NCBI RefSeq assembly: GCF_005160265.1
Contig: NZ_CP039865.1
Coordinates: 2,566,828 to 2,630,827, forward strand
Source of the DNA: Phreatobacter aquaticus
GTDB taxonomy: Bacteria; Pseudomonadota; Alphaproteobacteria; Rhizobiales; Phreatobacteraceae
Length of the DNA stretch: 64,000 bases
Reading direction: 5' to 3'
Shown here in pieces: positions 1 through 64,000 of this stretch (position 1 is its first letter; each line of letters begins with the position of its first letter). The notes under the pieces were generated by a model, which was not told the DNA's origin, made no database searches, and worked only from the letters and a program-made list of their open reading frames with translations. The translations under genes and the position numbers were made by a program.

Positions 1-201
1 GGGGGCGCCGCGAGGCAACAGACTTGTCCCCGTTCGAGCCGGAATCGTCATGGAACAGGACGGAGACCTCCCTCCGGCATGGGCCTGGCTGCGCCACCGG
101 GACGGAGAGCACCTGGAACAGGAGAGAGGTGTCGCTCCTCTGGACCGGAGACACCCGCCCATGTCACAGGGCAGTCGCAATTGCCGCCTAACCGGACCGT
201 C
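1..201 (+). other. Non-coding stretch ahead of the HAD gene, with short direct repeats
   Basis: I see no convincing gene here. Two short words occur twice each: GGAACAGGA at 52-60 and 115-123, and GGACGGAGA at 58-66 and 100-108. Together with the GC-rich complementary runs this suggests a structured leader, but it does not match any riboswitch consensus I can write down. The downstream gene starts at 202. Confidence 0.3.
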
Positions 202-936
202 ATGACAGCCGATCTCGCAACCGCCTCAGCAACCCCGCTTCGTGCCATCCTGCTCGACAAGGATGGCACCTTTGTGGACTTCCACCAGACGTGGGGGCCC
301 GCCGCCTTCCGGGTGATGACCCGCATGGCCGGCGGCGACCGCGGCCGCGTCGGGCGGCTGATGGCGGTGAGCCATTACGACGAGGCGTCCCTGTCGTTCC
401 GCCCGACCTCACCGCTGGTCGCGGGCTCCTCGGCCGATTATGGGCCGCTCTGGGCCGACGCCATCGGCGTGCCGTTCTCGGCCGCCGTCACCGACGAGAT
501 GGATCGGCTGTTCGTCGCCGAGGGCCTGGCGGGACTGGTGGCGATCGGCGATCCGAACGCCGTCATGATCGACCTCAAGCGGCGCGGCCTGATCCTCGGC
601 GTCGTCACCAACGATTCCGAGAACGGCGCCCGCTCGCAGACGGCCAAGCTCGGCATCGACCACCATTTCGATTTCATCGTCGGCTGGGATTCCGGCCATG
701 GCCGAAAGCCCGAGGCCGGCCAGATCCACGCCTTCCTCGATAGCCACGGCATGGCGCCGCACGAGGTGGCGATGGTCGGCGACAGCCTCCATGACATGCA
801 TGCGGCAAGGAAAGCCGGCGTGATCGCGGTGGGCGTCACGTCCGGGCCGATGGTGCCGGATGAGTTCGAGAGCCATGCCGACGTGGTGCTGGGCTCGATC
901 ATGGAGCTTGGTGACTGGCTTGATCGGCGGGGGTGA
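202..936 (+). CDS. HAD-family hydrolase (phosphoglycolate-phosphatase-like)
   Basis: 244-residue cytosolic phosphatase of the haloacid dehalogenase superfamily, expected to remove phosphate from a small metabolite using Mg2+. Motif I is LLDKDGTFVDF near the N-terminus, with the nucleophilic and general-acid Asp pair in DKD. The motif III region has K-P before EAGQIHAF. Motif IV is MVGDSLHDMHAARKAG, where the acidic residues bind Mg2+. The helical cap sits between motifs I and II, as in phosphoglycolate phosphatases (subfamily IA). The frame stays open upstream to 79, but homologous HAD proteins begin a few residues before motif I, so the ATG at 202 is preferred. The substrate cannot be told from sequence. 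The gene stands alone: the next gene is on the other strand, beyond a palindromic repeat. Confidence 0.85.
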   Translation: MTADLATASATPLRAILLDKDGTFVDFHQTWGPAAFRVMTRMAGGDRGRVGRLMAVSHYDEASLSFRPTSPLVAGSSADYGPLWADAIGVPFSAAVTDEMDRLFVAEGLAGLVAIGDPNAVMIDLKRRGLILGVVTNDSENGARSQTAKLGIDHHFDFIVGWDSGHGRKPEAGQIHAFLDSHGMAPHEVAMVGDSLHDMHAARKAGVIAVGVTSGPMVPDEFESHADVVLGSIMELGDWLDRRG

Positions 937-971
937 GGCGAGTGTTCGTCAGGCTGGCGAGGTTTCCGCTG

Positions 972-1020
972 GCCCCCCACCCCCATGCCCCTCCCCACCA
1001 CACGTGGGGGGAGGGGAGTT
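972..1020. repeat. GC-rich palindromic repeat, family C, copy 1
   Basis: Run of C-rich then G-rich sequence (CCCCTCCCC ... GGGGGGAGGGG) able to fold into a hairpin. The same kind of element recurs at 1112-1155 and 10918-10961. It lies just after the HAD gene and could act as a transcript end or mRNA stabiliser. Confidence 0.5.
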
Positions 1021-1111
1021 CGGGACGCGCTTTCTGAGAGGCTTGCGCACGGGAGCAGGGGGGCTCAAGCCTGAGGCCGATCGAGATCGGACGCCGTTGC
1101 AGGCACGACCG

Positions 1112-1155
1112 TTCCCTCCCCCCGCTTGCGGTGGGGAGGGTTAGGGTGGGGGGCC
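1112..1155. repeat. GC-rich palindromic repeat, family C, copy 2
   Basis: CCCTCCCCCCGC-TTGC-GGTGGGGAGGG followed by TTAGGGTGGGG. It is a hairpin-forming intergenic repeat of the type scattered through many Hyphomicrobiales genomes. It lies between the convergent HAD and patatin genes, where it may end transcription from both sides. Confidence 0.5.
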
Positions 1156-1176
1156 TTGCAGCAAGCCTTCACATCC

Positions 1177-2022
1177 TCACGTGAACCGCGTCGCGAACAC
1201 CGCCCCGTCCTCCAGCCCCTGCTCATAGGCCGCACGGATGGCCCCAGCATCGGTCACGGCGAAGCGGCTGGTGAGGATCGGCACGCTCGGCCGCACCACG
1301 ATCCGCTTGTCGGTATCCTCCATCGCCTTGCCGGCGCGGGTCGACAGAACCAGTGTCCGGCCGCCCTGGTTCTCCACATCGGTCAGCCGGTCGATCGGCG
1401 GATTGTCGACGAGGCCGCCATCCAGCGCCGCCCGTCCGCCAACCTTGCCCACCGGCATGAAGGGCGGCACCGTGGCCGTGCCCATCAGCGCGTCCACCAG
1501 CTCGTCCGCGCTCTCGATCTGATGGGTCGAGACCCAGCTCGCGGTGAGGCCGACATGCCGGCCGGCGCGCGAATGGGCCGCCCCCATCCACACCTTCTCC
1601 ACCTGATAGGCGCCGATCGCCAGATAAGCCGCGAGATAGGCCGGCATGAAGCGCGGCGGGTGGGTGATCTGGATCAGGATCTCGGGCGCCGCCTTCAGCG
1701 CGGCGATCTCCAGGGGCCCGAAGACTTCCGCGATCAGCTGGCGATAGAGCGAGCCCACGATGAACGGCGAGCGGCCCTTCAGCATCTCGCTCCACACCAC
1801 CTCGCGCTCGAAGCCCTCGCAGGCGTCGAGCACGATCTTCCTGACACGGTCGCCCTGGCCGATCAGCGAGAAACAGGCCTGGAAGGCGCCGGCCGACACG
1901 GCCACCACCTGCTTCGGGCTCTGGGGATGGCGCGCCGTGAAGGCGTCCCAGAAGCCGCCCTGCCAATAGCACCGGTTGCCGCCGCCGGCGAAGGCAACAG
2001 CGTCGAAAGTCGCTTGCGTCAT
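1177..2022 (-). CDS. Patatin-like phospholipase family protein
   Basis: 281-residue acyl hydrolase expected to cleave lipid esters with a Ser-Asp dyad. The oxyanion-hole glycine loop is AGGGNRC about 10-16 residues in, a variant of the usual GGGxRG. The nucleophile elbow is VAVSAGAF, with Ala instead of the first Gly of GxSxG. The catalytic Asp lies in ALDGGLVDNPP. No signal peptide is visible, so it should act in the cytosol or at the inner membrane face. An in-frame TTG lies two codons upstream at 2028, but ATG at 2022 is the more usual start. The two atypical glycine-loop residues suggest a divergent subgroup. The substrate is unknown. Confidence 0.75.
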   Translation of the reverse strand: MTQATFDAVAFAGGGNRCYWQGGFWDAFTARHPQSPKQVVAVSAGAFQACFSLIGQGDRVRKIVLDACEGFEREVVWSEMLKGRSPFIVGSLYRQLIAEVFGPLEIAALKAAPEILIQITHPPRFMPAYLAAYLAIGAYQVEKVWMGAAHSRAGRHVGLTASWVSTHQIESADELVDALMGTATVPPFMPVGKVGGRAALDGGLVDNPPIDRLTDVENQGGRTLVLSTRAGKAMEDTDKRIVVRPSVPILTSRFAVTDAGAIRAAYEQGLEDGAVFATRFT

Positions 2023-2086
2023 CCTCAATGTCTAGCGGGGTTCCGACGCCTGCGTCGAGAGTGTCCGTGTCGTCCGCGCAAGCGCC

Positions 2087-2338
2087 TCAGGCCTGATCGC
2101 CATCGGGGTCGCGATTGCGCCACCGGACCGTTGGCCGAAGCGCGATGACCCGCGCCCCCTCGTGCAGGCTCAAGGTTGCGCCGCGAATGCCCTGGCTGAA
2201 CAGAGGACGCGCCCAGCGCCGGGCATAGATCCGCGCGGCCCTGTCCTCGATGGCATAGAAGTGCTCGTACACGAAGGGGACGATCTCGTCGTCCTTGGGG
2301 CGGCACAGCGCGACCTGATAGCGCTTGGCAATACTCAT
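2087..2338 (-). CDS. Small hypothetical protein
   Basis: 83 residues, beginning MSIAKRYQVALCRPKDDEIV. It is soluble, mixed charge, with no signal peptide or metal motif. I do not recognise a family. The frame extends to 2407, but the ATG at 2338 is preceded by TGGAGC at ribosome-binding distance, so the shorter form is chosen. It lies 64 bases downstream of the patatin gene's start on the same strand, so the two might share a transcript. An AT-rich intergenic region with a strong inverted repeat sits upstream. Confidence 0.5.
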   Translation of the reverse strand: MSIAKRYQVALCRPKDDEIVPFVYEHFYAIEDRAARIYARRWARPLFSQGIRGATLSLHEGARVIALRPTVRWRNRDPDGDQA

Positions 2339-2633
2339 GCAAAGCTCCACTGGAGATGGGCCATAGATGGCAGTGTTCGCCAGATTATGAGTCTGGAAAA
2401 ACATCATCTGTCTGAATGTTAGTCACTTCAGTCTATGAATGCCGTCGATCGATAGTCATCGATAAGTCATTCTGCATTCATAGATGCAGTGTAGCCCAAT
2501 TTATAAGCGCCCGATCTGACGCGAATGTGACGACGTGCATGATGTCAGCTCAAAAATGACGCAGCGTAAGATAACCTGTCTGTTATACGCCCCATAGGCT
2601 TGGGTGCGACGTGATTTGGAGAGGAGCAGTCAG
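2339..2633. promoter_or_regulatory. AT-rich divergent intergenic region with an 11-bp inverted repeat
   Basis: The region separates two divergent small genes and is clearly more AT-rich than its surroundings. It contains a perfect 11-bp inverted repeat, TCTATGAATGC at 2432-2442 and GCATTCATAGA at 2474-2484. The 31-base loop has the near-direct repeats TCGATAGTCA and TCGATAAGTCA. This could be a long hairpin in RNA or a pair of protein-binding half-sites. No start codon with a ribosome site lies inside it. Confidence 0.45.
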
Positions 2634-2855
2634 ATGATGCCTGATGTGGTCGCCGAGCGTGTTCTGCCGATGGATCTCCGCAATACCGAGTTCCGGGCCA
2701 TGCTCATCGACAAGGGCTTCCGCTGGGTGACGATCGAGCGGCGCAGTCCGGATGGCCGGTTCACCAGCATGCACAAGTGCGAGCGTCTGGCCGAACGCGC
2801 GGCACGGTCGTCCAATCGCATTGTGGTGAACCTCGAGACCGGTGATTTCGGCTGA
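2634..2855 (+). CDS. Small hypothetical protein
   Basis: 73 residues, MMPDVVAERVLPMDLRNTEF onward, ending NLETGDFG. It is basic in the middle and has one Cys. There is no signal peptide or membrane segment. ATG at 2634 follows GGAGAGGAGC, an excellent ribosome-binding site, and this is the main reason to accept it as a gene. The reading frame continues upstream to a GTG at 2604 without such a site. I do not recognise a family. It is transcribed toward tRNA-Pro. Confidence 0.55.
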   Translation: MMPDVVAERVLPMDLRNTEFRAMLIDKGFRWVTIERRSPDGRFTSMHKCERLAERAARSSNRIVVNLETGDFG

Positions 2856-2923
2856 CGCGCTATGCCGGTTTCGAGCGTGCCGCGGTCCCGGCGTCGAGCC
2901 TGTCAGTTCGTCATCGCGAGGGG

Positions 2924-2952
2924 TTGCGTCGTGCCGAGGCGCTCGCTATACA
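2924..2952 (+). promoter_or_regulatory. Probable promoter of tRNA-Pro
   Basis: TTGCGT at 2924-2929 and TATACA at 2947-2952, separated by 17 bases, resemble a housekeeping sigma promoter. Transcription would begin about ten bases before the mature tRNA at 2971. Confidence 0.45.
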
Positions 2953-2970
2953 GCGGCCTCGTTCGCGAGG

Positions 2971-3047
2971 CGGAGTGTAGCGCAGTCTGGTAGCGCACCA
3001 CGTTCGGGACGTGGGGGTCGCAGGTTCAAATCCTGCCACTCCGACCA
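2971..3047 (+). tRNA. tRNA-Pro (anticodon CGG)
   Basis: 77 bases with encoded CCA. Acceptor arms CGGAGTG and CACTCCG pair perfectly, with A as discriminator base. The anticodon stem CCACG/CGTGG carries loop TTCGGGA, giving anticodon CGG. The T arm contains GGTTCAAATCC. The D arm has the usual AGCGCAGTCTGGTAGCGC. A promoter-like sequence lies just upstream. Confidence 0.95.
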
Positions 3048-3280
3048 GCGGCCCCAAGGGGTGGCGCGGTCGGGCCCGCGAACGAAGACGCTCTCCCCCA
3101 AGTATGTCCCTAGAAGCGATAAGTGTTAATCCGTACGGTGGCGCGCGGTGATAATAGTATCGCGCCGAGTTACTGCTCGTGCTGTCAATTTCCTCTTCCG
3201 CGGGGGGGCGGCACTTGGCTAGAGTGCACCATTCGTCCGAACGTCATCGGTCGATTGGTTGGCTGCACGGAGAAGCCTGA

Positions 3281-3556
3281 ATGTTCCCACGACTTGCTCT
3301 TGTTCTTGGTCTCACCGCCTGCGCGTCCGGCGCGGCCTTGGCGGAAAGCCCCGGCTTCTGCAATCAATATTCCGACAAGGCGCTCCATGACGCGCGGCGC
3401 GCTCGCTCGATACCGCGATGCTCGATCAACCTGCACCCGGGTGTGTTCTCGACCGATCGGGCCGTGCATTACAATTGGTGCCTGCGCGTCGATCGCAATC
3501 GCGCCTATGGCGAGACAGACAAGCGCGAGGCTCACCTCCGGCGCTGCGGCGCATAG
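3281..3556 (+). CDS. Small secreted cysteine-containing protein, unknown function
   Basis: 91 residues. The N-terminus MFPRLALVLGLTACASGAALA is a signal peptide. Cleavage after ALA is likely, although LTAC also resembles a lipobox. The mature part has four Cys (in GFCNQ, PRCSI, NWCLR and RRCGA), enough for two disulfides, and is rich in Arg. This looks like a periplasmic or secreted protein held by disulfides. I cannot name a family. It is followed by the convergent c-di-GMP gene. Confidence 0.6.
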   Translation: MFPRLALVLGLTACASGAALAESPGFCNQYSDKALHDARRARSIPRCSINLHPGVFSTDRAVHYNWCLRVDRNRAYGETDKREAHLRRCGA

Positions 3557-3632
3557 CCCCCAGCAGACGGGGCATGGCCGGAGCGGGTGAGGCGGCTGGC
3601 GATTGATGTCGCCGTGAAAGGCCTTCAGCCCC

Positions 3633-5882
3633 TCATGCCACCCGCTTCGCGCCGGCTTCCTGTCCGTCGAAGAAACATTCGGCCGGCTGCGGCCGGCCGA
3701 ACCGGTAGCCCTGCGCCATCGGGCAGCCGATGGCGGCGAGGAACCGGGCCTGGCCCTCCGTTTCCACGCCCTCGGCCACCACGCTCATGCCGAGCGAATT
3801 GGCGAGACCGACGATCGCCTGGATGATGGCGGTGGTGCCCTGGTGGGTACCGAGCTTGGCGACGAAGGACCGGTCGATCTTGATGACGTCGACCGGGAAG
3901 TCGTTGAGATGGGTCAGCGAGGCATAGCCGGTGCCGAAATCGTCGAAGGCGATGGTCAGCCCCGCCTGTTTCAGCTCGCGGCAGGTTTCGGCCACTGGGC
4001 CGGCATTGCGCGCAAGGAACACATCCTCGGTCACCTCCACCTCGAACATCGAGGGGTCGAGCCCGCTGGCCGCGATGGCATCGAGGATGGCGCGCGCCGG
4101 CCGCCGGTTGCGGAAGTCGGCGGCACTCAGATTGAAGGCGATGCGGCCGAAGGCGAAGCCCTCCGCCGTCCAGCGGGCCGCCTGCGCGATCACCGAGGCG
4201 ATGACGAAGCGGCCGATCTCGCGGCAGAGTTCGGGATCCTCGAAGGCCGCCCAGAAGCTGGCCGGCATCCGCACCGTACCGTCGGGCTGCGGCCAGCGCA
4301 GCAGCGCCTCGTAGCCGACCACGCGGCCCTGTTTCAGCTCGACCTTCGGCTGGTAATGCAGCGACAGGTCGCCGTTCTGCAGCGCCTGGCGAAAATCACG
4401 GATCACCGCGAAACGGGCATTGGCATCGGCGAGCAGCCTGGGCTCGAAGATGATGTGCTGGTTCCGTCCGGCCGCCTTCGCGGCGTAGAGCGCGAGATCG
4501 GCCTCCTGCATGAGGGCGGAGGGGCAGATCTCCTGGTCCGGCTGGCGCACCGAAATGCCGATGGAGGTGGCAAGCAGAAAGGCATTGCCGCGCCAGCGCA
4601 CCGGCCGGGCAATGGCGGCGCGGATCGCCTCGGCGACCTCCTCCACCTGGCTCATGCTGTCGGCCGAATCCATCACAACGACGAATTCATCGCCGCCGAT
4701 CCGCGCGGCGAGATGCCGGCCATCCGACAGGTTGCGCAGCCGCGCCGCGATCCGCTTCAGGCAGGCATCGCCGGCGAGGTGGCCGTGGGTGTCATTGATC
4801 TCCTTGAAACCGTCGAGATCGAGCATCAGCAGCGCGAAGATCTGCCCTGGCGGCCGCGCATCGGTGCGAATCTGCTCGAGCTTGCTCTGCAGCGACGAGC
4901 GGTTGTTGAGCCCCGTCAGGGTGTCGTAGCTGGCCAGCCGCAGGATGTGGTCGTGCATCTGCTTCTGTTCGGTGATGTCCTGCATCATGCCGAAGCGGCG
5001 GAGCACCACACCGTCGCGCAGCTCGACACCGGCCGCGACCTTGACACAGCGCTCATTGCCCTTGGCCGTGATCATCCGGCCCTCATAGGCGAAGGGCTCA
5101 TTGGTGGCGACCGAATGCTCGATCATCGCGCGCAGCCGCGACAGGTCGGGCTCCGGGTAGAAATCGAGCAGGCTCTTCATCGAGACGGCGGTGCCTGGCT
5201 CCAGCTCGTGGAGGGCGTACATGCCGGCGCTCCAGCTGATCGCATCGCTTGCGGGGTCGCGCTCCCATGCACCAGTGCGGGCGAGCTCGGAACCGCAATC
5301 GAGGATGCGCTTCTGGATCTGAAGCTCCTCCGACTGCCGGGCCACCAGGTCGGAACGGGCCTGCAGTTCCATGGAGAGATCGCGCAGCTCGGCATTGGCG
5401 CGATGGCTCTTGATCAGGTTGATGGCGATTTCGCCCAGCTGTTCCAGGCGATGGACCTGCCAGGCCGTGATCGTCCGCGGACGGGTGTCGATGATGCAGA
5501 AACCGCCGAGGCTGATGCCCGGCTCGATGAACAGCGGCACGCCCGCATAGAACCGGATGAACGGCGCACCAGTGACGAAATCATTGTCGCGGAAGCGGGG
5601 ATCGGCGTGGGTGTCCTCGATGATGAAGGGCCCGGGCTCAAGCAGCGCATGGGAGCAGAACGAGATGTCGCGCGGGGTGCCTTCATAGGGCACGCCGCAG
5701 ACCGCCTTGAACCATTGGCGGTCGCTGGCCACCAGCGAGACCATGCTGATGGGCACGTCGAACATTTCGGCGGCGAGCTCCACCAGCGCGTCGAATTGCG
5801 GCTCGCGCGGCGTGTCGAGGATGCGCTGGTCCAGCAGGGCCTGGAGGCGTTCGGGCTCGTTCTGCGGTACCAGAAGTGTCAT
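3633..5882 (-). CDS. GAF-PAS-GGDEF-EAL c-di-GMP turnover protein
   Basis: 749-residue soluble signalling protein. Domain order: GAF (about 20-165), short coiled linker, PAS (about 195-310), GGDEF (about 320-480), EAL (about 490-740). The cyclase active site is ARIGGDEFVVV, intact. The inhibitory RxxD site is absent: the residues nine and six before GGDEF are D and H. The phosphodiesterase domain keeps EALLRW, NLSAADF, EVTE, DDFGTGYASL, KIDRSF and AEGVE, so it should be active. This is therefore a bifunctional enzyme or a c-di-GMP phosphodiesterase tuned by its GAF and PAS inputs, ligand unknown. No membrane segments. It is a single-gene unit with a 166-base upstream region. Confidence 0.92.
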   Translation of the reverse strand: MTLLVPQNEPERLQALLDQRILDTPREPQFDALVELAAEMFDVPISMVSLVASDRQWFKAVCGVPYEGTPRDISFCSHALLEPGPFIIEDTHADPRFRDNDFVTGAPFIRFYAGVPLFIEPGISLGGFCIIDTRPRTITAWQVHRLEQLGEIAINLIKSHRANAELRDLSMELQARSDLVARQSEELQIQKRILDCGSELARTGAWERDPASDAISWSAGMYALHELEPGTAVSMKSLLDFYPEPDLSRLRAMIEHSVATNEPFAYEGRMITAKGNERCVKVAAGVELRDGVVLRRFGMMQDITEQKQMHDHILRLASYDTLTGLNNRSSLQSKLEQIRTDARPPGQIFALLMLDLDGFKEINDTHGHLAGDACLKRIAARLRNLSDGRHLAARIGGDEFVVVMDSADSMSQVEEVAEAIRAAIARPVRWRGNAFLLATSIGISVRQPDQEICPSALMQEADLALYAAKAAGRNQHIIFEPRLLADANARFAVIRDFRQALQNGDLSLHYQPKVELKQGRVVGYEALLRWPQPDGTVRMPASFWAAFEDPELCREIGRFVIASVIAQAARWTAEGFAFGRIAFNLSAADFRNRRPARAILDAIAASGLDPSMFEVEVTEDVFLARNAGPVAETCRELKQAGLTIAFDDFGTGYASLTHLNDFPVDVIKIDRSFVAKLGTHQGTTAIIQAIVGLANSLGMSVVAEGVETEGQARFLAAIGCPMAQGYRFGRPQPAECFFDGQEAGAKRVA

Positions 5883-6048
5883 GCCGCGCTCCGATTCGCG
5901 TATAGAGCGAAAACGAAGCTGATTCTGTCACGTCAAATCTTCACGGAACGTTACCAATGAGCATATGACCTCGCGTCAGCGCGGCATTTGTTGTCGTTTG
6001 AAAAGCAACGAGACGCGACGATATTTTCCAATAAAGTCTTCGTAAGTT

Positions 6049-6252
6049 CTAAAGTGCGACCGCTCGTCGGATGCCGGGATTTTCCGGCGGCGGAATGATC
6101 CGATATTCGCCGCACCAGTCGCTGCGTGCCACGCCAGGCCAGCGCGCGGTGCCGTCGGATGGAACGAGCACTGGCGGATGGGCGCGGCAGAGCCCCGCGC
6201 TGGTGCCCCGCTGCTCCCAATAGTTCCGGCAATTCGCGCACATGTCGGCCAT
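6049..6252 (-). CDS. Small cysteine-cluster protein (zinc-ribbon-like)
   Basis: 67 residues. Cysteines fall in MCANC at the start, GLCRAHPP near residue 22 and DWCGEY near residue 47: a C-x2-C ... C ... C arrangement that could bind Zn2+ or an iron-sulfur cluster. The layout CxNCR-W ... GLCRxHPP ... WCGEY is a pattern I associate with small conserved proteins of alphaproteobacteria and their phages. I cannot give a function. It stands alone, transcribed away from the M20 peptidase operon. Confidence 0.6.
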   Translation of the reverse strand: MADMCANCRNYWEQRGTSAGLCRAHPPVLVPSDGTARWPGVARSDWCGEYRIIPPPENPGIRRAVAL

Positions 6253-6346
6253 GCTTCGGCTGCTCCCGTCTTGGCTTGTCGGGGGGACCCTAGCGGCGAC
6301 GGGTTACCTTCGGCTTTCCGGGCTGGGTTACCCGGACCTTGCCGGA

Positions 6347-7492
6347 TCAGCGAAGGGTTTCCATAAGCCCCGCCAGCAGGCGCGCGCGCGGCACGATCGA
6401 CGAGACGAGGCCGTGCTCGTCCAGCGTGTGGGCGCCGGCGCCGTCGATGCCGAGGCCGTCGAGGGTCGGAATGCCCAGCGCCGCGGTGAAATTGCCGTCC
6501 GAGCCGCCACCCGTCATCGGGCAATCCTCCAGGTCGAAGCCGATGGCGCTGGCCACTGCCTGTGCCCGCACCAGCACGTCGGCGGTCAGCGCCGTCTTCG
6601 GATAGGGCGGACGGTTGAGGTCGCCCTCGATATGCAGCGTCACGTCAGGGCCGACCGGCGTCAGCCCGCGCAGCCTCGCCAGCATCTCCGCGCCGATCAC
6701 CGGATCGGGCACCCTGAGGTCGATCTCGCAGCTGGCATTCTCCGGAATGACATTCGCCGCCGAGCCGCCCTTGATGATGCCGACCGTGGTGGTGATGCCG
6801 CGGGCATAATCCGTCATGCCCTCGATCACGAGGATCTGGTGGGCGAGTTCGCGTATGGCGCTGCGGCCATCCTGGTGGCGGGCGCCGGCATGGGCCGGAC
6901 GGCCGGTGACGGTCAGCACGAAGCGGGCGACGCCCTTGCGCGCGGTGACGATACGGCCGCCGTCGCGGGCGGGCTCGGTCACCAGCACGAAGGCGGCCTT
7001 CTTCGCCTCCTCCTCGATGATGGCGCGCGAGGTCGGGCTGCCGACCTCCTCGTCCGGCGTGAACAGGAAGGTGACCGGCCGGGCCGTCGGCACGCCGGCG
7101 CGCACCAGTGCCCGATAGCCCGCGACCGCCAGATAGGCGCCGCCCTTCATGTCATAGAGGCCGGGACCGTAGAGCTTGTCGCCGTCGCGGCGGAACGGCA
7201 GGCGGCCCGTCAGCGTGCCCTTGGGGTGCACGGTGTCGATATGGGTGAGGACGAGGATCGGCTTCTCGTTGGAGGGCTCCGAGGTCGAGACCTTCAGCGT
7301 GCCGCCATAGCCGTCAATGCCGGGACGGCGGTCGAGGGTAACCGGCAGGCCGGCGAAATCCTTCTCCACCTCGTCCAGCACCGCCTCGACGCCCCCGGCA
7401 TCATGGGTCGGGCTTTCGACCGAGACCCAGCGGCGGATGCCCTCGATCAGCTCGTCCTCGTGCAGCGGGATGGTGGCGGCCTTGATCGTCAT
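6347..7492 (-). CDS. M20 family metallopeptidase (carboxypeptidase G2-like)
   Basis: 381-residue cytosolic dizinc exopeptidase or amidohydrolase. Zinc ligands appear in LTHIDTVHP (His) and GLYDMKGG (bridging Asp). The catalytic Glu is in TPDEEVGS. The dimerisation domain begins near PAHAGARHQDGRSA. The C-terminal ligand His is probably in GAGAHTLDEHG. The subfamily resembles glutamate carboxypeptidase and acetylornithine deacetylase proteins, so it probably removes an acyl or glutamyl group from an amino-acid derivative. It starts 12 bases after the DUF1499 gene stops and is the last gene of a likely four-gene minus-strand operon. There is no signal peptide. The substrate is not predictable. 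Confidence 0.88.
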   Translation of the reverse strand: MTIKAATIPLHEDELIEGIRRWVSVESPTHDAGGVEAVLDEVEKDFAGLPVTLDRRPGIDGYGGTLKVSTSEPSNEKPILVLTHIDTVHPKGTLTGRLPFRRDGDKLYGPGLYDMKGGAYLAVAGYRALVRAGVPTARPVTFLFTPDEEVGSPTSRAIIEEEAKKAAFVLVTEPARDGGRIVTARKGVARFVLTVTGRPAHAGARHQDGRSAIRELAHQILVIEGMTDYARGITTTVGIIKGGSAANVIPENASCEIDLRVPDPVIGAEMLARLRGLTPVGPDVTLHIEGDLNRPPYPKTALTADVLVRAQAVASAIGFDLEDCPMTGGGSDGNFTAALGIPTLDGLGIDGAGAHTLDEHGLVSSIVPRARLLAGLMETLR

Positions 7493-7504
7493 GGTCTGGT
7501 CTTC

Positions 7505-8281
7505 CTAACGCTGCGCACGCCGTGCGGCGGTTCTCAATTCGTCGATGGCCGTGATCACGCGGCGGGCATTGACGCCGAAATCCTGCAGGCCGTAGCGGGC
7601 GGCCGAGCGGATGTCGATGCGCGCGCGCGGCCCCACCTGGCGGATGCGGATGACGATATCGTCGCGAAAGCCCATGACCAGCGAGCGGGTCACCAGCTCG
7701 AACCGGCCTTCGCGCTGGGGACCGCGGAAATCGACCTGGTCGAGGATGCGCCACTTCTTCTCGTCGATCATGTCGGTGACGAGCTCGTTGACGTCCTCGG
7801 CCGGCAGGTCGATCTCGACCGGCCGGATCTCCGGATAGAGCCGGCGCTGCAACTCCGCCAGGGCCGGCCGATAGGCCGATGGATTGGCGCCTGCGGGCCT
7901 GGCCGAGGCCACGATGTCGAAGGCCGGGGGATCGGAGGGATCGGTGGTGATGTCGTTGAGGGCCGGCAGCCGCGAACCGATCACCGCCAGCGCCGCGGGA
8001 TAGGCGAGGATGGCGACGCTGATGAGGGCGGCGGCCACCGCGTAGCGCGCGCCGCGATAGCCGGTGACCCAGATCATCGCGCCGGCAATGAGCGCCATCA
8101 GAAGCGACAGGGCGATGAGGCCAAGCCCGATCGCCAGCGCCAGCACGGCCTGCCCGCCATCCAGCCAGTCGGCGCGGGTCGCCAGCACGGCGATGACCGC
8201 AACGGCGATGCCGATGGCGGTCAGCCAGAGGCTGGAGACGGCGAGGCGGGAGGTGGGCTCGACAAGGGCGCTGCGGCGCAT
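7505..8281 (-). CDS. DUF1499 domain membrane protein
   Basis: 258 residues. Three hydrophobic helices occupy roughly residues 14-120 (LWLTAIGIAVAVIAVLA, AVLALAIGLGLIALSLLMAL, YAVAAALISVAILAYPA). A soluble DUF1499 domain follows. It has the family landmarks LNDITTDPSDPPAF at its start and the end motif VTRSLVMGFRDDIVIRIRQVG...RIDIRSAARYGLQDFG-NARR. The function of DUF1499 is unknown. Topology puts the domain at the periplasmic side or the membrane surface. It sits between the M48 protease and the M20 peptidase with gaps of 21 and 12 bases, so the group is probably co-transcribed and may act in envelope maintenance. Confidence 0.85.
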   Translation of the reverse strand: MRRSALVEPTSRLAVSSLWLTAIGIAVAVIAVLATRADWLDGGQAVLALAIGLGLIALSLLMALIAGAMIWVTGYRGARYAVAAALISVAILAYPAALAVIGSRLPALNDITTDPSDPPAFDIVASARPAGANPSAYRPALAELQRRLYPEIRPVEIDLPAEDVNELVTDMIDEKKWRILDQVDFRGPQREGRFELVTRSLVMGFRDDIVIRIRQVGPRARIDIRSAARYGLQDFGVNARRVITAIDELRTAARRAQR

Positions 8282-8302
8282 GCGACGGGCAATCCGGGGT
8301 GG

Positions 8303-9409
8303 CTATTCCGTCTTCTGGCAGATCGAGCGTAGCGCTGTCCATTGCTGCGGCGTGAGGGCTGCCGCGACGGCGGTCCTTTGGGCGACGGCGTCGCGGATTG
8401 CCTGTTCGCGCTCGGCATTGGCCGGGTGCGACGAGATCCAGGCAAGGCCGCCCGGGTCGGGAACGCCGAAGCCCATGAAGAAGCGGGCGAGCCCCATCGG
8501 ATCGCCGCCGGCCTTCAGCATCAGATCGACGGCGAAATGGTCCGCCTCGCGTTCGGCATCGCGGGAAAACGCGCTCTGCATCAGGCTGCGCGAGGCATAG
8601 ACGATGGCGGTGCCGCCGGCGAAATCGCCGAACACCGTGCCGAGCAGGAAGCCGAGGCCGCCAGCCTGGATCACCGAGCGCAGGCCGTGGCGCAGCTTCA
8701 CATGGCCGGTCTCATGGGCCAGCACGCCGGCCAGTTCATCCGCCGAGCGCGCCTTCTGCAGCAGGCCGTTGAAAATGTAGATATAGCCGCCGGGCAGCGC
8801 GAAGGCATTGACCAGCCGATGGTCGACGACCACCACCTTGAGCGGCAGATGCAGGCCGCCTGCGCGCTCGAACCGGCCGACCAGTTCGGCGAGCACGGCG
8901 ACGCCCTCCGGGTTGGTGCAGGTCTTCAGTCCGCGCGATCCGCCGAACATCTGGCGGATCTGCGGATCCATCGTGGCGCCAAGCCTGACCTCGGCCGAGG
9001 ACGGCACCAGTGGCGCCAGGCGTCCCGCGATCGCTGGCAGGCCGATGAAGGCGAGGCCCAGGAGCGACACGACGGCGGCAATCGCCCAGCCGACCACCGT
9101 CCAGCGCTCGCGGCGGGCCGCCAGGCCATGGGTCAGCGTGAGCGGCGCGCGCGCGGCCAGTTGCGAGGCGAAGGCGGGATCGGCGATTTCCAGGCGCGGC
9201 TCGGCGGTGGAGCCGGGTTCGGGCAGGCGGGTGATGGCAAGGCCGGTGCCGGAAAAGCCCTCGATGCGCCGGATCTTCGGATAGGGCCAGGTGGTGATCA
9301 TCCGGCCGTCCAGGCCGAACAGCGCCAGCCCCTCGGGATGAAGCGACACTTCCGCCGTCTGCCGGGTGGAGGTCAGGCCGTCGTAATAGGTGGCGGGCAC
9401 GCTCGGCAT
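8303..9409 (-). CDS. M48 family metalloprotease, membrane-anchored
   Basis: 368 residues. Zinc protease motif HETGH in LAGVLAHETGHVKLRHGLRS, with the third ligand Glu in DAEREADHFAVDLM. One membrane helix (VVGWAIAAVVSLLGLAFIGLPAIAG) lies about a third of the way in. The first 100 residues are a separate beta-rich module not found in HtpX. Unlike BepA/LoiP there is no cleavable signal peptide. The likely role is proteolytic quality control of envelope proteins. The start at 9409 lies two bases after the DUF898 stop codon. The DUF898 (YjgN)-M48 pair is common in proteobacteria, supporting one transcript and a joint function. Confidence 0.88.
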   Translation of the reverse strand: MPSVPATYYDGLTSTRQTAEVSLHPEGLALFGLDGRMITTWPYPKIRRIEGFSGTGLAITRLPEPGSTAEPRLEIADPAFASQLAARAPLTLTHGLAARRERWTVVGWAIAAVVSLLGLAFIGLPAIAGRLAPLVPSSAEVRLGATMDPQIRQMFGGSRGLKTCTNPEGVAVLAELVGRFERAGGLHLPLKVVVVDHRLVNAFALPGGYIYIFNGLLQKARSADELAGVLAHETGHVKLRHGLRSVIQAGGLGFLLGTVFGDFAGGTAIVYASRSLMQSAFSRDAEREADHFAVDLMLKAGGDPMGLARFFMGFGVPDPGGLAWISSHPANAEREQAIRDAVAQRTAVAAALTPQQWTALRSICQKTE

Positions 9410-9411
9410 GA

Positions 9412-10821
9412 TCAGAACCCGATGCCGATATCGACCGCATCGCCCAGGCTGTCGCCCATGGCGGAAGCGTCGACATTGCGGGCGGCGACGCCGTCAAGCG
9501 CCGCGATGCCCAGGACGGCGATCGAATTGACCCGCGCGCGGTGCAACCGGAGATCGATGAACACCTGCTTGAAGATCCAGAAGGCGCCGAAGCTGAGAAG
9601 ATAGGCCAGCACGATGAAGACCATGGCCGCGATGCCAGTGCCGCTGGCCGATCCGAAGGTCGAGAACGTATAGGCCAGACCGCCGAGGACGATCGTCAGG
9701 CTCAGGCTGAAGACCATCATGCAGCCCATCGCCGCCAGCATGCCGAGGCCATAGACCCGGTAGGACCTGCCGATGGTGAGGTTAGACACAAGGCTTGCGC
9801 CGCCAAGCCGCGTGCCACTCATCCGCCAGCGGAACAGGACAGCCTGGAAGGCCGGAAACAGCAGGACGGCGATGACACCCGACAGGACGATGGCCCCGGT
9901 CAGTGCGATGAACGCGACCGCGATCGGGCCGCGCGGGCTGAAATCGCCCTGCCGCGCATCGTGCCACAAGGCCTCGAAGAAGCCGGAGGGCGTGCCGCTC
10001 AGCGCCTGATAGACCATCACCAGGGGCAGGCCGAAGCCGATGGCCCAGATGATGATGCCGGACTTGAACAGCTGGAACGGCTCGCCGGTGAAATCGCCCT
10101 GGACGTCGCCATACCAGGTCTCGCGCATCTTGATCCGCTCGAGATAGGCCGTGGTCCAGGGGAGGGCGAGGCCGAGCGTGGCGATCACGATGAGCGACAG
10201 GCCGAAGGCCTTGGCGGCATAGGCCCAGGCCGAGCCGGTCATGCGCAGCCTCAGGCCCCGCCACGCCGTGCGGGCCAGGCGGTAGCGCCGTCCCGCATAG
10301 GCGGCGAACTGGCCGAGGAAGATCAGGATCAGGAACAGGGCGATCGAGATCACCATGTCGGCCTGGGGCAGGCCGAGCGCCAGGAAGAAGGCGCCGGCCT
10401 TCAGCGGCACCAGGATGGCGAGCGCGATGAGGAAGCCCTTGAACAGCTCCAGGCCGCGGCCGGTATAGCCGATCGCCTCGGCCCCAACCATGGTGTGCGA
10501 CCAGTAGAACCGGCGGACATCGGTGATCAGCCAGAAACGGTAGAGGCCGAGCGTCACCAATTGCAGCAGGAAACCCATGGTGAGCAGGCCGAACAGGCTG
10601 CCGCCAAGGCCGGTGAAGGTCATGGCGGCGGTGTTCGGCGGTTGCGGCATGGCGATGGCCGGATTCACCCAGCCGGTGGGTGGTGGCGGCCCGCCCGCCT
10701 CGGTCCAGCCGGGGGGCATCGCGGCGGCCCGCGACGCGGCCTCGGCGGCAGCCATGGCGCCCGCGGTCGAGCGCGGTCCCCAGGGGCCAGGGACGGGAGC
10801 CTGGGCGGCAGCGTCGGTCAT
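9412..10821 (-). CDS. DUF898 (YjgN) family multi-pass membrane protein
   Basis: 469 residues. A Pro/Ala-rich soluble head covers about the first 60 residues. The remainder has ten or so membrane segments, such as LGGSLFGLLTMGFLLQLVTLGLY and GIAAMVFIVLAYLLSFGAFWIF. Family landmarks are two copies of a YRFWLITDVRRFYWSHT-like segment and RYRLARTAWRGLRLRM. ATG at 10821 is chosen. The open frame continues into the family C repeat at 10918-10961, which is clearly not coding. First gene of the minus-strand group with the M48 protease, DUF1499 and M20 genes. The molecular function of YjgN proteins is not established. Confidence 0.85.
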   Translation of the reverse strand: MTDAAAQAPVPGPWGPRSTAGAMAAAEAASRAAAMPPGWTEAGGPPPPTGWVNPAIAMPQPPNTAAMTFTGLGGSLFGLLTMGFLLQLVTLGLYRFWLITDVRRFYWSHTMVGAEAIGYTGRGLELFKGFLIALAILVPLKAGAFFLALGLPQADMVISIALFLILIFLGQFAAYAGRRYRLARTAWRGLRLRMTGSAWAYAAKAFGLSLIVIATLGLALPWTTAYLERIKMRETWYGDVQGDFTGEPFQLFKSGIIIWAIGFGLPLVMVYQALSGTPSGFFEALWHDARQGDFSPRGPIAVAFIALTGAIVLSGVIAVLLFPAFQAVLFRWRMSGTRLGGASLVSNLTIGRSYRVYGLGMLAAMGCMMVFSLSLTIVLGGLAYTFSTFGSASGTGIAAMVFIVLAYLLSFGAFWIFKQVFIDLRLHRARVNSIAVLGIAALDGVAARNVDASAMGDSLGDAVDIGIGF

Positions 10822-10917
10822 GCGTGGCGTCTCCGTCGGCGGATGAACGCGAGCATAGGCCGGCAAGGGTTTCCGGGCCAAGTCCCGGGAGGGCAGGGGA
10901 TGTTTCGAGGGGAAAAG

Positions 10918-10961
10918 TCCACCCCACCCCAGCCCTCCCCGCAAGCGGGGAGGGGGACTTG
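10918..10961. repeat. GC-rich palindromic repeat, family C, copy 3
   Basis: CCACCCCACCCCAGCCCTCCC followed by the hairpin CCCTCCCCGC-AA-GCGGGGAGGG. Same family as 972-1020 and 1112-1155. It lies about 100 bases upstream of the DUF898 start, in a 391-base region (10822-11212) that otherwise holds only the family A repeat. Confidence 0.6.
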
Positions 10962-11050
10962 AGTGCGCTATCGGCACATAGCGCCAACAGTCGAACTGCG
11001 AGTTAGGCGAAGCCTCAGCTCATTAGTCTCGTTGGCGGCAACCCTCCGGA

Positions 11051-11160
11051 CCTCATCCTGAGGTGCGCGGGCGAAGCCCGGGCCTCGAAGGATCCCTTGC
11101 GCTGGCGCTGTCCTCAAAAGGTCCTTCGAGGCTCGCTAACGCTCGCACCTCAGGATGAGG
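11051..11160. repeat. Intergenic palindromic repeat, family A, locus 1
   Basis: Two inverted copies of a roughly 40-base unit. The left arm begins CCTCATCCTGAGGTGCG and contains GGCCTCGAAGGATC; the right arm is its inverse, GGTCCTTCGAGGCTCG ... CGCACCTCAGGATGAGG. Between them is a short unique spacer. Related pairs occur at 31423-31533, 49988-50132 and 53397-53555. The whole can form a long cruciform or RNA hairpin. Confidence 0.75.
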
Positions 11161-11212
11161 TCAGGAGGCAGTCGATGTGCGGCCGGCATCTCGGCTAGCC
11201 AGCCCCCCAGCC

Positions 11213-12841
11213 TCACGCCGTCGGCAGCGTGTAGCCCTTGAACCGGTCGCGCAGCGTCGTCTTCTGGATCTTGCCGGTCGCGGTGTGCGGGATCTCGTCG
11301 ACCACCACCACGTCGTCGGGCAGCCACCACTTGGCGATCTTGCCCTCCATATAGGCCATCACGCTCTCTTTCGTCGGCGCACGCCCGGCCTTGGCGACTA
11401 CCACCAGCAGCGGCCGCTCGTCCCACTTCGGATGGGCGATGCCGATGACGGCGGCTTCCGCCACGTCCGGGTGGCCGACGGCGAGGTTCTCGATGTCGAT
11501 CGACGAGATCCACTCGCCGCCCGACTTGATGACGTCCTTCGAGCGGTCGACGATGCGCATATAGCCGTGCGGATCGATAGTCGCGACGTCGCCGGTGTCG
11601 AAGAACCCGTCGGCGTCGAGGATCTGTCCGCCCTCGCCCTTGAAATATTCCCGCGCCACCGCCGGTCCACGCACCAGAAGCCTGCCGAACACCTTGCCGT
11701 CGCGGGCAAGCTCGGTGCCCGCGTCGTCGGCGATCTTCATCTCCACGCCGAAGGGCGGATGGCCCGTCGTCTCCTTGATGTCGAGCCAGGCGTCGCCCGT
11801 GAGATCGGCATATTCGGGCTTCAGCGAGCAGAGCGTGCCGATCGGGCTCATCTCCGTCATGCCCCAGGCATGCATGACCTCGGCGCCATAGACGTCGCGG
11901 AACTTTTCCGTCACGGCGCGCGGGCAGGCCGAGCCGCCGATGATCACCTTGGTGAGGTCGGGCAGCATCTGCCCGGTCTTTTCCAGCTCCTGCAGCAGCA
12001 TCAGCCAGACGGTCGGCACGGCGGCCGAATGCGTCACCTTGTAGATGGTGAGCAGTTCGGCGATCGAGGCGCCGTCCATCTTGGCGCCGGGCATGACCAG
12101 CGAGGTGCCGGCCATCGGCGCGGTGAAGGCGAGCGACCAGCCATTGGCATGGAACATCGGCACCACCGGCAGCATCACGTCGCGCGACGACAGGCCCAGC
12201 ATGTCGGGTGCGTTGCACATCAGCGAATGGATGATGTTCGAGCGGTGGGAATAGACCACGCCCTTGGGATTGCCCGTGGTGCCGGACGTGTAGCACATGC
12301 CCGCCGCAGTCTGTTCGTCGAACTGCTTCCACTCGTAATCGGCGTCGACCTGGCCGATCCAGTCCTCATAGGCGACCGCGTTCTTGAGCGAGGTCTGCGG
12401 CATGTGGGCGCCATCGGTCAGCACGATGTAGCGCTCGACCAGCGGCAGCTTGTCCTGGAGCTTCTCCATCAGCGGCACGAAGGTGAGATCGATCATCATC
12501 ACGCGGTCTTCGGCGTGATTGGCGATCCAGGCGATCTGCTCGGGGAACAGGCGCGGGTTCAGCGTGTGATAGACCGCGCCCATGCCGGTGATGCCGTACC
12601 AGACCTCCAGATGGCGCCAGGTGTTCCAGGCGACCGTGCCGATCCGGTCGCCGAGCTTGATGCCGTCCATCTCCAGCCGCTTGGCCACCCGCTTGGCGTT
12701 CAGCCGGATGGCCGAATAGGTGGTCTCGACGATCGGCCCCTCGATCGAGCGGGAGATCACCTTGCGCCCGCCATGGTAGAGGCCGGCATGGTCGATGATC
12801 TTCGAGATCAGCAGCGGCCAGTCCTGCATGAGACCGAGCAT
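11213..12841 (-). CDS. Medium/long-chain fatty-acid-CoA ligase (AlkK/DmdB type)
   Basis: 542-residue AMP-forming acyl-CoA synthetase that activates a carboxylic acid with ATP and CoA. The P-loop-like motif is [19 protein letters not shown] near residue 180. The adenine-binding motif is [12 protein letters not shown] near 325. The hinge is [15 protein letters not shown] near 430, and the catalytic Lys is in [14 protein letters not shown] near the C-terminus. The GGEWIS hinge and overall pattern fit the AlkK / methylmercaptopropionate-CoA ligase branch. ATG at 12841 is preceded by CGGAGGAATGCC, a strong ribosome site, so the 50-residue upstream extension is rejected. Single gene between family A repeats and tRNA-Gln. 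The acid used is not predictable. Confidence 0.92.
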
Positions 12842-13010
12842 GGCATTCCTCCGGTATGTGTGGGCCTGCGCACGGACCCTGATTGGCGGCGAAACTAGAC
12901 GAGCCGGTGCGCACCCGTAAACTCCGGCGCTTGGCCGAGGCGCAAACCGGGCTTCTCGCCGCAGCTTCGGCTTGGCCGCCGCGCAATTCACCGCTTTCGA
13001 CCGAAGGCCG

Positions 13011-13039
13011 TTGAACCCTCCCGCGACGGTCGCTATGGT
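13011..13039 (+). promoter_or_regulatory. Probable promoter of tRNA-Gln
   Basis: TTGAAC at 13011-13016 and TATGGT at 13034-13039 with 17-base spacing. The predicted start lies about 40 bases before the mature tRNA. Confidence 0.4.
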
Positions 13040-13085
13040 CCGCCCGCTTCGCGACCGGCGCCCTTCACATGCGCCCGTCCGCCGG

Positions 13086-13159
13086 TGGGTCGTCGTCTAA
13101 TGGTAGGACTCGGGATTTTGATTCCCGCTATCTAGGTTCGAATCCTAGCGACCCAGCCA
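13086..13159 (+). tRNA. tRNA-Gln (anticodon TTG)
   Basis: 74 bases including CCA. Acceptor arms TGGGTCG and CGACCCA pair fully, and the discriminator is G. The anticodon arm CGGGA-TTTTGAT-TCCCG gives anticodon TTG. The T arm carries GGTTCGAATCC. Confidence 0.95.
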
Positions 13160-13210
13160 AGGGCCTCAGGCCAGCTGGCCGGCGGCAAGACATTGACCGA
13201 GTGTTCCTCT

Positions 13211-14182
13211 GTGACCCACTCACCGATCCACGTCGCGATCGCCTTCGATCGGGCCATGCTGCTGCCGGGGCTGGTCCTCGTGTCGTCCATCCGCGACACG
13301 GCGAAGGCCACCCGGCCGATGGTGGTGCATCTGCTCCATGACGGGCTGGCGGACGACCTCGCTCCCGCTTTTGCCGAGCTCGAACGGCCGGGATTGTCGA
13401 TCGCGCTTCATGACCTCGCCAGCCGCTTCGCCGACATCGACATTGCGCCCCCGCTGTCCCGGGCGGCGCTGTTCAGGCTGAGCCTGCCTGACGTGCTGAC
13501 CGGCATCGGGCGGGTTGTCTATCTCGATGCCGACACCCTTGTGCTGCGCGACCTCGGCGAGTTGCACGACCACGCCCTGGGCGGGCGACTCCACGCCGCC
13601 ATGGCCGATGTCCCGCTCTATTATTTCGAGCTGCTGTCGCCGCTGCCGGCCCCCTATGGCGGCGTCGCCATGACCTATCTGCGCGATCATCTGGGGATCG
13701 CCTATTCGCAGCCGTCGGACTATTTCAATTCGGGCGTCATGGTCATCGATCTGGAGGCCTGGCGGTCACGGGACATCGCGCGGCGCTGCACCGATCTGAT
13801 CCGCCGGAAGGGGCCCTTCGTCTGGGCCGACCAGGACGCGCTCAACATGGTCTGCGGCAAGGATTGGGCGCCGCTGGATGCGCGCTGGAACAGCTTTGCC
13901 GCCAAGGCCTCCGCCGTCTCGCCTCTGGGCAAGCCTTATGCCCTGCTGTCGCTGCAGCACATCTGGCGCTCCGATCCCTGGATCGTCCATTTTTCAGGAC
14001 CGGCCAAGCCCTGGCATGCCGGCACGCCGCCCACCGTCCACGACCATCTGTACTGGCGCCAGGCGGCGAAAACCCGATGGGGGCGGCGGTTGCGGCGAGG
14101 CCGGACCGTCGCCCGATGGCGCTCGCACGCACGCACCGGCTTGGCGCGCGCTCGCGGCCTTGTCGCGCGCTGGATGCGGTGA
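13211..14182 (+). CDS. Glycosyltransferase family 8 protein
   Basis: 323-residue retaining glycosyltransferase of the LgtC/glycogenin fold, expected to move a sugar from a nucleotide-sugar onto lipopolysaccharide or a capsule precursor. The Mn2+-binding DxD motif is VVYLDADTLVL at about 100. The acceptor-side motif is YFNSGVMVIDLEAW at about 175, followed by WADQDALN and the C-terminal metal ligand region HFSGPAKPWH. GTG at 13211 gives the N-terminus VTHSPIHVAIAFD, which begins right before the first strand as in relatives. TTG at 13193 is an alternative, and neither has a strong ribosome site. The C-terminal tail is very Arg-rich and could contact membrane phospholipid. It lies directly downstream of tRNA-Gln with no other sugar genes nearby. 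Confidence 0.88.
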   Translation: MTHSPIHVAIAFDRAMLLPGLVLVSSIRDTAKATRPMVVHLLHDGLADDLAPAFAELERPGLSIALHDLASRFADIDIAPPLSRAALFRLSLPDVLTGIGRVVYLDADTLVLRDLGELHDHALGGRLHAAMADVPLYYFELLSPLPAPYGGVAMTYLRDHLGIAYSQPSDYFNSGVMVIDLEAWRSRDIARRCTDLIRRKGPFVWADQDALNMVCGKDWAPLDARWNSFAAKASAVSPLGKPYALLSLQHIWRSDPWIVHFSGPAKPWHAGTPPTVHDHLYWRQAAKTRWGRRLRRGRTVARWRSHARTGLARARGLVARWMR

Positions 14183-14314
14183 TTGGTCGCGAGGGGCGAG
14201 GGGTCGTCATCGAGGGGCACGTCGTGAGACTGTTTGAGCCTGCCCGTCGGCGCCTTTCCTTTTCAAAAGGATGGGATAGGCTTCGATCAAAGAATAAAGA
14301 AATGGGGAGGACTG

Positions 14315-14767
14315 ATGACCGTCATCAACGTGAACGGGCAGTCGCGCGAGAGCAAGGCTGACCCCTCGACACCTCTGCTCTGGGTTTTGCGCGAGGAATT
14401 CGGGCTCACCGGCACAAAATATGGCTGTGGCGTCGCAGCGTGCGGGGCCTGTACGATCCACATCGATGGCGTTGCTGCAAGGGCGTGTGCCACGCCCCTT
14501 TCGGGGGCTGTCGGCGCGAAGATCGTGACCATCGAAGGCCTGCCGGGCGGCGCGGATCATCCCGTGATCAAGGCGTGGATCACCGAACAGGCGCCCCAAT
14601 GCGGCTATTGCCAGTCTGGTCAGGTCATGAGCGCTGCGGCGCTTCTGGCCCAGACGCCAAAGCCAACCCGCCAGCAGATCGTCGACGCCATGGACGGCAA
14701 TCTCTGCCGCTGTGGCAGCTACAATCAGATCATCGCCGCCGTCGAACGCGCAAGCCAGGGAGCCTGA
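14315..14767 (+). CDS. iorA: Isoquinoline 1-oxidoreductase-type small subunit, [2Fe-2S] protein
   Basis: 150-residue iron-sulfur subunit of a xanthine-dehydrogenase-family molybdenum hydroxylase. A plant-type [2Fe-2S] cluster is bound by GCGVAACGACTIHIDG plus the following Cys in ARACATP. The second cluster uses QCGYCQSGQ and CRCGSY. It passes electrons from the molybdenum centre of the large subunit. ATG at 14315 follows GGGGAGG, and an upstream extension to 14234 is rejected. Its stop lies only three bases before the large subunit start, so the two are co-translated. The exact substrate (N-heterocycle or aldehyde) cannot be given. The gene symbol follows the family name rather than proven activity. 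Confidence 0.88.
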   Translation: MTVINVNGQSRESKADPSTPLLWVLREEFGLTGTKYGCGVAACGACTIHIDGVAARACATPLSGAVGAKIVTIEGLPGGADHPVIKAWITEQAPQCGYCQSGQVMSAAALLAQTPKPTRQQIVDAMDGNLCRCGSYNQIIAAVERASQGA

Positions 14768-14770
14768 ACC

Positions 14771-16966
14771 ATGACCAGCTCCCTCAACGCCATCGCGATC
14801 GCACCGTCTCGCCGGAACCTGCTCGCCGGTGCCGCGGGCCTCTCCTTTGCCTTTGCCTTCGGGACTGCCGGCACGGACGCGCAGGCTCAGTCCGGCGGAA
14901 CGCTCAACGCCTATGTGAAGATCGCGCCAGACGGAACGATCACCATCATGGCGCCCGCGCCCGAGATGGGGCAGGCGACCAACACGTCGCTGCCGCTCAT
15001 CATCGCCGAGGAGCTGGATGCCGATTGGAGCCGTGTGCGCGTGGAAACCGCACCCGTTGCCGCTGCCTACAACCATCCCGTTTTCCGCGCGCAGTTTGTC
15101 GTCGCCAGCCTCACGACCCGCGCCTATTGGATGCCGCTTCGCACAGCGGGTGCACAGGCGCGCCGGGTTCTGATCGACGCTGCCGCCGCGCGTTGGAACG
15201 TCCCGGCCACCGAGCTTACGACCGAGCCCGGCATGGTCGTGCATGGGCCAAGCAATCGCCGGCTGAGCTATGGCGAGATCGCCGGCTTCGCGACGGTTCC
15301 CAATCCGCTGCCGGAGATCAAGCCCGAGCAACTCAAGAAGCCCGCGGATTTCCGCCTGATCGGCAAGGATGTCGCCCGCTGGGACGTGCCGGCCAAGTCG
15401 ACCGGCCGGGCGACCTATGCCATCGACGTGCGCGTGCCGAACATGGCCCATGCCGTCATCGCGCGCGCGCCGGTCATGGATGGCGGGCCCAAGAGCCATA
15501 ATGGCGATGAGGTCCGGAAAATGCCGGGTGTCATCGCCGTGGTTCCCCTCGCGCAGGGCGTTGTGGTGGTCGCCGAGCGCGTCGAGCAGGCCATGGCTGG
15601 GCGTGCGGCCCTCAAGGTCGAGTGGAATGCCGCACCGGCCAGTGGCTACGACTCAACGGCCGCCCTGGCGAAATATGTCGCCGATGCAAAGGACGCCACG
15701 AAGCAAGCCGTTGTCGGCCGCAAGACGGGCGAGGTCGAGCCTGCGCTTGCGTCTGCGGCGCGGGTCGTCTCCGGGGAATATTCGACCGATTATGCCTATC
15801 ACGCGCAGATGGAGCCGCTGACCTGCGTTGCCTCCGTGACGGCGGATGGCGTCGAGGTCTGGACCGGCACGCAATGGCCGACGAAAGTGCAGGGCGACGC
15901 GGCGAGGATTGCCGGCGTTCCGCCCGAGAAGGTCAAGGTCAACATGCAGCCGATGGGTGGCGGCTACGGCCGGCGCGCCCAGACCGAATATGCCAGCGAG
16001 GCCGTGGAAGTCTCCAAGGCCATCGGGCGTCCGGTGAAGCTCATGGCCACGCGCGAGGATGATGTCATCAACGCCCATTGCCGCCCGATGACCGCGCACC
16101 GGATCGATGTCGGGCTCGATGCGAGCGGCAAGGTGACCGCCTGGAAGCACCGGCTCGCTGCCGATCTTGTCGTGCTGCAGGTCTATGGGCAGGCGCGGCT
16201 CGATGCCCAGAAGGGCGTCGACCATATCGTCATGGCCCATGCCGACGTGCCGCTCTACGATGTGCCTCATCACCTGGCCGAACATGTCTACGAGGATAGC
16301 GGCGTCAGGACTGCCGCCTGGCGCGGCATTGGCGCGGGGCCGAACGCCTTCGCCATCGAGGCGATGGTCGACGATCTGGCAAAGCTCGCCGGGCAGGATC
16401 CGGTCGCGTTTCGCCTGGCCTTCCTCAAGGATGCGCGCGCCAAGGCTGTGATTCAGGCTGTCGCCGCGATGTCCGGCTGGCCGAAGGCGCGTGAAGGGGC
16501 AAGCCTCGGCGTTGCCTTCTCGCGGCTTGGCGTGCCGCAGCTGGGCGAGTCGCTTGCCGCTGTCGTCGCCGAAACAACGCTGGATCGGGCAAGCGGGACA
16601 ATCCGCGTCTCGAAGCTCTGGTGCGCGGTCGATGTCGGCTTGCCGGTACAGCCGCGCAACATCCGCCAGCAAGTCGAGGGTTCGCTGATCTGGGGCCTTT
16701 CAAGCGCGATCAAGGAGCGGATCACGCACAAGAACGGCGCCGTCGAGCAGCACAATTACACGGACTATCCGATCCTGCGCATGTCCGAGACACCGCAGAT
16801 CGAGATCCGGATCATCCGCAGTGGCGACATTCCGATGCCGGTGGGCGAGCTGGGGCTGGCATCCGTGACACCGGCCGTCTCGAATGCGATCCTTGCCATG
16901 ACGGGCAAGCGCCTCGCCAACGCGCCCTTCACGGCGGATCGAGTCATGTCGGCACTCAAGACATAA
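14771..16966 (+). CDS. iorB: Isoquinoline 1-oxidoreductase-type large subunit (molybdopterin)
   Basis: 731 residues. The twin-arginine signal SRRNLLAGAAGLSFAFAFGTAG near residues 12-35 and DAQAQ after it mark Tat export, so the enzyme works in the periplasm as in the isoquinoline-oxidoreductase family. Molybdopterin contacts include PMGGGYGRRAQTEY, with Arg-rich GYGRR. The catalytic base Glu is in VGELGLASVTPAVSNAI near the C-terminus. It hydroxylates a carbon next to nitrogen, or oxidises an aldehyde, using water as oxygen source. Its small subunit has no signal and probably travels with it. No cytochrome c subunit or XdhC-type cofactor-loading chaperone is adjacent, which is unusual and implies these are elsewhere. 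Confidence 0.9.
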   Translation: MTSSLNAIAIAPSRRNLLAGAAGLSFAFAFGTAGTDAQAQSGGTLNAYVKIAPDGTITIMAPAPEMGQATNTSLPLIIAEELDADWSRVRVETAPVAAAYNHPVFRAQFVVASLTTRAYWMPLRTAGAQARRVLIDAAAARWNVPATELTTEPGMVVHGPSNRRLSYGEIAGFATVPNPLPEIKPEQLKKPADFRLIGKDVARWDVPAKSTGRATYAIDVRVPNMAHAVIARAPVMDGGPKSHNGDEVRKMPGVIAVVPLAQGVVVVAERVEQAMAGRAALKVEWNAAPASGYDSTAALAKYVADAKDATKQAVVGRKTGEVEPALASAARVVSGEYSTDYAYHAQMEPLTCVASVTADGVEVWTGTQWPTKVQGDAARIAGVPPEKVKVNMQPMGGGYGRRAQTEYASEAVEVSKAIGRPVKLMATREDDVINAHCRPMTAHRIDVGLDASGKVTAWKHRLAADLVVLQVYGQARLDAQKGVDHIVMAHADVPLYDVPHHLAEHVYEDSGVRTAAWRGIGAGPNAFAIEAMVDDLAKLAGQDPVAFRLAFLKDARAKAVIQAVAAMSGWPKAREGASLGVAFSRLGVPQLGESLAAVVAETTLDRASGTIRVSKLWCAVDVGLPVQPRNIRQQVEGSLIWGLSSAIKERITHKNGAVEQHNYTDYPILRMSETPQIEIRIIRSGDIPMPVGELGLASVTPAVSNAILAMTGKRLANAPFTADRVMSALKT

Positions 16967-17090
16967 GCGAGGACGGGCGTTTCCAACCGACGTGCTGCCG
17001 TCTCCGGCATTGCGGCTCTGCCACCTTGAGGCGACGCGCTCGGCCACCAAGGTTGCCGAGGCGGTTGTGAGGGATCGGCGTCGTGATCCC

Positions 17091-17128
17091 CCACAAAAAG
17101 ACCGGCGTCGTCTTGTCGACAACGCCGG
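17091..17128 (-). terminator. Rho-independent terminator for fixK
   Basis: Read on the minus strand, the hairpin at 17128-17102 (CCGGCGT...ACGCCGG, 11 pairs with one mismatch, four-base loop) is followed by TCTTTTTGTGG. It lies about 140 bases after the fixK stop. A second small hairpin, GGGATC...GATCCC, sits at 17071-17090. The rest of the 16967-17267 gap holds nothing recognisable. Confidence 0.6.
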
Positions 17129-17267
17129 CTGAGGTTCTGGATGTGCGCCCGCCGTGCCAAGGGGGATGCCGGCCCGTCGTGCAAGCGATCAACGCGGGAG
17201 GGCGCCGATCGTTTCCGGACCCGGAGGTTCGGCTGTCATCCAGTCGTGAAACGGAGGCCAGCCCCCA

Positions 17268-17960
17268 TCATTCCGCCATGCGGCGCAGCATGCCCTTGTT
17301 CTTCACGATGATGGCGCGGCTGCAGGGCGCGAATTCGATCGCCTGTTTGCGCTGCAGCTCCATCAGCGTGCGCGACACGGTCTCGATGGTCAGACCCAGG
17401 TGGTCGGCAATGTCGAGCCTGGACATCGGCAGCTCGAGATGATCGCCGCCGTTCGAGCGCTCCATGAGCGACAGCAGGAACGAACCGACCTTTTCCATCG
17501 CCGTCTTGCGGCCGAGCAGCACCAGATGGTCCTGCGCGCGCTCCAGCATCCGCATGGTGGAGGTCAAGAGGTCGCGTGCCGCGGCCGGATCCTCGCCGGC
17601 CCTTGCCGTGAACGACACGCGGCGGCGCACGATCAATGTCACGTCGCCCAGCGCATCGGCCGAGAAGCGGTGCTCGGCGCCCAGCTCGATGCCGAAAATG
17701 TCGCCGGCCAGATGGAAGGCGTCGATCTGGCGGCGGCCGTCGCTGAGCAGCTTGGAGGTGCGCACGGCACCCGACACGATCTCGTAGACATGGGCGGCAT
17801 CGTCGCCCTCCGCGAAGATTTCCTGCCCGTCGGTGAAGTTCATCCGGTTCTGCGGCGCCACCTGGGGCCGCAGGGCCGGCAGCGTCTCGGCCCGCATCTG
17901 GCCGAACAGGGCAGGCGAAACCGGGAGGCGTGCGGAGGTCTGGGGGCTGGTGGCAAGCAT
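17268..17960 (-). CDS. fixK: FixK-type Crp/Fnr family transcription regulator
   Basis: 230 residues. A cyclic-nucleotide-fold sensor domain (about 40-150) and dimer helix are followed by a winged helix-turn-helix, with recognition helix in SRLDIADHLGLTIETVSRTL. The E-x2-SR pattern reads TTGAT-type half-sites. There are no N-terminal cysteines, so it is not an iron-sulfur FNR; it belongs to the FixK class, whose amount is set by FixLJ. At the position where, to my recollection, Bradyrhizobium FixK2 has its redox-sensitive Cys (LPMCRRDI), this protein has Ser (LPMSRLDI). Its place beside fixLJ and a receiver with a FixK box supports the name. A terminator follows on the minus strand. Confidence 0.88.
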   Translation of the reverse strand: MLATSPQTSARLPVSPALFGQMRAETLPALRPQVAPQNRMNFTDGQEIFAEGDDAAHVYEIVSGAVRTSKLLSDGRRQIDAFHLAGDIFGIELGAEHRFSADALGDVTLIVRRRVSFTARAGEDPAAARDLLTSTMRMLERAQDHLVLLGRKTAMEKVGSFLLSLMERSNGGDHLELPMSRLDIADHLGLTIETVSRTLMELQRKQAIEFAPCSRAIIVKNKGMLRRMAE

Positions 17961-17982
17961 CGGGGGGTGTCCTGCTCGGGTT

Positions 17983-17999
17983 GGTTGGCTTGATCAACC
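17983..17999. promoter_or_regulatory. Inverted repeat upstream of fixK
   Basis: GGTTG-N7-CAACC, with TTGATCAA inside its right half, 23 bases before the fixK ATG. It is not a full FixK box (which needs TTGA-N6-TCAA), but could be a regulator site for fixK. Confidence 0.3.
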
Positions 18000-18082
18000 G
18001 ATAGACCCGGGCGGGGATGCCGAAAATTCAGATGGTGTACTCAGGACTATCCCTGAGGGGTGCCGCACCGGGCCGCCCTCTG

Positions 18083-18460
18083 TCAGGCCCGGTGGGCAAG
18101 CGCCAGGCGGATCGCCTCGATCAGCGTGCCGCCGTTCAGCGGCTTTTCCAGCACATGGGTGAAGCCGGTGGCCCGGGCACGGTGGTCCAGCTCGTCGGAG
18201 GGCTGCACCGTCATCAGGATGGCGGGAAGCACGACCTGGCGCGTTCTCAGTTCAAGCATCAACTCGACGCCGGTCATCACCGGCATGAAATGGTCGACCA
18301 GCAGGCAACCATCGGTCGTCCGGTCGACATGGGCGAGGAACGCCTCGCCGTCGCGGAACAGGACGACGTCCAGGCCCTCAAGCTCAAGAACGAACTTCAG
18401 CGATTTCCGAACGGCCTCGTCATCGTCAATGACGAAAACAGGGCCCCGGGCGGCAACCAT
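18083..18460 (-). CDS. Single-domain response regulator, FixK-controlled
   Basis: 125 residues, receiver domain only. The acidic pocket is VIDDDEAV (Asp12-14), the phosphoacceptor Asp56 in CLLVDHFMP, the conserved Thr84 in LMT and Lys106 in LEKPL. No output domain, so it should act by protein contact, for example as a phosphate sink or feedback on FixL. It lies between fixK and fixJ on the same strand. A FixK box at 18528-18541 is placed 68-81 bases before the ATG, which fits activation by FixK and would make it a feedback element of the cascade. Similar receivers next to fixLJ occur in Bradyrhizobiaceae. Confidence 0.85.
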   Translation of the reverse strand: MVAARGPVFVIDDDEAVRKSLKFVLELEGLDVVLFRDGEAFLAHVDRTTDGCLLVDHFMPVMTGVELMLELRTRQVVLPAILMTVQPSDELDHRARATGFTHVLEKPLNGGTLIEAIRLALAHRA

Positions 18461-18479
18461 GGCAATGTCCTGAACGGCG

Positions 18480-18496
18480 CCTGAGGGGAACTCAGG
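18480..18496. promoter_or_regulatory. Inverted repeat at the start of the receiver transcript
   Basis: CCTGAG-N5-CTCAGG, perfect six-base arms, between the FixK box and the receiver ATG. A related repeat in opposite arm order (CTCAGG-N6-CCTGAG) lies at 18040-18057, just after the receiver gene. Confidence 0.35.
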
Positions 18497-18527
18497 ATCA
18501 AGCTAGCGGAGCCCTGGGCACCGATGC

Positions 18528-18541
18528 TTGATTTGGCTCAA
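18528..18541 (-). promoter_or_regulatory. FixK box
   Basis: TTGATTTGGCTCAA matches the TTGA-N6-TCAA core of FixK/FNR sites. Centred at 18534.5, activation at the usual -41.5 spacing would start the transcript near 18493, about 33 bases before the ATG at 18460 of the receiver gene. It is the only good match I found near the genes of this cluster. Confidence 0.65.
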
Positions 18542-18588
18542 CCCGCGTCGCGATGGCTACTCCGCAATTCCCCTTAAGGAACTGTGGT

Positions 18589-19206
18589 TCAGGCCGCGCG
18601 GTCCTCATCGGCCTGCAGGACCATGCGCACCAGTTCCGACAGGCTGCCCGCCTGCATCTTGCTCATCGCATTGGCGCGGTAGATCTCCACCGTGCGCGGC
18701 GAGATATCGAGATCGAAAGCGATGACCTTGTTGGCCTTGCCGGCAAGCAGGCCGTCCAGCACCTGGCGTTCGCGTTCCGAGAGGAGCTTCAGGCGGCTGC
18801 GGCACTCGGCGACCTGCTGCTGGTGGTGGATCGTCTTCGCCAACTTGTCGAGCACGCCACGCACCGAGCCGAGGAACACGTCGTCGGCAAACGGCTTCTC
18901 GATGAAGTCGGCCGCGCCCTCCTTCATCGCCGAGATCGCCAGCGGCACGTCGGCATGGCCCGTGATGACGATCACCGGCAGGGTCGACCCGCGTACTTTC
19001 AGCTCGCGCAGGAACTCGATGCCGTCCATGCCCGGCATGCGCACATCGGTGACGATGCAGCCGATCGTGTCGTGCATCTTGTCGAGATAGGCCAGCGCGC
19101 TGTCGTAGAGCCGGACGGCCAGCCCATCGGATGCGAGCAGGAACGACAGCGACTGACGGACCGCGAGGTCGTCGTCGACAACGTGCACAATGCTCTCACC
19201 CGGCAT
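18589..19206 (-). CDS. fixJ: FixJ response regulator
   Basis: 205 residues, the usual FixJ length. The receiver domain has VVDDD, phosphoacceptor Asp54 in [12 protein letters not shown], Thr82/Gly83 in [13 protein letters not shown] and Lys104 in FIEKPF. A LuxR/GerE-type DNA-binding domain follows ([41 protein letters not shown]). Phosphorylated FixJ activates fixK at low oxygen. Its start overlaps the end of fixL by 11 bases, so translation is coupled. The gene order fixL-fixJ-receiver-fixK on one strand resembles Bradyrhizobium and Rhodopseudomonas. Confidence 0.93.
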
Positions 19207-20716
19207 TCGTCTGTTCCTCCGGCTCGACCGCCCTCAGCGTGAAACGGAAGATCGTTCCGCCGCCGGGATTGGCCTCAGCCCATATCTTGCCGCCATGCGC
19301 CTCGACAATGGTCCGGCAGATCGACAGCCCCACACCCATACCCTGTTGCTTGCTGGTGACGAAAGGCTGAAACAGCCGCGCCAGGATCTCATCGGCGATA
19401 CCACCGCCAGTGTCGCGGATGCTGATCTCGACCGTGCCGTCGCCGTCGTCGGCGCGCGTGGCGATGGTCAGCTCGCGCCTGGCGCTGTCGTCCATCGCCT
19501 CGATGGCATTGCGGATGAGATTGAGCAGCACCTGCTGGACCTGGATGCGGTCTGCCAGCACCAGGGCGGCTTTCAGATCAAGCCGCATCGCCACGCGCAC
19601 GCCCCTTTCCTTGCCGCCGACAAGCGCCAGCGCGCTTGCTTCCTCGATCAGCTTCGGCAGGCTTTCGATATGGTGCTCGCTCTCGCCGCGTGAGACGAAA
19701 TCGCGGAGGTGGCGGATGACCTTGCCTGCCCGCAGCGCCTGCTCGGCCGCCATGTTGACGCCCTCCTGCAGCATGGGGACCTCGCCCCCCTCCATGCGCG
19801 ACAGGATGCGGTTGCAGCCTTTCAGGTAATTGGCGATGGCGGTCAGCGGCTGGTTGATCTCGTGGGCCAGCGTCGAGGCCATCTCGCCGAGCGCCGTGAA
19901 GCGCGACATGTGGATGAGCTCCGACTGCAGCTCCTGCATGCGGGTTTCGGTCTGCTGGCGCTCGGTCAGGTCGCGGATGAAGCCGGTGAAGAACCGTGCG
20001 CCGGCCGAGCGCATCTCGCCGACCGACAGTTCCATCGGGAAGGTCGAGCCGTCCTTGCGCTGGCCCACCACCACGCGGCCGATGCCGATGATCTTGCGCT
20101 CCCCGGTGGTGTGGTAGCGCTGAAGATAGCCGTCATGCTGTTCGCGATAGGGCGAGGGCATCAGCATGTTGATGTTCTGCCCGGTCACCTCGGCCGGTGC
20201 ATAGCCAAACAGGCGCTCTGCGGCGCGGCTGAACGACTGGACCGCGCCCTGCTCGTCAATGACGATCATCGCGTCCGGCACGGTCTCCAGGATCGAGGTC
20301 AGATGCGCCTCGCGCGCCCGCAGGGCGGCCTCCGCGCTGAGCCGGTCGCTTGCGTCCCAGGCGAGGCAGGCGAACCCCTCCACACGGCCGGCCGGCCCGA
20401 TGGGCCTGAGCGTCGTGTGGGCGGTGAAGGTGCTGCCGTCGCGGTTCTGCCCGCGATGCTGGCCATTCGCCCGGCCCTCGCTACGGGCGGTCTCGATGTC
20501 GCGGCCGGGCTGGCCGTCGGCATGGGCTTCGGTGGCGAACAGGCGAGAGAACGGCTGCCCGACGATGTCCGCCTCGGTGAAACCATAGAGCGCCTCGGCC
20601 CCGGCCCCCCAACTGGCGATGCGGGCGTCTGAATCGAGCACGAACAGCGCGACGTCGAGTGTCGCGCCGATCAGGGCCGCTGCATCAAGGGAGCGGCTGC
20701 CGTCGGGGGATGGCAT
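19196..20716 (-). CDS. fixL: FixL oxygen-sensing histidine kinase
   Basis: 506 residues, soluble, two PAS domains followed by HisKA and HATPase. The second PAS (about 140-255) is the haem domain. The segment [19 protein letters not shown] followed by IIGIGR matches Bradyrhizobium FixL, where that His (here about residue 194) binds haem iron and the Arg in IGIGR (about 214) contacts bound O2. The kinase His is in [10 protein letters not shown] (about 285). ATP-site motifs are [21 protein letters not shown] and [16 protein letters not shown]. Oxygen binding shuts the kinase off. ATG at 20716 has GAGAG eight bases upstream; a GTG at 20731 is the alternative. No transmembrane segments, unlike Sinorhizobium FixL. 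Confidence 0.93.
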
Positions 20717-20938
20717 GTCCGGCACTCTCACATTCAGTCATAGAGACGAGTCAGTCCTCCATGCGGAGGCTGTCGTCAATCCATCCGGTATGCAGCCCAT
20801 TCCGAGATTCAGCAATGCGCTGTCTGCATTGGACCCGGAATACCGACGGGATCGACACGCGCATCCACCCCCGCGAGCCGTCGACGAAGCATAACCGGGT
20901 GTCGGGCCTACTCTGTTCTTGTGCCCGAGCGGGCGCGA

Positions 20939-22030
20939 TCAGCGGGTCCGGTAGAGCAGTGGCCAGTGATAGGCGGGAATGCCCCGGCAGACCGGCATGC
21001 GCCGGTAGACAATGGGCTGGAAGGCGCGGCCGTCCCATTGCCAGGTGCCGAGATCCCCACAATCGCCGAGGCCCCGGCCCTTGGCATAGTAGGACACCGC
21101 AGCGGAGACCTCGTCTGGCTCGCCATTGGTCAGCACATTGTCGGGCGACTGCGGATCGTCGGGCGTCGCGTCCCGGTGGGGGCGCGGAAACAGGGCAGGA
21201 CGGATCACCGGCTGCGGACCGTCCTCCAGCAGGAAGAAGGCGCGCGAGAAATTGTAGGCGCCACTGAAGCAGCGCACGGAGGCAAGCAAGAGCGTGCCGC
21301 CGAGCGGGATCGCCGTTGCGCCCTCGGTATCGGGCGACCTGTCGTCGCGCTCGCAATAGCTCTGCGAATGCTGCTCCATGGCCTGGCGGGCGGCGTCCGA
21401 AACGGGTTTCGATGAGCCGGCCGGCTGGGAGCGTTCGGGCGGTGCGGGCGGCAGGGCGGGCGGCGCGGGAACGGCCGAGGCCGGCCGCGATCCCGGGCGC
21501 ACCAGGGCCGTGGTGGTTCCAACCCGCTGCTGCTGCTCGTCGATCCAGAGCAGCGCCGCACTGATGCCGGCGAGCGAGATGGTCTGCACCGGCTTGTCGG
21601 CGGGAATGGCGGGGTCGAAGCGCAGATCGAGGCTCTCCGCCGTGCGGGCCGCTGAAAGAACCGCCTGGATCGCCGCCCGGTCCTGGATCACCAGCACCTC
21701 GTCGACAATCGCCATGCCGCGGCCGACCGCCAGGGTGGCAATCGGCCGGCCCGCATGGGCAATGACCAGTCGGGTCCCGGGGCCAGGCTCGCCGTCGGTT
21801 GGCAGGATCGACAGTTGGACCGGCGCGCTGGCGGTCCCGTCGCGCTGGAGGCGCAGAACCCAGGCCGTGTCATCGCTGTCGGGCTTCAGGCTCACCGCCT
21901 GGCACGACCGGACATTGTCGCAGGAGGCGAGCCAGTTGCGAAATTCACGCTGCGTCCCGAGTTCGCCGGCCAGGGTGGGCACAGACAGGGCGGAGGCGAA
22001 CAAAGCGGGCAGGACAAGGCGGCGCAACAT
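20939..22030 (-). CDS. DUF1176 periplasmic protein
   Basis: 363 residues. Signal peptide MLRRLVLPALFASALSVPTLA. DUF1176 landmarks: REFRNWLASCDNVRSCQAVSL at the start of the mature part, a pair of Cys there, and the C-terminal AKGRGLGDCGDLGTWQWDGRAFQPI...MPVCRGIPAYHWPLLYRT, with further paired Cys. The function of the family is unknown; relatives are exported and may bind an envelope component. ATG at 22030 follows CCGGAGTTGCCC, so the 71-residue upstream extension is rejected. Single gene, divergent from the SH3 protein gene with 191 bases between. Confidence 0.85.
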   Translation of the reverse strand: MLRRLVLPALFASALSVPTLAGELGTQREFRNWLASCDNVRSCQAVSLKPDSDDTAWVLRLQRDGTASAPVQLSILPTDGEPGPGTRLVIAHAGRPIATLAVGRGMAIVDEVLVIQDRAAIQAVLSAARTAESLDLRFDPAIPADKPVQTISLAGISAALLWIDEQQQRVGTTTALVRPGSRPASAVPAPPALPPAPPERSQPAGSSKPVSDAARQAMEQHSQSYCERDDRSPDTEGATAIPLGGTLLLASVRCFSGAYNFSRAFFLLEDGPQPVIRPALFPRPHRDATPDDPQSPDNVLTNGEPDEVSAAVSYYAKGRGLGDCGDLGTWQWDGRAFQPIVYRRMPVCRGIPAYHWPLLYRTR

Positions 22031-22221
22031 GGGCAACTCCGGTGAGACCCCGGCAATAGGCAGCGAGGGTTTCGATTGCGCTCCGCGGGCGGGTTCGCGG
22101 CAAGCCTGGGCGGAAACACAGGAAACAGGATGGAAAGCCCGGGCGGGTGGCCCAGGCATGGCACGGAAGCGCGGGCATGGCACTGACGGCGCAACAGACC
22201 TGGACCCAAGGGAATTCCGCC

Positions 22222-22554
22222 ATGCGCTTCTTTGCTCTCGCACTCGCCGCCACCACGCTTTCGCTCGGCCTTGGCTCGGGCCCCGCGGCGGCCACCAGCG
22301 CCGCCTGCGCGATCAAGACGACATCCGACGGTTTCGTGGCGCTGCGCGCCGAACCCTCGCCCAGCGGCCGCCTGCTTGTCCGGATGGCCGCGGGCCATAC
22401 GGTCGCCATGCACCATGCGAGCCCCGGCCAGCCGTCACGCCGGGGGCAATGGGTGAAGGTCTCGCACTGGGCGGATGGCGAGCTTCGCGCCGTTGGAGCA
22501 CCGCGCGGCCGCACAGGCTGGGTGCATGAGGGCCTGCTCGACGATTGCGGCTGA
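22222..22554 (+). CDS. Small exported SH3-domain protein
   Basis: 110 residues. Signal peptide MRFFALALAATTLSLGLGSGPAAATSA. The mature part is one bacterial SH3 fold: DGFVALRAEPSPSGRLLVRMAAGHTVAM, then WVKVSHWADGELR and the closing GRTGWVHEGLLDDCG, with a Cys near each end likely forming a disulfide. Such domains often bind peptidoglycan or partner proteins. Start ATG at 22222; upstream in-frame starts lie in sequence without signal-peptide character. Convergent with the diguanylate cyclase gene nine bases away. Confidence 0.75.
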   Translation: MRFFALALAATTLSLGLGSGPAAATSAACAIKTTSDGFVALRAEPSPSGRLLVRMAAGHTVAMHHASPGQPSRRGQWVKVSHWADGELRAVGAPRGRTGWVHEGLLDDCG

Positions 22555-22563
22555 GCGGCCTGT

Positions 22564-23856
22564 TCAGGCGAGGCGCAGCTGGGCCTGGGCCGGCAGTTCG
22601 GCCTCCTCGACCGGATCGGCCGCCACCACGCGGTCGCGGCCCTCGGCCTTGGCCCGGTAGAGCCGGCGATCCGCGCAGGAGAACAGGTCCAGCAGGTCGC
22701 TCGTGTCGGCCGAGACGCTGGCAACGCCGATGCTGACCGTGACGGGCTGCGGGTCGTTGCGGGTGCAGATCGCGACATGCTGGCGCAGCATCTCCGCCTG
22801 CAACCTGGCGACTGTCTCGCCTTGGGGGGCGAGGATGGCGAATTCCTCGCCGCCAATGCGGAACACCTGGCCATTCTCGCCGACGCAATCGGTCAGCAGG
22901 CCGGCCAGTGTCTTGAGCACCTGGTCGCCGCTGGCATGACCGCGGCGGTCGTTGATCGCCTTGAAGTGATCCACGTCGATGACCATCAGGCTCAGGGGCC
23001 GGCCGGTGCGTTGCGCCTCGGCCACGGCCGCCTCGCCGCTCTTTTCGAACGAGCCGCGGTGCTGCAGGCCGGTCAGGCCGTCCCGATTGGCCTGTTCGAG
23101 GGCGGCATGATAGCGCTCGCGATAGGTCAGGAGGTCGAACACGTCGTTGATTGCAGGCGCGGTGTCGCTGCCCACGGTTTCGAACCAGCGCAGATATCCG
23201 ACCACCAGCGCACTGAACACCAGGGCTGCCGCCATCTTGGCGAACCAGCCGCCGAACAGCACCGCCACCGGCGCGCCGGTGATCCAGTGCAGGGCGGCGA
23301 AGAAGCCGATCTGGTCGAAGGTCAGCACCGCGCAGGAGGCGAGTGCCACCCGGGCGAACAGATGGCCTTTCAGGACCTGACCGAGCTTCTCGTAGAGCAG
23401 GATGATGGCGATGGCATCGACATAGAGCAGCGTCGTGCCCCAGACCATCAGCCAGCCCATCTCGTCGATGAAGCCGATATCGGGGACCCGGCCTGCGCCG
23501 CCGACCACCTCGTGCAGCCGCAGGATCAATACCAGGCCAACCATGAGGAAATTGCCGGCCAGCAGGCCATAGATCGGCTGGCGGACCGTGACCGCATCCT
23601 CGCGCATGTAGATCAGCAGCAGCATGACCAGCTTGCCGGAAAACAGCACGGTGGAGCCCGGCGAGATGATGCCGAAGGGCAGCGCCACGTAGAACACGCT
23701 GGCGAGATAAGTCTCCAGGAAATGCATGACGCCGAGCGCGCAGAACATCAGGCCGAGGCCGGTGCGGTGCCGAAGGCGGAAAAGGACGGCCATCACGCCG
23801 AAATAGAGCAGGGCCTCGCCAAGCAACAACCAGCAATTGATCAAAGATGTCGGCAT
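22564..23856 (-). CDS. Membrane-bound diguanylate cyclase
   Basis: 430 residues. Seven or so membrane helices fill the first 230 residues (LLLGEALLYFGVMAVLF, VMLLLIYM, LLAGNFLMVGLVLIL and others), similar to 7TM signalling modules. The cytosolic GGDEF domain has FRIGGEEFAIL (GGEEF, active) and DVDHFKAINDRRGHASGD. No RxxD inhibitory site five residues before GGEEF. It makes c-di-GMP in response to an unknown membrane or extracellular signal. Single gene. It is the second c-di-GMP enzyme in the window, and both lack product inhibition sites. Confidence 0.9.
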   Translation of the reverse strand: MPTSLINCWLLLGEALLYFGVMAVLFRLRHRTGLGLMFCALGVMHFLETYLASVFYVALPFGIISPGSTVLFSGKLVMLLLIYMREDAVTVRQPIYGLLAGNFLMVGLVLILRLHEVVGGAGRVPDIGFIDEMGWLMVWGTTLLYVDAIAIILLYEKLGQVLKGHLFARVALASCAVLTFDQIGFFAALHWITGAPVAVLFGGWFAKMAAALVFSALVVGYLRWFETVGSDTAPAINDVFDLLTYRERYHAALEQANRDGLTGLQHRGSFEKSGEAAVAEAQRTGRPLSLMVIDVDHFKAINDRRGHASGDQVLKTLAGLLTDCVGENGQVFRIGGEEFAILAPQGETVARLQAEMLRQHVAICTRNDPQPVTVSIGVASVSADTSDLLDLFSCADRRLYRAKAEGRDRVVAADPVEEAELPAQAQLRLA

Positions 23857-24041
23857 TGATGTCCCAGGTTGCGGGCGCCGTCATTCACGTGGGCACCAGC
23901 CTTCCGGTCTTCACACGGAAAGATTAACCCTGGGTATCCACTGGCCGCCGCGCAGAAACGCCAGTCGAGACTTCCCTTACGGTAGCGTGGACGTTTTCGC
24001 CTTCCCGCCAAAACGGATTTGTTCACCGTCTGGCCCGCGCC

Positions 24042-24791
24042 TCAGCAGCTCCACTGGAAGCCGTCGACCACGAAATGCTGGCCGGTCATGAACATGTGCG
24101 GTTCGGTGGCGAGATAGGCGACGAGGCTCGCCACATCCTCCGGCGCGCCCATGCGTCCGAGCGCGATGCCGCGCACGAGGGAATCGTGGCTGTTGGTGAT
24201 CATCCGCTTCAGGAGATCCGTGGCGATCACGCCCGGGCAAATGGCGTTGATGGCGATCTTCGGCCCGAACTCCTTGGCGAGCGAGCGGGTCAGGCCGAGA
24301 ATGCCGGCCTTGGCGGCGGCATAGGAATGCTTGCTGACCGCGCTGGTGACACCGCCCGACAGCGCGTTGAGCGACGACATGGAGACGATCCGCGCCACGC
24401 CCTCCTGCGCCAGCATGATGGGCGCCGCCGCATGGATGTAGTTGAAGCAGCTCTTGAGATTGACCGCGATCGTGCGGTCGAACTCGTCCTCGGTGATCTC
24501 CAGGATCGGCTTCGGGTTCGGCGCGCCGGCATTGTTCACCAGCACGTCGATCCGGCCCCAGGCTTTCGCCACCTCATCGACGATCGCATGGGCGCGCGCG
24601 AAGTCGGTGACATCGGCAGTGAAGGTCAGCGTCTTCACGCCATGGGCGGCGGCGATCTCCTTCGCCGTCGCCGCCATGTCGTCCTCGAGCAGGTCGATGA
24701 GCGCGATGTCACAGCCCTTGGCGGCGAGCGCTTCCGCGCAGGCCTTGCCGATGCCGCGTGCGCCGCCAGTGACGATCGCTGTCGTGCTCAT
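24042..24791 (-). CDS. SDR family NAD(P)-dependent oxidoreductase
   Basis: 249 residues, classical short-chain dehydrogenase. Nucleotide motif TGGARGIGKA at residue 8, NNAG at about 88, catalytic Ser in VSMSSLNALSGG and Tyr-x3-Lys in SYAAAKAG. It ends in the PG motif region CPGVIATDLLK. It would oxidise or reduce a hydroxyl/keto group. It is the last gene of the minus-strand group with the deacetylase, second SDR and MHS transporter. A family B palindromic repeat in the 170-base gap before it may weaken or process the transcript at this point. Confidence 0.88.
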   Translation of the reverse strand: MSTTAIVTGGARGIGKACAEALAAKGCDIALIDLLEDDMAATAKEIAAAHGVKTLTFTADVTDFARAHAIVDEVAKAWGRIDVLVNNAGAPNPKPILEITEDEFDRTIAVNLKSCFNYIHAAAPIMLAQEGVARIVSMSSLNALSGGVTSAVSKHSYAAAKAGILGLTRSLAKEFGPKIAINAICPGVIATDLLKRMITNSHDSLVRGIALGRMGAPEDVASLVAYLATEPHMFMTGQHFVVDGFQWSC

Positions 24792-24830
24792 ATCGGCTCC
24801 TTCAGATCGTTGTTGACGTCAGCTTTCAGC

Positions 24831-24926
24831 CGTCATGCCCGCCCTTGTGGCGGGCATCCACGCCTTTGGATGCCGCATGATGGCTCCTTGAAGGCGTGGA
24901 TGGCAGGCACAAGGCCTGCCATGACG
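24831..24926. repeat. Intergenic palindromic repeat, family B, copy 1
   Basis: Starts CGTCATGCCCGCCCTTGTGGC and ends AAGGCCTGCCATGACG. The ends are inverted copies (GTCATG...CATGAC; CGGGCATCCACG...CGTGGATGGCAG). A second copy is at 37102-37194. Sits between a deacetylase and an SDR gene. Confidence 0.7.
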
Positions 24927-24961
24927 CTTGGATCTAGACGCACCGTTCGTTTGAACGGGTC

Positions 24962-25861
24962 TCAGGCCGCATTCTCCTTGGCGAAGCGCGCGACATCCGC
25001 ATGGGTGGCAAACCACACATCGCCCTTCGCCTTGGCGAGCCGGATCAGCTCCTCGATGATCCAGATGCGCGAGCGATAGCCGATGATGTGGGGATGGGTG
25101 GTGAGCTGGAAGATGCCGCCTTCCTCGTAGGCCGCCTCGAACTCGCGGCGGAACACATCGAACACACCCTCCGGCGGTGTGTAGGGCCTGAGGCCCTGGA
25201 AGCGCAGCATCATGAAATAGGGCGCGTCGTCGCGGATCCATTCCACCGGCAGCTCGACCACGCCGGTCTCCTCGCCGTCGAGCAGCAGCTCGTAGCAGTC
25301 GACATCGGCCATCAGGGATGAATCGTAGAGGAGGCCCATCTCCTTGGTGATCCGCAGCGTGTGGGGCGAGAAGTCCCACGACGCCGTGCGGGAGCCGACC
25401 ACGCGCACGCCGGTGATCTTTTCCAGCGTGTCGGCCGAGCGCATCATGATGTCGCGCTCGTCCTTGTAGGAGAGCACCGAGTTCAGCTCGTGGATCCACG
25501 AGTGGAGCCCGATTTCGTGGCCCTCGGCGATCACCCGGCGTTGTTCATCGGAGTGCAGCAGGGCTGCCACCGCTGGCACGTAGAAGGTTGCCGGCACCGA
25601 ATATTTGGCGAGCAATTTCAGGATATTCGGTACGCCGACGCGGTTGCCGTACTGGCCCCAGGCCATGCGCCCGACCGACTTGCCGCCGTCGCGCAGCTCG
25701 TTGGTCTCGTGGTCGGAATCGAACGACAGCGCGAAGGCCATGCGCTTGCCGTCCTTCCACTTGGCCGGACGATAGGTCTTGCCGGCGCGCACATGGTTGA
25801 CCAGGCCGCGCCAGTGATCTTCCGGCCACTGCCAGGGTTCAAGCTTGGACATGTCGGTCAT
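24962..25861 (-). CDS. Polysaccharide deacetylase family (NodB-like) hydrolase
   Basis: 299 residues, cytosolic. NodB-type features: LSFDSDHETNE (metal-binding Asp pair), GHEIGLHSWIHE (H-S/T-x3-H motif, as GLHSWIH) and ASWDFSPHT. This subgroup includes cytosolic enzymes acting on C-N bonds, such as PuuE-type allantoinases, and not only polysaccharide deacetylases. No signal peptide argues for a small-molecule substrate. ATG at 25861 is six bases after AGGAG; an in-frame ATG at 25867 is too close to it. Between two SDR genes and an MHS transporter, so probably part of a catabolic operon for a nitrogenous compound. Confidence 0.82.
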   Translation of the reverse strand: MTDMSKLEPWQWPEDHWRGLVNHVRAGKTYRPAKWKDGKRMAFALSFDSDHETNELRDGGKSVGRMAWGQYGNRVGVPNILKLLAKYSVPATFYVPAVAALLHSDEQRRVIAEGHEIGLHSWIHELNSVLSYKDERDIMMRSADTLEKITGVRVVGSRTASWDFSPHTLRITKEMGLLYDSSLMADVDCYELLLDGEETGVVELPVEWIRDDAPYFMMLRFQGLRPYTPPEGVFDVFRREFEAAYEEGGIFQLTTHPHIIGYRSRIWIIEELIRLAKAKGDVWFATHADVARFAKENAA

Positions 25862-25873
25862 GGTCATCTCCTG

Positions 25874-26635
25874 TCAGAGCAGCGGATTACCGGTCACCGG
25901 GAGCGTTTGCCCGGTGATCCAGGACGCATGGTCGGAGGCGAGGAACGTCACCGCATCGGCAATGTCCTCCGGCTTGCCCATGCGCCGCATGGCGATGTTG
26001 TTCGCAAAATTGGCGCGATATTCGGGCGTCCAGTTGTTCCACTGGCGCTCGTAGTCGGGACTGGTCGCCATGAAGCCCGGCGCCACCGAATTGACGGTGA
26101 TGCCGAAGGGCCCAAGTTCCTGGGACAATTGCTTCACAAGGCCGATCTGGCCGTGCTTGGAGGCGGCATAGCTCTGGATGCCGGTGAGTGAGGTGGCCAG
26201 GCCGGCGCGGCTGGAAATGGTGATGATCCGGCCCTTACCTCGAGCCTTCATGCCCGGCGCCACCGCCTTGGCGAACAGAAAGGCGCCCTTCAGGTTGACG
26301 TCGACGATCGCGTCGAAATCGTCCCCGGACACCTCCTCCAGCGGCTTCGGCTTCTGTCCGCGCACGCCGCCGGCGACATAGACGAGAATGTCAGCGCGGC
26401 CGCCGGTCGCTTCCACCACACGGGCGATGGACGCCTCGTCGGTGACATCGACGGCGAGCGGACGGATCGAGCCACCGCCCTCGACCGGGCCGGCGAGCGG
26501 CTCGAGCGCCTCCACCATCAGGTCGCAGGCGAAGACCTCCGCCCCGTCGGCGGCCAGCGACCGGGCGATGGCTTGCCCGATCCCGCGCGCCGCGCCTGCG
26601 ACGATGACTTTGCGTCCGTCGAAACGGATCAGCAT
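25874..26635 (-). CDS. SDR family NAD(P)-dependent oxidoreductase
   Basis: 253 residues. Cofactor motif GAARGIGQA near residue 14, an Asp at the end of strand 2 (ACDLMVE) favouring NAD over NADP, catalytic Ser in TISSRAGLATS, Tyr-x3-Lys in SYAASKHG. The usual NNAG is replaced by YVAGGV, a modest variation. It stops 12 bases before the deacetylase start and follows the transporter by 25 bases. It probably oxidises an intermediate of the imported compound. Confidence 0.88.
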   Translation of the reverse strand: MLIRFDGRKVIVAGAARGIGQAIARSLAADGAEVFACDLMVEALEPLAGPVEGGGSIRPLAVDVTDEASIARVVEATGGRADILVYVAGGVRGQKPKPLEEVSGDDFDAIVDVNLKGAFLFAKAVAPGMKARGKGRIITISSRAGLATSLTGIQSYAASKHGQIGLVKQLSQELGPFGITVNSVAPGFMATSPDYERQWNNWTPEYRANFANNIAMRRMGKPEDIADAVTFLASDHASWITGQTLPVTGNPLL

Positions 26636-26660
26636 GGCATTCTCTCCGCGGTTGCGGTCG

Positions 26661-27938
26661 TCACTGCAGGTCGTCGAAGGCCGTCTCGCGCAGCTGCCAG
26701 ATGACGATGGTCGACACGATGGCGGCGGCGATCAGATAGTAGGTATGGGCGATCGGCGACCCGAAGGTCGAGATCAGCCAGACCGAGATGAACGGCGCGA
26801 AGCCGCCGAACAGGGCGACCGCCAGCGCATAGCCAGTGGTCATCCAGGTCGAGCGGTTGCGGGTGGGGAACATCTCGGCAATGGCCGCTGGCCCCGCGCC
26901 GGAGAACATCGAGATCATCAGCGCGAAGACCACCTGCACCAGGATCAGCATCGGCAGCGAGACGCCGCCGGACAGGAGATAGGTGAAGATCGGATAGGGC
27001 ACGATGACGAAGCACAGACAGCAGGCGATCAGCAGCGGCTTGCGGCCGAACTTGTCGGACAAGAGGCCCATGACCGGGATCGCCAGCATCAGCGCCAGCA
27101 GGCCGGCCGTGTTGGCCCAGAGTGCCGCCGAGGCCGAGATGCTCATGTAGCGCTGCGTCCAGGTCGGCATGTAGTTCAACAGCACGTAGAAGCAGACCGT
27201 CCAGACGATGGTGAAGCCGAAGGCACGGCCGGCGAGCAGCCAGGGCGAGGTGTCGTCGTCGGGCGATTTCGCCACCGGCTTGCCCTCGCTGACGGCCTTG
27301 TAGGCGGGGGTTTCGTCGATGGTGCGGCGCATGTAGAGGCCGACAGGGCCCAGGATGCCGCCGAGCAGGAACGGCACGCGCCAGCCCCAATCGTCCATCT
27401 GCTGGGTGGTGATGAAGGTGGTGATCAGGGCGGCCATGCCGGAGCCGAGCAGAAGGCCTGCAACCACGCTCATCTGCTGGAACGAGCCATAGAAGCCGCG
27501 CTGGTCCTTGGGCGCCCATTCGACGATATAGGCGGTGGAACCGCCCCATTCGCCGCCGGCCGAGAAGCCCTGCATCAGGCGGGCGACCACCAGCAGCAGC
27601 GGCGCCCAGAAACCGATCGAGGCATAGGTCGGCAGAAGGCCGATCATGACGGTGCCGGCCGCCATCAGGAACATGGTCAGGAGGAGGGCGTTCTTGCGTC
27701 CCGAGACATCGCCCATGCGGCCGATGATGATGCCGCCGAGCGGCCGGGCGAGGAAACCAAGGCCATAGGCCATGAAGGCCGAGAGCAGAGCCGCGACCTC
27801 ATCCTGCCCGGGGAAGAACTTCCGGGCGATGATGGATGCCACATAGGCATAGACGGCGAAGTCGTACCATTCGAGGACATTGCCGACGACCGCGGCGGAA
27901 ACCGCCTTGCGGCTTTTCGTTTGATCGATGGAAGACAT
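26661..27938 (-). CDS. MHS family MFS transporter (metabolite:H+ symporter)
   Basis: 425 residues, 12 membrane helices. Landmarks of the ProP/KgtP/ShiA subfamily: GNVLEWYDFAVYAYVA near the start, GxLxDRxGR-type loop as GRMGDVSGRKNALL, and RLMQGFSAGGEWGGSTAYIVEWAP. It imports an organic acid, betaine or similar metabolite with protons. ATG at 27938 follows GAGGGG. First gene of the operon with SDR, deacetylase and SDR; the substrate is presumably what these enzymes degrade. A nested palindrome at 28021-28059 lies 83-121 bases upstream. Confidence 0.88.
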   Translation of the reverse strand: MSSIDQTKSRKAVSAAVVGNVLEWYDFAVYAYVASIIARKFFPGQDEVAALLSAFMAYGLGFLARPLGGIIIGRMGDVSGRKNALLLTMFLMAAGTVMIGLLPTYASIGFWAPLLLVVARLMQGFSAGGEWGGSTAYIVEWAPKDQRGFYGSFQQMSVVAGLLLGSGMAALITTFITTQQMDDWGWRVPFLLGGILGPVGLYMRRTIDETPAYKAVSEGKPVAKSPDDDTSPWLLAGRAFGFTIVWTVCFYVLLNYMPTWTQRYMSISASAALWANTAGLLALMLAIPVMGLLSDKFGRKPLLIACCLCFVIVPYPIFTYLLSGGVSLPMLILVQVVFALMISMFSGAGPAAIAEMFPTRNRSTWMTTGYALAVALFGGFAPFISVWLISTFGSPIAHTYYLIAAAIVSTIVIWQLRETAFDDLQ

Positions 27939-28020
27939 TGTTGAGCCCCTCAGCGGGGGCGCTGTCTTGCCGGGGGCTTTGATCATGCCGCCGCCGCTGC
28001 GCCCTCGCCCGAAAGGATGA

Positions 28021-28059
28021 GCCGGCCTCTGTCATGTTGCAACAATGCGACAAGGCCGG
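28021..28059. promoter_or_regulatory. Nested palindrome upstream of the MHS transporter operon
   Basis: Outer arms CCGGCCT (28022-28028) and AGGCCGG (28053-28059) enclose a perfect ten-base palindrome TGTTGCAACA (28035-28044). The TTGCAA core is a common form of bacterial operator. It lies in the region between the transporter start and the upstream receiver gene. Confidence 0.4.
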
Positions 28060-28112
28060 ACAGCCTTGCGATCCCGTCGTATCGGCTGGAAATGCGGCGG
28101 TACCGAAGGACC

Positions 28113-28577
28113 TCAGGCAGCCCTTTCGGGACGATCCGCGGCTGCGCCGCCATGGCGCGCGGTCTGGGCCCAGTAGGCGACGATCGATTCGATCATCGTC
28201 CGGTAGCCGTCGAGCGACTGCGGCTTGTGGAACATCGCGTTGGCGCCCAGCTCGTAGGCCCGATCCACCGCCTGACGGGAGCTGTCGCCGGAAATGACCA
28301 CAACCGGAATATGGCGGGTCATCTCGTCGCTGCGCAATGCCTTGAGGAATTCGAAGCCGTTCATCGCGCCGAGAGACAGATCGAGGATGATGATGTCGGG
28401 GTCTTCGTGCAGCTGGGGGTTGTCGCCCTTCGCCTCGGCGAAATGGAGGCGGGAGAGGGCATCCTCAGCAGACGAGAAGGTCTCGAACTGGCAAGCCGGC
28501 AGCGCTTCCTTGAAGAACTGCATCATGAAGCCGATGTCATGCAGCTCGTCATCGACGATCATCAGACGGGTAATCAT
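28113..28577 (-). CDS. Rcp-type single-domain response regulator
   Basis: 154 residues, receiver only. Start motif MITRLMIVDDELHDI, phosphoacceptor Asp in IIILDLSLGAMNGFEF, Ser in VVISGDSSRQ and Lys in MFHKPQSLDGY. The loop insertion before the phosphoacceptor strand and the H-K-P-x-S-x2-G-Y ending are typical of Rcp-like receivers that pair with phytochrome-type kinases. ATG at 28577 has GGAG 11 bases before it; ATG at 28601 gives eight more residues. Divergent from the sensor kinase, which has a similar receiver (same K-P-x-S-x-E/D-G-Y ending) after it. Confidence 0.82.
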   Translation of the reverse strand: MITRLMIVDDELHDIGFMMQFFKEALPACQFETFSSAEDALSRLHFAEAKGDNPQLHEDPDIIILDLSLGAMNGFEFLKALRSDEMTRHIPVVVISGDSSRQAVDRAYELGANAMFHKPQSLDGYRTMIESIVAYWAQTARHGGAAADRPERAA

Positions 28578-28778
28578 GTGCGTGGCAACTCCGAATGCCA
28601 TGGCTGAAGATAGGGCCGCACGTGTCAGTTGATTCGCTCATCATTCGCGTACCAACGATCGGGTGAAAGGATAGCGTGCTTTTGTCCTCTGCGGCAACTG
28701 ACGCACCCGTGATAGCTACGCCAGGTTGCAAAGGTGCGGTATGGGCTCGCAAGCCAGGCGGCAGGGAATGGACGACCA

Positions 28779-30995
28779 ATGACCGGGGAGCGGCCGTCGC
28801 GCGGGTGGAGCCTTGCCGTCTATCTCGCGGCTTTCGCGGCTGTCCTCGCCCTGCCACCCATGATGTTCGCGGCGATCGCCACCTGGCGTTTTGCGACCGC
28901 CGAGGCCCAGCGGCTGGAAAGTGCCGCAATCCAGCGCAATGCCGAACTTGTCAGGCTGATCGACGCCGTCGTCAGCGCGCGGATTGGTGTTCTCGAAGCG
29001 CTGGCGACCTCTCCCGCCATCGACAGTGCTGATTATGCCCGCTTCGATCGGCAGGCCCGCTCCCTGTCCGAGCAGGGAATGGCAATCCGCCTGCGCGACC
29101 CCGAGGGCAACATCCTTGTCGATACCGGTCTGTCGGTTGGTGTGCCGCTCGGTCAGTTGTCCCTCATCGAGCCGCACCACCGGGCCTTGAGCCAGATGGA
29201 GCCGGTGGTCACCAATCTCTTCACCAGCCGGCGCGACGCGAAACCGTGGGTCGGCATCATCTCCCCGGCCGTGCGCGAGGGCCGTCCGCGCTATCTCATC
29301 ACCACCGCTTTCGACCCCCGCTATTTCGCCGCCATGCTGGCGCGTTCCGGCATCGAGGCTCCCTATTTCGCTTCCCTGGTCGACCGCAACGGCGTGATCA
29401 TCGCGCGGTCGGAGGCGCATGAGCAATCGGTCGGCCAGCGGCTGCCGGGCTTCGACCTGGCGTCGGGGCCCTCCGGCACGTGGTCGGGGTTCAATCCGTC
29501 GGGGGTGCTGGTCTCCGGTTTCTACCAGCGGTCAACCGTCTCCGGCTGGATGGTGACGATGGGCGTCGACCAGACGGCCCTGCGTGCGCCGCTCGTGCGC
29601 AGTCTCTGGCTGCTCGGCGGGGTTGGCGCAGCGCTTCTGCTGGTCTCGGCGGTGCTGGCGCTGGGGCTTGTGCGCCGCCTGAAGAGTGCCTCGACGAGCC
29701 TCACCGATGCGGCGGAAGCGGTGATCCGTGGCGGGCTGACCGCCGTTCCGCAGACGCCGGTCACCGAGGTCAACCATGTCGGGCGCGCCTTCGCCGAAGT
29801 CTCGCGCCGCCTGAGCGATCAGGCCGCCGCGCTCGAAACGGCCAATCGCGGACTGGAACAGCGCGTCGAGGAGCGAACCCGTGCCCTGGCGCTGAGCGAG
29901 GCGCGCTATCGCCTGCTCGCCGAGGCCATCAGCGATATCGTCCTGTTGCGGTCGCAGGAGACGGCGACGATCGAGTATATCTCGCCTGCCGTATCGCGCG
30001 TGCTCGGCTACGATCCCGCCGAACTGATCGGCCGCCCGCGGCCTGACCTGATCCATCCCGACGATCTTGAGGAACTGAAGCGCGTCAACCGGACGGTCTC
30101 GCCGGAAGCTCCGCATGCGCTGAGCATCCACCGCATGCGCCATCGCGACGGCCACTGGGTCTGGGTGCAGAACGCCTACACGCTTCTGCCTGCGACATCG
30201 GAGAGCGAGGCAAAGATCCTGGCGGTGATCCGCGACGATACCGAGCGGCAATTGAGCGAGGCGAAGCTGCAGCAGGGCAATGCGGCGCTCAAGCAGTTCT
30301 CCGCCATCGTCTCCCACGACCTGCAGGCGCCGCTGCGCCACATCGCCATGTTTGCCGAGATGCTTCAGGCCCATGTCGATGGGTCGAGCCCGGAAAGTGC
30401 CGAATATGTCCGGCGCATCTCGGCGAGCGTCGAGCGCATGATGCGGCTGATCCGCAGTCTCGTCGCCTATACGGCTGTCGCCTATGCCGAGGTGAAGTCC
30501 GACGGCGTGGACCTCAACCAGGTGATGGCTGACGCGATGGCACTGCTCGAGGGCGAGATCCGCGACAGCGGCGCGACGATCAGCCTGTTCAACCTGCCGC
30601 GGATCTCCGGCGATGCCGACCTGTTGGTGCACCTCTTCCAGAACCTCATCGCCAATGCATTGAAGTACCGCAGCGAGGCGCCGCCCCTGGTCAAGATCCG
30701 CGCGCGACGGACCGGGCAGCTCTGGGAGATCGCCGTCGAGGACAATGGCATCGGCATCGACCCGCAATATGCCGAGCGGGTGTTCGAGATCTTCAAGCGC
30801 CTGCACCGCGACGAGAGTCGCTACCCCGGCATGGGCGTCGGCCTCGCGCTCGCCCGGCGCATTGTCGAAAGCCACAATGGCGAGATCGGGCTCGATCCGT
30901 CCTATTCGCAGGGCGCGCGAATTGTGCTTACATTACCAGCAAGGGACGTCCGCAGGTCGTCGGGCCGCGTTGGGGATGCCGATGGACATGCGTGA
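28779..30995 (+). CDS. Membrane sensor histidine kinase (Cache-PAS-HisKA)
   Basis: 738 residues. Membrane helix at about 12-34, an extracytoplasmic double-Cache-like sensor to about 275, second helix at about 276-298, HAMP-like and coiled linker, PAS at about 375-490. HisKA follows with His513 in FSAIVSHDLQAPLRHIAMFAEML, and HATPase with NLIANALKY, VEDNGIGIDPQYAERVFEIF and GVGLALARRIVESHNGEIG. The kinase half resembles those of bacteriophytochromes (short HATPase, HDLQAPL), but there is no chromophore domain. Cache domains usually sense small organic acids or amino acids. ATG at 28779 follows CAGGGAA. The end overlaps the next receiver gene. Confidence 0.9.
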   Translation: MTGERPSRGWSLAVYLAAFAAVLALPPMMFAAIATWRFATAEAQRLESAAIQRNAELVRLIDAVVSARIGVLEALATSPAIDSADYARFDRQARSLSEQGMAIRLRDPEGNILVDTGLSVGVPLGQLSLIEPHHRALSQMEPVVTNLFTSRRDAKPWVGIISPAVREGRPRYLITTAFDPRYFAAMLARSGIEAPYFASLVDRNGVIIARSEAHEQSVGQRLPGFDLASGPSGTWSGFNPSGVLVSGFYQRSTVSGWMVTMGVDQTALRAPLVRSLWLLGGVGAALLLVSAVLALGLVRRLKSASTSLTDAAEAVIRGGLTAVPQTPVTEVNHVGRAFAEVSRRLSDQAAALETANRGLEQRVEERTRALALSEARYRLLAEAISDIVLLRSQETATIEYISPAVSRVLGYDPAELIGRPRPDLIHPDDLEELKRVNRTVSPEAPHALSIHRMRHRDGHWVWVQNAYTLLPATSESEAKILAVIRDDTERQLSEAKLQQGNAALKQFSAIVSHDLQAPLRHIAMFAEMLQAHVDGSSPESAEYVRRISASVERMMRLIRSLVAYTAVAYAEVKSDGVDLNQVMADAMALLEGEIRDSGATISLFNLPRISGDADLLVHLFQNLIANALKYRSEAPPLVKIRARRTGQLWEIAVEDNGIGIDPQYAERVFEIFKRLHRDESRYPGMGVGLALARRIVESHNGEIGLDPSYSQGARIVLTLPARDVRRSSGRVGDADGHA

Positions 30996-31386
30996 GCGGC
31001 GATTGCTGATCGTTGACGACGAGGCCGACGAGGCGGTGTTCCTCACCCATGGCTTTCGGGATGGCCCATCCAAGGTGCAGATCCGCCACGCCGACAATGG
31101 TGCCGACGCGCTGGACATGATCCGGTCCTTCGACCCTGACCTGGTGCTCCTCGACCTGAACATGCCCGGCATGGACGGCTTCGATGTGTTGCGTGCCATC
31201 AAGTCGGACAGCGCCACGCTGGCCGTGCCAACCTTGATCTTCTCGTCATCCGAGCGCGCTGTCGACATCGAGCGCTGCTACCGCGACCGGGCCAACGCCT
31301 ATGTCGTGAAGCCCCACTCGCCGGAAGGCTATCGCCGGCTGGCCGAGAATATCGACCGGTTCTGGTTCGAGACCGCCAGGGTCTGA
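30982..31386 (+). CDS. Rcp-type single-domain response regulator
   Basis: 134 residues, receiver only. LLIVDDEADEAVF, phosphoacceptor Asp in LVLLDLNMPGMDGFDV, Ser in LIFSSSERAVD and Lys in YVVKPHSPEGYRRL. It overlaps the kinase gene by 14 bases (kinase stop at 30993-30995), so it is translationally coupled and is the probable direct partner. Starts at 30976, 30982 and 30988 are all in frame; GGGG lies six bases before 30982. With no output domain, it must signal through contact with another protein. Confidence 0.85.
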   Translation: MDMRERRLLIVDDEADEAVFLTHGFRDGPSKVQIRHADNGADALDMIRSFDPDLVLLDLNMPGMDGFDVLRAIKSDSATLAVPTLIFSSSERAVDIERCYRDRANAYVVKPHSPEGYRRLAENIDRFWFETARV

Positions 31387-31422
31387 ACGCCGCGACCATC
31401 CGCCTCAGCGGTATCTCTCCGC

Positions 31423-31533
31423 CCTCATCCTGAGGTGCGAGCGCGAGCGAGCCTCGAAGGACCTCTTCTCCGCCAACGGAACGCCGTTCTTCGAGGCACT
31501 GTCGCTGGCGCTCCGGTGCGCCTCAGGATGAGG
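31423..31533. repeat. Intergenic palindromic repeat, family A, locus 2
   Basis: CCTCATCCTGAGGTGCGAGC with GAGCCTCGAAGGACC on the left and, inverted, TTCTTCGAGGC...GTGCGCCTCAGGATGAGG on the right. It lies between the convergent receiver and cydB genes, where it may form a bidirectional transcript end. Confidence 0.75.
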
Positions 31534-31573
31534 AACGGATAGGGTTCACCGGAGGGGAGCCGAGCTGCACCCC

Positions 31574-32572
31574 TCAATCGTAGCTGAGATCGGTCGCCTT
31601 GCCGCGGAACACCGCATAGGACAGCGCCGTGTAGCCGAGGATCATCGGCAGCACGACGCAGGTGCCGATGAAGATCAGCATCAGGCTTTCCGGCGCAGCC
31701 GCCGCCTGCCAGACCGTCAGCCGCTCCGGCACCACATAGGGGTAGAAGGAATAGGCAAGCCCGGCAAAGCCCAGCACGTTGAGCATCGCCGCCGCCATGA
31801 ACGGCACGCCGTCGAGATGATGGTCGGCCCGCGGCATGCGCTTCAGGAAGATCCAGATCCCCAGCACGATCGCGCCGGTCATCAGCGGGATCGGCGCCAG
31901 CGCGATGATCTCCGGGAACGAGAACCATTTGGCGAAGATGCGGGGAGAGGCGAGCGGTGTTGCGATCGACACGGCCGCGACCCCGATGGCGACCGAACCG
32001 AGGGTCAGGCGCGCCCAGCGCACGGCCTTCACCTGCAGCGCATCTTCCGTCTTCCACAGGAGCCAGGTCGAGCCGATGAAGGCATAGGCAGCGGCGAGAC
32101 AGACGGCTGTCAGTGCGCCGAACAGGTGGACGAACACGCCCTCGGCAAAGCCGGTGACATAGAGCCCGAGCATGTAGCCCTGCGACAGCGCGGCCACCAG
32201 CGAGCCGCCGAAGAAGCCACGATCCCACCAGCGCTTGAACGGCGTTCCGGCCTTGGCGCGGAACTCGAAGGCAACGCCCCGCACCACCAGTGCGATGAGC
32301 AGGAACGTCACCGGCAGGTACAGCGTCGTCAGAATGACGCCATGGGCTTCGGGAAAGGCCACGAGCAGCAGGCCGACGGCCAGCACCAGCCAGGTCTCGT
32401 TGGCGTCCCAGAAGGGTCCGATGGACGCGATCATCCGGTCGCGCTCGGAGGGCTCGGCGAAGGGCAGCAGGATGCCGACGCCGAGGTCGTAGCCATCGAG
32501 GATGACATAGGCGAGGATCGAGACGCCCATCAGCACCGCGAAGGCGACTGGCAGCCAGAATGCGGGTTCCAT
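31574..32572 (-). CDS. cydB: Cytochrome bd-type quinol oxidase subunit II
   Basis: 332 residues, eight or nine membrane helices. CydB landmarks: LDGYDLGVGILLPF near the N-terminus and IGPFWDANETWLVLAVGLLLVAFPEAHG, containing the conserved Trp, Asn and Glu. Helps house the haems and proton path of the terminal oxidase. The length and W-D-A-N-E-T-W pattern fit both Cyd and CIO types. It starts 10 bases after the cydA stop on the same strand. No small CydX-like frame or cydDC exporter genes follow. Expected to allow respiration when oxygen or copper is scarce, because this oxidase contains no copper. Confidence 0.93.
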   Translation of the reverse strand: MEPAFWLPVAFAVLMGVSILAYVILDGYDLGVGILLPFAEPSERDRMIASIGPFWDANETWLVLAVGLLLVAFPEAHGVILTTLYLPVTFLLIALVVRGVAFEFRAKAGTPFKRWWDRGFFGGSLVAALSQGYMLGLYVTGFAEGVFVHLFGALTAVCLAAAYAFIGSTWLLWKTEDALQVKAVRWARLTLGSVAIGVAAVSIATPLASPRIFAKWFSFPEIIALAPIPLMTGAIVLGIWIFLKRMPRADHHLDGVPFMAAAMLNVLGFAGLAYSFYPYVVPERLTVWQAAAAPESLMLIFIGTCVVLPMILGYTALSYAVFRGKATDLSYD

Positions 32573-32582
32573 GGCGTCCTCC

Positions 32583-33944
<1,362 letters not shown>

Positions 33945-33977
33945 GGGGGAACAGGCCTCTAGCGGGGGGAGCAGGCA

Positions 33978-34565
33978 CTAGGTCGTGGGCACATCGGCGC
34001 GAGCCGCTTTCGTCTTGCCGCCCGGCAGCGAGAACAGGCGATCCTTCATCTCGAGGACCTTCACCACCTTCGAGCCGAGGGTCAGCAACTGCACCAGCCG
34101 CTCGGTCTCCAGCTTCTCGATCTCGGCATACCAACCGGTGAGGAGCTCGATCAGCTCATGCATGTCCTTCATCCGGCCCTGCGCATGCTGCTCCTCGTCA
34201 GAGGCCGGCGCCTGCATCAGCAATTCGCGCAGCACGGTCAGCGTCGGGTCGATCTCGCGTTTCTTGCGCTCGGCCACCAGGGTGCGGACGATCGCCCACA
34301 CATCGTCAGGCGTGGAGAAGAAGTCGCGCCGGTCACCGGGAACGTGCTTGAGGCGCACGAGGTTCCAGGCCTGCAATTCCTTCAGGCCCATCGAGACATT
34401 GGAGCGCGAGACACCGAGCCGCTCGACCAGATCGTCGGCGCAAAGCGGACGGTCGGCGGCAAACAGCACCGCGTAGATCTGGCCGACGGTGCGGTTGATG
34501 CCCCAGCGCGAGCCCATCTCGCCGAAATGGAGCACGAAGGCCTGGATCAGAGGGGGAAGGTTCAT
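33978..34565 (-). CDS. GbsR/MarR-type transcription regulator
   Basis: 195 residues. A winged helix-turn-helix at about 25-90, with AVLFAADRPLCADDLVERLGVSRSNVSMGLKELQAW as the DNA-reading part and RLKHVPGDRRDFFSTPDDVW as the wing, is followed by long helices for dimerisation. GbsR-family proteins are MarR-like repressors. It is the first gene of the unit with cydA and cydB and probably controls them. A perfect inverted repeat TTTCAG-N6-CTGAAA at 34584-34601, 19 bases before its start, is a good candidate for its own operator. The signal is unknown. Confidence 0.85.
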   Translation of the reverse strand: MNLPPLIQAFVLHFGEMGSRWGINRTVGQIYAVLFAADRPLCADDLVERLGVSRSNVSMGLKELQAWNLVRLKHVPGDRRDFFSTPDDVWAIVRTLVAERKKREIDPTLTVLRELLMQAPASDEEQHAQGRMKDMHELIELLTGWYAEIEKLETERLVQLLTLGSKVVKVLEMKDRLFSLPGGKTKAARADVPTT

Positions 34566-34583
34566 CGGGGGATGCTTTCCAAT

Positions 34584-34601
34584 TTTCAGGAATTACTGAA
34601 A
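34584..34601. promoter_or_regulatory. Candidate operator of the GbsR-type regulator
   Basis: TTTCAG-GAATTA-CTGAAA: perfect six-base arms with six-base spacer, about 19 bases upstream of the regulator ATG, where a bound dimer would block transcription of the gbsR-like gene, cydA and cydB. Confidence 0.55.
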
Positions 34602-34686
34602 TGACGGAATGGGCAGGATGTCAAGCGACGCGGTGTCACGGCTGCGTGTCGGGCTCCCTCGATCCGGCTGGACACGATGTCAGATG

Positions 34687-34710
34687 CGCTATATCCATTC
34701 AGCTATAACG
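34687..34710 (+). promoter_or_regulatory. Mo-box (ModE-type operator) of modA-modC
   Basis: CGCTATAT (34687-34694), eight bases, CTATAACG (34703-34710). The arms are inverted copies with one or two differences and match the CG-T/C-TATAT...TATAACG consensus of ModE/MopA sites. It ends 12 bases before the modA ATG at 34723, so binding would block transcription or initiation when molybdate is plentiful. It also rules out the in-frame upstream start at 34684, which lies inside it. Confidence 0.75.
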
Positions 34711-34722
34711 ATGGAGGCCAGG

Positions 34723-35517
34723 ATGGTTTGGGCAAAGGCAACACGCCGGCTGGTACTGGGCCTTGCCATCACGGGGCTGGCCTGCCTGCCTGACGCAAGG
34801 GTTGTCATCGCGCAGGAAGTGCGCCCCGTCCTGGTCTTCGCCGCGGCCAGCCTGCAGACGGCCCTCAACGCCATTGGCGCTGAATGGCAGAAGGAAACCG
34901 GCAGGCGCGTATCGTTCTCGTTTGCCGCCTCCTCCGCGCTCGCTCGCCAGATCGAGCAGGGCGCGCCAGCCGACATCTTCGCTTCCGCCGATCTCGAGTG
35001 GATGGACTGGGTTCAGCAGCGAGCCCTCATCAAGCCGGCGACGCGCACCACGCTGCTCGCCAACAGCCTGGTGTTGATCGCCGCCAAGGACGACCCGGTC
35101 CAGCTCGTGATCGCCCCCGGCTTCGCGCTCGCCGCCGCCATCGGCTCGTCCAGGCTTGCCACCGGCGATCCGCGCGCCGTACCGGTCGGCCGCTACGCGC
35201 AGTCGGCACTCACCGCACTCGGCGTCTGGGACGCGGTCTCTCCCAGGATTGCGGGCGCCGACAATGTCCGCTCCGCCCTGGCGCTGGTCGCGCGCGGGGA
35301 AGCGCGCTTCGGCATTGTTTATGCAACCGATGCGAAGGTCGAGCCGCGCGTGCGGGTGGTTGGCACGTTTCCGGCGGGGAGCCATCCGGCCGTGGCCTAT
35401 CCCTTCGCGCTGACGGCCAGTTCCAGCTACCCGGATGCTACCGCCTTTCTCGCCTACTTGCGTTCGCCTGCGGCAAGCCGGATCTTCGAGGCCGAGGGGT
35501 TCACCCTTGTGCGATAG
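34723..35517 (+). CDS. modA: Molybdate ABC transporter substrate-binding protein ModA
   Basis: 264 residues. Signal peptide MVWAKATRRLVLGLAITGLA continuing to VVIAQ, then the mature start VRPVLVFAAASLQTALNAIG. ModA oxyanion-binding features: the FAAASL Ser, the SFAASSALARQIEQGAPADIFASAD segment, TGDPRAVPVGRYA and the IVYATDA Tyr/Asp. It captures molybdate or tungstate in the periplasm. ATG at 34723 has GGAGG five bases upstream and lies just past the Mo-box. It is followed after 26 bases by modC, with no modB permease gene between, unlike the normal modABC order. Confidence 0.92.
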   Translation: MVWAKATRRLVLGLAITGLACLPDARVVIAQEVRPVLVFAAASLQTALNAIGAEWQKETGRRVSFSFAASSALARQIEQGAPADIFASADLEWMDWVQQRALIKPATRTTLLANSLVLIAAKDDPVQLVIAPGFALAAAIGSSRLATGDPRAVPVGRYAQSALTALGVWDAVSPRIAGADNVRSALALVARGEARFGIVYATDAKVEPRVRVVGTFPAGSHPAVAYPFALTASSSYPDATAFLAYLRSPAASRIFEAEGFTLVR

Positions 35518-35526
35518 GACGCGGTG

Positions 35527-35547
35527 ATGAGCGGTCGAGGCCGATGA
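35527..35547 (+). pseudogene. modB: Six-codon remnant of modB (inferred)
   Basis: ATG-AGC-GGT-CGA-GGC-CGA-TGA encodes M-S-G-R-G-R. It begins 10 bases after the modA stop, where modB normally starts, and its TGA overlaps the modC ATG as ATGA, the usual modB-modC coupling. The simplest reading is an in-frame deletion that removed about 220 codons of modB and kept its first and last codons. Without a relative to compare, this remains inference; chance or an assembly collapse are alternatives. Confidence 0.35.
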
Positions 35548-36653
35548 TCTCCTTTGACTGCTGCTGGCAGCGCCCGGATTTCCGCTTCGAGGCGGCCTTC
35601 GAGGCCGGCGCTGGCATCACCGCGCTGTTCGGGCCGTCCGGGTCGGGAAAGTCGACGGCGATCCGCCTGATCGCCGGTCTCGACCGTCCCGATCGCGGCC
35701 GCATAACGCTCGACGACACCGTCCTGCTCGATACGGCTGCTGGCACCGACGTGCCGCCCCATGCCCGCCGCATCGGCCTGGTCTTTCAGGACGCGCTGCT
35801 GTTTCCCCATCTCTCGGTGAAGGCCAACCTTACCTATGGCCGCTGGTTCACCGATAAGGCCGAGCGGCGCATCGGCTTCGATGCGGTGATCGAGGTGCTG
35901 GGGATTGGCCATCTTCTGGACCGGCGTCCGGCCACTCTTTCCGGCGGCGAGCGCCAGCGCGTCGCCATCGGCCGTGCGCTGCTCACATCGCCGCGCCTCC
36001 TGCTGATGGACGAGCCGCTGGCCGCCCTCGACGAAGCCCGCAAATACGAGATCCTGCCGTTCATCGAGCGCCTGCGCGACGAGTTCGCACTGCCGATCCT
36101 CTATGTCAGCCACGCGGTCGAGGAGGTGACGCGGCTTGCGTCGCGCGTCGTCCGGTTCGAAGCCGGGCGCGTGGTTGCAACAGGAACGCCGTCGGAGGTT
36201 CTGGCTGCCGTGGGCCTGGGCTCCACGGCCGAGAGGCTGGCGGCGCTCTCGCTGGTCACCGGGACCATTGCCCGCCACAGGCCGGATTTCGCCGTGACCG
36301 AGATCGCCCATCCCGCCGGCACCCTGACTGTTCCGGGTCTCGTCGGCAGTCTCGGCCAGACGCTGCGGGTGGCGATCCGCGCAACCGATGTGGCGCTGGC
36401 CGTCGGCCATCCCGGGCAGGTCAGCGTGCGCACCCAGCTCGCCGGCACCATTGCGGCCGTCGATGCGGGCGAGGGGCCCGCTGCCATGGTGACGATCGCG
36501 CTCGCTGGCGGTGAGCGCCTGGTCGCTTCGGCCACGCGGCTGGCCCTCGCCGATCTCGGCCTCGATGTCGGAGACCGCGTGACGGCTCTGGTCAAATCGG
36601 TCGCGATCGACGAGCGTGGCCTCTCGCGCATCGGCACGGGAACGACAGGATGA
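35544..36653 (+). CDS. modC: Molybdate ABC transporter ATP-binding protein ModC
   Basis: 369 residues. Walker A GPSGSGKST (about 32-40), ABC signature LSGGERQRVAIGRALL, Walker B LLLMDEPLAALD and the switch His in YVSHAVEEV. The C-terminal 120 residues are a TOBE/MOP domain (SVRTQLAGTIAAVDAGEGPAAMVTIALAGG...VTALVKSVAIDE) that binds molybdate and regulates the pump. All catalytic motifs are intact, so selection has kept it despite the missing permease gene; it may pair with a ModB encoded elsewhere. The start overlaps the stop of the putative modB remnant, and the stop overlaps the next gene by four bases. Confidence 0.93.
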   Translation: MISFDCCWQRPDFRFEAAFEAGAGITALFGPSGSGKSTAIRLIAGLDRPDRGRITLDDTVLLDTAAGTDVPPHARRIGLVFQDALLFPHLSVKANLTYGRWFTDKAERRIGFDAVIEVLGIGHLLDRRPATLSGGERQRVAIGRALLTSPRLLLMDEPLAALDEARKYEILPFIERLRDEFALPILYVSHAVEEVTRLASRVVRFEAGRVVATGTPSEVLAAVGLGSTAERLAALSLVTGTIARHRPDFAVTEIAHPAGTLTVPGLVGSLGQTLRVAIRATDVALAVGHPGQVSVRTQLAGTIAAVDAGEGPAAMVTIALAGGERLVASATRLALADLGLDVGDRVTALVKSVAIDERGLSRIGTGTTG

Positions 36654-37057
36654 GGCTCTGGATCTGGCCCTTGCTGGGCGTGCTGCTGGCTGGTTGCGTC
36701 ATCACAAGCGATCCGGAGTGCCCGCCGGGCGGCCGCCCGCGTCTCGTCGCCGAGCTCCTGTTCGGCCGCAACATCAACGATCGGCTCGGTGTGTCGGAAG
36801 GCGATTTCCGCGCCTTCACCGATCACGAGGTGACCCCGCGCTTTCCCGCGGGTTTCACGGTCACGGATGCGCGGGGGCAGTATTGCGACAGCGCGCGCGG
36901 CGTCATCGTTCGCGAGCCGAGCAAGGTCCTGATGATCGTGCTGGAGGAGCCGGCCCGCGACCTGCCGCGCCTCGCCGAGATCGCCGAGGCTTACAAGCGG
37001 CGGTTCAGCCAGCAAGCGGTCGGCATCGTGACGCGGCGCGCCTGCGCGGCGTTCTGA
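36650..37057 (+). CDS. DUF3574 lipoprotein
   Basis: 135 residues. Lipoprotein signal MRLWIWPLLGVLLAGC with lipobox LAGC, so it is anchored by a lipidated Cys16. The DUF3574 fold follows: AELLFGRNINDRLGVSEGDFRAFTDHEVTPRFPAGFTVTDARGQY and VIVREPSKVLMIVLEE, with the final YKRRFSQQAVGIVTRRAC. Function unknown. It overlaps modC by ATGA, so it is translated with the molybdate genes, but no functional link to molybdate is known to me. A family B repeat follows and may end the transcript. Confidence 0.82.
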   Translation: MRLWIWPLLGVLLAGCVITSDPECPPGGRPRLVAELLFGRNINDRLGVSEGDFRAFTDHEVTPRFPAGFTVTDARGQYCDSARGVIVREPSKVLMIVLEEPARDLPRLAEIAEAYKRRFSQQAVGIVTRRACAAF

Positions 37058-37101
37058 ACCCCAGCCTCACGGCCATTTCACCACGGGCGGGTTGCCACTT
37101 T

Positions 37102-37194
37102 CGTCATGCCCGCCCTTGTGGCGGGCATCCACGTCTTTGAGTTCCGCTCGCTGAGGGGAAGTCGTGGATGGCAGGCACAAGGCCTGCCATGACG
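37102..37194. repeat. Intergenic palindromic repeat, family B, copy 2
   Basis: CGTCATGCCCGCCCTTGTGGC at the left and AAGGCCTGCCATGACG at the right, nearly identical to 24831-24926 except in the central loop. It lies between the convergent DUF3574 and hemF genes. Confidence 0.7.
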
Positions 37195-37249
37195 CGGATG
37201 GTGCAGTCCGGAACCGGGCATCACCCTTCCGTTTCGATCCACCCCGGCC

Positions 37250-38170
37250 TCAGGGCCATTTCACCACGGGTGGCATGGACGAGAGGATGCTCTCGACATT
37301 GCCGCCGGTCTTCAGGCCGAAGATCGTGCCGCGGTCGTGCAGCAGGTTGAACTCGACATAGCGCCCGCGCCGGATGAGCTGCTCGTCGCGGTCGGCCTCG
37401 GTCCAGGCCGTGCCGAAATTGCCGCGCACCAGCGCCGGATAGATCTCCGCGAAGGCCGTCCCGACGTTCTGCGTGAAGGCGAAATCGGCATTGCGGTCGC
37501 CGGTGTCGAGATAGTCGAAGAAGATGCCGCCGATGCCGCGCGGTTCATTGCGGTGCTTGAGGAAGAAATAGTCGTCGCACCAGGCCTTGTAGCGGGCGTA
37601 GTCGGCTATTTCGTGCGCGGCACAGGCCTTCTCCATTGCCGCATGGAAGGCGATGGTATCAGGATCGGTCTGGGTCCGCCTGCGGTCGAGCACAGGGGTG
37701 AGATCGGCGCCCCCGCCGAACCAGGCCCGCGTCGTGACGACCATGCGGGTGTTCATGTGCACGGCGGGCACGTTCGGATTGCGCGGGTGGGCGATCAACG
37801 AGATGCCCGAGGCCCAGAAGCTAGGATTGTCGCTGGCGCCGGGGATCTGCCCGCGGAATTCCGGTGCGAATTCGCCATGCACGGTCGAGACGTGGACGCC
37901 GACCTTTTCGAACACGCGGCCGGTCATCATGCCCATGACGCCGCCGCCGCCCTTGGCGCCGGAATGGTCGGTGCGCGACCAGGGCTTGCGGGTGAAGCGG
38001 CCCGGCGGCAGGTCCGAATGGACGGTGCCCGAGGGCAGGTCGTCCTCGAGCGCCTCGAAGGCCGCGCAGATGCGATCGCGCAGCGATTCAAACCAGGCCT
38101 TCGAGGCGGCCTTGCGCGCCTCGAGGTCGAACGGCAGGGGCGAGGGATCGGGGCGGGGCGTCTGGCTCAT
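37250..38170 (-). CDS. hemF: Oxygen-dependent coproporphyrinogen III oxidase
   Basis: 306 residues, normal HemF length. It converts coproporphyrinogen III to protoporphyrinogen IX using O2 in haem synthesis, in the cytosol. Conserved segments: [88 protein letters not shown] and the C-terminal [16 protein letters not shown] at 38170 gives the usual N-terminus; no strong ribosome site is visible. It lies 51 bases downstream of the YcnI-PCuAC gene on the same strand, so it may be read through from the metal locus. The need for O2 fits the respiratory theme of the neighbourhood. Confidence 0.95.
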
Positions 38171-38221
38171 GGCGACGGGTCTAACCCCGCCGCCATTCCG
38201 CATCAAGCCGACGCAGTGACC

Positions 38222-39184
38222 TCAGTGGTGGTGATGGCCGCCGGCGGCGGCGCCTGCAGGCGCGCCCGCGCCGATCGCATTGATCGCGAAATCGAGCTCG
38301 ACCGAACCGGCCTTCTCGAACACCAGCGTCGCCTTGAAGCTCTGTCCCTGGGCGAGCGGCCGGGTCAGGCCCATCAGCATGATGTGCAGGCCGCCGGGCT
38401 TCAGCTCCACCGTCTGGCCGGGAGCGATCACGATCCCATTGGCCAGCGGACGCATGGTCATCACGCCATTGGTGGTCGCCATCTCGTGGATCTCGACCCG
38501 CTCGGAGACGCTGGTTGCGCCGCTCACCAGCCGGTCGGGCTCGGTGCCAGTATTGGTGATGCGGACGTAACCACCGGCAACGCGGGCGCCGCCGGGCGTG
38601 GCCCGTGACCAGGGCTGCTCGATGCGCAGGTTGCCGACGCGCACCGCAGGCGGGGCGCTCGGGGCTGCCGCCAGCACAGTCAGCGACGGAGCCGGGCTTG
38701 CCAGATGCGCCGTAGCGCCGGGAGCCGGAACCTCAACCCAGCGGTTCTCGCCATTGGCGCAGGTCTGCACCACCGGGAAATAGAGCGGGCCGGCCGGGAC
38801 GCTGGCATCAATCTGGCCGACGAGCACGAATTCCTCGTAATGCTCGTTCGGCAGGTTGCCGCCGGACCAGGTGATCTCGCGCGCGCCCTGGCGGATTTCG
38901 CGGCCATGCGACGAATAGACCTTGGCATAGGCGCCATTGGTGATCGCCAGCGTCCAGCCGGTCTTCGGCTGCGGCCGGGCCGAGATGAAGCCCTCCGGCA
39001 GGGTCACGCGGACCGATGTGGTCGGCTCGCGACCGCAGCCATGGGGCACGCCGAGCACGGCCTTGTAATAGCTGCCGGCGGGCGCCTCACGACGCTCCAG
39101 CGTCACATGGGCGGAAGCGGCGGTGGCGGCGAGGCCGAGGCCTGCGAGGGCGAGCGAGAAGGCTGTCTTGCCAGTGATCGTCAT
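38222..39184 (-). CDS. YcnI (DUF1775)-PCuAC fusion copper chaperone with His tail
   Basis: 320 residues. Signal peptide ending ATAASA, so the mature protein starts AHVTLERREAPAG. The near-N-terminal His is the copper ligand of DUF1775/YcnI proteins, and W/E/H partners follow (TWSGGNLPNEHYEEF). After a Pro/Ala linker (about 170-190) comes a PCuA(C) domain with EIHEMATTNGVMTMRPL and GLHIMLMG, the H-x-M...M...H-x-M Cu(I) motif. It ends GGHHHH. Both domains bind copper in the periplasm, and PCuAC proteins deliver it to the CuA or CuB site of cytochrome oxidases. ATG at 39184 is preceded by AAGGAG. Part of the minus-strand set with TonB, its receptor and the DUF2946 protein. Confidence 0.9.
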   Translation of the reverse strand: MTITGKTAFSLALAGLGLAATAASAHVTLERREAPAGSYYKAVLGVPHGCGREPTTSVRVTLPEGFISARPQPKTGWTLAITNGAYAKVYSSHGREIRQGAREITWSGGNLPNEHYEEFVLVGQIDASVPAGPLYFPVVQTCANGENRWVEVPAPGATAHLASPAPSLTVLAAAPSAPPAVRVGNLRIEQPWSRATPGGARVAGGYVRITNTGTEPDRLVSGATSVSERVEIHEMATTNGVMTMRPLANGIVIAPGQTVELKPGGLHIMLMGLTRPLAQGQSFKATLVFEKAGSVELDFAINAIGAGAPAGAAAGGHHHH

Positions 39185-39197
39185 GGCGATCTCCTTG

Positions 39198-40340
39198 TCA
39201 GCGGAAATTGATGGGCACGGTGAGGGACATGCTGCCGGGAGCGAACTCGCTCGGCAGCGGCGGGAAGGGGGAAGCGCGCCGGACCATGGCGGTCGCGGCC
39301 TGATCGATGGCGGCCACGCCCGAGGATCGAGCCAGCGACACGCCGGTCGCGGCGCCCGAGCGCAGGATGGCGAAGGAGACGACGGCGCGACCATGCTCAC
39401 CCGAGCCGGCGGGTTTGGCGCGGTGGAGCTGGGCGATGACCAGCGCGAGATAGCTTGGCGGCGGCGTCGATGTGCGCTGGCTCTGTTCGGAGGACACGCC
39501 GCGCCCGGCCGATGCCGTGGAAGGCGCAGCGGCAGCACGCACCGGCGGGCGGCGCTCGGCCCGCTCGACAGGGCGGCGCACTTCGCGGGGCGGTTCGCGC
39601 CGCGGCGGAACAGTCGCGACACGACGGGGCTGGACCACCGGCGGCGGTCGTTGCACGACCGGCTTCGGTTCCGGAGGTTTGGGTTCGGGGGGCGTTGGCG
39701 GAATGAGCTCGGCCGGCAGCGGCAATTCGGCGACCGGGGGCGGATCCAGAACGATCTCGGGCGGCGGTTCCGGCACGGGCGGTGCCTCGGCCATCTGCTG
39801 CTCGACGGGCGGCGGCTCCTCGACGGGCGGTGGCGGTGTCTCGACGACCGGCTCGGGCGGCGTCGGTTGGGCCTCGGCCTGGGGCTCGGCCACCGGTTCC
39901 GGCGAGGCCTCGGCGGCAGGCGCGGGCGGCGGTTCGGCCGGTGCCACGAGCTCGATATCGACGGAGGGCAATTCCATCGCCTGTGGCGGTTTCGGCTCGA
40001 ACATGTAGAACGCCGCCGCCGCCACCGAGGCGTGGATCAGAGCGGAGAGGAGAGCGCCCCAGGGGGCGAGGCGCATGGCGGCAGGCGCGATCTGCCAGGA
40101 CTCGGGCTTGATCGTGAGGGCTGGCGCCAGATTTTCGTCGGCGGTTGCTCCCGGCACCAGGACGGGCAGGGGACCCTGACCCTCCCCCATCAGGTCGGCC
40201 GGCCGCAGGGCAAACAACGCGCGCAGGCTCTCGTCCACCGGGGCGGTGGCGTCGGGCACTGCTGCTGCTGCGGCGTCGGCAAACATGCTGCGGATGGGCT
40301 CCATCGGAGGGAGCCGCCAGCCCGCGAGGACTGGCGGCAT
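39198..40340 (-). CDS. TonB-type energy transducer with long N-terminal extension
   Basis: 380 residues. One membrane helix (APWGALLSALIHASVAAAAFYMF) at about 92-114, a Pro/Glu-rich periplasmic spacer (EPPPAPAAEASPEPVAEP and KPPEPKPVVQRPPP repeats) to about 290, and a C-terminal TonB domain (PPSYLALVIAQLHRAK...GRAVVSFAILRSGAATGVSLARSSG...AATAMVRRASPFPPLP). It links the proton motive force to the receptor. About 90 cytosolic residues before the helix are unusual; most TonB proteins have few. The start is uncertain: 40340 (15 bases after the receptor stop, no ribosome site), 40304 or 40286 (GGAG upstream). Immediately upstream is the receptor gene, arguing for a dedicated partner. Confidence 0.85.
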   Translation of the reverse strand: MPPVLAGWRLPPMEPIRSMFADAAAAAVPDATAPVDESLRALFALRPADLMGEGQGPLPVLVPGATADENLAPALTIKPESWQIAPAAMRLAPWGALLSALIHASVAAAAFYMFEPKPPQAMELPSVDIELVAPAEPPPAPAAEASPEPVAEPQAEAQPTPPEPVVETPPPPVEEPPPVEQQMAEAPPVPEPPPEIVLDPPPVAELPLPAELIPPTPPEPKPPEPKPVVQRPPPVVQPRRVATVPPRREPPREVRRPVERAERRPPVRAAAAPSTASAGRGVSSEQSQRTSTPPPSYLALVIAQLHRAKPAGSGEHGRAVVSFAILRSGAATGVSLARSSGVAAIDQAATAMVRRASPFPPLPSEFAPGSMSLTVPINFR

Positions 40341-40355
40341 TGTGATATTATTACA

Positions 40356-42461
40356 TTAGAACTGGTAGCGCACGCCCCCATAGATCGAGCGGCCCGTGCC
40401 CGGATAATAGCCAGCCGCCGTCGTGTTGTTGTTCACCACCGGGCTGATGTCGCTGATGTAGCGGCGATCGAGCAGGTTGCGGGCGTCGACGAACAGGGTC
40501 GCATTGTTCGGCAGGTTGACGCTCGCCTGCAGGCCCAAGAGCCAGTAGCCGCCGACCTTGAACGTGTTGCGATAGTCGACGAAGGCCCCTTCCGGGACGA
40601 TGTCGACGGTCGGCGTCACGCTGAACTGGGGATGCGTGTAGGTCAGCGCCGTGCGCAGCACGTGGGTCGGGACGACCGGCAGGCGGTTGTTGCCATAGGT
40701 CGGGTCATTGACCATCCGGAAGTCCGAATACGTCCAGACCTGGCGGAGCGTCAGCTTGTCGTCGGCCGAGGCCAGATTGTTGAACAGGTCGACGCTGCCG
40801 GCGAATTCCACGCCCTGCAGGCGGGTGTGGGGCGCGTTGAAGGTGGCGGCGGGAATGCTGGCCGCCGGGTTAACGCCGAACTGCAGCAACTGGTTGCGGA
40901 CATCCGAGGAATAGACGACTGCCTCCCAGCCGAACCGGCCCGAGCGGCCACGCGTGCCGATCTCGAAGGTTGTCGCAGTCTGTGCCTTGAGGCTCGACTG
41001 GAAGGTGGAGATGCCGAGCGAGTTGCTCTGCACCAGGTCGGAGAAGTCGGGCAGGTCGGCGCTGCGGGTGACGTTGGCGAAGACCTGAATGTTCTTCACC
41101 GGCTCCCACAGCACGCCGACGCGCGGATTGACGCCGCCATAGGTGATCGTCTGGTTGATAAAGGCGATGTTGGCGTTGTTGAGGTTGGTTCCGCCATTGA
41201 AGCTGCGCTCCGACTGGAACAGCTTGGCCCCAGCCGTGATGGCAAAAGTCGGCAGCACGAAGAACCGGTTCTCGAACCAGGCTTCGTAGTTGCGCGAGGT
41301 CTGGCGGGCATTGGTCGTCAGCACGCCGCGCGTGGCATTGCCGAGATTCTGGTACTGCAGTGCGTCATTGGTGCCGTTGAAGATGCGCGCGCCGATGACG
41401 ACATCGTTGCGGAAGCCGCCGAGATTGAACGAGCCGTTGAACCGGGGCGAGATGCCATAGGTCCAGCCATCCTGGTCCAGCACCTGGAAGATCGGGTGGT
41501 TCAGGTGCTTGTGAACGACGAAGCTGGTGATATCCAGCTGGCCTGAATCGAGCTTGAAGCTCGTCACATTGGCGAAGCGCTGGACATAGGTGTTGCGCGC
41601 CTGGTCGCCTGAGACCGCGCCCGCATTGGCCATGCGCGGATTGGTCATGGCCTGGTTGTAGGTCAGCGTGCCCGGCAGCTTCACGTCGGTGTAATAGGCG
41701 CCCGCATAGAAGCGCGTCTCGACCCGGTCGGAGAAGCGATAGCCGGCATTGGCGTTGAAATGGCCGAGGTTCTGCTGCTCGTGGGCTCGCCAGCCGTCGG
41801 AATGGGTCACCGTCCCGCCGACATGGAAATCCCAGTTGCCGATGACGCGCGACACCTCGCCATGGGCGCGGATCGTACCGAAAGAGCCGCCATCGATGCG
41901 GAAGATGTTGGGGGCCGCCGCCGTATAGGCGGTCGGCGTGACGAAATTCACCGCGCCGCCCAGCGTGGAAGCGCCGAAGGGCAGGGCATTGCCGCCGCGG
42001 AACACTTCGATGGCCCTGAGCCCCATCGGGTCGATCTGGTAGAAGTCGCCCGAGCCATCCGCGAGGTTGGTCGGAATGCCGTCCTGCAGGATCTCGACGC
42101 CGCGCGTGTGGAAGGCGCGCGCGATGCCAGAACCGCGGATCGAGAGGCGGATCTCCTGGCTGTAGCGGTTCTGCACGAAGACGCCGGGGCTCTCCTGAAG
42201 CACGTCGCGCAGGTTGCTGGCGTAGGTGTTGCGATAGGTCTGCGCGTCGATGAACGACACAGCGCCGGCGGTGGAGTTCACCTGTTCGCGCTGGCGGTCG
42301 ACCCCGGGCTGGGTGAGCGAGCCACCGCCTGCGCCGGAACCGGCCGGGCGACCATCGACGTCGATCTGGGGAAGCTCAAGGCTCTGAGCGAAGGCCTGAG
42401 GTGCTGAAAGAATGGCAAGACCCGTCAGGGCCGCCCGGAGGATTCTGGACATGGGGAACAT
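40356..42461 (-). CDS. TonB-dependent outer-membrane receptor (probable copper or metal)
   Basis: 701 residues. Signal peptide to about residue 25 (SAPQAFAQ), then ELPQIDVDG as a TonB-box region. Plug domain: NLRDVLQESPGVFVQNRYSQEIRLSIRGSGIARAFHTRGVEILQDGIPTNLADGSGDFYQIDPMGLRAIEVFRGGNALPFGASTLGGAVNFVTP. A 22-strand barrel follows, ending GRSIYGGVRYQF with terminal Phe. The plug contains no obvious siderophore-type extension. Neighbours (DUF2946, YcnI-PCuAC) suggest copper rather than iron. Alternative start 42452. Located between the DUF2946 gene and tonB on the minus strand. Confidence 0.9.
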   Translation of the reverse strand: MFPMSRILRAALTGLAILSAPQAFAQSLELPQIDVDGRPAGSGAGGGSLTQPGVDRQREQVNSTAGAVSFIDAQTYRNTYASNLRDVLQESPGVFVQNRYSQEIRLSIRGSGIARAFHTRGVEILQDGIPTNLADGSGDFYQIDPMGLRAIEVFRGGNALPFGASTLGGAVNFVTPTAYTAAAPNIFRIDGGSFGTIRAHGEVSRVIGNWDFHVGGTVTHSDGWRAHEQQNLGHFNANAGYRFSDRVETRFYAGAYYTDVKLPGTLTYNQAMTNPRMANAGAVSGDQARNTYVQRFANVTSFKLDSGQLDITSFVVHKHLNHPIFQVLDQDGWTYGISPRFNGSFNLGGFRNDVVIGARIFNGTNDALQYQNLGNATRGVLTTNARQTSRNYEAWFENRFFVLPTFAITAGAKLFQSERSFNGGTNLNNANIAFINQTITYGGVNPRVGVLWEPVKNIQVFANVTRSADLPDFSDLVQSNSLGISTFQSSLKAQTATTFEIGTRGRSGRFGWEAVVYSSDVRNQLLQFGVNPAASIPAATFNAPHTRLQGVEFAGSVDLFNNLASADDKLTLRQVWTYSDFRMVNDPTYGNNRLPVVPTHVLRTALTYTHPQFSVTPTVDIVPEGAFVDYRNTFKVGGYWLLGLQASVNLPNNATLFVDARNLLDRRYISDISPVVNNNTTAAGYYPGTGRSIYGGVRYQF

Positions 42462-42526
42462 TCAACGCTGGATGAGATCATGCGCGGGGCCGGCTCACGC
42501 CGGTCAGCCCGCTGGCTGGACATCAC

Positions 42527-42928
42527 TCAGGCGGTGAAAGGTGGTGCTCGCGGCGATCGCGTCCCGAGCCAGCCAGTAAAGGCATAGGGCGGCAGGATCG
42601 CGTCATAGGTCCTGACGAAGATCGTAGCAGTGGCGACCGGCTCGACCGTGACGCTGGCGGTAACCTCGGCGGCGGCCGGTGCAACGCTGATGCCCGAGCA
42701 GAGCAGGCAATGATCGGCCGCCAGCGGCTTGTGGGCCGGCACCGATCCGTCGTCGCGAACGGTGGTCATGCCCTCCATCGTGCAGAGCACGAGAAGGCCG
42801 CCGGGGGCCGCAACCGCCGAGGAATGGCTGACCGCTCCCAGAAGACCTGTCGCCGCGATGACATAGGCCATGGCCGCCACCACGAGGGTGCGCACATGCC
42901 GATATCGGGCGCTGCGAAAGAGGTTCAT
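42527..42928 (-). CDS. DUF2946-type membrane-anchored metal-related protein
   Basis: 133 residues. A signal or anchor helix (VRTLVVAAMAYVIAATGLLGAV) at about 12-33, then LCTMEGMTTV and AADHCLLCSGISV: Cys/Met and H-C-x2-C residues spaced as in DUF2946 proteins, which commonly accompany TonB-dependent metal receptors. These thiols could carry Cu(I). ATG at 42928 gives a normal signal; 42991 is possible, and the frame further upstream is low-complexity Arg/Pro sequence and rejected. First gene of the minus-strand set, divergent from the ModE-like gene. Confidence 0.7.
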   Translation of the reverse strand: MNLFRSARYRHVRTLVVAAMAYVIAATGLLGAVSHSSAVAAPGGLLVLCTMEGMTTVRDDGSVPAHKPLAADHCLLCSGISVAPAAAEVTASVTVEPVATATIFVRTYDAILPPYAFTGWLGTRSPRAPPFTA

Positions 42929-42956
42929 GGTCTTGATGTGCTCCGGTGTGAAACAG

Positions 42957-42970
42957 GAGTCAATTGTCTC
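42957..42970. promoter_or_regulatory. Palindrome between the DUF2946 and ModE-like genes
   Basis: GAG-T-CAATTG-T-CTC: a 14-base palindrome broken only by a central-flanking T/T pair. It lies 29 bases before the DUF2946 start and 84 before the ModE-like start, a suitable place for an operator controlling both directions. It does not match a Mo-box. Confidence 0.4.
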
Positions 42971-43053
42971 TTGGGCATCAGTGCTTTTCATCTCAACCTT
43001 GCTGGTGGACGGCAGTATGCTTGCCCCCTCCAAGGCTGTTGGACAGGCGATCA

Positions 43054-43443
43054 ATGACTCCCGACGACCCGAAGGTTCCGCCGCGCCGCCGCCTCGCCGA
43101 CGCGCGCCCACGCATCCGCATCGTGTTCGGCGAAGGCCTGCGCCTCGGCCCGGGCAAGATCGAACTGCTGGAGGCGATCGACAAGACAGGCTCGATCTCG
43201 GCGGCGGGACGGTCTCTCGGCATGTCCTACCGGCGGGCCTGGCTCTTGGTCGATGCGATGAACACCATGTTTGCAAGCCCGGTGACCACGGCAGCGGCCG
43301 GCGGCGCGCAGGGCGGCGGCGCACATATTACCGACTTCGGCCGGCGCCTGATTCTCGCCTACCGGTCGGTCGAGCGGAAGACCGGCGAACTCGTGCAGCA
43401 GGAACTCGCTGATCTGGACGGGGACATGGGCCCCGCGCCCTGA
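43054..43443 (+). CDS. ModE-type winged helix regulator lacking the molybdate domain
   Basis: 129 residues. The N-terminal DNA-binding domain of ModE/LysR type is complete: FGEGLRLGPGKIELLEAIDKTGSISAAGRSLGMSYRRAWLLVDAMNTMF, with the GSIS-AAG-LGMSYRRAW recognition helix, then GGAHITDFGRRLILAYRSVE as wing and dimer helix. ModE continues with two MOP domains that bind molybdate; here the protein ends 30 residues later (LADLDGDMGPAP). Similar short proteins are annotated as winged HTH regulators of unknown ligand. It is divergent from the TonB-receptor set. It may control that set, or act at the Mo-box 8 kb away; the sequence does not decide. Confidence 0.85.
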   Translation: MTPDDPKVPPRRRLADARPRIRIVFGEGLRLGPGKIELLEAIDKTGSISAAGRSLGMSYRRAWLLVDAMNTMFASPVTTAAAGGAQGGGAHITDFGRRLILAYRSVERKTGELVQQELADLDGDMGPAP

Positions 43444-43547
43444 TTGCGAAACCGTGATCACGCGGGGGCCTGCGTCCGGTCCTGTGGGCTTGGCATGTCT
43501 CCATGCCCATGCTTGTCTCAGCCGCATAACAAACTGGGAGGTTCACC

Positions 43548-44327
43548 ATGGCCGCTTCGCGTCGCCATTTCATCGCCGGATCGGCGGCCGCAGCCGCCGG
43601 CTCGCTTGCCACGCCGGCCGCTGCCCAGGCCGCAAAGCCGGTCTTCGCGGTGGCGCAGACCACCATCCCGATCGTCGGCACGACGGATGTCTTTCCGGTC
43701 CGCCGCATCTATTGCATCGGCCGCAACTACGCGGCTCATGCCCGCGAGATGGGGTCTGATCCGACCCGGGAGCCGCCCTTCTTCTTTCAGAAGCCGACCG
43801 ACGCGATCCAGTTCGTTGCCCCCGGCACGGTCGCCGACCATCCCTATCCGACGCTGACCAGCAACTACCATTACGAGGTGGAACTGGTTGCAGCGTTGAA
43901 ATCCGGCGGTCGCGACATTCCGATCGAGAAGGCGCTCGACCATGTCTATGGCTATGCGCTGGGCCTCGACATGACCCGCCGCGACCTGCAGCGCGCCATG
44001 GGGAACGAGAAGAAGCCGTGGGAAATCGGCAAGAGCTTCGATCGCTCCGCGCCGATCGGGCCGCTCCACAGGGTGGAACAGGTCGGCCATTTCGCCGATG
44101 GAGCGATCTCGCTCGCGGTCAATGGCACGGTGAAGCAGAACGCCACGCTGAAGCACATGATCTGGTCGGTGGCCGAGCAGATTTCCCGGCTCTCCGCCGC
44201 CAACGAGCTGTTTGCCGGCGACATCATCTATTCCGGCACCCCGGAAAATGTCGGTCCGGTGGTCAAGGGCGACGTGATCCTCTGCAAGCTCGACAAGCTG
44301 CCGGACCTGTCGATCAAGATCGTCTGA
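43548..44327 (+). CDS. Fumarylacetoacetate hydrolase family protein with Tat signal (fumarylpyruvate-hydrolase-like)
   Basis: 259 residues. The N-terminus AASRRHFIAGSAAAAAGSLATPAAAQAA is a twin-arginine signal with AxA-type cleavage. The FAH domain follows: RIYCIGRNYAAHAREMGSDPTREPPFFFQKPTDAI, YHYEVELVAAL (metal-binding E-x-E), GYALGLDMTRRDLQ and SGTPENVGPVVKGD. Closest in pattern to fumarylpyruvate hydrolases (NagK type) of the gentisate pathway. Such enzymes are cytosolic, so a Tat signal is odd. ATG at 43548 follows CTGGGAGG. The next genes are binding proteins and an amidohydrolase on the same strand. A non-hydrolytic or extracytoplasmic role is possible. Confidence 0.85.
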   Translation: MAASRRHFIAGSAAAAAGSLATPAAAQAAKPVFAVAQTTIPIVGTTDVFPVRRIYCIGRNYAAHAREMGSDPTREPPFFFQKPTDAIQFVAPGTVADHPYPTLTSNYHYEVELVAALKSGGRDIPIEKALDHVYGYALGLDMTRRDLQRAMGNEKKPWEIGKSFDRSAPIGPLHRVEQVGHFADGAISLAVNGTVKQNATLKHMIWSVAEQISRLSAANELFAGDIIYSGTPENVGPVVKGDVILCKLDKLPDLSIKIV

Positions 44328-44411
44328 CGCGTCACGCATGAACAACGACCGGCGGGGCCATGCATCCCGCCGGCGCAAGCGGCCAATGCGCCGCATTCCA
44401 GGAGGACGTCC

Positions 44412-45383
44412 ATGATCCGCGCACTCGCGCTCGCCGGCCTTGCCTTGTCTGCTCTCGCCGGGCCACTCCATGCCCAGGCCTTCCCGTCGCGCGCCGTGAC
44501 CATGATCGTGGTCTTCGCGCCGGGCGGCCCGACCGATGTGCTCGCCCGCATCGTCGCCGACCACATGAGCCGCACGCTCGGCCAGCCCGTGGTGATCGAG
44601 AATGCCGCCGGTGCCGGCGGGACGCTCGGCGGTGGCCGCGGCGCGCGCGCCGCACCCGACGGCTACACGCTCACCGTCGGCAGCCTCGGCAGCCATGCGG
44701 CGGCGCCCTCGCTGTACAAATCCATGCCCTACGATCCGCGCGAGCTGGAGCCGGTCGGTGTCATCGCCGGCACGCCCGGCTATGTCGTTGTGCGCAAGGA
44801 ATTCCCCGCGCAGACCTTCGCCGAGCTGATGGCCTATATGCGCGCCAATCCCGGCAAGGTGACGCTCGGCCATGCCGGTGTCGGCTCGACGCCGCATCTC
44901 GGCTGCCTGTTCCTCGAATATCTGACCGGTCAGAAGACCCTGCAGACGCCGTATCGCGGTTCGGGTCCGGCGATGAACGATCTCGTCGCCGGCCACATCG
45001 ACCTGATGTGCGATCTCGCGCCCACGGTGGTCCCGCAGATCCAGGCCGGGACGATCCGCGGCCTGATGGTCGCCCAGCCCGAGCGCCTGAGCGTCACCCC
45101 CAATGTGCCGACCTCGCGCGAGGCGGGGCTGGAGCGCTATCTGTTCACCGGCTGGAATGCGATTTTCGCGCCGAAGGACACACCGAAGCCGGCGATCGAG
45201 GTGCTGTCGCGCGCGCTGCAGGCAGCGCTCGCCGATCCAGCCGTGCGCGCCAAGATCCAGGAGATCGGCTCGCTGCCGCCAAAGCCCGAGGAGCAGACGC
45301 CGGACCATCTGCGCCAGCTGGTGCGCGCCGAGGTCGATCGCTGGGCACAGGTGATCAAGGCTGCCGGCGTCGAGCCGCAATGA
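44412..45383 (+). CDS. Bug-type tripartite tricarboxylate transporter binding protein
   Basis: 323 residues. Signal peptide ending PLHAQAFPSR. Family pattern: AVTMIVVFAPGGPTDVLARIVADHMSRTLGQPVVIENAAGAGGTLGGG near the N-terminus, LGHAGVGSTPHLGCLFLEYLTG in the middle, YRGSGPAMNDLVAGHIDLMCD and NVPTSREAGLERYLFTGWNAIFAPKDTP toward the end. It binds a carboxylate in the periplasm and normally hands it to TctAB. No TctA or TctB gene is present in the window, so it must use a distant membrane component or act as a sensor partner. SD CAGGAGGACGTCC is strong. Confidence 0.92.
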   Translation: MIRALALAGLALSALAGPLHAQAFPSRAVTMIVVFAPGGPTDVLARIVADHMSRTLGQPVVIENAAGAGGTLGGGRGARAAPDGYTLTVGSLGSHAAAPSLYKSMPYDPRELEPVGVIAGTPGYVVVRKEFPAQTFAELMAYMRANPGKVTLGHAGVGSTPHLGCLFLEYLTGQKTLQTPYRGSGPAMNDLVAGHIDLMCDLAPTVVPQIQAGTIRGLMVAQPERLSVTPNVPTSREAGLERYLFTGWNAIFAPKDTPKPAIEVLSRALQAALADPAVRAKIQEIGSLPPKPEEQTPDHLRQLVRAEVDRWAQVIKAAGVEPQ

Positions 45384-45408
45384 CCGCAACACCGCATCGG
45401 ATGTCCGC

Positions 45409-46293
45409 ATGACCGAGACCAGCATTCCCTTCTGCGCCGCCTATGATCCGTCGCCCCGCGCGCCGGCCTTCAAGGCGCCGCCGAAATCCTGCGACACCCA
45501 TGCCCATGTCTTCGGGCCGGCGGACCTCTATCCCTATTCGCCGAAGCGGGGTTACACGCCTCCGGATGCGAGGCTCGCGGCCTATCAGCACCTCCATCAG
45601 GTGCTCGGCATCGAGCGGGCAGTGCTGACCCAGCCCAGCGTCTATGGCACCGACAACCGCGCGATCCTCGATGTCGTTGCGACCGATCCCAAACGCTATC
45701 GAGCGGTGGTGGCGGTCGGCCGCGATGTGACCGATGCCGAGCTGAAAGCGCTCGACAAGGCGGGCGCCCGCGGCATCCGCATCAATCTTGTCGACAAGGG
45801 CGGCATGCCTTTCGACACATGGGACGATTTCGAGGCGGTGGCGAAGCGCATCGCCGATCTCGGCTGGCACGTGGAATTCCTGGTCCACGTCCATTCCTTC
45901 GAGGGCCTGACCGAGAAGCTCCGGCGTCTGCCGGTCGACAGCGTCATCGGGCACATGGGCTATATGGCGACGGGGGAGGGGCTCCAGAACCCGGCCTGGC
46001 GGCGCTTCGTCGATCTGGTCGCCGAAGGCCGCACCTGGGTCAAGCTCACCGGACCCTATCGGATCACAGCCGAGAAGCAGGCGCCCTATCCCGACGTCGT
46101 GCCATTTGCCCGCGATCTCGTTGCGGCGCGGGCCGACCGCATCATCTGGGGCACCGACTGGCCGCACCCAGCGTGCAAGATTGCCATGCCCAACGATACC
46201 GACCTGTTCGATCCGCTGACCGAATGGGTGCCGGATGCACCCACCCGCCACGCCGTGCTGGTCGACAATCCCGCCCGTCTCTACGGGTTCTGA
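45409..46293 (+). CDS. Amidohydrolase family (TIM-barrel, PDC-hydrolase-like) protein
   Basis: 294 residues. CDTHAHVFGP (H-x-H metal or catalytic pair) begins the barrel. GIRINLVD, VEFLVHVHSFE, VIGHMGYM and the closing IIWGTDWPHPACK (catalytic Asp) match the amidohydrolase_2 family, which includes 2-pyrone-4,6-dicarboxylate hydrolase (LigI) and related lactonases. It likely opens a lactone or cleaves a dicarboxylate in aromatic degradation. Its start lies 25 bases after the Bug protein stop and its stop 21 bases before the TAXI gene, suggesting one transcript. Confidence 0.85.
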   Translation: MTETSIPFCAAYDPSPRAPAFKAPPKSCDTHAHVFGPADLYPYSPKRGYTPPDARLAAYQHLHQVLGIERAVLTQPSVYGTDNRAILDVVATDPKRYRAVVAVGRDVTDAELKALDKAGARGIRINLVDKGGMPFDTWDDFEAVAKRIADLGWHVEFLVHVHSFEGLTEKLRRLPVDSVIGHMGYMATGEGLQNPAWRRFVDLVAEGRTWVKLTGPYRITAEKQAPYPDVVPFARDLVAARADRIIWGTDWPHPACKIAMPNDTDLFDPLTEWVPDAPTRHAVLVDNPARLYGF

Positions 46294-46314
46294 CGCCATG
46301 AAGGAGCGACTGCC

Positions 46315-47286
46315 ATGCCAAGTGCTTCGCCGTCCCGCCGTTCCTTCACCCTCGGCTCGCTGGGGGCAGCCGTGACGTTTGGCTCAGCCGGGGCCCAGCA
46401 GCCGCCGGCAAAGCTGGTGCTCGGCACCGCCACGCCCGGCGGCGGTTTCCCGCTCTTTGGCGCGGCTGTCCAGGCCGGCGTGCAGGAGGCCGATCCCACC
46501 CTGACGCTGGAGACGATCAACACCAAGGGCAGCACCGAAAATGTGCCCCTGCTGGAGGCGGGCCGCATCGATCTTGGCCTCTGCACCGGCGAAGTCGCCT
46601 ATGAGGCGATGGCGGGCATCGGGCGGACGGCCTCGGGCGTGCGCATCGCCGCCGCCATGTATCCGACCGCCGGCATGTTCGTGGCGCGTGGCGACAATCC
46701 CGCCCGTACGATCCGCGATCTCGTCGGCAAGCGGGTGATCTTCGGCGCGCGGGGCTCGGGGCTCGTCGTGCTGGCCCGCTATGCCCTCGACGGCCTGGGG
46801 CTCGATCCCGACAAGGATTTCACGCCGGTCTATCTGGAACGCGCCGGCGATGGTCCGGCCATGGTGCTGGACGGCTCGGCCGCGGCGCTCTGGGGTGGCG
46901 GTATCGGCTGGCCGGGCTTCGAGACCGTCGCCAAGGGGCCGCAGGGCGCGCGCTTCATCGTGCCGGACGCCTCCGAGATCGACCGGATCACCACGAAACA
47001 CGCGTTCCTCAAGCGGCTTTCCATGCCTGCCGGTGCCTATCCGGGAATTGCGGCGGACCTGCCGTCTGTGGGCTCGTGGAGCGTCATCCTCGCCCGTCCT
47101 GGCCTTGATGACGCTCTGGCCTACCGCTTCGCGAAGGCGCTGCATCAGGCCGAAGGCGGGCTCGGCCGTCGCCTGGCTCAGGCCGCGGCGACGACTGCGC
47201 GCAACACGCTCGCCGCCGCGCCGAAGCCTGACTTCATCCATCCCGGTGTCGTCCGCTACCTCCGGGAAGCGGGGATCACCGGCTGA
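46315..47286 (+). CDS. TAXI family TRAP-type solute-binding protein
   Basis: 323 residues. Tat-like start SPSRRSFTLGSLGAAVTFGSAGAQQ. The TAXI fold shows LVLGTATPGGGFPLFGAAVQAG, TKGSTENVPLLEAGRIDLGLCTGEVAYEA, LVGKRVIFGARGSGLVVLARYALDGLGL and TTKHAFLKRLSMPAGAYPG. It binds a solute in the periplasm for a TRAP transporter, but no membrane subunit (DctM/4TM-12TM fusion) is nearby. ATG at 46315 follows AAGGAGCGACTGCC. The third protein in a row that would need a missing partner or an unusual cell location. Confidence 0.88.
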   Translation: MPSASPSRRSFTLGSLGAAVTFGSAGAQQPPAKLVLGTATPGGGFPLFGAAVQAGVQEADPTLTLETINTKGSTENVPLLEAGRIDLGLCTGEVAYEAMAGIGRTASGVRIAAAMYPTAGMFVARGDNPARTIRDLVGKRVIFGARGSGLVVLARYALDGLGLDPDKDFTPVYLERAGDGPAMVLDGSAAALWGGGIGWPGFETVAKGPQGARFIVPDASEIDRITTKHAFLKRLSMPAGAYPGIAADLPSVGSWSVILARPGLDDALAYRFAKALHQAEGGLGRRLAQAAATTARNTLAAAPKPDFIHPGVVRYLREAGITG

Positions 47287-47295
47287 GGGCAGATG

Positions 47296-47841
47296 CTAGC
47301 TGCGGCTGGCCGGCAGGAACGGCACCATCCGGCCGAGCGTACCGTCGCGCAGCCAGAACTGGTGCCCGATGGCTGCGGCCGCATGCAGGCCGGCGAGCAG
47401 CACCAGCATGTGGGCCGCAATCTCGTGCACTTCTTCCAGACCCTTGCCGAGCGGGCGGTTCGCCGCCATCGGCGAGGGCAGGGTGACCAGGCCAAAGACA
47501 CTGACGTCGCGACCCTTGGCGAAGATCAGGGCGAGCCCGATCAGGGGCACCGCCACCATGGCGGCATAGAGCGCGAGGTGTGCCATGCGCGCAGCCCAGG
47601 CGATCAAGGGCTGGGACGCGGGCACGGAATCGACCTTCGGCGCCACGGCGTGCCAGCCGAGTCGCACCGCAGTCAGGCCAAGCACCACGACGCCCAGCGA
47701 CATGTGGTTGCCAAGCATCAGGGCCTTGGTCGGACCCTGGAGGTCCTCCATCAGCAGGCCCAACGCATAGGTACCGACAATGGCGATGGCCACCAGCCAA
47801 TGGAGGGTCTGGGTGATCGGATCATAACGGTCGCGGGTCAT
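47296..47841 (-). CDS. Cytochrome b561-type membrane protein
   Basis: 181 residues, four helices with haem-binding His in ITQTLHWLVAIAIVGTYALG, MLGNHMSLGVVVLGLTAVRLGWH, the third helix LALYAAMVAVPLIGLALIF and VHEIAAHMLVLLAGLHAAAAIGHQF. This is the CybB/b561 family, which passes electrons between quinol and periplasmic acceptors such as superoxide, or serves as a membrane anchor for other oxidoreductases. Single gene on the minus strand, convergent with the TAXI gene and divergent from hpaF with 218 bases between. Confidence 0.9.
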   Translation of the reverse strand: MTRDRYDPITQTLHWLVAIAIVGTYALGLLMEDLQGPTKALMLGNHMSLGVVVLGLTAVRLGWHAVAPKVDSVPASQPLIAWAARMAHLALYAAMVAVPLIGLALIFAKGRDVSVFGLVTLPSPMAANRPLGKGLEEVHEIAAHMLVLLAGLHAAAAIGHQFWLRDGTLGRMVPFLPASRS

Positions 47842-48011
47842 GGAATGTCCCCTTGGTTGTCGTCTGGCAGAGCGGCTGCCGACCGCGGGGGTGCCCGGTT
47901 CTTCTCAGCCGGGGCGCCATCCTGTCGAGTTAAACAAGTGTAATGGAGCGCCGGATGCGGCGCGGTGATGCCGATCAAGGATGCGTCGTTGGAGACGTTG
48001 CATCTTTTCGC

Positions 48012-48023
48012 TTAACACGTTAA
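48012..48023. promoter_or_regulatory. Candidate HpaR operator upstream of hpaF
   Basis: TTAAC-AC-GTTAA: five-base arms, two-base centre, 37-48 bases before the hpaF ATG at 48060. MarR-family proteins such as HpaR bind short AT-rich palindromes near their target promoters, and hpaR lies in this gene group. The neighbouring 47842-48059 region holds the promoters of the divergent cytochrome gene and hpaF. Confidence 0.4.
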
Positions 48024-48059
48024 TCAATGACGCAAGAACAGCTCTCGGGAGGAGCGCGC

Positions 48060-48446
48060 ATGCCCCATCTTGTCATCGAGTATTCGGCCAATCTCGACCC
48101 GCTGGTCGACATGGCCGCGCTGTGCGAGGCAGCGCGCACCGCCGCCGTCGAGGCCGGCATCTTCCCTGTCGGTGGCATCAGGGTGCGGGCGCACCGCTGC
48201 GATCATGCGGCGATCGCCGATGGCAATCCCGCCCATGCATTCCTCGATGCCACGCTGAAGATCGGCCAGGGTCGTGACCTGGCGACCAAGCGGAAGGCGG
48301 GCGACCATGTTTTCGCGGCCCTCTCTCGCGCGCTCGATCCGGCCTTTGCCGCGACCACGGTCGCGCTCTCCTTCGAGATCCGCGAGATCGACGAGCTCAA
48401 CTGGAAGCGCAATTCCATCCACGATGCCCTGAAGAGGAGCGCCTGA
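48060..48446 (+). CDS. hpaF: 5-carboxymethyl-2-hydroxymuconate isomerase
   Basis: 128 residues, the usual length. MPHLVIEYSANLD gives the catalytic Pro1 after Met removal, as in the tautomerase superfamily. RVRAHRCDHAAIADG and AFLDATLKIGQGRD are family segments, and SFEIREIDELNWKRNSIHDALK is typical of HpaF/HpcD. It isomerises 5-carboxymethyl-2-hydroxymuconate to the 2-oxo form, third step of homoprotocatechuate meta-cleavage. ATG at 48060 follows GGGAGGAGCGCGC; the frame from 48027 is not needed. hpaE begins one base after its stop. Confidence 0.9.
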   Translation: MPHLVIEYSANLDPLVDMAALCEAARTAAVEAGIFPVGGIRVRAHRCDHAAIADGNPAHAFLDATLKIGQGRDLATKRKAGDHVFAALSRALDPAFAATTVALSFEIREIDELNWKRNSIHDALKRSA

Positions 48447-48447
48447 C

Positions 48448-49977
<1,530 letters not shown>

Positions 49978-49987
49978 AGTCAAAAGT

Positions 49988-50132
49988 GTCCTTCGAGGCT
50001 CGCTGACGCTCGCACCTCAGGATGAGGTGTGGATGGATGGTGCAGCAAGTCTCGTTGGCCATTTTCGCAGAAGGCGGATGCTCTTCTTACCTCATCCTGA
50101 GGTGCGAGGCGAAGCCGAGCCTCGAAGGACCT
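49988..50132. repeat. Intergenic palindromic repeat, family A, locus 3 (arms reversed)
   Basis: First arm 49988-50027 (GTCCTTCGAGGCTCGC ... CGCACCTCAGGATGAGG) and second arm 50090-50132 (CCTCATCCTGAGGTGCGAGG ... GAGCCTCGAAGGACC). Here the units face outward in the opposite order to loci 1 and 2. It lies inside the hpa gene group, between hpaE and hpaD. Confidence 0.75.
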
Positions 50133-50189
50133 CCTTCTTCGAACCAATCCGACCAACCAACAAAAACAAATCCACCCGAGGACACGCCG

Positions 50190-51173
50190 ATGCCGGTACC
50201 CACCCACATCTTCGATCCGCCCTTCCACATCGTCCGCTGCAGCCATGTCGTGCTCGATGTCGCCGACCTCGCAGCGAGCCGCGCCTTCTATGAGGGTGTG
50301 GTCGGCCTGCGGGTGACGGACGCTGATGCAGATGCTGTCTATTTGCGCGGCGTCGAGGAGCGCCAACACCACTCTCTGGTGCTTCGCAAGGCGGCCGGCG
50401 CGGCCTGCCGGCGCATCGGCTTTCGAGCCGGAACGGAGGCCGACCTCGACAAGGCCGCGGCGCATTTCTTGAGGCTCGGCCTGCCAGCGACCTTCGTCAA
50501 TCTGCCGTTCCAGGGGCGTACCCTGCAGGTGACCGATCCCTCGGGCTTCCCGCTCGAATTCGTGGCGTCCATGGAGAAGCGGCCGTCATCACTCCAGAAA
50601 TATGCCGACTATCAGGGCGTGCGCGCCCAGCGGCTGGATCATTTCAACGTGCTGGCGCCCGAGGTGCAGCAAAGCCTCGATTTCTACGCGACGCTGGGCT
50701 TCCGCCTGACCGAATATGCCGAGGAGGACGGGCCGGACGGCCGCATCGCCGCAGGCTGGATGCATCGCAAGGGCAATGTCCACGACCTCGCCTTCACCAA
50801 TGGCCGCGGCCCTCGCCTGCATCACTTCTGCTACTGGGTGCCGACCGCCCTCGACATCATCCATCTCTGCGATGTCATGGCGACCTCCGGCTATCTCGCC
50901 AATATGGAGCGGGGTCCCGGCCGCCACGGCATTTCCAATGCCTTCTTCCTCTATATCCGCGACCCCGATGGCCATCGCCTGGAACTCTACACCTCCGACT
51001 ACCAGACCATGGACCCGGACCACGAGCCGATCCGCTGGTCGCTGCGCGATCCCCGGCGGCAGACACTCTGGGGCTCGCCCGCGCCGAAATCCTGGTTCGA
51101 GGAGGGCAGTGCCTTCGCCGATCAGCCGCAGCGCGATGCCGCCTTCGTCGCCAATGTCATCGTCGCGAGCTGA
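50190..51173 (+). CDS. hpaD: Homoprotocatechuate (3,4-dihydroxyphenylacetate) 2,3-dioxygenase
   Basis: 327-residue extradiol ring-cleaving dioxygenase of the vicinal oxygen chelate fold. Two N-terminal modules (CSHVVLDVADLAASRAFYEGVVGL) precede the catalytic half. Likely metal ligands are His151 in RLDHFNVLAPE, His211 or 212 in PRLHHFCYW, and Glu265 in GHRLELYTSDYQ, as in Brevibacterium homoprotocatechuate dioxygenase (H155, H214, E267). It opens the ring between C2 and C3 using O2 and Fe(II) or Mn(II). ATG at 50190 has GAGG nine bases upstream. Separated from hpaE by the family A repeat and six bases before hpaR. Confidence 0.88.
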   Translation: MPVPTHIFDPPFHIVRCSHVVLDVADLAASRAFYEGVVGLRVTDADADAVYLRGVEERQHHSLVLRKAAGAACRRIGFRAGTEADLDKAAAHFLRLGLPATFVNLPFQGRTLQVTDPSGFPLEFVASMEKRPSSLQKYADYQGVRAQRLDHFNVLAPEVQQSLDFYATLGFRLTEYAEEDGPDGRIAAGWMHRKGNVHDLAFTNGRGPRLHHFCYWVPTALDIIHLCDVMATSGYLANMERGPGRHGISNAFFLYIRDPDGHRLELYTSDYQTMDPDHEPIRWSLRDPRRQTLWGSPAPKSWFEEGSAFADQPQRDAAFVANVIVAS

Positions 51174-51179
51174 ACTCGG

Positions 51180-51674
51180 ATGAATGCCAGGCCCGCCCAG
51201 GCACCAACGAGCCGCGTGCGCCTGCGCGATTTCTCGCGTTCGCTGCCCATGGGTCTGCTGCGGGCGCGCGAGGCGGTGATGCGTCACTTCCGGTCGGCGT
51301 TGCGGCGCTACGACCTGACCGAGCAGCAATGGCGCGTGCTGCGCGCGCTGTCCTCCGTCGACGAGATCGAGGCGGCCGATCTCGCACGCTCCACCTTCCT
51401 GCTGGCGCCGAGCCTCTCGCGCATCCTGCGCGACCTCGAGGCGCGCGTGCTCATCCGGCGCCGCGTGCCGCAGGAGGATCAGCGCAAGAGCCTGATCGCC
51501 ATCGCCCCGGAGGGGATCGCCTTGATGGAGATCGTCGCGCCCCATTCCGAGGCGATCTATGCGGATATCACCCGCCGCTTCGGTGCCGACAAGCTCGCGG
51601 TTCTGCAGGACCTCCTGCGCGAGCTTGAGCGCGAGATGAACAGCTTCGGTCCGAACGGCGAAGAGGGCCAATGA
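51180..51674 (+). CDS. hpaR: MarR-type regulator HpaR
   Basis: 164 residues. SRSLPMGLLRAREAVMRHFRSALRRYDLTEQQWRVLRALSSVDEIEAADLARSTFLLAPSLSRILRDLEARVLIRRR, followed by QEDQRKSLIAIAPEG, is the HpaR signature, with DNA-binding helix and basic wing. HpaR represses homoprotocatechuate genes until the substrate or an analogue binds. Start ATG 51180, stop overlapping the next gene's ATG region (51671-51674). A candidate operator lies upstream of hpaF at 48012-48023. Confidence 0.88.
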   Translation: MNARPAQAPTSRVRLRDFSRSLPMGLLRAREAVMRHFRSALRRYDLTEQQWRVLRALSSVDEIEAADLARSTFLLAPSLSRILRDLEARVLIRRRVPQEDQRKSLIAIAPEGIALMEIVAPHSEAIYADITRRFGADKLAVLQDLLRELEREMNSFGPNGEEGQ

Positions 51675-53356
51675 CCATGCAGGAGAACCAGCCGATGACA
51701 GGCCCCAGGACCCGCCGCATGACCGGAGGCGAGGCGATCGTCGCGGGCCTTCTCGCCCAGGGCGTGGACACCCTCTTCGGCCTGCCGGGCGCCCAGATGT
51801 ATCCGCTGTTCGATGCGCTGGCGCAGGTGCCCGACCAGATCCGCACCATCGGCGCGCGCCACGAACAGGCCTGCGGCTACATGGCTTTCGGCTATGCCCG
51901 CTCCACCGGCCGCACCGGCGTCTATTCGGTCGTGCCGGGGCCGGGCGTGCTGAACACCACGGCAGCGTTGGCCACGGCCTGGGGCTGCAACACGCCGGTG
52001 GTCTGCCTCACTGGTCAGATCCCATCGGCCTTCATCGGCAAGCGGCGTGGCCACCTCCACGAGATCGCCGACCAGCTCGGCACGCTCCGCTCGGTGGTCA
52101 AATGGGCCGAGCGGATCGAGCGGGTGGAGGATGCGCCAGCGCTTGTGGCCGAGGCCTTCCGGCAGGCGCAATCCGGCCGGCCAGGCCCCGTCGCGCTGGA
52201 AATGGCCTGGGACGTGATGGCCTCCTCCGCCGATGTGCCGGAAGCTCTCCCGGCCGTTCTCGATCCGCACCCGCAAATCGACCGTCAGCAGCTGGCCGGA
52301 GCGCTGGCACTGGTCGCCAAGGCCGAGCGGCCGATGATCATGACCGGTTCGGGTGCCCAGCATGCGAGTGCTGCCGTGACCGAACTCGCCCGTATGATCG
52401 GTGCGCCTGTCGCCGCCTTCCGCGGTGGGCGCGGCGTCGTCGATGAGACGTCCGCACTCGGCATGTCGTCCTATGCGGCCTCGCGCTACTACGCCGATTG
52501 CGACCTGGTGATCGGCATCGGTACCAGGCTTGAAATGCCCACCATGCGCTGGGGCGACATGATGCGCGTGGTCGACCGGCTCGAGAGCGCGAAGCTCATT
52601 CGCATCGACATCGACCCGGCCGAAATGGACCGGCTGAAGGCCGATGTCGGACTTGTGGCCGATGCAGCCTGCGCCGCCGAAGCGCTGGTCGCGGCCCTCA
52701 CGATCTCGGGCCATCGGGCAGCCGAGAACGGTGCGAAGATCGCGGCAGTCAAGGCGCAGGCCGCCCGCGAGACGGCAGGCGTGCAGCCGCAGCTGGCCTA
52801 TCTCGATGTCATCCGCGACGTGCTGCCGCCGGACGGCCTGCTGGTGGAGGAGCTCTGCCAGGTCGGTTTTGCCAGCTATTTCGCCTATCCCGTGCAGCGG
52901 CCGCGAACCTATGTCTCCACCGGCTTCCAGGGCACGCTCGGCTTCGGCTTCCAGACCGCCCTCGGCGTCAAGGTGGCCCATCCCGACAAGCCGGTCGTCT
53001 CGATCACCGGCGATGGCGGATTCCTGTTCGGCGTGCAGGAACTGGCGACCGCCGTCCAGTACGGCATCGGGCTGGTGACGGTGGTCTTCAACAACGAGGC
53101 CTATGGCAATGTCCGCCGCGACCAGGAAACCCGCTATGGCAACCGACTGATCGGCGCCGATCTGGTCAATCCGGACTTCCTCATGCTGGCGAAAGCCTTC
53201 GGTCTCGATGGCCACCGGGTCCATGCGCCGGCCGAGTTGAAACCGGTGCTGGCCGCAGCTCTGGCCAAGGGGGAGCCGGCGCTGATCGAGGTGGTGCTGC
53301 CACGCGGATCGGAGGCCTCGCCCTGGCCGTTCATCCACCCGGTGAAGAGCTATTGA
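51671..53356 (+). CDS. Thiamine-diphosphate-dependent enzyme (acetolactate-synthase-like)
   Basis: 561 residues. PYR domain with GAQMYPLFDAL and the activating Glu in ARHEQACGYMAFGYARSTGR. Central domain TPVVCLTGQIPSAFIGKRRGHLHE to about 350. PP domain with the ThDP/Mg motif GDGGFLFGVQELATAVQYGIGLVTVVFNNEAYGN. Close to IlvB-type enzymes, but it has no partner regulatory subunit and need not make acetolactate; 2-oxo acid decarboxylases and carboligases share this pattern. Translationally coupled to hpaR by a four-base overlap (ATGA). In the pathway context it might act on an oxoacid such as 4-hydroxyphenylpyruvate or a ring-cleavage product; this is inference. Confidence 0.85.
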   Translation: MTMQENQPMTGPRTRRMTGGEAIVAGLLAQGVDTLFGLPGAQMYPLFDALAQVPDQIRTIGARHEQACGYMAFGYARSTGRTGVYSVVPGPGVLNTTAALATAWGCNTPVVCLTGQIPSAFIGKRRGHLHEIADQLGTLRSVVKWAERIERVEDAPALVAEAFRQAQSGRPGPVALEMAWDVMASSADVPEALPAVLDPHPQIDRQQLAGALALVAKAERPMIMTGSGAQHASAAVTELARMIGAPVAAFRGGRGVVDETSALGMSSYAASRYYADCDLVIGIGTRLEMPTMRWGDMMRVVDRLESAKLIRIDIDPAEMDRLKADVGLVADAACAAEALVAALTISGHRAAENGAKIAAVKAQAARETAGVQPQLAYLDVIRDVLPPDGLLVEELCQVGFASYFAYPVQRPRTYVSTGFQGTLGFGFQTALGVKVAHPDKPVVSITGDGGFLFGVQELATAVQYGIGLVTVVFNNEAYGNVRRDQETRYGNRLIGADLVNPDFLMLAKAFGLDGHRVHAPAELKPVLAAALAKGEPALIEVVLPRGSEASPWPFIHPVKSY

Positions 53357-53396
53357 GACGGCGCCGTTCCTTTCTCCCCCTCTGTCATTGGAGAGA

Positions 53397-53555
53397 GGTC
53401 CTTCGAGGCTCGCTTCGCTCGCACCTCAGGATGAGGTAGGGATGAAGTCCGAGATCCGAGACGGGTCTCAGGCCAGCGGTTGGATTGATCCCGGCGAGCG
53501 GAATGCTGCAGGCTCCTCATCCCGAGGCGTGAGCGCTAGCCAGCCTCGAAGGATC
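53397..53555. repeat. Intergenic palindromic repeat, family A, locus 4 (arms reversed)
   Basis: Arm 53397-53436 (GGTCCTTCGAGGCTCGC ... GCACCTCAGGATGAGG) and a diverged arm 53515-53555 (CCTCATCCCGAGGCGTGAGC ... CAGCCTCGAAGGATC), with about 80 unique bases between. Same outward order as locus 3. Confidence 0.7.
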
Positions 53556-53572
53556 ATCTTGGGAGGCGTGTC

Positions 53573-54553
53573 GTGACTACAATCAAGCCCATCCGCATGC
53601 TGACCCGCCGCACCGTTCTCGCCGCCGGTGCCTCCGCCCTGGCCGCCCCCGCGCTGCGCGCGCAATCCGGGCCCTTACGCTTCATCTTCCCCTTCGCAGC
53701 TGGCGGGGCCGGGGACGCGCTCGCCCGCATCGTTGCCGACGAGGTCGGTCGAGCGCTGGGCGAGACGACGCTCGTCGAGGCACGGCCGGGTGCCGGCGGA
53801 CAGATCGGCACGCAGGCTGTGATCAACGCCGCGCCCGACGGCCGCACCTTCCTGGTGACGCCGGTCGCGCCCATCATCATCCACCCGATCGTGTTCCCGC
53901 AGTTGCCCTATGATCCGTTCAAGGATCTGGCTCCGATCAGCCTGGTGACCACCTTCGACTTCGCCCTTGCGATCAATCCCGAAACGCCGGTGAAGACCTT
54001 GGCCGAGCTTGTCACCTGGATGAAGCAGGACAGTCGCCGCGCCACCTATGGATCGCCAGGCGTCGGCAACCTGCCGCACTTCTTCGGCGCGCTGATGGCG
54101 GACAAGATCGGCGTACCCATGCAGCACGCGCCCTATCGCGGCTCGGCCCCGGCTTTGACCGATCTGATGGGCGGCCAGGTGCCCATGGTCATGACCACGA
54201 CCTCGGATGTCACCGAACTCGCGCGCGGCGGGCGCATTCGCGTGCTGGCAGTCTCAGGCCGCGAGCGGTCGCCCTTCCTGCCGGATGTGCCGACTTTCAC
54301 CGAGGCCGGCATCCCGATTGCCGGCGGCGCCTGGTACGCGTGCTACACCAAGGCCGGCGCTCCTGCGGACATGATCGGCAAGGTCAGCCGCGCCATCATG
54401 GCGGCGATGCGCGCGCCGGCCGTGCGCGAGAAGGTGCTGGGCCTCTCCATGGTGCCGACCGGATCGACGCCGGAAGAGCTTGCCACCATCCAGAAGGCCG
54501 ATCACGACGCCTGGACGCCGGCCGTGCGGGCCTCCGGCTTCAAGCCGAGCTGA
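53573..54553 (+). CDS. Bug-type tripartite tricarboxylate transporter binding protein
   Basis: 326 residues. Tat-like signal LTRRTVLAAGASALAAPALRAQS. Bug pattern: LRFIFPFAAGGAGDALARIVADEVGRALGETTLVEARPGAGGQIGTQAVINAAPDG, YGSPGVGNLPHFFGALMADKIGVPMQHAPYRGSAPALTDLMGGQVPM and FLPDVPTFTEAGIPIAGG. Binds a carboxylate in the periplasm. GTG at 53573 follows TGGGAGGCG; an ATG at 53597 would still include the signal. No TctAB genes nearby. Sits directly before the sulfatase gene, 15 bases apart, so it may deliver the product or a related substrate. Confidence 0.9.
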   Translation: MTTIKPIRMLTRRTVLAAGASALAAPALRAQSGPLRFIFPFAAGGAGDALARIVADEVGRALGETTLVEARPGAGGQIGTQAVINAAPDGRTFLVTPVAPIIIHPIVFPQLPYDPFKDLAPISLVTTFDFALAINPETPVKTLAELVTWMKQDSRRATYGSPGVGNLPHFFGALMADKIGVPMQHAPYRGSAPALTDLMGGQVPMVMTTTSDVTELARGGRIRVLAVSGRERSPFLPDVPTFTEAGIPIAGGAWYACYTKAGAPADMIGKVSRAIMAAMRAPAVREKVLGLSMVPTGSTPEELATIQKADHDAWTPAVRASGFKPS

Positions 54554-54568
54554 CGAAAGCAGATCCGC

Positions 54569-56200
54569 ATGGCCCACGCGCCCAAGAATGTGCTCTTCAT
54601 CATGTGCGACCAACTGAGGTTCGACTACCTCGGCTGCGCCGGCCATGCCCGTCTCGAAACACCGAACATCGATGCGCTCGCCGCGAGGGGCGTCCGCTTC
54701 GACCGCGCCTATGTCCAGTCGCCGGTCTGCGGCCCGTCGCGCATGAGCTACTACACCGGCCGCTACATGCGCTCGCACGGCGCCAACTGGAACAATTTCC
54801 CGCTCCGGGTCGGCGAGCCGACGCTCGGCGATCATCTGAAGAAGCTCGGCGTGCGCACCGTGCTGGTCGGCAAGACCCACATGACCGCCGATGACGAGGG
54901 CATGGCGCGGCTCGGCATGGACCGGGATTCCGTCATCGGCGTGCAGACCGCCGAATGCGGCTTCGAGCCCTATGAGCGCGATGACGGTCTCCATCCGAGC
55001 CGGCCCGGCGCGAAGCGGCCAGCCTATGATCGTTATCTCGAACAGCAGGGTTTTGAGGCGCCGAACCCCTGGGAGGATCTCGCCAATTCCGGCGCCGATG
55101 CCGACGGCGAGAAGCAGAACGGCTGGTTGCTGGCCCATGCCGACAAGCCGGCCTTGATCCCGGACGAGCATTCCGAGACGCCCTACATGACCCGGCGCGC
55201 GATGGATTTCATCCGCGAGGCCAAGGACGACGGCCGGCCCTGGTGCCTGCATCTCTCCTACATCAAGCCGCACTGGCCCTATATCGCGCCGGCCCCCTAT
55301 CACGCCATGTACAGCGAGAGCGACGTCCAGCCGGCGATCCGCTCGGATGGCGAGCGGCAGAACCCGCATCCGGTCTATGGCGCCTTCATGGATATGCGGG
55401 TGTCGCGCAACTTCTCCCGCGAGGACATCCGCCACCGCGTCATTCCGACCTATATGGGACTCATCAAGCAGATCGACGACCAGCTCGGCCATCTCTTCCG
55501 CTTCCTCGACGAGGAGGGATTGACCGACAAGACGATGATCGTCTTCACCTCCGACCACGGCGACTATCTCGGCGACCATTGGCTCGGCGAGAAGGATCTG
55601 TTCCACGAGGTCTCGGTGAAGGTGCCGATGATCGTGGTCGACCCCTCGCCCGAGGCTGACGCGACCCGCGGCACCGTCTCCTCCGCACTGGTCGAGGGCA
55701 TCGATCTCGCGCCGACCTTCATCGAGTATTTCGGCGGAACCGTGCCGCGCCACATCATCGAGGGGCGCTCGCTCGCACCCCTGCTGCGCGGCGCGCCAGC
55801 GCTCGATGGCCGCAAGTTCGTCGTTTCGGAATATGATTATTCCATGCTCGACGTGCGCCGCACGCTCGGCCGCAAGGCCGATGAATGCCGCCTGTTCATG
55901 ATCTTCGACGGCCGGTTCAAATATATCCATGCGCCGGGCTTTCGCCCGATGCTGTTCGATCTCTCAACCGATCCGAACGAATATCGCGATCTCGGCGATG
56001 ATCCGGATTTCGAGGCCGAGCGCACGCGGCTCAAGGAATGGCTGCTCGGCTGGGCGCTGACCGACCACAGCCGCATCACCATGCCGGACGCCCGCATCGA
56101 GGGCTATGGCCCGGGGCCCCAGCTGAAGAACGGCTTCGTCATCGGTTATTGGGACGAGGACGAGGTCGCGAAAGCGCGCAAGGATTACGGCCTCGACTAG
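54569..56200 (+). CDS. Sulfatase-superfamily hydrolase (phosphonate monoester hydrolase-like)
   Basis: 543 residues, no signal peptide, so cytosolic. The formylglycine motif is C54-G-P-S-R in QSPVCGPSRMSYYTGRYM; the Cys becomes formylglycine. Metal ligands: CDQLRFDY at the N-terminus and IVFTSDHGDYLGDHWLGEKDLFHE (Asp and His). Length, lack of signal and GEKDLFHEVSVKVPMIVVDPS fit the promiscuous phosphonate monoester hydrolase/arylsulfatase group of rhizobia and Burkholderia. It cleaves sulfate or phosphonate esters. The formylglycine-generating enzyme is not in the window. Co-transcribed with the preceding Bug protein is likely. Confidence 0.88.
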   Translation: MAHAPKNVLFIMCDQLRFDYLGCAGHARLETPNIDALAARGVRFDRAYVQSPVCGPSRMSYYTGRYMRSHGANWNNFPLRVGEPTLGDHLKKLGVRTVLVGKTHMTADDEGMARLGMDRDSVIGVQTAECGFEPYERDDGLHPSRPGAKRPAYDRYLEQQGFEAPNPWEDLANSGADADGEKQNGWLLAHADKPALIPDEHSETPYMTRRAMDFIREAKDDGRPWCLHLSYIKPHWPYIAPAPYHAMYSESDVQPAIRSDGERQNPHPVYGAFMDMRVSRNFSREDIRHRVIPTYMGLIKQIDDQLGHLFRFLDEEGLTDKTMIVFTSDHGDYLGDHWLGEKDLFHEVSVKVPMIVVDPSPEADATRGTVSSALVEGIDLAPTFIEYFGGTVPRHIIEGRSLAPLLRGAPALDGRKFVVSEYDYSMLDVRRTLGRKADECRLFMIFDGRFKYIHAPGFRPMLFDLSTDPNEYRDLGDDPDFEAERTRLKEWLLGWALTDHSRITMPDARIEGYGPGPQLKNGFVIGYWDEDEVAKARKDYGLD

Positions 56201-56203
56201 GCT

Positions 56204-56626
56204 CTATTCGGGCATCGTCTCGAAAAGGGTCAGACCTTCGGGGAGGGCCGCCCAGTCCGGGCGGTCGCGGGTGAACAGCGCGATCGTCGGCTTGAAGACG
56301 CGTGGGTCGTCCAGCGAGCCTGCATAGATCGTGTGGGCGTCGTCCTTGCCATACTCCCCGCCGAACACCAGGCTCCCGCAGGTCGGGCAGGAATTGCGCA
56401 CGGCATCCGTGCCGCGGAACGATCTTGTCTGGAATTGGCGGCTCTCGCCTGTGATGGTCAGGGCGTCGCAGGCAAAAACCATGAACGGGCTGAAGCCGGA
56501 GCCCGAGGCCCTGCGGCAATCGGGGCAATAGCAATGGCCGCTCATGGAGGGTTCGCCGACCGCCTCGTAGCGCAGCGCGCCGCAAAGGCATCCACCGGTG
56601 AATCGCTTGCCGACCTCGTCCCTCAT
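56204..56626 (-). CDS. GFA family zinc protein
   Basis: 140 residues. GFA/CENP-V fold: GGCLCGALRYEAVGEP at the start, HCYCPDCRRASGSGFSPFMVF, then NSCPTCGSLVFG, giving C-x-C, C-x2-C and C-x2-C sets for two zinc ions. The founding member binds glutathione-formaldehyde adducts, but most family members have no known substrate. ATG at 56626 starts three residues before the motif region; an ATG at 56677 is possible. It overlaps nothing but converges with the sulfatase gene three bases away, and shares an upstream region with the divergent DUF3422 gene. Confidence 0.85.
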   Translation of the reverse strand: MRDEVGKRFTGGCLCGALRYEAVGEPSMSGHCYCPDCRRASGSGFSPFMVFACDALTITGESRQFQTRSFRGTDAVRNSCPTCGSLVFGGEYGKDDAHTIYAGSLDDPRVFKPTIALFTRDRPDWAALPEGLTLFETMPE

Positions 56627-56740
56627 GCCGCATTGGTAGGCCGCTGGCAGGGCCGGCGGCAAGACGTGGGCTCGCATAGGCAGCGCCCGCATTCTCGCGT
56701 AGGATTTCTGCTCCCGTCGACTTCAGCCCGCGAGTTGCGT

Positions 56741-58027
56741 GTGACGCCATCGTCGCCCGAGATCCCGTCCCATCCGCTCCGGCGGCAGGTCCTGGACGAG
56801 TTGCACGCCCGCCCTTTCCAGGCTGTGGTGACGCCGCGACGGACCCTGTTCCAGGCCTTTGCAACCCGCGAACTCCCCACCACCGAAGAACGCTCGGCCC
56901 TTGATGCCTGGTGCGGCGAGACGGGCGCGGCCAGGCCCGACGAGGGCGCGAATTTTCACCGGGCTGTCTTCCCTTCGGCCCGGCTGCGCTGGGAACGGCA
57001 TAGCGAGTTCTCGACCTATGGCTGGGACACGGCCCAGCCGTCGACCGAGCCCTTTGCCTGGCCGGTTGGCGAACCCTCGCCGGTTGGCCATGCGCTCGCC
57101 CCTCCGGGTCCCTTGCTGGTGGCGGTTGACCTGTCCCTGGTGCGCGGTGATGCGCTGAGGCCCGAATGGGCCGCCTTGTTCGATCCAGCCTCGCTCTGCC
57201 TCTCCGAGGTCAATGATGGCGCGGCGCTGATCGCGACCGACTTCCGCCAGGATTCGCGGGGTTTCACGCGCATCCTGGTGGTTGACCGATCTCTCAATCC
57301 CACCGGCGCGGGCGCGCTGATCCAGCGTCTCCTCGAGATCGAGACCTATCGCACCTTTGCCCTGCTGGGCTTGCCTGAGGCACAGCGCATGGGGCCGGTC
57401 ATCGGCCGGATCGAGGCGGAACTGGTCCAGGTCGCCTTGCGGATGAAGACCGCGACCGGGCTTGAGAGCAATGCCGCCCTCCTCGACACGCTGGTCGCAC
57501 AGGCCGCCGAACTGGAGGCGGAGGCGGCGACATCGAGCTTCCGGTTTGGCGCCACCCGTGCCTATGACGCGCTCGTCCATGCGCGCCTGCAGGTGATCCG
57601 CGAACGGCCCGTGGAGGGCTATTCCACCTGGGCGGCCTTTCTCGATCGCCGCTTCGCGCCGGCCATGCGCACCTGCCAGACGGTCTCCGACCGGCAGGCG
57701 GAACTCTCCGAGAAGCTCGCTCGGTCGTCCAACCTGCTGCGGACCCGTGTCGATATTGCTCTCGAACAGCAGAACAAGGCGCTGCTGCAGACCATGTCGG
57801 ACCGCGCGCAATTGCAGCTGCGCCTGCAGCAGACGGTTGAAGGGCTGTCGGTTGCGGCCGTCTCCTACTATGTGCTCGGCCTGATCGGCTATCTCGCCAA
57901 GGGGGCTAAGGATGCCGGCCTCTTTCCCGTCGATCCGTCCATTGCCACCGCCGTCGCCTTGCCCTTCGTGATCCTCGCGACGGCCCTTGTCGTGCGCCGG
58001 ATCCGGAGAACCCATGGCGGCCACTGA
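56741..58027 (+). CDS. DUF3422 family membrane-anchored protein
   Basis: 428 residues. N-terminal landmark SHPLRRQVLDELHARPFQAVVTPRRTLFQAFA, then FHRAVFPSARLRWERHSEFSTYGW and VDRSLNPTGAGALIQRLLEIETYRTFALLGLPEA, all DUF3422. A helical middle, coiled LSEKLARSSNLLRTRVDIALEQQNKALLQTM, and two C-terminal membrane helices (VSYYVLGLIGYLAKGA and ATAVALPFVILATALVV). The protein is a membrane-tethered cytosolic unit of unknown job; the tail resembles CorA/GTPase-type membrane anchors. GTG at 56741 (or TTG at 56735) is used because no ATG occurs before the conserved start. Confidence 0.85.
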   Translation: MTPSSPEIPSHPLRRQVLDELHARPFQAVVTPRRTLFQAFATRELPTTEERSALDAWCGETGAARPDEGANFHRAVFPSARLRWERHSEFSTYGWDTAQPSTEPFAWPVGEPSPVGHALAPPGPLLVAVDLSLVRGDALRPEWAALFDPASLCLSEVNDGAALIATDFRQDSRGFTRILVVDRSLNPTGAGALIQRLLEIETYRTFALLGLPEAQRMGPVIGRIEAELVQVALRMKTATGLESNAALLDTLVAQAAELEAEAATSSFRFGATRAYDALVHARLQVIRERPVEGYSTWAAFLDRRFAPAMRTCQTVSDRQAELSEKLARSSNLLRTRVDIALEQQNKALLQTMSDRAQLQLRLQQTVEGLSVAAVSYYVLGLIGYLAKGAKDAGLFPVDPSIATAVALPFVILATALVVRRIRRTHGGH

Positions 58028-58125
58028 CGCAGGGCTCACGGCTGGGATAGCACTGGCGTCCATTCTCAGACGGAGCGGCGTCCGCTAGAGAAGAGGGCCA
58101 ACCCGCGCCCCGACGGAGACGTGCC

Positions 58126-59106
58126 ATGGACTATGCGAAGCTCGGCCGCACCGGCCTCGACATTTCCCGCCTCTGCCTTGGCTGCATGACCTATGGCTCA
58201 CCCGACAAGGGCACCCATCCCTGGTCGGTGGGCGAGGCCGAGAGCCGCCCCTTCATCAAGAAGGCGCTCGATCTCGGCTTCAACTTCTTCGACACGGCCA
58301 ATGTCTATTCGCTCGGTTCCAGCGAGGAGATCGTCGGCAAGGCGCTGAAGGACATGGCGAAGCGCGATGACATCGTGATTGCCACCAAGGTGTTCAACCG
58401 CATGCGTCCCGGCCCCAACGGTGCCGGCCTGTCGCGTAAGGCGATCATGACCGAGATCGACCATTCGCTGAAGCGGCTCGGCACCGACTATGTCGACCTC
58501 TACCAGATCCATCGCTTCGACCATCAGACACCGATCGAGGAGACGCTGGAGGCGCTCCACGACGTCGTGAAGGCCGGCAAGGCGCGCTATATCGGCGCCT
58601 CCTCGATGCATGCCTGGCAGTTCATGAAAATGCTGAAGACGTCGGAAGCCAACGGCTGGACGCGCTTCGTCACCATGCAGAACTACGTCAACCTGCTGTA
58701 CCGCGAGGAGGAGCGCGAGATGCTGCCGCTCTGCCGCGAGGAGGGGATCGGCGTCATTCCGTGGAGCCCGTTGGCGCGTGGTCGGCTGACCCGCGACTGG
58801 GACGAGGCGAGCGCCCGGTCCGAGACCGACGAATTCGGCAAGACGCTCTATGCCGCAACCGCCGATGCCGACCGCAAGGTCGTCGAGGCGGTGGCAAAGG
58901 TCGCCAAGGCGCGCGCCGTGCCGCGGGCGCAGATCGCGCTCTCCTGGGTCCTGTCGAAGTCGGTCATCTCGGCGCCGATCGTCGGCGCGACCAAGATGGC
59001 CCATCTCGACGACGCGGTGGCGGCGCTCAAGATCACGCTGACTGCAGATGAGATCGCCACATTGGAAGCGCCCTACGTGCCCCACGCGGTGATGGGGTTC
59101 AAATAG
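58126..59106 (+). CDS. Aldo/keto reductase
   Basis: 326 residues, NADPH-dependent TIM barrel. Catalytic tetrad: Asp in FFDTANVYSLG, Tyr three residues later in the same motif, Lys in VIATKVF, His in YQIHRFDHQTP. Cofactor loop IGVIPWSPLARGRLTRDW and the C-terminal SAPIVGATKMAHLDDAVAALKI match the AKR11-13-like group often annotated as oxidoreductases acting on aldehydes and ketones. ATG at 58126 follows GACGGAGACGTGCC. Alone on the plus strand; its substrate is not predictable. Confidence 0.92.
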   Translation: MDYAKLGRTGLDISRLCLGCMTYGSPDKGTHPWSVGEAESRPFIKKALDLGFNFFDTANVYSLGSSEEIVGKALKDMAKRDDIVIATKVFNRMRPGPNGAGLSRKAIMTEIDHSLKRLGTDYVDLYQIHRFDHQTPIEETLEALHDVVKAGKARYIGASSMHAWQFMKMLKTSEANGWTRFVTMQNYVNLLYREEEREMLPLCREEGIGVIPWSPLARGRLTRDWDEASARSETDEFGKTLYAATADADRKVVEAVAKVAKARAVPRAQIALSWVLSKSVISAPIVGATKMAHLDDAVAALKITLTADEIATLEAPYVPHAVMGFK

Positions 59107-59135
59107 CCGAGGCGGGCCGGGCGCTCAGGCCGGCT

Positions 59136-60083
59136 TCACAATGTCCCGCCGATGCGGAGGCGGAATTGCTGGCGCTCGAAATTGACCAGATCGAGAGTGC
59201 CGGTAACGCCACCGGCCGCGCGGCCCCAGACCTGGGGCGTCCAGGCGGCTGACATGAACACGCCCCTCAGGCGGCCGATATCGCCAAACTCGTGAAAGAA
59301 GGTTGGGCCGACCATCACCGCGTGGCCTGTCCACTGGTTGAAAAAGGCGCCGGTATAGGCGGCAAGGTAGCGCGCGTTCAGCCCGACAAATGTCCGGCCT
59401 CGCGGCCGCAGCCGGTAGGTCAAGGCCACACCGGCCTCGATGCCGGAATCGTTCACATAGGTCTGCGTGAAGCGAAGCCGCTCGGTGCCGGGGCCAAGGT
59501 TGAAGTTGAACGAGCCATAGATCCGGTCCGTATAGAGCGCCATGTCGATGGCGCTCTTGAGCGTGACGGCGACACGTTCCGCTGAAATGCCCGCGCCCTC
59601 CGAGAACCGGCCCCAGCGATATTCGACACCCACCGCGAAGCCGGGATCGAACGTTCCCTCGCCGCGTTCGCGAAACTGATAGTCGACCTGGAACGCCAGT
59701 CCGTCGAAGGCGGACCGGTCCTGGTTAGGATAGCCGGGCACGGTGTTGTCCCGGATGGAGTGATAGGCGTGCCAGAGTGCGACGGAAACCTGCCAGCGCG
59801 GGGCTGCAAGGAAGCTTGCCTCGATCTTGGAATTGACCCCGCGATAGGCGCCGTCACGCTTGCCAAAGCGTCCGGTGATCTCCGTCTGGGTGTCGAGGTC
59901 GCATCGCTCACTGAACGCGGTCCCGTCGACGAAGCCGAAAGCGTCGTCCGGTTCCGTCTGATCCGGCAGCTGCCCCGGCTGGACGGCCGGTACGGGAGGG
60001 CGCTGACAGGTAGCGGCCTCCGCGGCAGCCGCGGACACCGTGATCAATGTCGCGGCAAGGAGGAACTGGACGATCTTGGCCAT
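59136..60083 (-). CDS. Outer-membrane-like beta-barrel protein, unknown function
   Basis: 315 residues. Signal peptide MAKIVQFLLAATLITVSAAAAEA. The rest is built of alternating short strands (VNSKIEASFLAAPRWQVSVALWHAYHSI, FDGLAFQVDYQFRERGE, FAVGVEYRWGRFSEG, IYGSFNFNLGPG, EAGVALTYRLRP), typical of a 10-12-stranded barrel. The C-terminal RQQFRLRIGGTL lacks the canonical final Phe but is strand-like. One pair of Cys (ATCQRPP and SERCDLD) in the N-terminal part. I do not recognise a family. Single gene on the minus strand, convergent with the aldo/keto reductase. Confidence 0.65.
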   Translation of the reverse strand: MAKIVQFLLAATLITVSAAAAEAATCQRPPVPAVQPGQLPDQTEPDDAFGFVDGTAFSERCDLDTQTEITGRFGKRDGAYRGVNSKIEASFLAAPRWQVSVALWHAYHSIRDNTVPGYPNQDRSAFDGLAFQVDYQFRERGEGTFDPGFAVGVEYRWGRFSEGAGISAERVAVTLKSAIDMALYTDRIYGSFNFNLGPGTERLRFTQTYVNDSGIEAGVALTYRLRPRGRTFVGLNARYLAAYTGAFFNQWTGHAVMVGPTFFHEFGDIGRLRGVFMSAAWTPQVWGRAAGGVTGTLDLVNFERQQFRLRIGGTL

Positions 60084-60218
60084 GGAAGATTGATTCTGAG
60101 AGACCTTGCCGCAACGTTATCGGACTGCAACGGGCTGGCAAGGGCTCGCCGTCTCCTGCGGGGAAGTATCCGAGCCAGAGGTGCCAGATGACAGAAGGTT
60201 GCGGCCCTGCCGGTCCCT

Positions 60219-60533
60219 TCACCGGATCGGCGAGAACCGGGTCGGACGCAGGAAGCGGTTGTTCTGGACCTCCACCAAACCCTTCACCTTGGCGAGATAG
60301 GCGCCCCAGCGCGGATCGGCCATCATCCGGTCGCGGCGCGCCTGCCTGTCGTCCAGGCTCTCATAGGACCAGAGCGCGACAACATGGTTGAGCTCACCCA
60401 CTTCGGAGGTGAAATAGCCGTGGAACGTGCCAAGCAGCTCGATCTGGATCGGCAGGCCGAACTCCTCGTAGAGTGCGACGAAGTCCGCCAGCGAGCCGGC
60501 TTTGATGCGGTAGTCGCGTTCCTCGACGATCAT
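60219..60533 (-). CDS. NIPSNAP family protein
   Basis: 104 residues, one ferredoxin-like dimeric alpha-beta barrel: MIVEERDYRIKAGSLADFVALYEEFGLPIQIELLG, then LNHVVALWSYESLDDRQARRDRMMADPRW. Small NIPSNAP proteins bind or modify small molecules, but no activity is established. It overlaps the cupin gene by four bases (ATGA) and is the last of a three-gene minus-strand operon with an amine oxidase-like FAD protein. Confidence 0.88.
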   Translation of the reverse strand: MIVEERDYRIKAGSLADFVALYEEFGLPIQIELLGTFHGYFTSEVGELNHVVALWSYESLDDRQARRDRMMADPRWGAYLAKVKGLVEVQNNRFLRPTRFSPIR

Positions 60534-61051
60534 GGCTTGTCCTTCGCGTGGGATTGATCGGCCCAGCCGAACACCGTGCGCTTCTCGATCTCAGCGACAT
60601 TGTCGGGCCGGGGAAAAGGCTCCGGCGCCGGCTGACCCGCTGTCCGGGGCCGGCCAATCTCGGCGAAGAAATCCTCCAGGCCACCCGGCATCAGGAACCA
60701 GACGAAGCTCATCGGCTCCGGGCCCGGATTGACGAAGCCGTGCTTGCGGTCGAAGCCGATGAACACGGTGGATCCCGCCTGCATCGGCTGGTCGACGCCA
60801 TCGATCCGCGCAAATCCCGCGCCGGACGTGACGTGGATCACCTCCTCGTGGCGGTCATGGGTATGCTCGCGGATATGGCAGCCGGGCGCCACGGTCTGGG
60901 TGCCCATGGCGAAACGCGCGGCGCTCTCGATGGTCTTGGGGTTGAGGATGCATTGAACGAAGCCATTGGCCGGCACCGGTTGCCAATAGGACGGCGATTC
61001 ATCCGGCCCGAAGATTTTCACCTCGCCCGGGGGTGGTTTTGGGGCAGTCAT
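60530..61051 (-). CDS. Cupin domain protein
   Basis: 173 residues. Cupin motif 1 is HIREHTHDRHEEVIHVTSGAGFARIDG (G-x5-H-x-H-type, with His and Glu metal ligands) and motif 2 is GFDRKHGFVNPGPEPMSFVWFLMP. The flanking regions SYWQPVPANGFVQCILNPKT and IEKRTVFGWADQSHAKDKP are longer than a bare cupin. It probably binds a metal and a small substrate or acts as an isomerase or dioxygenase. Starts two bases after the FAD oxidoreductase stop and overlaps the NIPSNAP gene, so the three are co-translated. Confidence 0.85.
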   Translation of the reverse strand: MTAPKPPPGEVKIFGPDESPSYWQPVPANGFVQCILNPKTIESAARFAMGTQTVAPGCHIREHTHDRHEEVIHVTSGAGFARIDGVDQPMQAGSTVFIGFDRKHGFVNPGPEPMSFVWFLMPGGLEDFFAEIGRPRTAGQPAPEPFPRPDNVAEIEKRTVFGWADQSHAKDKP

Positions 61052-61053
61052 GG

Positions 61054-62382
61054 TCAGATCTCCTGCGCGTCGAGCCGGCGGTAGAGCGGCAGCGCGAAGG
61101 GCGCGATGCGGCGGAGCAGCGGCTGGAACGGCTGAGGCTTCGGCTCGGAGAGCGGCAGGCCGAGTTCGTCGAGCGAGATGCCCTGCGTCGCCTTGGCCAG
61201 TTCGCGGCCCAGAGAGATGGACAGCGCGACGGCGCGGCCATTGCAGCCGGTCCAGGCATAGCCATTCGGCCCCAGCGTGTGGATGCGAGGATAGCCCGGC
61301 ACCTGCGGCTGGAACACGCTGTCCGGCGTCATGCCGACATAACCCGACCAGACATAGTCGAACTCGACATCGCCGATCTGGGGCCAGAGCCGCTTCAGGC
61401 GCTCGGCGACGGCATGGCGGAGGTTGGTGCCACCGGCGCCGGGGAACATCGCGGCGCCGCCGGTGACCAGCCGGTTGCGGGCATCCCAGCGGGCGAAATA
61501 GAGCTCGCGATGGGTATCCGACATGGCTTGCCGGTCCGGGATGATGGTCTTGGCGACATTGTCGGAGATCGGCTTGGTGGCCATCTGCCAGGACAGCACT
61601 GGAATCACCTCATGGGCGATGTCGGGCGCGAGCTGGTCGGAGAACTCGCCGGTATAGGCATTGGTGGCGAGCACCAGCGCCTTGGCGGTCACCGACCCCT
61701 TGGCCGTCTTCGCCGTCCAGAGGTCGCCCGTCCGCGCCGTCGAGATGACGGGCGAGCGCGCATGGATCACCGCGCCGAGCTTCAACGCGACCTCGGCCAG
61801 GCCGCGCGCCAGGGCCAGCGGATTGATATGCCCGCCGGTACGGTTCCAGAACCCGCCGAACCATGCGTCCGATCCCAGCATTTTCGCCATGGCGGGGGCG
61901 TCGAGCAGTTCCACCGGCGCACCGATGGCTGACCATTCCTTCACCCGCTTCTCGGCGATCTTCATGCGGCCCGGCGAATGAACCGGCTGCACCCAGCCCG
62001 CCTGTTCGGCCTCAGCCGGGATCTGATATTTGCGCACGACGTCGAAGAGATAATGCGCGCTGTCGCGCAGCACCGCATTGAACCGTTCGCCGGCCTCGCC
62101 GTGGCGCTTCACCATGGCCGAGGGGTCATGACCGGCCAGCGTCGGGATCACCTGGCCGTTGTTGCGGCCCGACGCCCCCCAGCCGGGCTCGGCGGCCTCG
62201 ATCACGGTCACCGCGATGCCCATCTCGCGCAGATGGATCGCCGTCGACAGGCCGGTAAAGCCGGCGCCGATCACCACCACATCGCTGGTCTGGTCACCGA
62301 CAAGCTCCGGCAGGACCGGTGCCTCGGGCGCCGTGGCCGCCCACAGCGACGGGGGCCAGACGACGGTTTCAGAAGCGGACAT
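61054..62382 (-). CDS. FAD-dependent oxidoreductase (DAO family, PuuB-like)
   Basis: 442 residues. The dinucleotide motif VVVIGAGFTGLSTAIHLREMG at about 33-53, then SGRNNGQVIPTLAG, which matches gamma-glutamylputrescine oxidase and other DAO-fold amine oxidases. The C-terminal FAD motif is YPRIHTLGPNGYAWTGCNGRAVALSISLGRELA. It oxidises an amine or N-methyl amino acid and passes electrons to O2, giving aldehyde, ammonia and H2O2. ATG at 62382 has GAAGG upstream; earlier in-frame starts fall within operator-like palindromes. First gene of the operon with cupin and NIPSNAP; divergent from the VOC gene. Confidence 0.9.
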   Translation of the reverse strand: MSASETVVWPPSLWAATAPEAPVLPELVGDQTSDVVVIGAGFTGLSTAIHLREMGIAVTVIEAAEPGWGASGRNNGQVIPTLAGHDPSAMVKRHGEAGERFNAVLRDSAHYLFDVVRKYQIPAEAEQAGWVQPVHSPGRMKIAEKRVKEWSAIGAPVELLDAPAMAKMLGSDAWFGGFWNRTGGHINPLALARGLAEVALKLGAVIHARSPVISTARTGDLWTAKTAKGSVTAKALVLATNAYTGEFSDQLAPDIAHEVIPVLSWQMATKPISDNVAKTIIPDRQAMSDTHRELYFARWDARNRLVTGGAAMFPGAGGTNLRHAVAERLKRLWPQIGDVEFDYVWSGYVGMTPDSVFQPQVPGYPRIHTLGPNGYAWTGCNGRAVALSISLGRELAKATQGISLDELGLPLSEPKPQPFQPLLRRIAPFALPLYRRLDAQEI

Positions 62383-62721
62383 GGCGTGACCTTCATTCCT
62401 GTGTGATGATCCATCAAAGCGCGCGTCCCGGCAGGCGACAAGGCCCGCCAGTTGCATGGCCGAGTGTCTCATGTGGAGGGGTTCTGTGAAACTCCCCGGT
62501 TTCACCTCATTAAAGAATTAAATTCTACAGAATTCTTGTTATGCAGTATGATTGTTCCAAGTATCATCGCACTTGAACTTTCCAGTAAAAAATTCCACTC
62601 TTTTCAGCCATGAGTGCATTGCAACAGAGACCCGGTGCCGATGCCGGTCTCGCGCTGTTGCCTCGTGCAACGGGTTGAGTTGAACTCAGCCAACTGTCCG
62701 CCGTGCCTTGAGGGGGTTCCC
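62383..62721. promoter_or_regulatory. Divergent regulatory region with two kinds of palindrome
   Basis: It holds GTGAAAC-N6-GTTTCAC (62486-62505, perfect seven-base arms) and, right after it, AGAATT-A-AATTCT (62514-62526) and the self-complementary AGAATTCT (62529-62536). The stretch 62510-62600 is strongly AT-rich for this genome. It most likely carries the promoters and operators for the amine-oxidase operon on one side and the VOC/ABC-transport genes on the other. No coding sequence is visible. Confidence 0.55.
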
Positions 62722-63567
62722 ATGCCGATGCCACACATTCTCGGTGCCGACCACGTGGTCGTGACCGTCCGCGATCTCGATGCCTCCGCCGCGGCCTGGG
62801 CGAAGCTCGGCTTCACCGTCTCGCCGCGCGGCACCCATTCGCCGCATCTCGGCACCGGCAATTACACGATCATGTTCCAGGACGATTATCTGGAGCTGCT
62901 CGGGGTGCTCACCCCGACCGACCAGAACAAGCCGACCCAGGACTTCCTGGCGGCGCGTGAAGGCATCGAGCGCACGGCCTTCACCACCGACAGCGCGGCC
63001 GGTGGCGCAGCCGAACTCAAGAAGCGCGGCCTTGAGCCGCTCGGTCCCGTCCATTTCGGCCGCCCCGTCGATCTGCCGGGTGGTGGCACGGGCGAAGCCA
63101 AGTTCAATGTGTTCCGCTGGCCGCTTCTCGAAAATCCCGGTGGCATGCGCATCTTTGCCTGCGAGCATCTGAGCCGTCACACGGTCTGGATCCCGGAACT
63201 CATGGTCCACGCCAACGGTGCCAAGGCGATTGCCCGCATCGAGATCCTCACCGCCGATCCCAAGGCTGCCGCCGAGCATATGAGCCGCCTGATCGACGAG
63301 CCCGCAATTGCCGATGGCGCCGTCTGGAAGGTGCCCTCGGGCGGCAGGCGCGCAGACTTCGTGTTCCTCGACGCCGCGGCCTTCGCGGCGCGCTATCCGG
63401 ACGCCGTCCGCGCTGGCGCGACGACGTCGGGTGCCGCGGCCCTTGTTCTGGTCACCGACGATCTCGCCAAGGCTAAGGCCATTCCCGGCGCGGTGACCAC
63501 AGGCTCCGCGGTTTCCATTCCCGCCAGCGCCGCCAATGGCGTGGTTGTCAGCTTCGTGGCGCGATAA
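62722..63567 (+). CDS. VOC family protein (glyoxalase-like domain)
   Basis: 281 residues, vicinal oxygen chelate fold. ILGADHVVVTVRDLDASAAAWAKLGFTVSPRGTHSPHLGTGNYTIMFQDDYLELLGVL is the first module, with His and Glu metal-ligand positions. CEHLSRHTVWIPELMVHANGAKAIARIEILTADPKAAAEHMSRLI starts the second. This glyoxalase-like type is common in alphaproteobacterial ABC-transport operons. It may isomerise or cleave a small ligand; the reaction is unknown. ATG at 62722 follows GAGGGGG with six-base spacing. Upstream frame to 62614 rejected. Followed after 93 bases by an ABC binding-protein gene. Confidence 0.85.
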   Translation: MPMPHILGADHVVVTVRDLDASAAAWAKLGFTVSPRGTHSPHLGTGNYTIMFQDDYLELLGVLTPTDQNKPTQDFLAAREGIERTAFTTDSAAGGAAELKKRGLEPLGPVHFGRPVDLPGGGTGEAKFNVFRWPLLENPGGMRIFACEHLSRHTVWIPELMVHANGAKAIARIEILTADPKAAAEHMSRLIDEPAIADGAVWKVPSGGRRADFVFLDAAAFAARYPDAVRAGATTSGAAALVLVTDDLAKAKAIPGAVTTGSAVSIPASAANGVVVSFVAR

Positions 63568-63601
63568 GCGGCACGACGTCTCACTCCGCATTCGACAATT
63601 G

Positions 63602-63620
63602 ACGGGTTGACCCCCGTTTT
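63602..63620 (+). terminator. Weak hairpin with T-run after the VOC gene
   Basis: ACGGG-N6-CCCGT followed by TTT. The stem is only five pairs, so it would attenuate rather than stop transcription into the next gene 40 bases later. Confidence 0.3.
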
Positions 63621-63660
63621 CCATCGTAAGGGCGATCACGCCCCAGAAGGAGATGTCCCC

Positions 63661-64000
63661 ATGGATTTCACCCGCCGCGCCGCCCTCATGACCTCGGCTG
63701 CCATTGCTGCCAACGTTCTCGATCCCACCCGCGCCTTCGCGCAACAGACGCCGCGCAAGGGTGGCGTGTTCACGGTTCATTATGCTGCCGAGCAGCGCCA
63801 GTTGAACCCCAGCCTCCAGGCATCAACCGGCGTCTACATCATTGGCGGCAAGATCCAGGAGCAGCTGGTCGACCTCGACGCCGCGGGCAATCCGGTGGGC
63901 GTGCTCGCCACCAGCTGGGAGGCGGCCCCAGACGGCAAGACCATCACCTTCAAGCTGCGCTCGGGCGTGAAATGGCATGACGGCCAGCCCTTCACCTCAG
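63661..64000 (+). CDS. Peptide/opine-type ABC transporter substrate-binding protein (cut by window end)
   Basis: First 113 codons only; the gene continues past the window. MDFTRRAALMTSAAIAANVL followed by DPTRAFAQQ is a Tat-type signal. The mature start TPRKGGVFTVHYAAEQRQLNPSLQASTGVYIIGGKIQEQLVDLDAAGNPVGVLATSWEAAPDGKTITFKLRSGVKWHDGQPFTS is the classical N-terminal domain of family 5 binding proteins (DppA/OppA), with the diagnostic LRSGVKWHDGQPF. It delivers peptides, opines or similar to an ABC permease presumably encoded beyond the window. ATG at 63661 follows AGAAGGAGATGTCCCC. Confidence 0.93.
   Translation, partial: MDFTRRAALMTSAAIAANVLDPTRAFAQQTPRKGGVFTVHYAAEQRQLNPSLQASTGVYIIGGKIQEQLVDLDAAGNPVGVLATSWEAAPDGKTITFKLRSGVKWHDGQPFTS

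Follow-up and report, generated by a model that had tools for sequence, protein, structure and literature searches.

Does a genome in which modA is followed directly by modC still encode a complete molybdate importer? The question is raised by the genome under study (G000), a single contig of 4,974,952 bases, from which the stretch C1:2566828-2630827 was analysed. This stretch of 64,000 nucleotides is called the window, and positions refer to it unless C1 is given. Here, modA stops with the TAG at 35515-35517 and modC starts with the ATG at 35544 (reading ATGATC), which leaves a gap of only 26 nt and no room for a permease gene. The contiguous operon layout, with modB between modA and modC, is not found. 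A sequence-only reading of the window had reported these two gene ends together with a six-codon open frame in the gap, and all its coordinates for them proved correct when the sequence was read again. The relevant features of the window are:

34687 to 34710 (core), plus strand: Mo-box-like operator before modA, exact match to the genus pattern described below and 17/22 to the published ModE consensus
34723 to 35517, plus strand: modA, periplasmic molybdate-binding protein (TIGR01256, 194 bits, cut-off 62.5; start at 34711 or 34723, judged by eye)
35518 to 35543, plus strand: modA-modC spacer of 26 nt, the place of modB in intact operons
35527 to 35547, plus strand: six-codon ORF with ATGA overlap with modC, not similar in sequence to modB ends
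35544 to 36653, plus strand: modC, molybdate importer ATPase (TIGR02142, 399 bits, cut-off 285)
42964 to 43443, plus strand: ModE-like DNA-binding protein, candidate Mo-box regulator (TIGR00637, E 6.7e-24, 83.8 bits, below the cut-off of 98.5)

We explain the locus as one part of a high-affinity molybdate ABC importer, predicted to be working, whose operon is split into two units under Mo-box-like operators. A probability of roughly 0.88 is given to this explanation, which is built on sequence comparison.

Position of modB in the genome under study and in its relatives

The genome-wide profile search with TIGR02141 gave 42 matches, exactly one of which exceeds the cut-off of 182.6 (222 bits, C1:2639806-2640435). 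The corresponding ORF, C1:2639767-2640462 on the plus strand, is also over the cut-off of the molybdate permease model NF006939 (369.6 bits versus 262). In window coordinates it would occupy 72940-73635, i.e., this single full-length modB lies outside the window, 9 kb beyond its end and 36.3 kb downstream of modC on the same strand. A tctC-type gene, encoded on the minus strand, flanks it on one side, and pncB follows directly on the other. A ModB encoded elsewhere had been among the options considered from the sequence alone, and it is the one that the search brought to light.

modA is likewise the only gene of the genome over the TIGR01256 cut-off (one weaker second match reaches 42 bits), and modC is the only one over that of TIGR02142; the ModC protein carries the domains PF00005 and PF03459 (TOBE). 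No second modABC over the family cut-offs was found in the genome by the TIGR01256, TIGR02141 and TIGR02142 searches. Since each subunit occurs once over its cut-off, the three genes represent the only complete ModABC set by these models. The earlier view that the molybdate system is functional is in good agreement with these scores, and the three genes probably form one importer made of two transcription units. Ratios of dN/dS for modB are about 0.19, 0.14, 0.05 and 0.04 in four pairs of genomes that share the split, within the range of modA and modC; judged by these values, modB is under purifying selection in the split genomes. The molybdoenzyme frame that had been proposed at 14315-16966 did not hold up at its full length, as it contains a stop; a large ORF is present at 14771-16966 and serves as a candidate only.

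Could modB have been removed from the operon by an assembly collapse or a sequencing artefact, as had been considered? Apart from the unusual gap nothing points in this direction. The genome is a closed PacBio assembly at 183x, according to passages of PMC6742797, four further assemblies show the same gene order with different spacers, and modB is present elsewhere in G000. We regard an artefact as practically out of the question.

For the comparison with relatives, 61 genomes were searched per subunit (modB at E 1e-52, modC at 1e-85, modA at 1e-30). Within the genus, five out of 12 genomes are split (G000, G003, G005, G008 and G011): modA and modC are adjacent, and in all five modB follows 24-45 kb further downstream, in the same orientation. 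Two further genomes (G006 and G010) have an intact modABC, and the remaining five have modA-modB and no modC at the TIGR02142 search threshold of 1e-85. Outside the genus, all three subunits occur in 26 genomes, and modB adjoins modC in 24 of them, the exceptions being G055 and G060. We also examined 80 named loci with modC, which represent 80 of 124 relatives. A modB match just upstream of modC was found in 73 of these, and the seven without it are L168, three loci of Labrys and three of Methyloceanibacter (L159 incomplete). Only L168 among the seven shows modA-modC without modB. With 24 of 26 genomes and 73 of 80 loci, adjacency of modB and modC is supported as the usual state.

Other deviating arrangements were observed as well. 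In G060, which belongs to the same order, modA, modB and modC are found at three distant places (L265, L266 and L267). A Mo-box search before the dispersed mod genes of G055 and G060 gave at best 14/22, before modA, and 9-11 before modB and modC; in G060, a Mo-box-like site (14/22) is present before modA only. In G045, the modC match beside modA-modB (C1:1670232-1670933) is interrupted by a TAA, and another modC match exists elsewhere in the genome.

With respect to known systems, the genes of G000 resemble the canonical modABC operon, represented by G006, G010 and, according to passages of PMC6925177, by mopA-modABC of Rhodobacter capsulatus: all three subunits score over their cut-offs, a Mo-box-like site precedes modA, and the start of modC overlaps an upstream frame as ATGA. 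They differ in that modB is 36.3 kb away behind a Mo-box-like site of its own instead of between modA and modC. Splitting of gene blocks is often observed in bacteria (PMC4481853), and here, too, a block was broken up and its parts were retained; particular to the present case, the parts appear to share an operator, and it is the inner gene that is set apart. Anabaena variabilis, for which a passage of PMC3627308 describes modA plus a fused modBC, offers another non-standard layout of the same importer, although modB and modC are joined there, whereas modB of G000 is apart from modA-modC. A literature search of titles, opening lines of abstracts and text passages found no published report of a split modB.

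Mo-box-like sites and a candidate regulator

The sites before modA and modB in the genus can be written as CGCTATR-N10-YAYARCG. Since this pattern was drawn from the very sites in question, it is the uniqueness of its occurrence that counts and not the fit. In the 4.97-Mb genome of G000, the exact pattern occurs at two places only, before modA and before the lone modB. The same holds for G005 and G011, while in G003 and G008 it is found at modA and at other places, never at modB. When one mismatch is allowed, the backwards pattern is commoner than the pattern itself in all seven genomes searched, and therefore exact matches alone are meaningful.

An independent scale is given by the ModE consensus with 22 fixed positions, as printed in a passage of PMC2700814. 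Over 60 kb of G000, the modA site ranks first (17/22) and the modB site second (16/22), followed by a next best of 14. The highest score in G005 is 14, reached by modA and by modB; in G011, modB reaches 15 and modA 14, with one further site also at 14. The modA site scores 15 in G003 (top) and 15 in G008 (tied with another site), while modB of these two genomes has no site above 9 and 11 of 22, respectively, within 300 nt, whichever strand is read. Mo-box-like operators thus stand at both units in G000, G005 and G011, and modB of G003 and G008 has none, so that co-regulation does not extend to the whole group. The Mo-box before modA had been called intact in the sequence-only reading; it is indeed the best site of the 60 kb scanned, but at 17 of 22 fixed positions it is not perfect. 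Beyond the Mo-box, no homology of the modB leader and the modA leader was seen by eye.

The candidate regulator at 42964-43443 comprises the ModE N-terminal domain only and scores below the family cut-off of TIGR00637; no Mop domain and, at 1e-5, no Pfam match was found in it. A ModE-like gene, again under the family cut-off, follows modC within 1.4 kb or less in G003, G005, G008, G011, G006 and G010. In G000 the distance is 6.3 kb, apparently owing to the inversion of a block of about 6 kb. This block, from about 37240 to 43400, includes the ModE-like gene and has the opposite orientation in the four other split relatives; a part of it also runs the other way in non-split relatives.

From these observations we propose the following mechanism. 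The modA-modC unit at 34.7-36.7 kb and the separate modB unit between the tctC-type gene and pncB would both be repressed at plentiful molybdate by a ModE-type regulator, probably the protein 42964-43443, and both would be released when molybdate is scarce. ModB would assemble with ModC in the membrane, and ModA would deliver molybdate to ModB. Co-repression and subunit assembly, like the way in which modB moved, are steps that we infer. What looked like a broken importer may thus be understood as a split operon whose detached gene apparently has the same metal-responsive switch as the rest. This would constitute a natural test of whether the subunits of an ABC importer must share one mRNA or whether co-regulation is enough. 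Two relatives, G003 and G008, apparently do without a switch at modB, while their modA-modC unit keeps its own. The case is also a warning that gene order alone is insufficient for calling modB absent.

The spacer between modA and modC

The open frame in the gap, ATGAGCGGTCGAGGCCGATGA at 35527-35547, had been taken for an in-frame remnant of modB. Its placement is in agreement with this idea. Where the operon is intact (G006 and G010), 9 nt separate the modA stop from the start of modB, whose TGA forms the ATGA overlap with modC; the mini-ORF of G000 shows the same distance of 9 nt and the same overlap. More generally, among 81 loci with modB, 57 have a modB-modC overlap of the ATGA length and 13 an overlap of one base (92 of 110 loci were scored; the others were dropped, mostly as unoriented). 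The codons themselves do not agree. The modB starts that were read begin with ATGTTC, ATGTTT, ATGTAT, ATGGAT, ATGGAC or ATGATG, none with ATGAGC, and by eye the six codons show no similarity to the starts and ends of modB in relatives. Such dissimilarity had been named beforehand as evidence against a remnant, and for G000 it is what was found.

A broader version of the idea is that the mini-ORF serves as a coupling cistron, either as a remnant of a modB deletion or as a later replacement: after finishing modA, ribosomes would translate the six codons, terminate at the ATGA and start again on modC. The nearest Shine-Dalgarno-like motif of modC, GAGG, is only 3 nt before the ATG, and such poor spacing would be compatible with coupling. 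Moreover, a frame with a start codon that stays open into the ATGA is present in the spacers of all five split genomes (ATG in four, GTG in G011). These spacers measure 26, 39, 224, 31 and 59 nt and differ from each other, which speaks against the coupling idea. The ATGA, on the other hand, is dictated by the second codon of modC (ATC). An in-frame ATG without stop appears in 7% of mononucleotide and 17% of dinucleotide shuffles of the G000 spacer, frequencies that make the mini-ORF unremarkable alone. For all five spacers, the corresponding values are 5-25% (mononucleotide) and 17-57% (dinucleotide) with ATG, and 15-55% and 47-67%, respectively, with ATG or GTG. The joint chance of five out of five is 0.002 (mononucleotide) or 0.06 (dinucleotide) if the genomes are treated as independent. 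They are not, and counted by three lineages it rises to 0.03 or 0.2. We consider the recurrence borderline and suggestive at best.

A resemblance to modB was found in G011, where the end of the spacer, GGCGCGCCGCCATGATC, is nearly identical to the modB end of G006, GGCGCGCCGGCATGATC, and may be a true modB trace. Outside the genus, modC without modB is preceded by a seven-codon mini-ORF in L163 and by none in L159 and L162. Taken together, the six codons of G000 are more likely incidental than functional, and a coupling cistron appears improbable to us. Still less probable is its extended form, in which a minimal cistron of 4 to 18 codons was retained or arose anew in each lineage, as a vestigial gene that would only hand ribosomes from modA to modC via ATGA, with modB matched transcriptionally by its own Mo-box.

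Some variation around modC was recorded in addition. The spacer of G005 (L111) contains an extra GC-rich, repeat-like stretch that is absent from its close relative G011, and it has no stop in the frame leading to the modC ATGA. In Labrys (L177, L178 and L180), no modB match was found within 5 kb upstream of modC, and the frame overlapping modC as ATGA runs on into a longer ORF.

Age and direction of the split

A very recent loss of modB, also considered at the outset, is contradicted by the comparison within the genus. Judged by sequence divergence, the split is old and not recent, because five of the 12 genomes share it and ModC of G000 is only 70-71% identical to that of G005 and G008 (ModB 82-83%). 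Quick, midpoint-rooted trees of modA, modB and modC each unite the five split genomes (SH-aLRT 94, 92 and 91). They conflict in one point: modA groups G000 with G005/G011, and modB and modC place G000 outside.

modB stands directly before pncB in all five split genomes. In six of the seven non-split genomes of the genus (the contig of G001 ends early), the gene of a peptide-transporter ATPase adjoins pncB, and modB is absent from all six sites; no modB trace was found at these empty sites by blastn. The additional DNA at this place in G005 and G011 is roughly the Mo-box-like site plus modB, right behind the stop of the upstream gene. In G006, G007 and G010, the place of modA-modC is empty and the genes on its two sides are neighbours; G002 gave no match to one of these two genes, nor to any mod gene at this place. 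Outside the genus, a search of seven outgroup loci found the peptide-transporter gene next to pncB in none, and therefore synteny with outgroups cannot give the direction.

The empty sites suggested an insertion in the split genomes, and the rooted trees are mixed. Alternatively, the split dates back to the ancestor of the genus; the seven genomes that do not show it would have lost the two units and acquired other modABC operons, and the empty sites would be secondary. This history is compatible with the split importer proposed here, and we give it even odds. It is favoured by the rooted rpoB trees (nine of the 12 genus genomes, G004 and G009 partial), in which the split G005 groups with non-split genomes (support 70/64 for protein, 80/97 for codon positions 1+2 and 94/98 for all positions). 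The AU test against a split clade gives p = 0.163 (protein), 0.18 (codon positions 1+2) and 0.006 (all positions). The grouping of the G006/G010 modABC with other genera and the five genus genomes without modC at the TIGR02142 threshold point the same way. The unrooted pncB tree argues against it, as a single branch parts split from non-split genomes (96/97); the rooted pncB tree is undecided (45/7 for protein, 62/36 for DNA in the opposite direction). The missing modB trace at the empty sites is a further point against it. As to the surroundings, G006 and G010 have the cyd genes about 10 kb past modABC, and G000, G005 and G011 have them immediately before modA.
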